Positions 1-32,397 of a stretch of 32,397 nucleotides of DNA are shown here, piece by piece. The stretch is from a virus. Within the stretch, counting starts at the first letter, position 1, and each line of letters starts with the position of its first letter. The DNA is taken from the IMG/VR virus record IMGVR_UViG_3300025159_000223, positions 1 to 32,397 of that record; one strand, written 5' to 3'. The position numbers and the translations under genes were made by a program. The notes below the pieces were generated by a model. The model had not been told where the DNA came from and ran no database searches. It worked only from the letters and a program-made list of their open reading frames with translations.

Positions 1-2
1 AT

Positions 3-662
3 AAGGACTGCTATGCACGGCTCGCGAGTAAGTTCATCTGGGAGGTGGCTGAACTCGGTGCGACGATCAAGCGCGCTGATCGCGAGGCACTGAAGCACTT
101 CATTACTATGCGGCAGGTCACAGTGAGACCGCCGTATGGACACCACGATCTCAACCGACCCGCAATGGCCTCACTGATCGGCACGGTGAACAACGAGAGT
201 GGACTGCTGAACGATCCCACCGGCTCACGTCGTTTCCTGGTGTGCCACATCGATGCGATCAACTGGTCATACAGCAAGCTTGACGTTCAACAAATCTGGG
301 CTGAAGCGTATGCCGCATTCCTCAACGGTGAATCGTGGCTGCTATCAGTTGCTGAAATGCAACACGCATCACAGATCAATGAACGCTATGACGTTGACGA
401 TCCCATCGAGAGTATCCTGGTGCAGGACTTCGAGATCGATTCCGCACACAATGACGATTGGTGGATGACGAGTATCGAGATCATGCTGCACGTGTTCGGC
501 ACGCAAGCGAGCGCATTGAACCGCATGAACGCGGCAGCACTCGGTACAGTGATGACACGGCTCGGCGTGAGCCGCATTCAACATCAAATGAAGGGTAAGC
601 GCGTGTGGGGATATGCCGGTATCAGGTCGCTGACGGCTGGTGTGTCGGGGATCATTCCATGA
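3..662 (+). CDS. VapE-like replication helicase/primase, C-terminal part (5' truncated)
   Basis: The reading frame is open from base 3, so the gene enters from outside the window and only about 219 C-terminal residues are present. The stretch 'AELGATIKRADREALKHFIT', then 'RPPYGHHDLNRPAMASLIGTVN' split over the next segment, and 'LLNDPTGSRRFLV' match the virulence-associated E (VirE/VapE, PF05272) helicase domain: the R-PPYG, F/LIGT-N and D-TG-RRF signatures are those of its C-terminal ATPase half. In phages this protein is usually fused to or encoded beside a primase and acts in DNA replication initiation. The missing N-terminal part should hold the Walker A motif or a primase domain. It ends at a TGA followed by a long control region, so it is probably the last gene of an early replication operon. 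Family assignment is firm; the exact biochemical role is inferred. Confidence 0.85.
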   Translation, partial: KDCYARLASKFIWEVAELGATIKRADREALKHFITMRQVTVRPPYGHHDLNRPAMASLIGTVNNESGLLNDPTGSRRFLVCHIDAINWSYSKLDVQQIWAEAYAAFLNGESWLLSVAEMQHASQINERYDVDDPIESILVQDFEIDSAHNDDWWMTSIEIMLHVFGTQASALNRMNAAALGTVMTRLGVSRIQHQMKGKRVWGYAGIRSLTAGVSGIIP

Positions 663-724
663 TGATGCACCAACAACTTGACAATAACGCGAAAGTTTGT
701 TTGAAATTCAAACCTTGTGATGGA

Positions 725-853
725 AGTGCACCATGTGCACCATCACTTTTGAGACTTTTTACAATTCTGCACCATGCAGGTATATTAGGTTTCTTTGTTG
801 TTGTTGGTTGGGGTTATAAGAAGTCTGGAAACTGATGGTGCACATGGTGCACT
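725..853. repeat. 21-bp perfect inverted repeat and TGCACCAT box cluster around a promoter
   Basis: Bases 725-745 and 833-853 are exact reverse complements (21 of 21). Each arm contains two TGCACCAT boxes (727-734, 736-743; on the other strand 844-851 and 835-842). A fifth exact box lies at 768-775 inside the palindrome CTGCA-CCA-TGCAG (767-779), and a one-mismatch copy TGCACCAA lies at 666-673. The dyad centre is near 789, close to the predicted transcription start of the promoter at 758-786. The arrangement looks like operator sites for a repressor that binds as a dimer or tetramer and could loop the DNA. An origin role next to the VapE gene is the main alternative. A further 15-nt palindrome lies at 699-713. 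Confidence 0.8.
758..786 (+). promoter_or_regulatory. Sigma70-like promoter inside the operator cluster
   Basis: TTTACA (758-763) and TATATT (781-786) are separated by 17 bases; each hexamer matches the consensus at five of six positions. The palindrome CTGCA-CCA-TGCAG occupies the spacer, so a bound repressor would block RNA polymerase. Transcription would start near 793, giving an untranslated leader of about 220 bases that includes one inverted-repeat arm and the first pentamer tract before the gene at 1012. The stretch from 662 to 1011 holds no other convincing gene. Confidence 0.65.
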
Positions 854-880
854 CGATAGTTGGCGTGAGTGTTATGACAA

Positions 881-960
881 GGCAAGGCGCGGCCGGGCAA
901 GGCAAGGCTGGGCGCGGCGTGGCGAGGTATGGTCTGGTCTGGTCAGGTGTGGCAGGGCAA
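881..960 (+). repeat. GGYNN pentamer tract, 16 units (upstream array)
   Basis: Sixteen consecutive five-base units begin with GGC or GGT in perfect register (for example GGCAA, GGCGC, GGCTG, GGTAT, GGTCT), while the last two bases vary freely. Only the GG and a pyrimidine at position three are kept, so this is a degenerate, phase-conserved repeat and not a simple microsatellite. Because GG recurs every five bases, the plus strand has the pattern needed for two-tier G-quadruplexes. It lies in the probable leader of the gene at 1012 and is mirrored by a second tract just after that gene. Confidence 0.9.
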
Positions 961-1011
961 GGGTAGCACGCGGCGAGCGATTCTCGCCTCATTCCGAAAG
1001 GGGATGAATCG

Positions 1012-1545
1012 ATGTCCATCAAGAGTGTGAAGGTCGTGATCAAAGGTACGTCGGCGTTGCTGATGCACTCGTATCCGATGGTTGCGCCGCCGAAGGGATG
1101 GGAGAAGTCATCGCCGGAGGAGCAGGCCGCATTCGCAGAATATCGCGACTCCGATACGAATGAGCTATATATTCCGGGGTTGGCGATTCAGCGTGCGCTT
1201 GTCGGCGCGGCAGTGTACTCGAAGGGCAAAGGACGCGGATCGCTTCAGAAGCCAGTGGCCGCCTGTGTCACGGTCACACCGGAACGATGCTCGCTCGGTG
1301 TGAGGGAATACAAGGTGGATTCTCGCCCAGTCGTGATCGCCGCGACGAAGGGTCGCATTGTTCGTCATCGGCCACGGTTCGACGAGTGGTCATGTTCGTT
1401 CGGCATCGAGTACGACACGGAGCTATTGAACGAGGCTGACCTGCGTGCTGTGGTCAATGATGCCGGTTCGCGTGTTGGCCTGCTCGATTTCCGGCCGGAG
1501 AAGAAAGGGCCGTTCGGGCGGTTCATGGTCACAGAATGGAAATGA
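1012..1545 (+). CDS. Conserved-looking phage protein of unknown function between pentamer tracts
   Basis: A 177-residue protein beginning at an ATG with a purine-rich ribosome-binding site (AAGGGG, about eight bases upstream). I do not recognise a named family. It starts with a beta-strand-like segment ('KSVKVVIKGTSALLMHS'), has 'YIPGLAIQRALVGAA' near residues 54-68, a basic Gly/Lys stretch ('SKGKGRGSL'), and ends with 'AGSRVGLLDFRPEKKGPFGR' and 'FMVTEW'. The IPG--I--AL element and the Gly-rich '-G-FGRF-V-' ending are reminiscent of RAMP/Cas7-type RNA-binding folds, but this is only a visual impression. Its place after the replication gene would also suit a single-strand DNA binding or annealing protein. 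It is transcribed alone between two GGYNN tracts and probably from the promoter at 758-786. Confidence 0.8.
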   Translation: MSIKSVKVVIKGTSALLMHSYPMVAPPKGWEKSSPEEQAAFAEYRDSDTNELYIPGLAIQRALVGAAVYSKGKGRGSLQKPVAACVTVTPERCSLGVREYKVDSRPVVIAATKGRIVRHRPRFDEWSCSFGIEYDTELLNEADLRAVVNDAGSRVGLLDFRPEKKGPFGRFMVTEWK

Positions 1546-1554
1546 GATAGTCAA

Positions 1555-1639
1555 GGCGCGGTTAGGCAGGGCGAGGCACGGCGCGGCGAGGCAGGGCCAG
1601 GCGCGGCAAGGCGTGGCGAGGCACGGTTCGGTGAGGCAA
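1555..1639 (+). repeat. GGYNN pentamer tract, 17 units (downstream array)
   Basis: Seventeen uninterrupted pentamers starting with GGC or GGT (GGCGC, GGTTA, GGCAG, GGCGA and so on) begin nine bases after the stop codon of the preceding gene and run to within about eight bases of the next ATG. The same orientation and the same degenerate rule are used as in the array at 881-960, yet the unit order is not copied from it. The two tracts therefore look independently maintained by selection for the GGY phase, or generated by a process acting on that phase, more than a simple duplication. Confidence 0.9.
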
Positions 1640-1647
1640 GCTAGGAT

Positions 1648-1959
1648 ATGGTATCCATCGACGCAGTGAACATCGGTTTTGCACTCGTGGGCTTCATGTG
1701 TTGCAGCCTGATGACGATCTCGTTTGCACTCGTAGTCATCCTGCTGCGATCAACGATCAATCGAGTTCCGGTGTACGCACCGGATGCACCTGCATACAGT
1801 GGTACTCCCGAATATCATATCGAGCAGGTCGAGAAGGAGCACTGGTTGAGCACGTATCGGATGTTTGCCTCGCGCGGCTGGACGCTGATCGACAAGGCCG
1901 ATTCACCGATTCTTAAATCGCATTACGAGCTGACTTTCCGTTCACGAAGGATAGGATAA
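1648..1959 (+). CDS. Single-pass membrane protein, unknown
   Basis: A 103-residue protein with one strong hydrophobic segment at about residues 9-34 ('IGFALVGFMCCSLMTISFAL' and onward) followed by a soluble tail rich in Trp, Tyr and charged residues ('EKEHWLSTYRMFASRGWTLI'). The tail would lie on one side of the membrane; the family is not recognised. The ATG at 1648 follows directly on the pentamer tract, and the AGGA at 1643-1646 is too close to serve as a normal ribosome-binding site, so initiation may depend on the leader. The stop codon overlaps the next start (TAATG). Membrane placement is seen in the sequence; no function can be given. Confidence 0.65.
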   Translation: MVSIDAVNIGFALVGFMCCSLMTISFALVVILLRSTINRVPVYAPDAPAYSGTPEYHIEQVEKEHWLSTYRMFASRGWTLIDKADSPILKSHYELTFRSRRIG

Positions 1960-2189
1960 TGCTGATCATGGCAGTCTCGCCGCAGCAGACAATTGTCGGC
2001 ACCGCCGAGGCGATGTATCATGCACATACGCCGCACTCGGACGAACGGTTCGAGCGCGACCGGCATCCGACGGTGCTGACGCTCGACGAGTTCCGGCAGC
2101 ATTTGGCGTGCTTGCCGCTGACTATCGGTGAGATCACGTACCGGCGGATCACACGTGAGGAGTATCAGCGGACACGTGATGGAGGCTAA
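1959..2189 (+). CDS. Small hypothetical protein
   Basis: A 76-residue soluble protein whose ATG overlaps the stop of the preceding gene by one base and has a clear GAAGG ribosome-binding site at 1946-1950. The C-terminal half ('PTVLTLDEFRQHLACLPLTI') resembles a small helix-strand module and is followed by a basic Arg-rich stretch ('YRRITREEYQRTRDGG'). I do not recognise a family. Coupling with its neighbours and good initiation signals support it as real. Confidence 0.6.
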   Translation: MLIMAVSPQQTIVGTAEAMYHAHTPHSDERFERDRHPTVLTLDEFRQHLACLPLTIGEITYRRITREEYQRTRDGG

Positions 2190-2191
2190 CT

Positions 2192-2404
2192 ATGTCTGAG
2201 GATACCGATCGTCTCTATCGTAATGCAGGCAAGATGACACTCAACTCTGACGCTGAGTTCTGGCATGCGATCGCGTTGGGACTCAGCGAACGATACGCGC
2301 ATCGAGAACAGCAGGCACGCCGATTCGCGCGGCAGGCGCGTCATCTCTCGCATTTGCTCCGCCGAACGCGCTCGCAGATCGACGCGCTGAAAGGCCAGCA
2401 TTAA
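2192..2404 (+). CDS. Small Arg-rich helical protein, unknown
   Basis: A 70-residue protein with an excellent ribosome-binding site (GGAGG at 2180-2184, seven bases before the ATG). After a short acidic start it is almost wholly predicted helix with many Arg, Gln and Ala residues ('SERYAHREQQARRFARQARH'), which could form a coiled coil or bind nucleic acid. The family is not recognised. It sits in the run of small genes between the pentamer cassette and the packaging module. Confidence 0.6.
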   Translation: MSEDTDRLYRNAGKMTLNSDAEFWHAIALGLSERYAHREQQARRFARQARHLSHLLRRTRSQIDALKGQH

Positions 2405-2407
2405 ACG

Positions 2408-2521
2408 ATGACAGTGTTGAGTTGTCTCGCACTCTGGTTTATCGCCGGTCTCATTATAAGTATTGCTCTGGGTCGATGGCTGCATGATGTGAACGAGCGA
2501 GATCAGCACATAGATCGGTAG
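2408..2521 (+). CDS. 37-residue single-pass membrane microprotein
   Basis: A very short open frame starting three bases after the preceding stop and ending TAG at 2519-2521. It encodes 37 residues: a hydrophobic helix at about residues 3-21 ('VLSCLALWFIAGLIISIALG') followed by a short charged tail ('RWLHDVNERDQHIDR'). This is the standard build of small phage membrane peptides (pinholin-, antiholin- or spanin-like), but no family is recognised. A weak AAAGG lies about 12 bases upstream. Existence rests on hydrophobic composition and tight packing only. Confidence 0.45.
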   Translation: MTVLSCLALWFIAGLIISIALGRWLHDVNERDQHIDR

Positions 2522-2674
2522 GCTTCCAGCGCGTCCACGATCACGCTCTGAATTTATGCCGAGGATGGACGACCTCCGCGATCACACAATCAGTGGAGCA
2601 TACTGCGGGACGAATATCGATTGGTCTTATCCGGCGTGGTGGATGAGGCCGATCGCATTCTAGCCGCGCTGTCA

Positions 2675-2704
2675 TTGACACTTGTTGGAATCTCGTTGTA
2701 TACT
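2675..2704 (+). promoter_or_regulatory. Strong sigma70-like promoter ahead of the membrane protein and packaging genes
   Basis: A perfect TTGACA (2675-2680) is followed after 18 bases by TATACT (2699-2704, five of six). This is the best promoter match in the window. The start would be near 2711, giving a leader of about 90 bases with a hairpin at 2749-2779 before the ATG at 2803. The upstream interval 2522-2674 has no gene that I can support. Confidence 0.75.
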
Positions 2705-2748
2705 GCTGTTGAGCCAGCGCGTCGTACGGTGGCGACGCGTCCACATTT

Positions 2749-2779
2749 GGGCAGCGGCTTGTCCTCCTGGCCGCTGCCC
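2749..2779 (+). promoter_or_regulatory. GC-rich leader hairpin (GGGCAGCGGC / GCCGCTGCCC)
   Basis: A perfect ten-base-pair stem (2749-2758 with 2770-2779) with an 11-base loop lies in the leader between the promoter at 2675 and the AAGGA ribosome-binding site at 2791-2795. No T-run follows, so it is not a standard intrinsic terminator; mRNA stabilisation or control of transcription/translation is more likely. Its outer seven base pairs are identical to those of the hairpin in front of the capsid gene (11430-11452). Confidence 0.7.
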
Positions 2780-2802
2780 CCTCAACACGAAAGGATCGAG
2801 AC

Positions 2803-3147
2803 ATGCTAACTTTTGCACCAACGGATCTCAACGAACTACTTCAGTTGTTCATCGCATTAGCCGGCTTCGCTGCACTCGCATCAGTGATCGTTGATATTCT
2901 TAAGCGGTTTGGATTGCCAGATGGATCGGCTCCAACCGCTTCTTTGATCATCAACCTCATCGGTTTCGTGTTGTTCGTTATTGCCAACGTATTCAATATC
3001 GATGTTGCCGGCATCGACAAGGTGTTAGCTGGAGTTGCATCGGTGCTGACCGCAATGCTCGGCCTGCTCGGTCAACTGATCGTCTCGCGCGGTGTGCACG
3101 CCGGTCTGCGCGGTACGTTGTTCAGCTTCAGTCATGCACGGGGATAG
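2803..3147 (+). CDS. Small multi-pass membrane protein, holin-like candidate
   Basis: A 114-residue protein with a good AAGGA ribosome-binding site seven bases upstream. Three hydrophobic segments are visible: roughly residues 12-32 ('LLQLFIALAGFAALASVIV'), 44-65 ('ASLIINLIGFVLFVIANVF') and 74-96 ('VLAGVASVLTAMLGLLGQLI'), with short charged links. Size and topology are those of a phage holin with three membrane passes, but no sequence motif proves this and its place upstream of the terminase, far from a lysin, is unusual. It is the first gene behind the strongest promoter of the window and directly abuts the next short gene (TAG-ATG). Confidence 0.7.
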   Translation: MLTFAPTDLNELLQLFIALAGFAALASVIVDILKRFGLPDGSAPTASLIINLIGFVLFVIANVFNIDVAGIDKVLAGVASVLTAMLGLLGQLIVSRGVHAGLRGTLFSFSHARG

Positions 3148-3231
3148 ATGATCCGCTATCTCGTCGGTCTGCGTATTCGTCTGCGTTGGCTATGTCTGGC
3201 CTGGTGGTTGCATCGGGTGCGTGTCAAATGA
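3148..3231 (+). CDS. 27-residue cationic aromatic microprotein
   Basis: This short frame starts immediately after the TAG of the membrane protein and its TGA overlaps the next ATG (ATGA at 3228-3231), so it is tiled exactly between two genes. It encodes 27 residues, begins MIRYLVGLRIRLRW and has six Arg, one Lys and four Trp, making a strongly basic amphipathic helix. A second gene at 29188-29265 starts MIRFLVW and has the same character. A membrane-active or leader-peptide role for translational coupling is inference. Confidence 0.4.
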   Translation: MIRYLVGLRIRLRWLCLAWWLHRVRVK

Positions 3232-3413
3232 TCGATCAGCCATTTACCTATAAGACCAACTTGTACTACATCAACATGCGACGCGGAAATTATCGCATTG
3301 AGCAAGTGGTGTCTCCGCTTCGATGGCGCCTGACTCGGCTCATCCATCCCAGGTGGTATGTATTCAAGATGTTTCATGTCTTGAGGCAACCCGATAGATA
3401 TGAATCCCGCTGA
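3228..3413 (+). CDS. Small hypothetical protein (61 residues)
   Basis: The ATG at 3228 overlaps the preceding stop by four bases, implying coupled translation. The 61-residue product is basic and aromatic ('YKTNLYYINMRRGNYRIEQV', then 'WRLTRLIHPRWYVFKMFHVL') and locally richer in A and T than its neighbours, which may mean a separate origin. No family is recognised. Its end overlaps the start of the next frame by 14 bases. Confidence 0.5.
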   Translation: MIDQPFTYKTNLYYINMRRGNYRIEQVVSPLRWRLTRLIHPRWYVFKMFHVLRQPDRYESR

Positions 3414-3585
3414 TCGGATCGTCTGCATCATACGCGTGCTGTGGAATGGCGTGCGCACGCGCGAGTACACCACAGCATTCGGCGCTGCATTCGAAGCGCT
3501 CATTTCACCACAGAATGGTGTGACCGTGGTGAGCTTGCGTGTACTGTGGGGGGATGTGCTGGATGAGTTCACGCGATCCGCGTAG
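3400..3585 (+). CDS. Small hypothetical protein (61 residues)
   Basis: An ATG at 3400 inside the end of the preceding gene opens a 61-residue frame ('MNPADRIVCIIRVLWNGVRT') that runs into the start of the small terminase gene with a 23-base overlap. Composition is ordinary for a soluble protein of mixed strands and helices. No ribosome-binding site is convincing, and no family is recognised; it may be a real gene squeezed between two others or a chance frame. Confidence 0.35.
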   Translation: MNPADRIVCIIRVLWNGVRTREYTTAFGAAFEALISPQNGVTVVSLRVLWGDVLDEFTRSA

Positions 3586-4027
3586 GAACGGATTCAATTA
3601 TGAGCGCGCGGCTATGGCGCTGGTCGATGCCTTATTCTCAGGCGATGAAGGCGCAGCGCGCAAACATGGCGTGAGCACAGTTTCGATCTGGAACTGGCGC
3701 AATCGTCTCAATACCGATCCCAAGCTGTTAATGATTTTTAGCAGCAAAAAGGAACAGGCTGAGGCGAATTGGTCACTCGAACTGATCCCAGCTATTCTCG
3801 CTGCAATCGACTTTCTCAAACGCGCTGCACAATCTGCCGATCCTACACAATCCGATGTGATCTATTCCATCGCGGGCGCGCTGAAGATCATGGCCGACGT
3901 ACGGGCCTCTATGGATATTTTGGATGCTCGACTTGCTGAGTTCAATCGAGAGGCGCGAGCGGCAGATCAACAGATGGCTGCCGTCGAGGCCAACGAACCG
4001 AATCCCGAAACAGTCCGCATTCGCTGA
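3563..4027 (+). CDS. terS: Terminase small subunit-like DNA-binding protein
   Basis: The ATG at 3563 is chosen because a run of G (3547-3553) lies about nine bases upstream; in-frame GTG 3539 and ATG 3554 are alternatives. The 154-residue product carries a helix-turn-helix near residues 26-46 ('GDEGAARKHGVSTVSIWNWR'), followed by a helical region with a long acidic/Ala-rich tail. This matches small terminase subunits, which bind the packaging site and oligomerise through their helices. The position directly before, and overlapping, the large terminase gene is the main support. The 104-base overlap with that gene is unusually long. Confidence 0.7.
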   Translation: MSSRDPRRNGFNYERAAMALVDALFSGDEGAARKHGVSTVSIWNWRNRLNTDPKLLMIFSSKKEQAEANWSLELIPAILAAIDFLKRAAQSADPTQSDVIYSIAGALKIMADVRASMDILDARLAEFNREARAADQQMAAVEANEPNPETVRIR

Positions 4028-5372
4028 CTGGTTACCAGCGATCTCACCAGAACTGCATTGGGATTGGTCATATATCCGATATGTTCGCGATCATCTTGAT
4101 CGGATCACATCGGGTGACGTTCACAAGCTGATGATCTTCATGCCGCCGCAGCACGGTAAGAGCGCGCTGGCAACGATCCGCTATCCTGTGTGGCGCTTGC
4201 AACGTGAGCCGAAATTGCGCGTGATCGTCGGCGCATATAACCAGTATCTCGCCGAGAAGTTCTCGCGGCAAGCACGCCGACTCGCGTCGTACTGCATGCA
4301 ACTCAGCCTAGATCGCACGGCTGCTTACGATTGGGAGACGCGATCGGGCGGTGGCATGCGAGCAGCCGGTGTCGGATCGGGTGTGACGGGTATCGGTGGT
4401 GATCTGATTATCATTGACGATCCCGTGAAATCGCGTGAGGAGGCCGAGTCGCAAGCGTATCGCGATCGCGTGTGGGATTGGTATTCGAACGATCTGTATA
4501 CGCGGCAGGGGCCGGACTGCGCATTTATTCTCATTATGACCCGTTGGCATCAGGACGATCTCGCGGGTCGGATTATCGATAGCGACGACGGATCGAATTG
4601 GACAATCATCAGCTTACCCGCTGAGGCAGAACCGGGTGATCCACTCGGCCGCACTACTGGTGAGCCGCTGTGTCCAGCGCGTTTTGATCTGACCGCATTG
4701 GCCGACTTTCGCATGACGCTCGGACGCGACTATCACGCACTGTATCAGCAGCAGCCGAGCGCACGTGAAGGTGGCATGTTCAAAGAGCACTGGTTGCCAT
4801 TGGTCGATGCAGTCCCGGCGCAAGCGCAGCGTGTGCGCTGGTGGGATCAGGCAGCCACTGAGGCGGGCGGTGACTTCACGGCTGGCGTGCTCGTCGCTTA
4901 TGCAAACGGGATCATCACCATCGAAGACGTGCTCCGTGGACAGTGGGCTGCCGGTGAACGCGATGCGATCATTCGCCATACGGCTGAGAAGGATGCACTG
5001 TACGGCCCGATCGTCTATTGGGGTGAGCAAGAGCCAGGCGCATCAGGCAAAGACGCGGCACGCGCGTTCATTCAATTACTCGCGGGCTACCCCGTGAACA
5101 CCGAACCGACGACGGGCAGCAAAGAGATCGCGTGTCAACCGTTGGCCTCACAAGCACAGGCTGGCAACGTGCGAGTGAAGCGTGCCGCGTGGTCATCGGC
5201 ATTCATCGCCGAAGCGTGCGATTTTCCATCGGGCAAACATGACGATCAGATCGAAGCTGCTGCGCGCGCGTTTAATAAGCTCGCGCGTTATCCGGCGCCC
5301 GCATCAGGAACGAATATAGAACTGCGTCGAGTGCATGCAGCCCGATCGCGCAGCAGTTGGCAGCGAGGATAG
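3924..5372 (+). CDS. terL: Terminase large subunit
   Basis: This 482-residue protein is the packaging motor ATPase and headful/cos nuclease. Visible motifs: 'FADWLPAISPELHWDW' at the N-terminus, the Walker A variant PPQHGKS at residues 74-80, Walker B 'LIIIDDP' at 161-167, the coupling motif 'TRWHQDDL' near 206-213, and nuclease acidic residues in 'WWDQAAT' (D308), 'DFTAGV' (D317) and 'HDDQIEA' (D440-D441). Length is normal for the family. The first ATG lies within the small subunit gene; no later in-frame ATG precedes the conserved N-terminal motif, so the 104-base overlap appears real. The stop is two bases before the next start. Confidence 0.95.
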   Translation: MLDLLSSIERRERQINRWLPSRPTNRIPKQSAFADWLPAISPELHWDWSYIRYVRDHLDRITSGDVHKLMIFMPPQHGKSALATIRYPVWRLQREPKLRVIVGAYNQYLAEKFSRQARRLASYCMQLSLDRTAAYDWETRSGGGMRAAGVGSGVTGIGGDLIIIDDPVKSREEAESQAYRDRVWDWYSNDLYTRQGPDCAFILIMTRWHQDDLAGRIIDSDDGSNWTIISLPAEAEPGDPLGRTTGEPLCPARFDLTALADFRMTLGRDYHALYQQQPSAREGGMFKEHWLPLVDAVPAQAQRVRWWDQAATEAGGDFTAGVLVAYANGIITIEDVLRGQWAAGERDAIIRHTAEKDALYGPIVYWGEQEPGASGKDAARAFIQLLAGYPVNTEPTTGSKEIACQPLASQAQAGNVRVKRAAWSSAFIAEACDFPSGKHDDQIEAAARAFNKLARYPAPASGTNIELRRVHAARSRSSWQRG

Positions 5373-5374
5373 AT

Positions 5375-7768
5375 GTGAAACGTAAAACGCAAACAGTTAC
5401 ACGCACTCATCTCAACCGCACTATCAAAGCTCTCCGCACTGATGCAGAGAAACGCGTGAAGGCTGCCTACTGGTCAGGTATGCAAGATGCTGAAGACGAG
5501 CCGCCCGTGACAGCGGGCGGTATCACCTATCAGCGCCGAGGCTATCGCAGTCGCATTACGATTCGAGACGAAACGCCGACGAGTCAGGAAGCGGCTATTG
5601 AACGCAGCTCTCGTCAATATGCTACCAACCCGTTGGCCTACGCGATTGCCAATACGCGAACAGATTATGTGTGGGGTGATGGCCCAGTCATCACCGCCGA
5701 CAATGATGAGGTGCAAGCCATTCTCGACGCGCACTGGTACGACGACACGAACGACTGGGAAGGCAAAGGCGCGCAGCGCGTGCGTGATCTAGGGCTGTAC
5801 GGTGAGTTATTCATCGAGGCATTCGTACGCTGGGATGGTGTTGTAGGTGATGGACAAGTCCGACTCGGTGCGATTGATTCTGCCGAGATCGATCGGATTA
5901 TCACGGATGCGGATAACCGCGAAGAGATCGTCGCTGTTCAGCTCAAGGCTGTAGCAAACGAGCCACAACAGCGCGGGCGATTGCTCAAGGTCATCTGCAT
6001 CGATCCCGAAACAGGACGATTGCATGGCATCAAATCGACTGAATTTGCAGTGAGTCACAGCTACGCAGCGGATGATGTGATCACACGATCGCGACGGCAT
6101 TGGCGAATCGCCGAGGCGAATCGTCAAACAGATAAATTTGATTCGGGTTGGGAGAATGCACGTGCCACTGAGACGTGCTACGGTCGCGCTTGGCGTGTCA
6201 GTGAAGCGCACGGTGGCATGATGTATCAGGATCGCGTCGGTGCAGAGATCGAGGGCGTGCCATATGATGGCCAATGTTTCATTGTGCAAGTGAACAAAAC
6301 GAGCATCGGTATGCGCGGCCGGCCGGATGGTCTTGCACTCATCGATTGGTTGGATCGCACTGATCAACTCTTCTTTGACATTCTTGAACACGCGGCGCTG
6401 CTGAAGGACACCGTGTGGGACTTGCTGGTCAATGGAGCAGATGAGAAAGAATTGGATAAGCAAGACAAGAAGTTCCGTGCCTCATCATCTCAAGCGGGTC
6501 GCGTCTTCGCACACAACGAATCGATCGTCCTCACGGATCGCAATCCCGATCTCAAAGCTGCCGATTGGTCATCACTATACGACACGATTCTAAACTTCCT
6601 TGCGGGCGGCGCGCGTCTGCCGGTTTATATGCTCGGCTCAGGCGGTGATGCAAATCTGGCAACAGCCACAGCACAAGGCAGCCCAACCTATCGCGGTTTC
6701 GAGACGCGGCAAGGCGTGGTACGCCGGCTGCTGATTCGCATTCTACAATACCAAGTTGACTGTGCAGTAGAGGCGAAGCGCATCCCGGAAGAAGTTGAAA
6801 TACTGGATGAGAACGGTGAGCCGAAACTAGATCGCCTCGGTCTGCCGATGCGCGTTCTTGCGCGCGACTGCTTCGATGTGCAGATGCCGGAGATCAGTCC
6901 GCGCGATACGGTGGCAGCAGCAACCACGTTCTCGGCAGTGGCAACAGCAGTCACAGGTCTGTACTCGATGAAGTTGCTACCGTTGCAGACAGCCGTCGAG
7001 TTGGAAGCGCGTGCGGCTGAGCTGCTCGGTGTCGAGATCGAGATCGATAAAGTCGTCGCGGCATTGCAAACCGGCCCGGACACATCAGGCCTAGCTGATG
7101 CGCTGGACAAAGCGCAGCCAGGTGGCAACGGACAGCAGCCAAGCGCCGATCTATCTTCGTTGCTGGCGGTGATGAATCAAGGCGCGCGGCAAGAATCGAA
7201 AGGGAATGATGGGCAGATCATCGAGATGCGAGTGACACATCTCGATGAAGGACGAGCAACTGAGGATAATTCCATGCTATCTATGCAGCAGTTCTATGCT
7301 TTGATGCACGAGCTTGAATCAATTCGATTGGCACAGGATACTAGACGATCAAGTGAATCCTTGCCTGCGCCGATTATCAATATGTCTCTCAATCCCGCAG
7401 AGATGACGCTTGCAAAGACTCTCAATCTGCCTGCGCCGGTCGTGAACGTCGAAGTGCCTGTGGGCGATCTGGCCAACGCATTAGAACGCGTCATTGAATC
7501 GAGCAACCAATCGAGCAATGCTCAACTCACCAGGATGGTTGAGCTTTTGAGTCGAATCAATGAAGCAGCACAACCCAGTGATGTTCAACCTGTCATCAAT
7601 ATCACTGTGCCGGAACAATCGCCACCCGTTATACTCAATACAATCAACGTACCTCAACAGCCGCCGCCAATTGTGACAGTAGAAGTGCCAGAACAGAAGC
7701 CTGTCACGAAGCGAGTGATCCGTGATCGACAAGGTTTGATCACGGAAGTCAAAGAAGAGCCTGAATAA
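5375..7768 (+). CDS. Portal protein with long C-terminal extension
   Basis: The GTG at 5375 is preferred because GAGGAT lies six bases upstream and the terminase stop is at 5370-5372. The 797-residue product forms the dodecameric head vertex through which DNA is packed. Its N-terminal two thirds have portal-like features: 'YATNPLAYAIANTRTDYVWG', 'AQRVRDLGLYGELFIEAFVR' and a helical 'LDRTDQLFFDILEHAALLKD' segment. After about residue 560 comes a long extension with Gln/Ser-rich linkers and repeated 'PVxNVxVP' type strands ('PAPVVNVEVPV', 'PPPIVTVEVPE') ending in 'RVIRDRQGLITEVKEE'. Such endings occur in virion proteins that contact capsid or scaffold. The extension is more A/T-rich than the core. 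Confidence 0.85.
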   Translation: MKRKTQTVTRTHLNRTIKALRTDAEKRVKAAYWSGMQDAEDEPPVTAGGITYQRRGYRSRITIRDETPTSQEAAIERSSRQYATNPLAYAIANTRTDYVWGDGPVITADNDEVQAILDAHWYDDTNDWEGKGAQRVRDLGLYGELFIEAFVRWDGVVGDGQVRLGAIDSAEIDRIITDADNREEIVAVQLKAVANEPQQRGRLLKVICIDPETGRLHGIKSTEFAVSHSYAADDVITRSRRHWRIAEANRQTDKFDSGWENARATETCYGRAWRVSEAHGGMMYQDRVGAEIEGVPYDGQCFIVQVNKTSIGMRGRPDGLALIDWLDRTDQLFFDILEHAALLKDTVWDLLVNGADEKELDKQDKKFRASSSQAGRVFAHNESIVLTDRNPDLKAADWSSLYDTILNFLAGGARLPVYMLGSGGDANLATATAQGSPTYRGFETRQGVVRRLLIRILQYQVDCAVEAKRIPEEVEILDENGEPKLDRLGLPMRVLARDCFDVQMPEISPRDTVAAATTFSAVATAVTGLYSMKLLPLQTAVELEARAAELLGVEIEIDKVVAALQTGPDTSGLADALDKAQPGGNGQQPSADLSSLLAVMNQGARQESKGNDGQIIEMRVTHLDEGRATEDNSMLSMQQFYALMHELESIRLAQDTRRSSESLPAPIINMSLNPAEMTLAKTLNLPAPVVNVEVPVGDLANALERVIESSNQSSNAQLTRMVELLSRINEAAQPSDVQPVINITVPEQSPPVILNTINVPQQPPPIVTVEVPEQKPVTKRVIRDRQGLITEVKEEPE

Positions 7769-7770
7769 CA

Positions 7771-8490
7771 ATGGCTTTCCCGGTTGTCAGCACCAAAGGC
7801 ACAACTCACGTAGATTCGGGCGTTGAGACGAGTCACGTCATTGATCTGCCTGATGGCATTGTGTCTGGTGATCTGCTCATGGTCTTTTTTTCATGTGATG
7901 GCACAGGCGATCATACCTGGCCGACTAGTCCTGCCTGGACTAGATTAGCTAAAATAAACAACGGTACTGCGACTGCCTCCATCTCGTTTGGTTATCGCAT
8001 TGCCAACGGCTCCGATGGAACATCGATGACTATTGTGAGCGATAGCGAGAAGGCGGTTGCATTCAGTTGGCGGATCACGGATTGGCATGGCACGACTATA
8101 CCTGAGTACGCAACGGCATCGGGAGACACAACAACCCCCGATCCGCCAAACCTAACGCCATCTTGGGGCGCTGATGATACGTTGTGGATTTCCTGGTATG
8201 GGATCAATGGAAATGGAGCTGGCACAACCTATCCGACGAATTACGCGGATAATCGAGAGTACGCGGAAACGAGTGCGGGAGGCTCAGTCTCTGGTGCAAT
8301 GTGTTCTCGGAATCTTAACGCCACAAGTGACAATCCAAGCACATTCCAGTCGTCGGGAGCATCTGGCTGGGGCGCTGCCATTGTTGCAATTCGGCCCGCT
8401 GCGCCAGCTGTTGGTCAGCCAGCAATGATCCGTACTCAGGGTGTGCCGACTGCGCCGGGACGTGGAGACAGGCCAGGTAAGTGGAATTGA
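7771..8490 (+). CDS. Beta-rich virion-associated protein with C-terminal QGVPT/DRPGKWN motif
   Basis: A 239-residue protein starting three bases after the portal stop. Residues 1-210 are Thr/Ser/Gly-rich with alternating hydrophobics ('HVIDLPDGIVSGDLLMVFFS', 'GWGAAIVAIRP'), the pattern of a lectin-like beta sandwich often found in phage decoration or fibre proteins. After a Pro/Ala hinge comes the motif 'QPAMIRTQGVPTAPG' and 'DRPGKWN' at the very end. The same motif recurs in the gene at 9840-10067. The family is not identified; position beside the portal suggests a head or portal accessory protein. Confidence 0.7.
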   Translation: MAFPVVSTKGTTHVDSGVETSHVIDLPDGIVSGDLLMVFFSCDGTGDHTWPTSPAWTRLAKINNGTATASISFGYRIANGSDGTSMTIVSDSEKAVAFSWRITDWHGTTIPEYATASGDTTTPDPPNLTPSWGADDTLWISWYGINGNGAGTTYPTNYADNREYAETSAGGSVSGAMCSRNLNATSDNPSTFQSSGASGWGAAIVAIRPAAPAVGQPAMIRTQGVPTAPGRGDRPGKWN

Positions 8491-8499
8491 GAGGATCAC

Positions 8500-8901
8500 A
8501 TGAGCATTTCGAAGAACCTGCAAGTCGGCAAGGTCTACTCTATTTATCATCAGCGAAAGGGATATTTTATCGGCAGGCTACTGGATGTGATCGAGACTGA
8601 GCCAGGCGATTCTGAGCCTGTCTTGCTCCGGCTTGAGATCGATGTGAGGTCTGGCACGGATCAGGCGCGTATCGCCAACGCGGCCAACGAGGTGACGGCG
8701 ATAAGGGACATCCGGCCCAGCTTAATAACCAGCATTGAGGAGACCGATCCGGCTGATTGGCAGCGTCGCGTGCATGTGCCACCCTCGGCGCCGCCACCTG
8801 AAGTGCAGCAGGCAGAAATTCTCAAGATGGCGATGAAGCTGCTAGAGAAAGAGAAGAAGCCAAGTTGGTTGAACCGATTAAGAGGCTCTCTTAAGCACTA
8901 A
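8500..8901 (+). CDS. Hypothetical protein in the head module
   Basis: A 133-residue protein with a good AGGA ribosome-binding site just upstream. The first 85 residues look like a small beta domain ('VGKVYSIYHQRKGYFIGRLL', 'EPVLLRLEIDV'), followed by a Pro-rich hinge ('VPPSAPPPEV') and a charged helix ending in a basic tail. The arrangement would allow a globular domain tethered to a helix that docks on another virion protein, but no family is recognised. Confidence 0.65.
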   Translation: MSISKNLQVGKVYSIYHQRKGYFIGRLLDVIETEPGDSEPVLLRLEIDVRSGTDQARIANAANEVTAIRDIRPSLITSIEETDPADWQRRVHVPPSAPPPEVQQAEILKMAMKLLEKEKKPSWLNRLRGSLKH

Positions 8902-8925
8902 CACATACAGTCAGGAGATGAGACA

Positions 8926-9840
8926 ATGGCAGACTGGCCACCCAAGAAGAATGCTGCATTTATAGTCACCTTCCCGATCTACGATGCGGATGGCGATCTG
9001 GTGACTGCCGCCGCGACGCTCGACAGTGAGGTGAGCAAGGACGGCGGGACATTCACCGACTGCACCAATGAGGCAGGTGAACTCGCGACTTCATCGGGAA
9101 TGTATACACTGTCGCTCACTGCCACCGAGATGAATGCGGACATCGTGGCGGTGATCACGAAGACCGGCACGGCTGGCGCGAAAACAGCGGTGAACGTGAT
9201 GTATACCGCAACCCGACAGTTGGTCGATCTGGCATTCCCGAATATCAGCGGGCGTGGAATGGACATCGATGCATCTGGAGGCGCCGAGACTGGCTCATTC
9301 CAGGCGGGCGCGATCACGGCTGCCGCGTTTGCAGCCAGTGCTATCGATGCTGCCGCTATTGCGAATGGCGCGATCGATGCAGCCACGTTCGCGGCAGGTG
9401 CGATCGATGCGGCGGCTATTGCAAATGCCGCCATCGACGCGGCAACCTTCGCCGCCGGAGCCATCGATGCAGCCGCGATCGCCAACGGAGCCATCGACGC
9501 CGCAACGTTTGCGGCGGGGGCAATCGACGCAGCAGCCATTGCGAATGGTGCGATCGACGCAGCGACCTTCGCGGCGAACGCGATCGATGCGGCGGCGCTG
9601 GCCGCGGACGCCGCGCTAGAGATCGCCGACGCGCTCCTGAAGCGGGACATCGATCAGGTCGAAGCCACAGCAGCATTGCATTCACTGGCGACGGCAATCC
9701 TCAAAGCCGTGAGTCGTATCCGTGACAATGCGGGCACGCTGGAAACCTACCGTACCGATGGCGTGACGCTCCACATGAGTCAGACAGTCACCACGGACGC
9801 CGCGAATCAGCCCATCGATGAACTGACGGCGGGTGTGTAA
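8926..9840 (+). CDS. Fibre-like virion protein with ten decapeptide repeats
   Basis: A 304-residue protein with a clear AGGAG ribosome-binding site. Residues 1-115 form a beta-rich Ig-like or BppU-like N-terminal module ('FIVTFPIYDADGDLVTAAAT', 'GMYTLSLTATEMNADIVAVI'). Residues 129-228 are ten tandem decapeptides of consensus A-I-D-A-A-x-I/F-A-x-G/A, in which AIDAATFAAG and AIDAAAIANG alternate. A helical C-terminal domain follows. Ala-rich 'AI-AA-IA' repeats of this kind occur in phage tail and baseplate proteins and probably form a trimeric rod. The gene lies between portal and capsid genes, which is early for a tail fibre, so a head fibre is possible. The stop overlaps the next start (TAATG). 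Confidence 0.8.
   Translation: MADWPPKKNAAFIVTFPIYDADGDLVTAAATLDSEVSKDGGTFTDCTNEAGELATSSGMYTLSLTATEMNADIVAVITKTGTAGAKTAVNVMYTATRQLVDLAFPNISGRGMDIDASGGAETGSFQAGAITAAAFAASAIDAAAIANGAIDAATFAAGAIDAAAIANAAIDAATFAAGAIDAAAIANGAIDAATFAAGAIDAAAIANGAIDAATFAANAIDAAALAADAALEIADALLKRDIDQVEATAALHSLATAILKAVSRIRDNAGTLETYRTDGVTLHMSQTVTTDAANQPIDELTAGV
9310..9609 (+). repeat. Ten 30-base units encoding decapeptide repeats, synonymously scrambled
   Basis: The ten units encode nearly the same decapeptide, yet the DNA differs at most third positions (Ile-Asp-Ala written as ATCGATGC, ATCGACGC and with all four Ala codons). The protein repeat is therefore old or selected against DNA identity; a fresh slippage expansion would leave identical units. 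Confidence 0.85.
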
Positions 9841-10067
9841 TGGCGCGCGGACGAACGATTGGATCGATGGGTCAGGCCTTCGGGCCAATGGGACAGGTCG
9901 ATCACGGTTTCTTTGCGGGACAGCCGGTCATGGTACGGATGCAAGGTGTTCCGACCATGCCTGGTTACCGCGACCGACCCGGCAAATGGAACATGGAAGG
10001 CTGGCGCCAGCGTCTCGCCGCGTGGTGGAAACGCGCAGGGTTGAAGCCTGTCATCGATGAGGCATAG
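9840..10067 (+). CDS. Small protein sharing the QGVPT/DRPGKWN motif
   Basis: A 75-residue protein whose ATG overlaps the preceding stop. The middle carries 'GQPVMVRMQGVPTMPG' followed by 'DRPGKWN', matching the C-terminus of the gene at 7771-8490 at 18 of 24 aligned positions. It continues with an amphipathic basic helix ('EGWRQRLAAWWKRAGLKPVI'). The N-terminus is Gly/Met-rich and flexible. The shared motif suggests that both proteins bind the same partner in the virion, perhaps portal or capsid. The family is not recognised. Confidence 0.7.
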   Translation: MARGRTIGSMGQAFGPMGQVDHGFFAGQPVMVRMQGVPTMPGYRDRPGKWNMEGWRQRLAAWWKRAGLKPVIDEA

Positions 10068-10072
10068 TCAAT

Positions 10073-10258
10073 GTGGCTGCACCGCGCGGACGGCAGATCA
10101 CAAACTTCGGCAATCTATTCGATCCGTTTGCAGTTGGGAGTGCGACTGTTTCTGTTGCCCCTCCAGCTCCTAGCCGTCCCATCATCAAGAGAGATGAGCG
10201 ACGTCGTATCGAGAGGCTACAAAGAGAAGATGAGGAAATTATCATTCTGGAATCGTGA
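10073..10258 (+). CDS. Small linker-like protein with charged C-terminal helix
   Basis: A GTG at 10073, with GAGG about ten bases upstream, opens a 61-residue frame: 'GRQITNFGNLFDPFAVGSAT', a Pro/Ala stretch, then a highly charged helix ('IKRDERRRIERLQREDEEII'). It overlaps the next gene by four bases (GTGA). An ATG two bases upstream (10071) opens a different frame without plausible composition. No family is known to me; it looks like a small head accessory protein. Confidence 0.55.
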   Translation: MAAPRGRQITNFGNLFDPFAVGSATVSVAPPAPSRPIIKRDERRRIERLQREDEEIIILES

Positions 10259-11172
10259 CATCAGATATGGCTGACGATCCGAAACGCGGCAGCAAAGGCG
10301 ACTATATCGCCACACTCGATGCACTCGCCAAACAAGCCAACCGCCTAGAAGATGAGGCTGTGCGGCGCGCTGTGCGTTTGTTGCAGGATGCACTGCGTGA
10401 GATCAATCAGCGCGTGCTGACAGCCGAAGGCTGGCGGCTAAGCAACCTGGAGAGTTTGCAGCAGCAGGTCAATGCGATCCTGGAACGGTATCGCGAGCAG
10501 GTCACTGTTGCATTCTCGGATATTCAAACATCAGCATATGAACTCGGTGCGCGAACAGTGGATGAGCCGCTCAAGGTGTCAGGTATCTCGCTGACACCGG
10601 CGCGTTTGAATCCTGCTATAGTTGCTGTGCTGCAAGGTTTCAGCGCCAACCTCATCACGAAGATCACCGAGGAAGTTCGCACATCTATCAATGCCACACT
10701 TACACAATCGATGCTCGGCCTGATGTCGCCGTTCGAGGCGCAGCGTCGTATCAGTGAGATCGTCGGCGCGAAGGACAGACTGAGTGAGCTCACCGGTATC
10801 TCAGCACGCGCGGAAGCGATCTTCCGCACCGAGGTCGGGCGCGTATACTCAATCAGCACACAAGCACGCATGATCCAGGTTGCTGAGACTGCGCCTGATA
10901 TTGAGAAGGGCTGGATCGCTACGGGGGATCATCGCACTCGCAGCGGCCATCTCGAAGCGCATGGGCAGCGGGTGAAGATCAGTGAATACTTCGAGGTTGC
11001 ACCAACGTTGGGTGCACCGCGAGAGAAGCTGATGTATCCGCGTGATCCGCGCGGCTCACCCGCAAACACGATCAATTGCCGCTGCCGCCACATTGTGTGG
11101 CGATCAGGTTATGGCGATTTCGTCCCGCGCACGACGCAGCGCGTCGAGCAGGAGATCGAAAGACGTGCGTGA
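10255..11172 (+). CDS. Minor head protein, phage Mu F / SPP1 gp7 family
   Basis: A 305-residue protein (or 301 if the ATG at 10267 is used). The C-terminal part has the hallmark of the phage head morphogenesis family (PF04233): a helix ('ARAEAIFRTEVGRVYSIST'), then 'KGWIATGDHRTRSGHLEAHG', and 'PRDPRGSPANTINCRCRHIV' with the paired cysteines and His. The N-terminal half is helical, as usual for proteins that contact the portal. Members are minor capsid proteins needed for head assembly and DNA ejection. The GTG start overlaps the previous stop, pointing to coupled translation. Confidence 0.9.
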   Translation: MTSDMADDPKRGSKGDYIATLDALAKQANRLEDEAVRRAVRLLQDALREINQRVLTAEGWRLSNLESLQQQVNAILERYREQVTVAFSDIQTSAYELGARTVDEPLKVSGISLTPARLNPAIVAVLQGFSANLITKITEEVRTSINATLTQSMLGLMSPFEAQRRISEIVGAKDRLSELTGISARAEAIFRTEVGRVYSISTQARMIQVAETAPDIEKGWIATGDHRTRSGHLEAHGQRVKISEYFEVAPTLGAPREKLMYPRDPRGSPANTINCRCRHIVWRSGYGDFVPRTTQRVEQEIERRA

Positions 11173-11347
11173 GCCGCGCGTGCGACCCATATTCCCGCGC
11201 GACATCCCGCCTGATCTAGCACGTGTGGTCATCAGTTATGCACGTGTGATCGTGCGGATGCCATCAGAACGTGCCGAGGTTGCAGTGCGTGCAATGGAGG
11301 CGACGATCGTCGAATGGCGTAAAACCAACGCAAAACCAACGTCTTGA
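11165..11347 (+). CDS. Small hypothetical protein at the end of the head operon
   Basis: A GTG at 11165 inside the end of the minor head gene opens a 60-residue frame ('REPRVRPIFPRDIPPDLARV', then a helical segment). GGAG lies about 11 bases upstream. Its stop codon TGA overlaps the -35 box of the promoter at 11344. The family is not recognised; the overlap with a virion gene makes it uncertain. Confidence 0.45.
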   Translation: MREPRVRPIFPRDIPPDLARVVISYARVIVRMPSERAEVAVRAMEATIVEWRKTNAKPTS

Positions 11348-11372
11348 CATCTAGGGCAATCTGTTGTACTCT
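11344..11372 (+). promoter_or_regulatory. Promoter in front of the capsid gene
   Basis: A perfect TTGACA (11344-11349) is followed after 17 bases by TACTCT (11367-11372, three of six matches). The nonanucleotide TCTAGGGCA occurs in the spacer (11350-11358) and again at 11426-11434 in the 5' arm of the hairpin before the capsid gene. Transcription would start near 11379 and produce an untranslated leader of about 90 bases. The weak -10 box suggests activation or moderate strength. Confidence 0.55.
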
Positions 11373-11428
11373 AAACGCACGAATTGAATAAGCAAGACCC
11401 TTCGAGGTCACTCTATCAAGAGCACTCT

Positions 11429-11456
11429 AGGGCAGCCGAATGTCGGCTGCCCTTTT
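11429..11456 (+). terminator. Intrinsic-terminator-like hairpin just before the capsid gene
   Basis: A perfect stem GGGCAGCCGA / TCGGCTGCCC (11430-11439 with 11443-11452, plus an A-T closing pair) with a three-base loop is followed by TTTT-CG-TTTT. It has the form of a rho-independent terminator, but lies only some 55 bases after the promoter at 11344 and 12 bases before the capsid ATG. It may end transcription of the head operon while a leader RNA is made from the promoter, or act as an attenuator. Confidence 0.85.
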
Positions 11457-11467
11457 CGTTTTCACTG

Positions 11468-14275
11468 ATGCCGACACCACACTCAGGCGAAACGCAAGAC
11501 GAATACATTAGCCGCTGCATCCCGATGGTGCTGAACGAGGGAACAGCAAAAGACGGTAGCCAGGCAGCCGCGATCTGCCACTCGATGTGGCGCGAACACG
11601 CGAAGGCAAGTATGAGCGATGAAGTGAAACTCACTGATGCCGATCTCGCACTAGAGGCCAAGCTGCGCGGGATGGAATTTGCCACAGCCGATCCAGGACT
11701 GTTCACTGCGTGCATGAACGATCCAGATAACAAGGATCGCTATCCCACTGAGGAACAGCGCGCGCGTGTATGTGCCGTGATCCACAAGAAGATCACAGGT
11801 ATCACGCCCGCTGAACACGAGAGTGTGAATCTCACGCAAGCAGGACGTATTACCCTCTCCGACATTCATCTTGAATCCCCGCTCGATAAAACCGGCCGCT
11901 CGTGGGAAGTGGTGATCATCGGCCCCGAGACGGTCGGCGATGTACAGGCCATCGAAGGCACACCGTACATCCGCTCGAAGAACAATCGGCTCTGGTCGAT
12001 TGCCGCACTCGAATCAGCCGTGCCGATGTTCGAGGGCGCAAAAGTCTACGATGACCACCTCACCGATGCAGAGTTTCAACAGCGCGGCGGGATGCGGCCA
12101 CCCGGACGCGATTGGCTCGGCTCACTGGTGAATGTGCGTTGGGATCGTGCGACGCAGAGCATGCGCGCGACGTTCAAGACAGTCGATGATGCTTTTGCGC
12201 GCAAGCTCGTGCGGGCGCAAGAGGGCGGAGTTCTCAAGACCATCGGGCTGAGCATCGACGTGCTGCGCGATTTCGTGCGCAAGCGCATCGGGGAATCTGT
12301 CTTTGAACTCGTAAACAAAATCACCCGCGTCATCTCTGTTGACGCGGTCGGCGATCCAGCAGCCGGCGGACGGTTCGTGCGTGCGCTGGAATCCATTCAA
12401 AACGTGCCACACGCACGGGAGGCAAACATGGAAGAGGCAATCAAGCAATGCGATCAACTGATCGCGGCGGTGGAGGCCAGCGCGTTGCCAGACGACGCGA
12501 AGGCGCAGCTCAAGGCGCAACTGGAGCAGATCAAAGCGGGTCTGAGTGCCGCGCCGCCTGCCGAAGTGGTGACACCCGAAGCGCAACAGCAGGCAACCGA
12601 AGCCAAGATCGCGGCGGCGCAGTATGCGCTGCGCACGATCGAGGCCGTGGTCAAAGCAACCAGTCAGAAGCCGGTCGAGCCGAAGCCGACGCTGTCCGAC
12701 ATCGATCGCAAGCTGGCTGAAGCCGATCGCAAGCTGGCCGAGGCGAATGCTACTGCCGATCGCATCCTCGAAGCGGCGCGTGTTGCACAGTCGCGGCAGG
12801 TACTCGAAGCGGCGCTGACCGAATCGGGCTTGTCAAAGCCGATTCGTGAACTGATCCGTGAGCAGTTTGAGGGACGCGCGGTCGAGGCCAACGTGATTAA
12901 AACGGCCATCGAGAAGCATCGCGCGGCATTCCTGGCTGACGATTCAGGCCGTGTGACCGATCACGGCGGCGCGCGTGCGCGCGTCAAACTCGGCATGAAC
13001 GAGGCTGATCAATTCGTCCTCGGCTTTGTCCGGCGCGTGTGGGGTCCGAATGGCGTGCGCAAGTTCGTCAACGCGTTCGGCATGAAATGGAAGGATGGCG
13101 CACCGGTGATCGGTGCAGCGCAAGAAGTTATCGCCGATCCATCGTTTGGCCTGTCAGCGCGCGCGGTCGAGGGTTGGAAATCAGGCGGTGGCTCAATTGG
13201 TTCGATCCCGCTTTACTCTGGCCTGGACGAGTGGTATTGGGATTTGACCGGTGGCGGAGATCGCAGTCAAGCCGACTTCTTCGGCGAAGGCCGGTTCAGC
13301 GCGCGTGCACTCGAAGCCAACCTCAACACCGGCACGCTGACCAGCATAGTCAAGAACGCGGTCAACGTCATGTTGGCTGCCGACTACGCGGTGCAGGAGC
13401 AGTGGTGGAACGAGATTGTCGAGGAATTGGACGTAGACACTTATGACAGCGCGACTCTCGTTCGACTGTTCGGTGCAACGACTCTCTCGATCGTACCCGA
13501 AGGCGATGCTTACACCGAGCTTGATTGGGAAGACGAGGAAGAGACGGCTGCACCCGTCAAGCGCGGCAACTACATCGAAATCACCCTCGAAACTTTCCTG
13601 CGCGACAAGATCAACAAGCTCAACACGTTGCCCGATCGGCTCAGCAAGAGCTGGTACAACACCGTTGCGGATCGTGTGGCGCAGGTGTTCACAACGAACA
13701 CCGCGGCCGGCCCAGTGCTCTCGGATACCGGTGCGTTGTTCAACGCAACAGCAGCCACCAGCGCGGGTGGACACGCTAACTTGCTCACAACGGCAATGTC
13801 TTGGGCAGCCATCAATGCTGCCGTGATCGCCATGAAGAAGCAGACCGATCAGCCGCTCGGTGTCGGTCGCCGACTCGGCCTCGATGTCATGCCGACGCAT
13901 GTGCTCGTGCCGATCGATCTCACTGCGACAACCGAACGTATCATCGACGCTGAGAAAATACCTGGCAGCGCAGACAACGACCCGAACCCCTACTATCGCA
14001 AGATCAAAGTGCTGGAAGTGCCGGTCTGGACGGATGTAACCGACTGGGCACTCGTTGCTAAGCCTGGTGGTGTCAGCCCGATCAAGCTGATCTGGTTGCG
14101 CGGCAAGCGCACGCCGGAGCTGTTCGAGGCATCCGACGAAAAGACCGGTGCGCTGCTGACCAACGATGCGATCCGCTACAAGGTGCGGCAATTCGGGTTT
14201 GAGTTCTCATCGACCTATCGCGTTGCACCGGTTGCCGATTGGCGCTCGCTGCACAAGTCCAACGTCGCGGGGTAG
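11468..14275 (+). CDS. Fused prohead protease, scaffold and HK97-fold major capsid protein
   Basis: The ATG at 11468 begins 'MPTPHSGETQDEYISRC', the usual N-terminus of this phage protein class, so an upstream in-frame TTG (11384) that would translate the hairpin is rejected. The 935-residue product has three parts. Residues 120-305 are a prohead serine protease: candidate catalytic His197 in 'VYDDHL' and Ser262 in 'TIGLSID', and the closing 'SVDAVGDPAAGGRF'. Residues 320-520 are a charged coiled-coil scaffold with 'KLAEADRKLAEA' heptads. From about 540 to 935 lies the HK97-fold capsid protein ('AQEVIADPSFG', 'KSWYNTVADRVAQVF', 'VLVPIDLTATTERI', 'ETFLRDKINKLNTL'). The protease should release capsid subunits by self-cleavage. 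No ribosome-binding site is visible. Confidence 0.9.
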   Translation: MPTPHSGETQDEYISRCIPMVLNEGTAKDGSQAAAICHSMWREHAKASMSDEVKLTDADLALEAKLRGMEFATADPGLFTACMNDPDNKDRYPTEEQRARVCAVIHKKITGITPAEHESVNLTQAGRITLSDIHLESPLDKTGRSWEVVIIGPETVGDVQAIEGTPYIRSKNNRLWSIAALESAVPMFEGAKVYDDHLTDAEFQQRGGMRPPGRDWLGSLVNVRWDRATQSMRATFKTVDDAFARKLVRAQEGGVLKTIGLSIDVLRDFVRKRIGESVFELVNKITRVISVDAVGDPAAGGRFVRALESIQNVPHAREANMEEAIKQCDQLIAAVEASALPDDAKAQLKAQLEQIKAGLSAAPPAEVVTPEAQQQATEAKIAAAQYALRTIEAVVKATSQKPVEPKPTLSDIDRKLAEADRKLAEANATADRILEAARVAQSRQVLEAALTESGLSKPIRELIREQFEGRAVEANVIKTAIEKHRAAFLADDSGRVTDHGGARARVKLGMNEADQFVLGFVRRVWGPNGVRKFVNAFGMKWKDGAPVIGAAQEVIADPSFGLSARAVEGWKSGGGSIGSIPLYSGLDEWYWDLTGGGDRSQADFFGEGRFSARALEANLNTGTLTSIVKNAVNVMLAADYAVQEQWWNEIVEELDVDTYDSATLVRLFGATTLSIVPEGDAYTELDWEDEEETAAPVKRGNYIEITLETFLRDKINKLNTLPDRLSKSWYNTVADRVAQVFTTNTAAGPVLSDTGALFNATAATSAGGHANLLTTAMSWAAINAAVIAMKKQTDQPLGVGRRLGLDVMPTHVLVPIDLTATTERIIDAEKIPGSADNDPNPYYRKIKVLEVPVWTDVTDWALVAKPGGVSPIKLIWLRGKRTPELFEASDEKTGALLTNDAIRYKVRQFGFEFSSTYRVAPVADWRSLHKSNVAG

Positions 14276-14277
14276 CT

Positions 14278-15117
14278 ATGAAAAGCAACTTTGAGCTGAA
14301 AGGTTGGTTAGCTGTCGGCGTTACTCTCGCGGCAGCAGTGGCACTCATTCTGTCTGTGACGCTGCTGAACAGACGCGAAGTGATCACCGTTGAGCCATTC
14401 GGTGTCACGCACTTCGGTGCAGTGCATGTCGATGACGGCTCGGTATCAGAGCCGTCGTTGGGTTTCACTGGCGATACCGACGTGGGCTTTTATCGCGTCG
14501 GCGCGAATGACATCGGTGTCAGTGCGGGTGGGTCGAAAGTCGGTGACTTCACCTCGGCCGGTTGGACAGGTGGTGTCAGCGTCGGTAGTAACGATTTGAC
14601 TGGACGCAACATCACAGCAACTGGAACGTTGAGTGTTGGAGGCGCATCAAGTATTGCAGGCGCAGCGACCTTCAACGGTGCAACGGATTTCAACGCGGCG
14701 ATGAATGTCGATGCGAATGGCGATTTTGATAGCCTCAGCACCGCTGGCAACATCGATATGACAACGATGAACAATACGGGTGCAGGCGCGGTCACGATCA
14801 ATGATGAATTGAACGTGAACACGACCATCAGCAGCACCGGTAACATAACTGTGGGCGGTTCATTGGTGTTGGATGGCGTCGCGTTCACCGGTCCGCTCGT
14901 CGGTTTCACTGGCAGCGTCAGCAATAATGTGTTGCTGGCGCACGGTGTCGGAACGACCCCGACCGAAGTGATCTGTGGAATCGTCAACACGGGCGCGCTC
15001 ACTGAGACGGTGTATATCAGCGCGACGAACGCAACGAGTGTCACGCTGGGTGTGTTCGATATTACGGGCGCGGCCTGGACGGATAACCTCACGGTGCATT
15101 GCATCGCAACACGTTAA
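14278..15117 (+). CDS. Membrane-anchored or signal-bearing fibre-like protein next to the capsid
   Basis: The ATG at 14278 follows the capsid stop by two bases. The 279-residue protein starts with 'MKSNFELKGW' and a strong hydrophobic segment at residues 9-30 ('LAVGVTLAAAVALILSVTLL'), then a fibre-like module 'LGFTGDTDVGFYRVGAN' typical of phage tail fibre and adhesin repeats, followed by Gly/Thr/Asn-rich beta-helix-like repeats ('ATGTLSVGGASSIAGAATFN'). The C-terminus is a small beta domain. A transmembrane segment on a virion fibre is odd: it may be a capsid decoration inserted into a hydrophobic pocket, or a host-envelope protein made during infection. Composition is clear; function is inferred. 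Confidence 0.75.
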   Translation: MKSNFELKGWLAVGVTLAAAVALILSVTLLNRREVITVEPFGVTHFGAVHVDDGSVSEPSLGFTGDTDVGFYRVGANDIGVSAGGSKVGDFTSAGWTGGVSVGSNDLTGRNITATGTLSVGGASSIAGAATFNGATDFNAAMNVDANGDFDSLSTAGNIDMTTMNNTGAGAVTINDELNVNTTISSTGNITVGGSLVLDGVAFTGPLVGFTGSVSNNVLLAHGVGTTPTEVICGIVNTGALTETVYISATNATSVTLGVFDITGAAWTDNLTVHCIATR

Positions 15118-15126
15118 GGAGCTAAC

Positions 15127-15486
15127 ATGGGAGACTTGTTTACCATCTCGTTCGTCGAAGGTGAAGTCGGTGTTACACTCGGTGCGCTGTTTCGGTATCT
15201 CACGTTCGACTTCCCGTTTACTATCGTCGGGGTGACCTGTTCGCCATCGGCTGATGACGCGGGTCTGACCATCGATATCAATGACAATGGATCGGCGGCC
15301 ATCGATGGCATCGTCTGCGCGACGAAGGCCACACCGGGCACGTGGAAATCGACGCATCTCGGCGGTGCACAAACACCCGTTGCTGTTGCCGCTGGCAGCG
15401 TGATCTCGTTTGATGCCAACAGCGCGGCAGCCGATACACGCGTGGGCATCGTGATGACCTGCTTGCTCGGCGCGAAGAATGCCTAA
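15127..15486 (+). CDS. Small beta-rich head protein, unknown
   Basis: A 119-residue protein with a GGAG ribosome-binding site five bases upstream. Alternating hydrophobic strands ('FDFPFTIVGVTCSPSADDAG', 'LTIDINDNGSAAID') suggest a compact beta sandwich, comparable to capsid decoration proteins or a small carbohydrate-binding domain. It directly follows the fibre-like gene and overlaps the next gene by eight bases. The family is not recognised. Confidence 0.65.
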   Translation: MGDLFTISFVEGEVGVTLGALFRYLTFDFPFTIVGVTCSPSADDAGLTIDINDNGSAAIDGIVCATKATPGTWKSTHLGGAQTPVAVAAGSVISFDANSAAADTRVGIVMTCLLGAKNA

Positions 15487-15766
15487 ACTCGAAGAAGCAC
15501 TCGAAGGGCTGAATATCAAAGCTGCCGACGTGTTGGCCTGGCATGAGTATCCTGATCGCGTTGTCGTCGTGTTGATCAGCGGGCCGAAGCTCACTTGGCC
15601 GCCAGCAGTTGAGCCAACAGGAGCACCGGCACCGGAAGTCAAGGCATCCGACGAAGCGCGGCAAGCTGCCGCCGAGTTGGGTGTTGATCTGAAAGACGTT
15701 GAGGCGCATCGCGAGAGTGGCAAAGTCTCAGCGAAGGACGTGCGACTGCACAAGAGCAAGAAGTAA
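15479..15766 (+). CDS. Head protein with E3-binding-like C-terminal domain
   Basis: A 95-residue protein whose ATG lies eight bases before the preceding stop. After a short N-terminal strand-rich part and a Pro/Ala hinge, residues 56-90 ('ASDEARQAAAELGVDLKDVE' and 'SGKVSAKDV') match the pattern of the peripheral subunit-binding (E3-binding) domain: two short helices joined by a loop before G-(R/K)-(V/I)-x-x-x-DV. Phages often carry this fold in small neck or head proteins, where it probably serves protein-protein contact. Good support for the domain, none for a specific partner. Confidence 0.7.
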   Translation: MPKLEEALEGLNIKAADVLAWHEYPDRVVVVLISGPKLTWPPAVEPTGAPAPEVKASDEARQAAAELGVDLKDVEAHRESGKVSAKDVRLHKSKK

Positions 15767-15783
15767 GCTCAATGGAGCCAGTT

Positions 15784-15828
15784 GAGCGCGGCGGATGCGG
15801 TGAACCCGCGCGCCGCGCTCATTGTTTT
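15784..15828 (+). terminator. Hairpin with T-rich tail between head and neck genes
   Basis: GAGCGCGGCG (15784-15793) pairs perfectly with CGCCGCGCTC (15811-15820); a smaller GCGG/CCGC hairpin is nested in the loop. ATTGTTTT follows, as in an intrinsic terminator. It lies between the stop at 15766 and the AGAGGA ribosome-binding site of the gene at 15841, and probably causes partial termination that reduces tail relative to head transcripts. Confidence 0.75.
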
Positions 15829-15840
15829 AGAGAGGATCAG

Positions 15841-16191
15841 ATGGATACATTCCGGTGGGACTTCACAACGAACGCCAGTGGTGTAGCCTCCAAGACGACG
15901 CCGAATCTGAACGGCAGGCTCTACGGTGTTGCGGTCGTCCTCGGCACAGCAGCAGCAGTGGACGTGACGATCGCTAATGCTGAAGCGATCACGCTCTTCA
16001 CTAAAACTACACTTGCAGCAGGAATGCACTTAGTGCGCAAGCAGGTTGAAGATGCAGCGGGTGTGGCACTAGTCTATTCGGCTGGCAATGCTGTAGAAGA
16101 CATGCAGCCAGTTGTCGGCCCGCTCACGCTGACCATCGCCAACGGTGGCGATGCCAAGACGGCGAGCCTGATCCTCTATCTGGAGCCTTGA
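15841..16191 (+). CDS. Small virion protein of unknown family
   Basis: The ATG at 15841 has AGAGGA five bases upstream; an upstream ATG (15772) would translate the hairpin and is not used. The 116-residue protein is beta-rich ('FRWDFTTNASGVASKTTPNL', 'NGRLYGVAVVLGTAAAVDVT', 'PLTLTIANGGDAKTASLILY') and resembles small phage neck or capsid-associated proteins seen before the head-tail connector. Its TGA overlaps start codons of the next short gene. Confidence 0.7.
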   Translation: MDTFRWDFTTNASGVASKTTPNLNGRLYGVAVVLGTAAAVDVTIANAEAITLFTKTTLAAGMHLVRKQVEDAAGVALVYSAGNAVEDMQPVVGPLTLTIANGGDAKTASLILYLEP

Positions 16192-16192
16192 T

Positions 16193-16297
16193 GTGGATAG
16201 GAGAGTATGGTTCACTGGCACTCTGATCGGTCTCTCTATGTGGATCGTGATCACCATTGCTTTGCTCAAGATCGCGCAGATGATAGGACTGATGTAG
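16193..16297 (+). CDS. 34-residue single-pass membrane microprotein
   Basis: A GTG at 16193 opens a 34-codon frame that ends at TAG 16295-16297, immediately before the connector ATG. The product has a basic start (MDRRVWF) and one hydrophobic helix at about residues 8-26 ('TGTLIGLSMWIVITIALLKI'). It has the positive-inside topology of an N-in membrane peptide. GGAG-like purines are missing, but the exact tiling between two virion genes and the clear membrane segment argue that it is expressed, perhaps through coupling. Confidence 0.45.
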   Translation: MDRRVWFTGTLIGLSMWIVITIALLKIAQMIGLM

Positions 16298-17506
16298 ATG
16301 GCACGCCGTATCTTGCAATCCGATTTCACCGATAAACTCGATGCCATCCTGCGCGGCATCGATGCACGGCAGGTGACAGCAGCGGATAAAGTGCTGGCGC
16401 TCGATTCGGCGCTCTCGCGTTACAGCCAGGACAAACCACGGATCCGTACAGTAGACTTCGCCGGTGACAGCAGCGCGTACTACATTCTCCACGGTCAGAT
16501 CGTGAATGTGGCCGACACGACGCGTGATGCAGCAGTCGATGTGACCAGCAGCGGCGCGGATCAACAGTTGGCGATCAAGTTTACTCTCTCGCGCCGGATG
16601 CAGGTGCACGCGGTGCGTGTGCTATTGCGACGCACGGGCAGTCCAGCCGGTACGATAACCTGCCAGATTCGCGGCGACTCAACGAGCCTGCCCGGATCAA
16701 GTGCGCTACAAACGTCCAACAGCCTCACATCATTAACTGCGCTGCCGCTCGGATTCGAGGCGGGTAAGGTCGAGTTTCAATTCGCCGATCCGCGTCCATT
16801 GGCAGCCGGCACGTACTATGTGGTGCTGGTGCCATCGAGCTATAGCTACACGAATGGCGCAACCGAGATCGTGTTGGGTGTCGATCAGTCCAGTGTGGCC
16901 AATACGCTGTTTACCTATAACGGTACAGTGTGGACCGCGTATGGCACAGCCAGCGCCGGTGTGATCGAGGTCATCGCATCACTGCCTGATTGGTCGTATC
17001 GGGACTCCAACATCAAGGATGCCGACATCCCGGCACCGACGATCTCGGCAGACGAAGTGCCACAGCTATTGGAGGACGAGGACTTTGAGATCATCTTGGT
17101 CGATGACACCGAGTACCTCTACCTGCCGAATCATCGACCTGCATCGACTGATACGATCCGTCTGTATTATCCAGGCCGCTATGTATTCAATGGATCACCG
17201 GCAGCAGTGGACATCCCATTGGGACACTTCGAGGCAGCATGCTCACTCGGTGCGCATTACGTCTGCGTGTGGCTGGCAGCGAAGTACGCGCAGAACATCG
17301 ACAGCGGTTTATCTGCCGACATCGCGGATCGGCGCAATCAGAGCGACGTGTATGCCAGCCGCGCCGCTAATTTTCTGCGCGAATATGAGGCACTGCTTGG
17401 CATCGGTGAGGAAGCTACAGTGACTGCCGCGATGAAGTTTGGCGATCTCGATCGTGGCACGTACTCGCCGCGTGACTTCATTTATCACGAGAAACGCAGG
17501 CGATAG
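16298..17506 (+). CDS. Head-tail connector/neck protein with an inserted beta-domain
   Basis: A 402-residue protein. The N-terminal part ('DSALSRYSQDKPRIRTVDFA' and 'GDSSAYYI') and the C-terminal part ('LPDWSYRD', 'EYLYLPNHRPASTDTIRLYY', helical 'FEAACSLGAHYVCVWLAAKY') together match small neck proteins with the pattern RYS-D-P, GDG--YY-LP-W, YP and a C-terminal helical bundle. Between about residues 64 and 228 a Ser/Thr-rich jelly-roll-like domain is inserted ('LSRRMQVHAVRVLLRRTGSP', 'RPLAAGTYYVVLVPSS'). It occupies the loop right after 'AYY', so it should stick out from the neck. A sugar-binding role is inference. Confidence 0.75.
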   Translation: MARRILQSDFTDKLDAILRGIDARQVTAADKVLALDSALSRYSQDKPRIRTVDFAGDSSAYYILHGQIVNVADTTRDAAVDVTSSGADQQLAIKFTLSRRMQVHAVRVLLRRTGSPAGTITCQIRGDSTSLPGSSALQTSNSLTSLTALPLGFEAGKVEFQFADPRPLAAGTYYVVLVPSSYSYTNGATEIVLGVDQSSVANTLFTYNGTVWTAYGTASAGVIEVIASLPDWSYRDSNIKDADIPAPTISADEVPQLLEDEDFEIILVDDTEYLYLPNHRPASTDTIRLYYPGRYVFNGSPAAVDIPLGHFEAACSLGAHYVCVWLAAKYAQNIDSGLSADIADRRNQSDVYASRAANFLREYEALLGIGEEATVTAAMKFGDLDRGTYSPRDFIYHEKRRR

Positions 17507-17509
17507 AGA

Positions 17510-18115
17510 ATGGCACTTAGCGAGCTGACCCTAGCAATGCTGACACTGGCAGGCTATTTTCAACCTGATCAGTCCGTGGCAGGACAGGAACACAAATATA
17601 GCAGCGTCATGGCCGATTTGCTGAGACCGATTTCTTATCGCATTGCAGATTGGGGACAATACCATGTTCCCGACATGGAGCTTTATCGAAAACTCGACGA
17701 CTCATCGCTCGGACGGCAATATAAGATTTATGTCACGGTAAAATATGGATTGCACACAAACAATCCATTGGACATTCTGCATCTTATCCAGAACGAGCGA
17801 GTTGCTTCATTCTTGATTCGTTTAGGTGAGGTGAATATCTTCGACGAATCACCGGAATATGATGTAGTCATGATCGAATGTTCCGGCGAGGGTCTGATTG
17901 CACTCAATGGACTGGTCTCAAGCTCGCTCATCAATTCTGACACATATCCTGAGTATCATCCGCATGCAACAATAGCCCACGTCAAAAAAGGCATGGGACG
18001 GGCACACATTGGAGCGATGGAATTTAACGGCCTCGAAGCTCAGATTGATAGTCTGATGTTTTCAGCACAAGATGGTCGGCAGACAGCTATTCCACTTTAT
18101 GGAGTTGAACTGTGA
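17510..18115 (+). CDS. 2H phosphoesterase-like protein with altered first motif
   Basis: A 201-residue protein with the second 2H (LigT/2'-5' RNA ligase-like) motif intact: 'YPEYHPHATIAHVKKG', His152-x-Thr154. The place of the first motif reads 'YKIYVTVKYGLHT': Tyr74-Val-Thr76, so the expected catalytic His is Tyr. 2H enzymes act on cyclic phosphates or 2'-5' linkages; phage members include the anti-CBASS nuclease Acb1, though I cannot place this one there. The gene is visibly richer in A/T than its neighbours and is inserted between two neck genes, as expected for an acquired moron. The stop overlaps the next start. One missing histidine suggests binding instead of catalysis, or an atypical mechanism. 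Confidence 0.75.
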   Translation: MALSELTLAMLTLAGYFQPDQSVAGQEHKYSSVMADLLRPISYRIADWGQYHVPDMELYRKLDDSSLGRQYKIYVTVKYGLHTNNPLDILHLIQNERVASFLIRLGEVNIFDESPEYDVVMIECSGEGLIALNGLVSSSLINSDTYPEYHPHATIAHVKKGMGRAHIGAMEFNGLEAQIDSLMFSAQDGRQTAIPLYGVEL

Positions 18116-18711
18116 CGATGGCTGATCCGTTGTCCATCGAGATCGATACCTCACAAGTGGATCGCTTCGTGGCGAAGTTTCCAATGAGCGGGCCACGCAT
18201 TGCCGAACGTGAGTTGCGCATCGGATTAGACGATGCGCTCGGCTACACGGCAGCGCAAGTTGTCGAACGTGTGCCAGTGAACACCGGCGTGCTACGCGAG
18301 AGCATCTATGATGAGATCACTGGATTGAGAGTGAGCATCAGTGGCATCGATCTAGAAGGCGTCGTGTCGAGCAGCGATTATGAGCCGAAAGTGAATGCAG
18401 TCGAGTTTGGGCGCAAGCCGGGCAAGATGCCGCCGGTCGAGGCCATTGCACTGTGGGTGCGGCGCAAGGGATTAGCCGGAACGTATAAAGTCGCGGCCAG
18501 CAAGATCGGACGGCATGCGCGCACTGGCAAACGCGAACAGCAGCGCAAAGAGGATTGGAGCCTGGCCTGGGCGATCGCGAAAAAAATCAAACGCGTTGGC
18601 ACGAAAGGCGCATTCATGTTCACGAAGGCGTTTGAGGCATCGCAAACCTACATCGTCAAAGTCATGGACGCAGCAGTGGATCGCATCCTGAACGCGTGGT
18701 CGAAGGAATGA
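18112..18711 (+). CDS. Tail completion protein, HK97 gp10-like
   Basis: A 199-residue protein starting at a GTG that overlaps the previous stop, or at ATG 18118. The element 'VVERVPVNTGVLRESI' followed by 'VEFGRKPGKMPPVEAI' is typical of the HK97 gp10-like family (PF04883), which joins tail to neck. The rest is basic and helical ('RKEDWSLAWAIAKKIKRVGT') and ends with a helix often seen in this family ('FTKAFEASQTYIVKVM'). Its position before the tail terminator fits. Overlaps ATGA with the next gene. Confidence 0.85.
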   Translation: MTMADPLSIEIDTSQVDRFVAKFPMSGPRIAERELRIGLDDALGYTAAQVVERVPVNTGVLRESIYDEITGLRVSISGIDLEGVVSSSDYEPKVNAVEFGRKPGKMPPVEAIALWVRRKGLAGTYKVAASKIGRHARTGKREQQRKEDWSLAWAIAKKIKRVGTKGAFMFTKAFEASQTYIVKVMDAAVDRILNAWSKE

Positions 18712-19448
18712 CAGTATCCATCGATCCCGAATACCAGACCTACGAGCAGGTGGCAGCGAACATCCGCAGCGCGCTCGGCACGGGTGTAAAGGTATTCGAG
18801 TCTGTACCGTTTCTGCCATCAGCGGAGGAGTTCGATAAGCTCGTGTTGGCGACATTCGAATCGGCGAAGCTGGCTTACTTCTGGGTCGTGTTCGTGGACG
18901 GTGTCGATCCCGATCAACTCGCGACGATGCACCAGCGCGAGCGCATTCCGGCATCCATCTATGGATACATGAGCCGGAGCGACAAACCAGGTGAGCCGGA
19001 CGCCGGCGACGCAAGCGTATCTGTGCCGTTCGCATCGGGCACGGCGACCGCAGGATCGACCACGACGCTCACTGATTCAAATGCCGCATTCACTATCGAT
19101 GAGTTCGCCAACAGTCACGAGCTATGGATCACCTACACTGATGGCACTGTCGATCACCGGCGCATCCTCAGCAACACGGCAACAGCACTCACTGTGCGGC
19201 AGGCGTTCGGTACAACCATCGGTGCCGGTGTGACTTACGAGATATGGTTACGCCCGACTGAATGGATCATGCGCGAGCAGGCGCGCAAGGTGCTGGACAC
19301 GCTGACGACAAATCGCAGCGGTGGTGGCGCATGGTCGGGCAACCTGCCGAACTATCGCATCGAAGCGATCACGCTGTACGAGCGCGGCATGTGGCGCGTG
19401 GCGTTTTCACAGACGAAAGAGACATCGAAAGGCAAGAGCTATGCCTAA
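18708..19448 (+). CDS. Tail terminator-like protein with an inserted beta-domain
   Basis: ATG 18708 overlaps the previous stop (ATGA). The 246-residue protein has split ends: residues 1-105 ('YEQVAANIRSALGTGVKVFE' onward) and 182-246 ('IEAITLYERGMWRVAFSQ') look like a tail terminator or minor tail protein. Between them, at about residues 106-181, lies a common phage beta module ('GTATAGSTTTLTDSNAAF', 'DHRRILSNTATALTVRQAFG', 'GVTYEIW'). That module normally occurs in virion surface proteins. Assignment rests on position between gp10-like and tail tube genes and is moderate. Confidence 0.65.
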   Translation: MTVSIDPEYQTYEQVAANIRSALGTGVKVFESVPFLPSAEEFDKLVLATFESAKLAYFWVVFVDGVDPDQLATMHQRERIPASIYGYMSRSDKPGEPDAGDASVSVPFASGTATAGSTTTLTDSNAAFTIDEFANSHELWITYTDGTVDHRRILSNTATALTVRQAFGTTIGAGVTYEIWLRPTEWIMREQARKVLDTLTTNRSGGGAWSGNLPNYRIEAITLYERGMWRVAFSQTKETSKGKSYA

Positions 19449-19665
19449 AACGAAAGTGCGTTTGTTTTTCCCGGACATCGAGACGGGACAAATATCAGTG
19501 GGTTTCTCTACTGTCGATGTCATCAATCACATTGCAGAGATTGACGGTACTGAGGTCGAATTCATCACCTACTGGCAGCAGATAGCGAGCGCGATCATCG
19601 CGCGCGATCTATATTACGTGAATACCGATCTGAATCCATTTGACGATGCAGAGGTGCAATCATGA
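19441..19665 (+). CDS. Small tail-region protein, unknown
   Basis: A 74-residue protein from ATG 19441, eight bases inside the previous gene, to TGA 19663-19665, which overlaps the tail tube start. It has a beta-rich start ('KVRLFFPDIETGQISVGFST') and an acidic end. The frame could be extended upstream, but only across the tail terminator gene. No family is recognised. Precise coupling with both neighbours supports it. Confidence 0.6.
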   Translation: MPKTKVRLFFPDIETGQISVGFSTVDVINHIAEIDGTEVEFITYWQQIASAIIARDLYYVNTDLNPFDDAEVQS

Positions 19666-20990
19666 CCGAACAAGCAACCTGGCTACGTTGGCTGAGGATG
19701 GGACGCGAGAACGTCGCGTGGGGCACGGCGCCGGCGAACGAGCTCGAATACAATATGAACGCCGGTTTATGGTATTCGTTCATCACGGCTTCGCCGCTCG
19801 GCGCGCTCAAGCGTATCGAGGCCAAACATCGCAGCAAGGGATCAACAGGCCTGCGCAGCATCGATCAGCATCTGCCGGTGAGCGCCGCGCATCGCAGCGA
19901 AGGCACGCTAGAAGTTCCGTTCGTATCGGATGTCGGCGGACTGTTGTTGCGCTGCGCGCTCGGCGCGGATTCGGCGGCGGATACCAATGATGCGGCGATC
20001 GTCACGGCCGGTGTGGTCAACGAGACGCCTGAAACGTTCGACGGCGGCGAACTCACACAACCGACCGCGACGAAGTATCCCTACGTCAAGTTCGTTCTCA
20101 CTGAGGATACACCGGGCACATGCAACGCAGGAACCATTGTCATTACCGGTACTGATCCATCTGATCGAACGATCTCAGAGACGATCGTCACACCAGCACT
20201 CACGGCAGCACAGTCGTACACGGTTTACAGCAAATTGAGCTACAAGACCGTGACGAGTATCGTCGTCACGGGCTGGGCGACGGGCACAGCCGCATTGACC
20301 GCAACGGGTATTGTCCAGACGGCACACACGATCACCTGTGCGGATACGAGTGATTCGCTCGCCATCGATGAGCATAGCGATCCGGCAGCGGGCAGCGGCA
20401 ACATTTGGCGTTACACGGGTGTGGTGATCCCGCAGCTCAATCTCGCGTTTGCGGCAACCGAAGAAGAAGGCCTGTTCGTGATCACGCCGACGCTTGCGGG
20501 CAAATTCCCGACAGCAATCGCGGACCCGACGTATCGATTGCCGCCGCTCACACCGTGGCCGTCGTGGGTCTGCTCGGTCACGCGCGGCGGGGCATCCTAC
20601 GCCAAAATACAGGCAGCGAATTTCCAGATCAACACAGGTACGCGATTGCGCCGTGCGGCCACTGGATCGCAAGATCCCGCGGGCAAAGTGGACGGCGGTC
20701 GATCGGTGGCAATCAGCGGCCGGCTATGGTTCGACGACACGACGGAGTACACAGATTGGGTGAACAACGCACTAGCAAACTACGAGTTCACTTTCACTTC
20801 ACCCTACAAAGTCACGAGCACGACGTATCAGAATCTGCTGCTGGAATTCACCGAGCTGGTCTGGCTCACACTCGATCCGGTCGAGGATGAGGGACTGATC
20901 GTCGCGGATTTCACCGCGTACACCAAAGCACATGCCAGCGATAACGTGATCAAGGCGACACTCGCGAATACCAAGAACGGGGTGCATTGA
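19662..20990 (+). CDS. Major tail (tube) protein with an Ig-like insertion
   Basis: A 442-residue protein. 'EGTLEVPFVSDVGGLLLRCA' near residue 80 and 'EYTDWVNNALANYEFTFTSP' with 'TYQNLLLEFTELVW' near the end fit phage tail tube proteins of the phiCTX/TP901 type that start with a long beta-barrel arm. Residues 140-215 ('TCNAGTIVITGTDPSDRTIS' and 'SYKTVTSIVVTGWATG') form an Ig-like module of the kind often inserted in tube proteins so that it decorates the tail outside. It is followed directly by the chaperone genes. The ATG overlaps the previous stop. Confidence 0.8.
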   Translation: MTEQATWLRWLRMGRENVAWGTAPANELEYNMNAGLWYSFITASPLGALKRIEAKHRSKGSTGLRSIDQHLPVSAAHRSEGTLEVPFVSDVGGLLLRCALGADSAADTNDAAIVTAGVVNETPETFDGGELTQPTATKYPYVKFVLTEDTPGTCNAGTIVITGTDPSDRTISETIVTPALTAAQSYTVYSKLSYKTVTSIVVTGWATGTAALTATGIVQTAHTITCADTSDSLAIDEHSDPAAGSGNIWRYTGVVIPQLNLAFAATEEEGLFVITPTLAGKFPTAIADPTYRLPPLTPWPSWVCSVTRGGASYAKIQAANFQINTGTRLRRAATGSQDPAGKVDGGRSVAISGRLWFDDTTEYTDWVNNALANYEFTFTSPYKVTSTTYQNLLLEFTELVWLTLDPVEDEGLIVADFTAYTKAHASDNVIKATLANTKNGVH

Positions 20991-21457
20991 TGGCTCACAA
21001 CGGTTCACAGCCGTTCAAGAAGCGTGAGCGTATCAGACTCGATGCGCTCGGCAACGAGTTTCCAAATCACACTTGGATTTTCTGGTCATCGCCGACACCT
21101 GAAACGTGGCTCAAGCTGCTCGGCCCGTCGCGTCATCAGGATCAGATCGACATAGGTAAGCCGTGGGACGACGAGCAGTATCAGCAAGCTGAGCGCGAAT
21201 ACTTCGAGGCGATCGCCGAGATCGTCCTCGATACCGGCGAATCCGATATCGATTTGTCCTCATCTGATGCGGTGCGCAGTGCGTTTTTCAACGGTCAGCA
21301 CGACGTTGAGCTACTCGGCGCGATCATCACAGCTTACACCGTTCGCATTGCGCACCGCTTCCAGGACATGCAAAAAAAAGTATCGGCGCGGTCAGCCGCT
21401 ATCGCTGGCAGCTCAACCAAATCGCGGCAGGTTTCCAAGTCCCGGCGCTCATCCTAG
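20990..21457 (+). CDS. Tail assembly chaperone, short form (gpG-like)
   Basis: ATG 20990 overlaps the tail tube stop (TGATG). The unshifted product has 155 residues. 'FPNHTWIFWSSPTPETWLKL' and the helical 'YQQAEREYFEAIAEIVLDTG' fit the tail chaperones that lie between tube and tape measure genes. The last 25 residues after the A-run ('VSARSAAIAGSSTKSRQVSK') are low-complexity and basic, as in terminating short forms. A longer fusion is made by frameshifting at 21372-21379. Confidence 0.8.
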   Translation: MAHNGSQPFKKRERIRLDALGNEFPNHTWIFWSSPTPETWLKLLGPSRHQDQIDIGKPWDDEQYQQAEREYFEAIAEIVLDTGESDIDLSSSDAVRSAFFNGQHDVELLGAIITAYTVRIAHRFQDMQKKVSARSAAIAGSSTKSRQVSKSRRSS

Positions 21458-21633
21458 AGCGAATCGGTGACAGCTTGCCACCAGTCTTTCAATCGGCGGT
21501 GATCGCGCGCACGTACAATTTGGCGATGGGGGCAACCTTGTCGCATTTTGATGTCGATCGGATGGGGATGTTCGAGCGGCAAGAACTGATTTTGATCGCA
21601 CGCAACGTGGACTTGCTGAGCGGGCCGACATAA
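20990..21633 (+). CDS. Tail assembly chaperone, frameshifted long form (gpGT-like)
   Basis: A -1 shift on the eight-A run at 21372-21379 joins codons 1-130 of the short form to a second frame (21379-21633) of 84 residues with clear coding character: 'YRWQLNQIAAGFQVPALILE', 'AVIARTYNLAMGATLSHFDV' and 'FERQELILIARNVDLLSGPT'. That frame has no start of its own near the junction and fills the otherwise empty stretch before the tape measure ATG. This is the conserved G/GT arrangement: both forms bind the tape measure protein during tail assembly. The fusion would have about 214 residues. Confidence 0.85.
21372..21379 (+). promoter_or_regulatory. Slippery A8 sequence for programmed -1 frameshift
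   Basis: Eight consecutive A follow CATGC. In the zero frame the codons are CAA-AAA-AAA-GTA; A-AAA-AAA is a permissive heptamer for tandem slippage. The -1 frame remains open for 84 further codons and encodes the T part of the tail chaperone, whereas the zero frame stops at 21457. Confidence 0.85.
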
Positions 21634-21637
21634 CGAC

Positions 21638-23143
21638 ATGGCAACGAATAAGACATTCGACATCATACTCAGGAGCAAGTACACGCCGGAGGGCGTGCGC
21701 GGTGCGTTGGCCGGTCTCAAGTCCATCGGTGAGGCTGGCTTCTTCATCCGGCAGGGGTTGATCGCGCCGTTGCAGCAAGCGGGTGCGATGCTGCTAGACT
21801 TCATCGGCGCAGCGAATCCCGAACGCATCAAACAGCTCAGTGACGCATTTGCCGAAGTCAAGGTTGCCATCGGCAGCTTATTGGATGATGTTCTCGGCCC
21901 GACGATCAGTGAATTAACGCGGCTCATCCGTCAAGCAACGTTGTTGACAAATGCCAGCAAGAACCTCGAACCCATCTACGCAGACTTCTTCGAGACGATG
22001 AAGCGCGAGGGTAAGGACGCGGCTGACATCGTTGACGAGATTGGCGCAGCGTCGAAACGAGCTGTGGATCAACTCGCTGAAGGCATTCGACAGAATCCAC
22101 TCGCAACCATCGGCGTACAGGCGAAGGACGCCGCGATCAGCACGGAACAGTTCCGTGAGATCATCTTGCAGACATCGGGAACGCTCGAACAGTATCTTGC
22201 ATTACTGAAGCGTGCTGGCATCGGTTATCAAGACTTGGCGGCTGAGATTCGCCGATTCAACGAGGCCAAAGGTATCGAGATCATGCCCGCGGCCGATCTG
22301 ATGCGTGGGCAGCAAGGGCTGATGGAAACTGCGCGCAAGGTCGAACAGGGGTTGACCGACATCCGCACCGGCGCGGCCACACAGCGTTCACGGCTGCTCA
22401 TGGACATTGCAATTCGCGAGTCGGATCGACTCGCTGATCTCGCGCGCCGAAACGCGCAGCAGATGGCCGACATCGATGCTCAACGCATTCAGGCTCTACG
22501 CGATGCCGAGACCGAATTGGCTGCGCAGCTATCCAGCATCGATCAGGAGTCGGCGCGCTCACGCATCAGAATAGAAGAAGACTATCAAGAACGGCTGAGG
22601 CAGATTCGGCAATCATCTGATCAATCGATTGAAGAAGCGATTCGCCGACGTGACGCGCGCGGTCTGGCACTGGCACTTAACGCACGCAAGCAGCAGATCG
22701 GCGATGCAACGCGGGATCGAGATCGATCCTTGCGCGATGATGCCGAGAACACTGCGCGGCAGCGTGCTGAAGCGCAACGGCAAGCTGAGGAACGCAGACG
22801 ACAAGCCGAGGAATCGGCGCGGCAAGCCGTCGAAGTCATCCGGCAGCAGAGCGACGATTCAGCGCGTGAGGCACGCATCGGGTACGATCGGCAGCTGCGC
22901 GATTTCAACCTGGCAACTGTGAGACGGCTGCAAGATGCACAAGTTGCTGGAGTGAAAGAGCTGCAAGGCGCACAAACCAACTTGCGCAAGATCGAGGATG
23001 CTTGGCGCGGCCACTTCCGGCGCGTCAACGACATCATCCGTACCGAGACGGCTGAGAACTCAACATTATTCGACGCATATCGGCGATACATCAACAACAT
23101 CTTTACCAAGCTGCTAGGGCATCAGTTGCCCGCACCGAAGTGA
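21638..23143 (+). CDS. Tape measure protein (short)
   Basis: A 501-residue protein directly after the chaperones. The N-terminus has 'GVRGALAGLKSIGEAGFFIR' and 'LLDFIGAANPERIKQLSDAF', and most of residues 230-460 is a long Arg/Gln/Ala-rich coiled coil ('QRAEAQRQAEERRRQAEESA'). Such proteins fill the tail tube and set its length, at about 0.15 nm per residue; 501 residues would mean a tail of roughly 75 nm, at the short end for siphoviruses. No lysozyme or peptidase domain is visible. Confidence 0.85.
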   Translation: MATNKTFDIILRSKYTPEGVRGALAGLKSIGEAGFFIRQGLIAPLQQAGAMLLDFIGAANPERIKQLSDAFAEVKVAIGSLLDDVLGPTISELTRLIRQATLLTNASKNLEPIYADFFETMKREGKDAADIVDEIGAASKRAVDQLAEGIRQNPLATIGVQAKDAAISTEQFREIILQTSGTLEQYLALLKRAGIGYQDLAAEIRRFNEAKGIEIMPAADLMRGQQGLMETARKVEQGLTDIRTGAATQRSRLLMDIAIRESDRLADLARRNAQQMADIDAQRIQALRDAETELAAQLSSIDQESARSRIRIEEDYQERLRQIRQSSDQSIEEAIRRRDARGLALALNARKQQIGDATRDRDRSLRDDAENTARQRAEAQRQAEERRRQAEESARQAVEVIRQQSDDSAREARIGYDRQLRDFNLATVRRLQDAQVAGVKELQGAQTNLRKIEDAWRGHFRRVNDIIRTETAENSTLFDAYRRYINNIFTKLLGHQLPAPK

Positions 23144-23146
23144 TCT

Positions 23147-23479
23147 ATGAGCATGCAAATCGATGGAAACAACCTGCCGCGTGATCCGTACGACGTGCGT
23201 TGGGAGCCGAAAGAAGTCATCGACCGCGCGCACAGCGGCAAGCCGTTGCGCAACGCGTATCGACGCGTGGTACTGATGTTCGACGATCTCACACCAGCGG
23301 ACTTCAACACGATCGCGGCGTACGATGATGGCGGTGCACACACCGTCACGATCCCCCACCCCACCACCGCCGCATACACCGCGTATGCAGGCGCGTACTT
23401 CCGTGTCTCGCGACCGCACTCGTTTCAGGACATTCACACTGAGGATATCGAATTCGAGGTCAGTTGGGTGGTGGCATGA
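23147..23479 (+). CDS. Distal tail/tail tip protein, small
   Basis: A 110-residue protein starting four bases after the tape measure stop (ATG 23147; 23153 is possible). 'LMFDDLTPADFNTIAAYDDG' and 'YFRVSRPHSFQDIHTEDIEF' with 'EVSWVV' fit the small beta-barrel proteins that begin the tail tip in many siphophages. The stop overlaps the next start (ATGA), so the ratio with the tail tip hub gene may be fixed by coupling. Confidence 0.65.
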   Translation: MSMQIDGNNLPRDPYDVRWEPKEVIDRAHSGKPLRNAYRRVVLMFDDLTPADFNTIAAYDDGGAHTVTIPHPTTAAYTAYAGAYFRVSRPHSFQDIHTEDIEFEVSWVVA

Positions 23480-26400
23480 GAACCGCGCTCACTGCCGACG
23501 AACTGACCTTGTTGAGAAGTGAGATTCACGGCACGCGGCTCTATCTCGGTGTGCACAAGCCGGCCAGCATTTTCACCGCACGGGTAGCTGGCGCCGTCTC
23601 TTATCCCCTCTATCAAATTGCCTTCGATGGCGGCAGCCCAGCATCCGGCTCGATCATCAAGAGTGGGATGACGCTATGGATCGGTTCGGCGGCTGGCCTG
23701 CGCGACAAGGGTCAGATGCGCGTGCGCGGCGATCAGACGGCAGCGGCTACAGGCAACCTTGCGGTATCCGAACTCGGCAACTATGCGATCGATATCGACG
23801 ACAATGACTATTTGACAGTGGTCGAGGATTACCGCATCGCCGCGAAGTTTCCGCGCTATTCGGGTGGCGCGTGGAAGATGGATTACGACATCGCGTTCAC
23901 TGCAAGCGGATCGGGTAACAATGTTAAGCCGAATCAGGAGTATGGGCCACTCGCACGCATCGGCCCGGCAGCAGTGGGATTCTTGGAGTCTAACCTATGT
24001 CGCCTGCGCTACGTTGGCGAGCGCAGCGCAGCATATAGTCCGAGCAACTCAATCAGCGTCTACGCGTGGACATTCCCCGGCACAGCGAATCCAGCGACTT
24101 CGGCAGTGCAAGGCACAAGCGCATCGCCAATCGTGATCGACTACTCGGCAGCCATCCCCGCTGGACGCTATCACGATCTGATGATCACTGAGAATACAAC
24201 GCTAAAAACGCATGTGGGTCGTCGGCTGACATTCATCTTCGAGCGCAGCGGCGCAAACGCGCCGTTCGACGCCGAACTCGTCAGCTCGATCAGCGGCGGC
24301 CCTGATCAAGGCGGGTACACGACAACTGTACGTGTGATCAATACGACATCCGATCAAACATCATTCCCCGATGGTGCGCACATCGTATTGTTTGAGGAAG
24401 CATTGTATGCCGATGATGCAGGCAGCGGCAACATCGACCGCTACTTCTACATCACTGATGCAAGTGGTGCATTCACGATCGGCGAGACAGTTACGGGCGG
24501 CACATCTGGTGCAACGGGTACAGTCATCTCGGCTTCTAGCACGCTGATCAAGATTCGCACCACGAAGGCATTTCACACGCAAGAGATTGTCACGGGTGGC
24601 ACGAGCGGCGCAACGGCGCGCCTGCGCAGCGCCAGCGTCGGCGGCAATTATCCACACCGGACGAATGTTGTGCTTGAAGGCTGGATCGTCGATGAGACGG
24701 TACGCAAGGACCCCGAAACGGGTGACATCGAGTTTGAGGTCGTGACCGTCGATGGTGTCATGCGCGGTGAGGAATCGTATCCGGTGGCACTCACGAATCG
24801 CACCAACACGGCCAAGCTCGTCTCGTGGGAGGACTTCTATCAGTTGACGCTCGACCGTGTGCTATTGCATTTCGCCAAGTGGCGCTCGACGATCAGTGAA
24901 GTTGTGGATGTGACGCTGCATGGTGATCTGGTTGCCAGTTCACCGGCCGGCGCTGAGATCGTGAAGTATTGTGATATGGATCAAGGAAACTTGTTCGACC
25001 AGATCAGCACTTGGTATGTGCAAACGATGCTCGGATGGATAACTAGTGATTTGCAATCGGGACTGTACGGTGAGTTGGATGCGCAGATCGATGATACTGT
25101 GCGCGCTGGCATCCCAACTGCTTGGACGGTGGCATCCGGTGATCGCGCTGGCACGCTAGAGATCGGTCGGCGTGCTCATCGCAAGCTCAACTCTCAAGTG
25201 ACGCTGTACGGTGTGGACTATCGCACACCACTGGGCAGCCGATCACCGGATGATCCGCACGATTACGAGGGTGGACTTGAAGAGATCACTGAAGGCATCG
25301 CCTCACCCGATCAAGCCACACTGAGCTTGTGGGCGGGCAACCTACGAGCCAAACGGAACAACGTATATCCGAGCGTCGATCATCGCTGGATGGGCTATTG
25401 GCGAATCGATGCTGTGCCGCAGTCATACATCGTCGAGTCGCTCGGTGCATCGGATACGATCCGCGGATTCGTGTGGTCGAGTTTCAAGCTGATTCCGCGC
25501 ACGTTGGGCTTGGAGTATCGCGGCGGGATGCTGCTTGCTTCATCCGATTGCGAGGGGCAAACGCAAGGTCTCGGTGGTGCAGCGATCACGTTTCCGCCGG
25601 TGTCCGATCCGCCTGATCCGATCTCGCCGCCACCGATTGAGCCGGGCAAACCGCCCGGCTGGATTAGTGATGCGAGTGAGATCGTGTTCATCGCGTGGAC
25701 AACCGATATCGGTGCGGCACAACATCTATTCTGGTCAGGCGACTTCTTCGCCGGTGGGCAGCCGACGTACATCGAGGTTGCGAAACCAGCGAGTTCCGGC
25801 ACGCTGAGCCGCGCGCAAGCATTGCGCGATGGCTCACTGGCATTCGTCCAGAACAGTGCGAAGAACATTTGGCAGACGGCGAACATCGGCGTCGCCTCAC
25901 CCACTTGGTCGGCGATCTTGACTATGGGATCAACTGCATGTCTCGGTGGCAATGTCGCCAGCGCCAGCTATATGCGAATTATTGGCCTCGCGTTATACGT
26001 ATCAGGTACAACGAGCAACAGCAAATATTTTCATGGCAAGTGGGACGGCAGCACGTGGACATTCACCGAGGTGCTGCACTTTGAGTCGATGGATTTGGAT
26101 GAAGGGCCATTTCATAGCCATTATTTTGCCTATCAGACCACGCCGATCAAGCTGCGCGAGGCGACAATCACGGGAACAGTCATCGATACCTACAATAGCG
26201 TGACATTGAATCACTCTGCGTGGCGCAGACATGATGCCATCAGTGCGATAGCGATTAAGCGCATCGCGGCAGATCTTCTTGGCAATTGGTTCATCCGCAA
26301 CATGATGACAGCAACGAATATCTTCACGACAGTTGTTCCGAATGGATCACTGTTAAAGGGTGCATTGTATGGCGATCAACTCTGCTTCCCGGATGGCAAT

Positions 26401-26658
26401 GGCGTAGCACGTGTGGCTGACGATGGCGTGACCTTTGCCGCGCGCTCGACCTGGCAACCGGGCACGATTCTACCGGCGCAGGTGCGCGGCGGAGATACGC
26501 TGGTGTGGCTTGTGAAGCAGACTGCCATAGCTAATGTGTTCGCACGCATCAGCGATGACGGATTCGCTACGGCGGGCACAGACATGAGCGGCAACTTTTG
26601 GACTGAGCTATACTCAAGCCAGTTCAATCTGGCTGATGTATGCTTGATCTTCAGGTGA
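23476..26658 (+). CDS. Large tail tip/baseplate protein
   Basis: The ATG at 23476 overlaps the previous stop. The 1060-residue product has a beta-rich N-terminus with 'LYLGVHKPASIFTARVAGAV', a domain near residues 326-391 with two copies of 'TGGTSGATxx' ('GETVTGGTSGATGTVISA', 'EIVTGGTSGATARLRSA'), a central part resembling tail hub proteins ('MDQGNLFDQISTWYVQTMLG'), a Pro-rich hinge ('PPVSDPPDPISPPPIEPG') and a beta-propeller-like C-terminal half with repeated Trp/Asp strands. Size and position after the distal tail protein fit a tail hub fused to a receptor-binding or host-surface domain. Domain names are inference. Confidence 0.7.
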   Translation: MRTALTADELTLLRSEIHGTRLYLGVHKPASIFTARVAGAVSYPLYQIAFDGGSPASGSIIKSGMTLWIGSAAGLRDKGQMRVRGDQTAAATGNLAVSELGNYAIDIDDNDYLTVVEDYRIAAKFPRYSGGAWKMDYDIAFTASGSGNNVKPNQEYGPLARIGPAAVGFLESNLCRLRYVGERSAAYSPSNSISVYAWTFPGTANPATSAVQGTSASPIVIDYSAAIPAGRYHDLMITENTTLKTHVGRRLTFIFERSGANAPFDAELVSSISGGPDQGGYTTTVRVINTTSDQTSFPDGAHIVLFEEALYADDAGSGNIDRYFYITDASGAFTIGETVTGGTSGATGTVISASSTLIKIRTTKAFHTQEIVTGGTSGATARLRSASVGGNYPHRTNVVLEGWIVDETVRKDPETGDIEFEVVTVDGVMRGEESYPVALTNRTNTAKLVSWEDFYQLTLDRVLLHFAKWRSTISEVVDVTLHGDLVASSPAGAEIVKYCDMDQGNLFDQISTWYVQTMLGWITSDLQSGLYGELDAQIDDTVRAGIPTAWTVASGDRAGTLEIGRRAHRKLNSQVTLYGVDYRTPLGSRSPDDPHDYEGGLEEITEGIASPDQATLSLWAGNLRAKRNNVYPSVDHRWMGYWRIDAVPQSYIVESLGASDTIRGFVWSSFKLIPRTLGLEYRGGMLLASSDCEGQTQGLGGAAITFPPVSDPPDPISPPPIEPGKPPGWISDASEIVFIAWTTDIGAAQHLFWSGDFFAGGQPTYIEVAKPASSGTLSRAQALRDGSLAFVQNSAKNIWQTANIGVASPTWSAILTMGSTACLGGNVASASYMRIIGLALYVSGTTSNSKYFHGKWDGSTWTFTEVLHFESMDLDEGPFHSHYFAYQTTPIKLREATITGTVIDTYNSVTLNHSAWRRHDAISAIAIKRIAADLLGNWFIRNMMTATNIFTTVVPNGSLLKGALYGDQLCFPDGNGVARVADDGVTFAARSTWQPGTILPAQVRGGDTLVWLVKQTAIANVFARISDDGFATAGTDMSGNFWTELYSSQFNLADVCLIFR

Positions 26659-26663
26659 TCGAG

Positions 26664-28955
26664 ATGACATCGCTCAAGCAGCTTCAACAGCAGTTCAACA
26701 GCATTCAGAGTGTGCGGCAACCGGTGCGCAAGAAGTTTCAGGCGCTCATCGGCCACCCAGACGGATCAACTATCGATGATCCCGAACATGCAGGTTACGT
26801 CTTCATTCGCATCGACGGCGATAGCAACCGTGTGCGGCATGCACGCTGCCGTGCTGTTCTGCCGCGCTACAATCAGCCGGTGATCGTCGCATACTCGGAT
26901 GAACGACCCGGTACGCTGGAGGTTATTGATCTCAATGATGAGGCGTTTCCGCCGAACGCAGCAGGCACGGACACGAGCTATGACGGCTCGGCGCAGCTCG
27001 GCAAACACGCGGCTCAGCATGCGATGTTCGGCGGCGACACGACTTGGATCGATCTCAAGCAGATCGTGCCACTACGCACGCGGCCCGATAACCCTGTCTC
27101 GATGCAGGTGTACGTCGAATCCGGGCCATATCAATATCTCAATGGCTATAACTACTGGCCAGGCGGGTTGAGCAGCGACATGACAGCGCAAATTCCATCG
27201 AGTGCGCTCACGCAAATCTATCGCATCATTTACATCAATCCGACAACAAACGCATTGGCCTACATCAATAGTGCCGAGATGGCCGATGATCCTTACATGG
27301 CAAACTATGAAGGCATCCTCGATCTGATCCCGGTAACGAGTGTGCCATTGTCTGCCGTGCGGTTGCACAATGGAATGACGACTATCACTGAGACCGACAT
27401 CTATGATCTGCGCGCGATCATTGGATCGGCTCCGGGCACGGTGTCAGGATCGGGTGCGATCGCGCTGTGGTCGAACGTGCTGATCGTTGCAGGATCAGGT
27501 GGCGATTACACGACGATCCAGGCGGCGATCAATGCGGCGTCGAGTGGACAACTCGTTTTAGTCGCACCGGGTACGTATGCAGAGAACGATACTCTCAAAG
27601 ACGGTGTTGCAGTGAAATCGTTGGGCGTGTCTTTGGATACGATCATTGCTCCGGCGTCAGGCGTATCTGTAGCTGTGCCTGCCGGATCACATCGATTGCA
27701 TGGATTTCATTTGACGCCACCGGCAGGTCAAGTCGCGCTCAGTATCATCGGAGCCACCGGTGATCTTGAGGTCTTCAAGTGCTTCGTTGGCTCCAACGGG
27801 ACGAATGCCATTGATACATCAACGGCAGGAGCAGCCTTCGTCCTCACGCTAAGCGATTCGGCTATCGACGGCTCGATCAGTACGAAGGCTCAGATCAAGG
27901 CATTCGATTGCGAAATCACGGGCAATATTGCTCAAGTAGCCGGTGCAGGCGACATTATCCTACATGGCGGAAAGGTGCAGGGAAATATCACTCATGTCGC
28001 CGGTGCGACGATTTATATGCGCAATCTGCCAACCATTACAGGAACAGTCAGCGGAACGGGAACAGTCGTCGGTCCCTACCGCGATGGAAGCGGTAATGTC
28101 GTGATGCAGACTGGGTCGATCCTGACCATTGGGATTCTGAATCTGTCTGCCACCTCCAGTCAAATTGTGATGCAGTCAGCGGGCATCACGGGCACGCTGA
28201 CCTGGACCCCGGCCACGTCGGACAAGGTGATCACGCTGCCCAACCTCACTGGCACGCTGGCACTCGGCGCGGGCACACTCACGGTAGCAACAGCTAATAG
28301 TGTGGCGGTGGCTGATCACACGCATGCCATCACGTCCTCGTCGAGCCCCGGCGCGGCGGCGGCGATCCTGGCGAGCACGGCGGCAGGCTATCTACAATTG
28401 GCGCGGTTGGGGATAGGCATATCTCCAGGAAGTCCCATTCATGTCGGGGATGGAACGGCATTGCATTCAAGCATCGAATTGGGATCAGTCGACGTCCAGG
28501 CGTGGACGTGGAGTACGACGACCATTGGATTGAAGGGGATCGTCGCTTCCAGTGTAGCAGCAGGTAGAGCAACCTATTTTCTCGGCCAACGCGCACGCGG
28601 CACACTCGATGCTCCATCTATCGTGAGTGACAACGACCTAATGTTTGTGCTGCTAGGTTCTGGATACGATGGCGCTGCTATGATTGCATCAGCGGAGATT
28701 GTGTTTGCAGTGGACGGCACTCCTGGCATAAATGACATGCCGGGGCGTATCTCGTTTTTCACGACGCCGGATGGGTCGGCGACATTCTCAGAGCGAGTCC
28801 GCATTACAGCAGATGGCGGATTGGGAATCGTAGACGGTATCGCCGCGCCCGCCACATTATCAGGTTTTGCAAAAATCTATGTAGATAGTGCTGATGGGGA
28901 TTTGAAAGTCAAATTCGGCGATGGTATAGTCAAGACTATCGTCGTCGATACGTAG
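26664..28955 (+). CDS. Tail fibre/spike with pectate lyase-like beta-helix
   Basis: ATG 26664 has AGGTGA six bases upstream and follows the previous stop by five bases. The 763-residue protein begins with a baseplate attachment region to about residue 130, then 'LLNGYNYWP'-type fibre sequence, and from about residue 274 'GSGGDYTTIQAAINAASSGQ' and 'LVLVAPGTYAEN', a hallmark of right-handed parallel beta-helix (pectin lyase-fold) proteins, running to about 460. The C-terminal part has fibre repeats ('VADHTHAITSSS', 'ARLGIGISPGSPIHVGDG', 'ERVRITADGGLGI'). It should be the host-recognition spike and may hydrolyse surface polysaccharide; no catalytic residues are assigned. Confidence 0.8.
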   Translation: MTSLKQLQQQFNSIQSVRQPVRKKFQALIGHPDGSTIDDPEHAGYVFIRIDGDSNRVRHARCRAVLPRYNQPVIVAYSDERPGTLEVIDLNDEAFPPNAAGTDTSYDGSAQLGKHAAQHAMFGGDTTWIDLKQIVPLRTRPDNPVSMQVYVESGPYQYLNGYNYWPGGLSSDMTAQIPSSALTQIYRIIYINPTTNALAYINSAEMADDPYMANYEGILDLIPVTSVPLSAVRLHNGMTTITETDIYDLRAIIGSAPGTVSGSGAIALWSNVLIVAGSGGDYTTIQAAINAASSGQLVLVAPGTYAENDTLKDGVAVKSLGVSLDTIIAPASGVSVAVPAGSHRLHGFHLTPPAGQVALSIIGATGDLEVFKCFVGSNGTNAIDTSTAGAAFVLTLSDSAIDGSISTKAQIKAFDCEITGNIAQVAGAGDIILHGGKVQGNITHVAGATIYMRNLPTITGTVSGTGTVVGPYRDGSGNVVMQTGSILTIGILNLSATSSQIVMQSAGITGTLTWTPATSDKVITLPNLTGTLALGAGTLTVATANSVAVADHTHAITSSSSPGAAAAILASTAAGYLQLARLGIGISPGSPIHVGDGTALHSSIELGSVDVQAWTWSTTTIGLKGIVASSVAAGRATYFLGQRARGTLDAPSIVSDNDLMFVLLGSGYDGAAMIASAEIVFAVDGTPGINDMPGRISFFTTPDGSATFSERVRITADGGLGIVDGIAAPATLSGFAKIYVDSADGDLKVKFGDGIVKTIVVDT

Positions 28956-28966
28956 GAGTGGTTTCA

Positions 28967-29191
28967 ATGGACGATGTCATACCCGAAGTTAAACGTGCAG
29001 TGATCGAGCAAGAATCAGCCATGTGGAGAAACACGCGGTATCAGCTTCAACTGCGCCACCGCGTCAACAAAGCACTGGGAGCGGCGGATGTACTTGTGCA
29101 GATTGAGAAGGAGTTGGAGAAGTGTGAGAAGGCATTGGATGTGCTGGATGTCGTACTATCTGAACTGCGAAACGGCGAAGTGACCCCGTGA
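28967..29191 (+). CDS. Small coiled-coil protein, unknown
   Basis: ATG 28967 has AGGAG eight bases upstream, better than the in-frame GTG 28958. The 74-residue product is helical: an N-terminal helix, then 'AADVLVQIEKELEKCEKALD' with heptad spacing and 'VLDVVLSELRNGEV'. It lies between the spike gene and a cationic microprotein, in the region where many phages carry lysis or fibre-chaperone genes. No family is recognised. Confidence 0.6.
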   Translation: MDDVIPEVKRAVIEQESAMWRNTRYQLQLRHRVNKALGAADVLVQIEKELEKCEKALDVLDVVLSELRNGEVTP

Positions 29192-29265
29192 TCCGGTTTC
29201 TCGTCTGGTCGCTCTATAACCGATTTGTCAACTGGTTGCTGCGGCACATGAGACCGATTCGCTAA
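29188..29265 (+). CDS. 25-residue cationic amphipathic microprotein
   Basis: A GTG overlaps the previous stop (GTGA) and the TAA overlaps the next ATG (TAATG), so 25 codons are tiled exactly between two genes. The peptide starts MIRFLVWSLYNRF and contains five Arg, one His and two Trp, with an amphipathic pattern like membrane-active peptides. It resembles the microprotein at 3148-3231 (MIRYLVG). Both might be membrane-active helpers of lysis or coupling peptides. Only the exact tiling and composition support it. Confidence 0.4.
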   Translation: MIRFLVWSLYNRFVNWLLRHMRPIR

Positions 29266-29726
29266 TGAACAATCCAGAGCCCGAGATCTGTACCAGCTGC
29301 CAACGTGTGATCTATCTTGAGCAGCAGATGCGCGTCGCGCAGGCGCGTCTCAAGGTTATCATCGAGAATGTCTCGTGCGGTGTGATGATGCTTGATGCAC
29401 AGGCCAACATTCTGTACGCGAATCGCTATGTGATCGAGGCGCTCGGCTATGTGTTGCCAGAGATCATCGGGCGCAGCGCGTTCGACTTCACGCATCCAGA
29501 GGAAACACGCCTGCGGCGCGCATTGTTTGGCAAGACGCTAATACAACCGGGGCAATTAAGAGATCGAGGCTACGCGCGGTTCAAGAGCAAGCGCGGGGTG
29601 TGGGTGTTGTTCGGGGTCCGCGTGCTCAACCTAATCGACGACCCGAACGTCGGCGTGATCATTGCATTCGTCAACGATGAATCGGCGCAGATGAGCCGCT
29701 ATCTCAGCAATGGCAACGATGAATAA
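29265..29726 (+). CDS. Stand-alone PAS-domain protein
   Basis: A 153-residue protein. Residues 5-16 contain a CxxC (Cys9, Cys12); residues 18-30 are a short helix; from about 31 to 140 there is a PAS fold: 'VIIENVSCGVMMLDAQANIL' and 'YANRYVIEALGYVLPEIIGR' and 'SAFDFTHPEE', the usual helix-strand order and the conserved N and G-E-IIG pattern of this sensor domain. No histidine kinase, GGDEF or other output domain follows. PAS domains sense redox, light or ligands and mediate dimer formation. Its place among late and lysis-like genes suggests a role in timing or host signalling, but this is inference. It overlaps the next gene by 17 bases. Confidence 0.85.
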   Translation: MNNPEPEICTSCQRVIYLEQQMRVAQARLKVIIENVSCGVMMLDAQANILYANRYVIEALGYVLPEIIGRSAFDFTHPEETRLRRALFGKTLIQPGQLRDRGYARFKSKRGVWVLFGVRVLNLIDDPNVGVIIAFVNDESAQMSRYLSNGNDE

Positions 29727-30096
29727 GCCGATCGATGGCTGGCTGGAGCTGGTGCGATGGATCGATGGCATCCGTGCTGAGCAGGCGCAGACGCGTGAGG
29801 TGATCCACGCGCATCAAGAGCGATTCGATGACTTCGAGAACGAGGTGAGTTCCAGCTTGCACCTGTTCAAGAACGAGATGCAGGCGCAGATGAAATACTT
29901 CGGTCGCAATGTCGAGGAACTCTCGCAGAAGATCGCGATCCACACCGAGAGCCACAAGCTGCGCGATCGCGAGAGCGAAGCACGCTTAGCACTGATGCAG
30001 CAGAGCAAGATCGATCTGTGGAAAGTCGTTCTTGTCGCGGTGATTACGACGGTCGGATCAATCGGGGTTGCACTGATTACGGGTCTTCTGAAATGA
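29710..30096 (+). CDS. Coiled-coil protein with C-terminal membrane anchor, holin-like (XhlA-type)
   Basis: ATG 29710 (29719 possible) lies in the end of the PAS gene. The 128-residue protein is helical and charged ('EQAQTREVIHAHQERFDDFE', 'FKNEMQAQMKYFGRNVEELS') and ends with one transmembrane helix at about residues 104-126 ('LWKVVLVAVITTVGSIGVAL'). Coiled coil plus C-terminal membrane anchor is the architecture of XhlA-like lysis proteins and of many small phage proteins at the end of the late operon. This position supports a lysis role; no endolysin is seen beside it on the plus strand. Its last 39 bases overlap a minus-strand gene. Confidence 0.65.
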   Translation: MATMNKPIDGWLELVRWIDGIRAEQAQTREVIHAHQERFDDFENEVSSSLHLFKNEMQAQMKYFGRNVEELSQKIAIHTESHKLRDRESEARLALMQQSKIDLWKVVLVAVITTVGSIGVALITGLLK

Positions 30097-30273
30097 TACC
30101 GATGATACCGATGATACGCGATGAGATGTGGATTTACGTCTTAACTTGTTGAGCTTGGTCACCTTGAACTTTGTATTTCGGCAATACGCGTGTAATGCCA
30201 GTGCGATATTGTCTGGATTCAACCAGTTTTGATCTTGGGGTTGATCCCATTCGATTTTAACAATTGTTTTCAT
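30058..30273 (-). CDS. Small conserved-looking hypothetical protein
   Basis: Starts at ATG 30271-30273 with a strong GGGAAGAGAG ribosome-binding site and overlaps the stop of the preceding lipoprotein gene by four bases. The 71-residue product begins 'MKTIVKIEWDQPQDQNWLNP' and continues 'DNIALALHAYCRNTKFKVTK', a pattern I associate with small phage or mobile-element proteins of unknown function ('WLN-DNIALAL-AYC-NT-F-V'). The basic, Ser-rich tail runs 39 bases into the oppositely oriented gene at 29710-30096, so the tail may be a recent read-through extension. Confidence 0.65.
   Translation of the reverse strand: MKTIVKIEWDQPQDQNWLNPDNIALALHAYCRNTKFKVTKLNKLRRKSTSHRVSSVSSVSFQKTRNQCNPD
30093..30119 (+). 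repeat. Three ATGATACCG/ATGATACGC nonamers at the convergence point
   Basis: ATGATACCG is repeated twice and a third copy reads ATGATACGC, starting at the end of the last plus-strand gene and lying within the 3' end of the converging minus-strand gene, where it encodes a Ser/Val-rich tail. No intrinsic terminator is visible in this region from either side. Confidence 0.7.
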
Positions 30274-31277
30274 GTCTCTCTTCCCATTGTGATGAATGGC
30301 AGATAAATGCGATACGGTAGCAGTGGTACCAAGCTGATGATATAGTCTGCGAGTGCAGGCAACGCCTCTTGAAAGTTCGCGCGCTGATAATTGCCCAGCG
30401 TCCACATCGCAGCACCCACGATATATCCATCCTCAGCGAGTTGAAGATCGTACCACCCCACGTCGTCAATGAAGGGTTGAACACCGATGAACTCGAAGCC
30501 GGCTGATTGGCCAGCCTCACTGATGATCAGTCTCGGTCGTGCATCGGCTGGCAGCATTGCATAGAGTTGTCGATAGCGCAGCGCGAGATACGATCCGCGC
30601 AACGTATCGGGATTGCCTGCCCCTACCCCACCGTACTCATGCAGCGAGAGATAGTGTCCATGCGCAGCGGCGTATTGCAGCGCGGGAGCGATCTCATTGA
30701 TCGTCGCGCTATCGAGTGGTGGGTTGCCTGTGCTGAATGCGTACAGTGCAAGCGTGAAGCTGTCGCGGTCGGCGAGCTTCATGATCTCGATGAAGAACTC
30801 GCTCTGCCAACCCCAATCCGATGAGAACTCGTTGAACGTCTCCCATACGTCCACCTGCGAATTGAACGTCCACGTTGGCAGTACGAGACTGTAGTACGTT
30901 TTAGCAGCAGCGCGTGCTGATGGGAAATCACTCGGTTTGAATGCCTGTAGATCGTAACTGACACCGGTGATCGGATCGCGGATCGAGTTCAGTCGGCCAA
31001 CGGTCAACGCGCTCGGCATATACAGCTTGACCTCATGCAGCGGTGACAGATCATCGATCGCCTTCACGACTGATAGCTGAATGCCTTCACTAGCGAGTCG
31101 CATCAGGAACAGACCGAAGCCGGTGCGCCGACCGGGGACAATGTGCAAGCCGATCTTACTCGTGATGCGCTGGATGATCATGGGTGTCGCGATCGGTGAG
31201 ATCGGGCTGCGCGTGGGGGTCGGGCCGATGCAAGCAACAAGAAGCAACGCGATGACCATCTTACCGAATGTCTTCAT
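30270..31277 (-). CDS. Lipoprotein glycoside hydrolase, clan GH-A-like
   Basis: The start at 31277 has AAGGT nine bases upstream and gives a lipoprotein signal 'MKTFGKMVIALLLVACIG' with Cys16 as the lipidation site. The 335-residue protein has TIM-barrel features of clan GH-A glycosidases: 'DVWETFNEFSSDW' with the Asn149-Glu150 pair of strand 4 (acid/base), 'YLSLHEYGG' (His213, Glu214), 'RLIISEAGQSAGF' with Glu254 as nucleophile candidate, and 'GAAMWTLGN' with Trp292. It would sit on the outer side of the host membrane. The end 'PYRIYLPFI' resembles C-terminal tags of secreted Chloroflexota proteins. A lysin acting on cell wall glycan, or a surface polysaccharide hydrolase for superinfection control, are both possible. 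Confidence 0.75.
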   Translation of the reverse strand: MKTFGKMVIALLLVACIGPTPTRSPISPIATPMIIQRITSKIGLHIVPGRRTGFGLFLMRLASEGIQLSVVKAIDDLSPLHEVKLYMPSALTVGRLNSIRDPITGVSYDLQAFKPSDFPSARAAAKTYYSLVLPTWTFNSQVDVWETFNEFSSDWGWQSEFFIEIMKLADRDSFTLALYAFSTGNPPLDSATINEIAPALQYAAAHGHYLSLHEYGGVGAGNPDTLRGSYLALRYRQLYAMLPADARPRLIISEAGQSAGFEFIGVQPFIDDVGWYDLQLAEDGYIVGAAMWTLGNYQRANFQEALPALADYIISLVPLLPYRIYLPFITMGRET

Positions 31278-31512
31278 AGTTGACCTTGATGTGGATATGC
31301 GGCTGAGTTTGGTAAGGTGCATCATCGCCGAGTCGCATTGAGATATTAGCTGAGCAAGCACGCGCACGAAGCAGCGCATCGATCATCGCCTGCACCTCGC
31401 GGTACTCGTGAATGCCAAACACCTCATCTGTCTCGCACAGCGCCAACGCACTATCGAGTAGATCAATGATGCGACGCACTTTGGCGAGCTTGCCGAGTTG
31501 TCTTTTGATCAC
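31261..31512 (-). CDS. Small hypothetical helical protein
   Basis: A GTG start at 31512 overlaps the stop of the upstream gene (GTGA), and its own end overlaps the lipoprotein start by 17 bases. The 83-residue product starts with a basic segment ('IKRQLGKLAKVRRIIDLLDS') followed by 'EYREVQAMIDALLRARACSA' and a short strand-rich end ('PHIHIKVNYEDIR'). No family is recognised. Its place inside a tightly coupled minus-strand operon is the main support. Confidence 0.55.
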   Translation of the reverse strand: MIKRQLGKLAKVRRIIDLLDSALALCETDEVFGIHEYREVQAMIDALLRARACSANISMRLGDDAPYQTQPHIHIKVNYEDIR

Positions 31513-31892
31513 CTTGCGTGCCTCTGAGCATAATAGATTGTGTCCATGTGTTTCAGAAAGTTGCTATCAGTGAACCACTTGCCGCAAGAACATTTCTGAA
31601 GACAGCTATCCATATCGTCACCCACCCTGTAGTGTCTTTCAGCGAGCCAATATCGAGATGGCTGCTTTGGTGATCGCACTGGAGCAGGTCTATCGCGGTA
31701 CACAATTCGATCTTGGTACACGATGCGATCTTGATACACAATAGTTTCAATCGCTGCATCGAGATCGCTCAAGCGCAATCCATGTCTTTGCACAAGCTCA
31801 GACAGTTTCGTCGCGGCAAGGATAGCCTCGTTGACATTGGATGAGACCACCAGTCGATGCAGCTTCTTGGCAAGCTCGATGTGATCACTCAT
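31509..31892 (-). CDS. DUF2786-like protein with zinc-binding-like C-terminus
   Basis: A 127-residue protein. The N-terminal helix pair 'ELAKKLHRLVVSSNVNEAIL' and 'AATKLSELVQRHGLRLSDLD' matches the DUF2786 pattern (LAK-L-L---N-NEA--A--K---L---HGL-L-DL). A linker follows with three hexapeptides IVYQDR-IVYQDR-IVYRDR at about residues 51-68. The C-terminus has 'CLQKCSCGKWFTDSNFLKHM' with Cys-x-Cys and spaced His, as in a small zinc finger. DUF2786 proteins are common in phages and in toxin-antitoxin or DNA-related contexts, without a known reaction. The gene has GGAGG 13 bases upstream of its ATG. Confidence 0.7.
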   Translation of the reverse strand: MSDHIELAKKLHRLVVSSNVNEAILAATKLSELVQRHGLRLSDLDAAIETIVYQDRIVYQDRIVYRDRPAPVRSPKQPSRYWLAERHYRVGDDMDSCLQKCSCGKWFTDSNFLKHMDTIYYAQRHAR

Positions 31893-31895
31893 TGA

Positions 31896-32102
31896 TCAAT
31901 AGCCTCCGACTGTCTCGTTCTCGACGACTCGCACAGCAAGTGCTACTCTCGGCATGCGTTGAACATCGCCTGCATCGAGTTCAAACGATGCACCGACCGC
32001 GATGAGACACTCGATCCAATCGGGTCGCGCCTGTGCTAATGCAACAAGAACGCCTGCAATGTTCTTGCGAAAATACGGTCTAGAGTCCCGATGGTCCAAC
32101 AT
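31896..32102 (-). CDS. Small hypothetical protein (68 residues)
   Basis: ATG at 32100-32102 has a GAGGAG ribosome-binding site about five bases upstream. The product begins 'MLDHRDSRPYFRKNIAGVLV' and 'ALAQARPDWIECLIAVGASF', which resembles a compact alpha/beta fold. The frame is open further upstream but the ribosome-binding site decides this start. The family is not recognised. It lies three bases before the DUF2786-like gene and overlaps the upstream gene by 23 bases. Confidence 0.6.
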   Translation of the reverse strand: MLDHRDSRPYFRKNIAGVLVALAQARPDWIECLIAVGASFELDAGDVQRMPRVALAVRVVENETVGGY

Positions 32103-32397
32103 CGATCTCCTCTCGATTGCGAATCTTCCAGGCGAGCACGGCAACCGGCATATCGGCGATGCGCTGGTAGGTGCGTGGCTTCGATGTACATTGTTTGTGC
32201 TGCCGATGCACCTTGCCGCACTTTGCACAGACCTGAAGCGTAACGTAGATCGGTAATCCGAGTGCGTGCCGAATGTGCGATGATCTCGGTTCATAGCCTT
32301 GTGAGATGCGGATCAACGTGCCTGCTGATAGACCCACCTCACGTCCTACAGCACGCCATGATCCCAATTCGCGCTTGAGCCTCAGAATGCGTTTCTG
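32080..32397 (-). CDS. Helix-turn-helix protein with zinc-like cluster (5' truncated)
   Basis: The frame enters from beyond the right edge of the window and ends at 32080. The visible 105 residues begin with a basic helix ('KRILRLKRELGSWRAVGREV') followed by 'GLSAGTLIRISQGYEP', a helix-turn-helix of the phage repressor/transposase type, and then 'LQVCAKCGKVHRQHKQC' with CxxC and H-x-x-H-x-x-C spacing that could bind zinc. Such a small DNA-binding protein is often the first gene of a regulatory operon. It might control the minus-strand operon or the operators at 660-860, which is speculation. Confidence 0.65.
   Translation of the reverse strand, partial: QKRILRLKRELGSWRAVGREVGLSAGTLIRISQGYEPRSSHIRHALGLPIYVTLQVCAKCGKVHRQHKQCTSKPRTYQRIADMPVAVLAWKIRNREEIDVGPSGL

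Follow-up and report, generated by a model that had tools for sequence, protein, structure and literature searches.

A single-domain PAS protein of a bacterial virus, coupled to a membrane protein and placed in a distant relative within a lysis cassette

The window, i.e., the whole stretch of 32,397 nucleotides analysed here (IMG/VR record IMGVR_UViG_3300025159_000223), encodes on its plus strand a stand-alone PAS (S-box) protein of 153 amino acids (29265-29726, ATG start). This protein and the membrane protein encoded next to it, which we call ccTM, belong to a lysis cassette, the full arrangement of which is shown in one contig, that of the relative L021 (IMGVR_UViG_3300025167_000281). That the PAS gene is kept beside a membrane-protein gene and, in one relative, among genes for cell-wall-cutting enzymes suggests that a sensor helps to control when the host bursts. 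We hypothesize that a cytosolic, probably dimeric PAS module works with ccTM in this host-exit cassette and tunes lysis, a reading to which we give an even chance.

The product of 29265-29726 is confirmed as a single PAS domain without an output domain, in line with the original prediction. It exceeds the curated Pfam cut-offs of PF00989 (E 3e-9, 37.3 bits vs. 22.6), PF13188 (32.4 bits vs. 21.8), and PF13426 (30.2 bits vs. 27), and the NCBIfam profile sensory_box (TIGR00229) matches residues 26-138 (1.1e-11, 44.9 bits vs. 22.9). The profiles nearest to it describe PAS domains found in sensor kinases (PnpS, AtoS, and MASE3 kinases). The chain consists of a CxxC-RV motif (residues 9-15), an N-cap helix (residues ~10-34), the PAS core (37-139), and a short C-terminal tail (140-153), with the CxxC lying in the helix of residues 1-27. 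An AlphaFold model built from an alignment of five natural sequences has a mean pLDDT of 63, reaching 73-89 in most core blocks, and its elements follow the PAS order b-b-a-a-a-b-b-b (E39-44, E48-52, H54-60, H64-67, H82-88, E100-107, E113-121, E129-136). Compared with solved PAS domains, the model gave E-values down to 6e-7 in Foldseek and Z-scores up to 13.9 in VIA-align (residues 37-139, rmsd 1.9 Å over 97 residues); modelling had been proposed as a check on the PAS assignment, and the model is that of a PAS domain. Apart from PAS, Pfam and NCBIfam recognised no domain in the protein, be it a kinase, a cyclase, an HTH or any other. It thus shares the full fold of the PAS/S-box family (PF00989, TIGR00229), and differs from it in being a single domain without kinase, cyclase or DNA-binding output and in carrying the extra N-terminal CxxC-RV. 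A canonical LOV photosensor (flavin-cysteine, GxNCRFLQ) was ruled out, as the corresponding stretch GRSAFDFTHPEET, read by eye, has no Cys. No cofactor-specific residue pattern of the heme or FAD type was identified in the sequence; the HP at residues 77-78 is conserved, and it does not indicate heme binding because HP is a motif common in PAS domains. PADLOC gave no match for the PAS protein.

The N-terminal CxxC pointed out before this analysis (C9, C12) is present and is part of the motif E-x-C-x-x-C-x-R-V, invariant in 6/6 sequences, even in L021, which is only 32% identical overall. In L021, the motif is located in the linker that joins two PAS domains. The window protein therefore looks like the second half, linker and PAS2, of such a double-PAS protein, and the motif may be a structural one serving a metal-bridged dimer rather than a redox switch. 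Since each chain has only two Cys, at the foot of the helix, a PAS dimer bridged by a metal or a disulfide through the CxxC pairs is an attractive idea. Redox sensing through the putative CxxC switch is possible.

Full-length relatives of the PAS protein are encoded in four other IMG/VR sequences, L002 (79% identity), L006 (78%), L008 (78%; L007 has the same region), and L011 (63%), and the relatives are a small set, i.e., these four close records besides the window and one distant one, L021. The dN/dS ratio of 0.08-0.16, obtained for pairs where dS could be estimated, indicates that the PAS gene is under purifying selection, and together with the full-length homologs in four further sequences it means that the ORF is no chance reading frame. 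A search of 50,697 deposited phage genomes with the PAS protein, the double-PAS protein of L021, and the hydrolase-like proteins described below gave no matches. BFVD contains other short, likewise stand-alone PAS proteins of uncultured Caudovirales (A0A6J5KZZ3, A0A6J5QVN9, A0A6J5NY05; 169-205 aa; Foldseek 2.5e-4 to 2.9e-2), which are only 12-14% identical to the window PAS and were compared as proteins alone. Phage PAS proteins are therefore rare, not unknown. A genome-collection scan yielded nothing more than a partial match to the PAS (50 residues) in Shimia, which was not taken as a relative. The nearest terminases, ~42% identical, come from phages with mixed hosts, and no tRNA was found in the window; the YLPxI motif at the C-terminus of the hydrolase-like protein leads us to suspect that the host may belong to Chloroflexota. 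The right-end genes of the window (31896-32397) and of L006 (10580-11093) encode proteins with 98-100% identity, whereas the PAS proteins of the two are only 77% identical, which suggests that sequences were exchanged recently by recombination, with the cassette and the right-end genes on either side of the breakpoint.

The gene of ccTM (29719-30096, plus strand) encodes 125 amino acids, a polar, probably coiled-coil part of ~100 residues followed by a C-terminal membrane helix (~103-121), the one clear TM predicted. Its start ATG lies inside the stop region of the PAS gene, giving an 8-nt overlap, ATGAATAA, and the same overlap with the pattern ATGnnTRA is found in 5/5 contigs where both genes are readable; in L021, the two genes are separated by 3 nt. 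To judge by this arrangement, PAS and ccTM are translationally coupled in five contigs. The original prediction of a holin-like gene downstream of PAS holds insofar as the ORF has one C-terminal TM; as a family assignment it was a weak impression, since the best PHROG holin scores, over partial stretches only, are E 0.08-0.17, and the profile libraries gave no match to a holin, antiholin or XhlA family. XhlA-type haemolysin or holin accessories are lysis proteins with a coiled coil and a C-terminal TM. The layout of ccTM, with polar N-terminal helices, one C-terminal membrane helix, and a place in a lysis locus, is like theirs, a likeness of layout only, and ccTM differs from them in having no holin or XhlA family match and in being paired with a PAS protein.

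The link with lysis comes from L021, which was retrieved by a search with the hydrolase-like alignment. In this contig, an ORF with three TM-like segments, the double-PAS gene, ccTM, an M23 endolysin gene, a gene for a 25-aa micropeptide, and the hydrolase-like gene follow each other in the same direction. The first ORF (102 aa) has a holin-like layout and scores only E 0.07 with Pfam holins. The double-PAS protein has 264-266 aa, and its second PAS domain and the window PAS are homologs (33% identity, tblastn E 2e-23, z 36 vs. shuffles), as are the ccTM proteins of L021 and of the window (27%, E 9e-12, z 16 vs. shuffles). The M23 peptidase (PF01551 7e-21; PHROG endolysin 2e-16), which adjoins ccTM, is of the kind that tailed phages have in their M23 endolysin cassettes (PF01551; PHROG 3578), and the hydrolase-like protein is 49% identical to that of the window. 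This gene run with an endolysin and a 3-TM ORF places PAS and ccTM in a lysis cassette. Of the enzyme and holin-like genes of this run, only the hydrolase-like gene, on the opposite strand, adjoins PAS and ccTM in the window. In another contig, L022, an M23 peptidase gene precedes the hydrolase-like gene within one run and no PAS or ccTM gene is detectable, thus PAS is not essential to such cassettes. The earlier proposal that the PAS protein times lysis is upheld as regards the association with lysis, i.e., the PAS/ccTM coupling in five contigs and the endolysin, micropeptide, hydrolase-like, and 3-TM genes of L021; the timing itself belongs to the model discussed below. The left end of L021 (1-1400), beside the cassette, contains a transposase-like ORF on the minus strand and an apparent fragment of a short-chain dehydrogenase gene; an IS element that inserted at the edge of a prophage, or a join made during assembly, would explain this.

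The hydrolase-like lipoprotein gene of the window (30270-31277, minus strand) is convergent with the PAS/ccTM pair and encodes a signal peptide with a lipobox-like LLVAC; its start was set at the in-frame ATG at 31277, and the open frame extends to 31379. Neither Pfam, PHROG nor NCBIfam gave a family match. In W-E-x-x-N-E and I-S-E, two Glu do not vary among six sequences with identities as low as 46%, and the AlphaFold model is TIM-barrel-like at low confidence (pLDDT 56). Glycosidases of clan GH-A have a TIM barrel with an acid/base Glu, which follows an Asn, and a nucleophile Glu, and the arrangement of the conserved Glu recalls this clan. The family occurs with a lipoprotein signal peptide in the window group vs. 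a C-terminal TM and an Arg-rich tail in L021, and its genes in L021 (3780-4778) and L022 (6475-7611) are found near M23 endolysins. Possibly, these proteins are undescribed cell-wall or surface-glycan hydrolases.

Just upstream of the PAS gene, as the original prediction had described, lie a fibre gene and microprotein genes, namely a tail fibre-like gene (26640-28955, plus strand; PHROG tail fibre 4e-12), a small charged ORF of 77 aa (28958-29191, plus strand), and, sharing a GTGA overlap with the latter and adjoining PAS, a 25-codon ORF (29188-29265, plus strand). This ORF encodes the 25-aa cationic micropeptide V/M-IRFLVWSLYNRFVNWLLRHMRPIR (charge +5), which also occurs in L006 (7927-8001), L011 (7204-7278), and L021 (3706-3780). 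The micropeptides are cationic, contain Trp, have the consensus MIRFLLWSLYMRFVNWLLRHMRPIR, and keep 52-88% identity, with 52% in L021. The gene precedes PAS in the window and in L006 and directly precedes the hydrolase-like gene in L021; it is thus likely to be a true small gene with a variable position. In L002 and L008, its frame is broken (frameshifted or partly deleted), so that it is dispensable there or the sequences contain errors. The micropeptide is possibly membrane-active. We make no claim of an amphipathic design, as the amphipathic moment exceeded that of shuffles only in L011 (3%), the other three tested being at 13-27%. In L011, an extra ORF of 81 aa with a Cys-rich end (VSCGREVTRICISDRCEKP) lies between micropeptide and PAS (7298-7543). 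Around the cassette, predicted sigma-70 promoters and terminators showed no clear excess over shuffles.

In the window and four relatives, PAS immediately follows tail genes, which could mean that the PAS fold serves as an assembly or adhesion module of the virion behind the fibre gene. We regard this as quite improbable. In tblastn, the proteins encoded by the tail genes of the window (23464-28955) did not match the PAS-keeping, cassette-carrying loci, which have other tail genes; the tail fibre-like gene was not found in these relatives and the 77-aa ORF had no match in those examined. The PAS-ccTM-hydrolase block is thus kept beside different tail genes, which argues against PAS as a fibre or tail component, and, as far as gene order can tell, PAS is not a fibre-module gene. 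Moreover, the L021 cassette is preceded by the holin-like and transposase-like ORFs, not by tail genes, and the folds closest to the model are signalling PAS domains. Within the head-tail genes of the window, 17510-18115 has a weak 2'-5' RNA ligase-like (2H phosphoesterase) match just under the cut-off (PF13563 2e-5), which is unusual at such a location and could represent an anti-defence 2H phosphodiesterase. Conservation bears on a further reading, a recently captured fragment of a host gene carried as cargo without selected function. PAS domains abound in bacteria (present in 12/14 control genomes), but the low dN/dS, the 8-nt overlap conserved across five contigs, and the CxxC-RV motif that is invariant even at 32% identity largely refute this explanation, which we consider very improbable.

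Two readings leave the protein a function outside lysis. The lone PAS domain might act as a decoy in host signalling, which the original prediction had raised for host PAS kinases. It would dimerise with PAS domains in the histidine kinases, diguanylate cyclases or phosphodiesterases of the host, whose signalling would then be blocked late in infection. PAS domains dimerise readily, the protein has no output domain, and its closest profiles are those of sensor kinases. We nevertheless find this unlikely, as the PAS protein is coupled to a phage-specific membrane protein and not free-standing, as L021 has two PAS domains beside an endolysin, and as such proteins are usually early, whereas the window PAS stands at the end of the late genes. 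Alternatively, PAS and ccTM could form a lysogenic-conversion or membrane-stress pair acting in lysogens or infected cells, e.g., in superinfection exclusion jointly with the hydrolase-like lipoprotein at the surface. The lipoprotein gene, on the minus strand immediately after the late genes, lies where genes with this role are typically found, and PADLOC gave a weak match of ccTM to LeoC (E 5e-4). The LeoC match, however, spans a generic coiled-coil/TM region, the ORFs examined in the window and L006 include no recognisable integrase or repressor, and L021 has all the genes in one run with its M23 endolysin; this reading is rather unlikely.

Among functional precedents for a phage-encoded PAS sensor, VqmA of vibriophage VP882 comes closest. 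This quorum-sensing receptor sets off lysis through transcription, by means of its HTH DNA-binding domain (PMC8284805). Like the window protein, VqmA is a phage PAS protein tied to host killing, and it shows that a PAS receptor can feed lysis control. It differs in its HTH domain and in deciding between lysogeny and lysis by transcription, whereas the window PAS has no such domain and is encoded as a pair with a membrane protein. While stand-alone phage PAS proteins and the receptor VqmA are already known, the open-licence literature searched yielded no account of a lysis operon or M23 cassette that contains a PAS gene.

In the model that we favour, in which PAS and ccTM tune lysis, PAS dimers would form via the N-terminal helix and would possibly be clamped by their two CxxC pairs as Zn(Cys)4 or a disulfide. 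The coiled-coil part of ccTM, on the cytosolic side, would be the binding site of the dimer, and a host signal, i.e., a ligand, redox or energy state, would make PAS hold or release ccTM, the release leading to membrane permeabilisation and the discharge of the cell-wall hydrolase or hydrolases at the right time. We infer the PAS-ccTM contact, the dimerisation, the signal, the cofactor, and the effect on lysis timing. Several points speak against the model: the hydrolase-like protein has a signal peptide and so need not depend on a holin, its gene in the window is on the opposite strand, ccTM has no holin or antiholin match, no cofactor pattern was identified in the PAS protein, L022 does with no detectable PAS or ccTM, and the full lysis arrangement comes from L021 alone. 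A narrower version, a two-component lysis timer in which cytosolic PAS gates the coupled ccTM and lysis is set at the level of proteins, by a metabolite or the redox state of the host, and not by transcription or an intrinsic holin clock, is tentative and in our view somewhat doubtful. Holin clocks are generally regarded as intrinsic; apart from a few antiholin systems, no case is known to us in which the time of lysis is controlled from outside.

If the model is true, a PAS sensor coupled to a membrane protein in a lysis cassette would be a direct and testable case of a phage sensing the state of its host to time lysis. Sensory domains could then be lysis genes, and PAS genes on viral contigs should therefore not be dismissed as captured host cargo.
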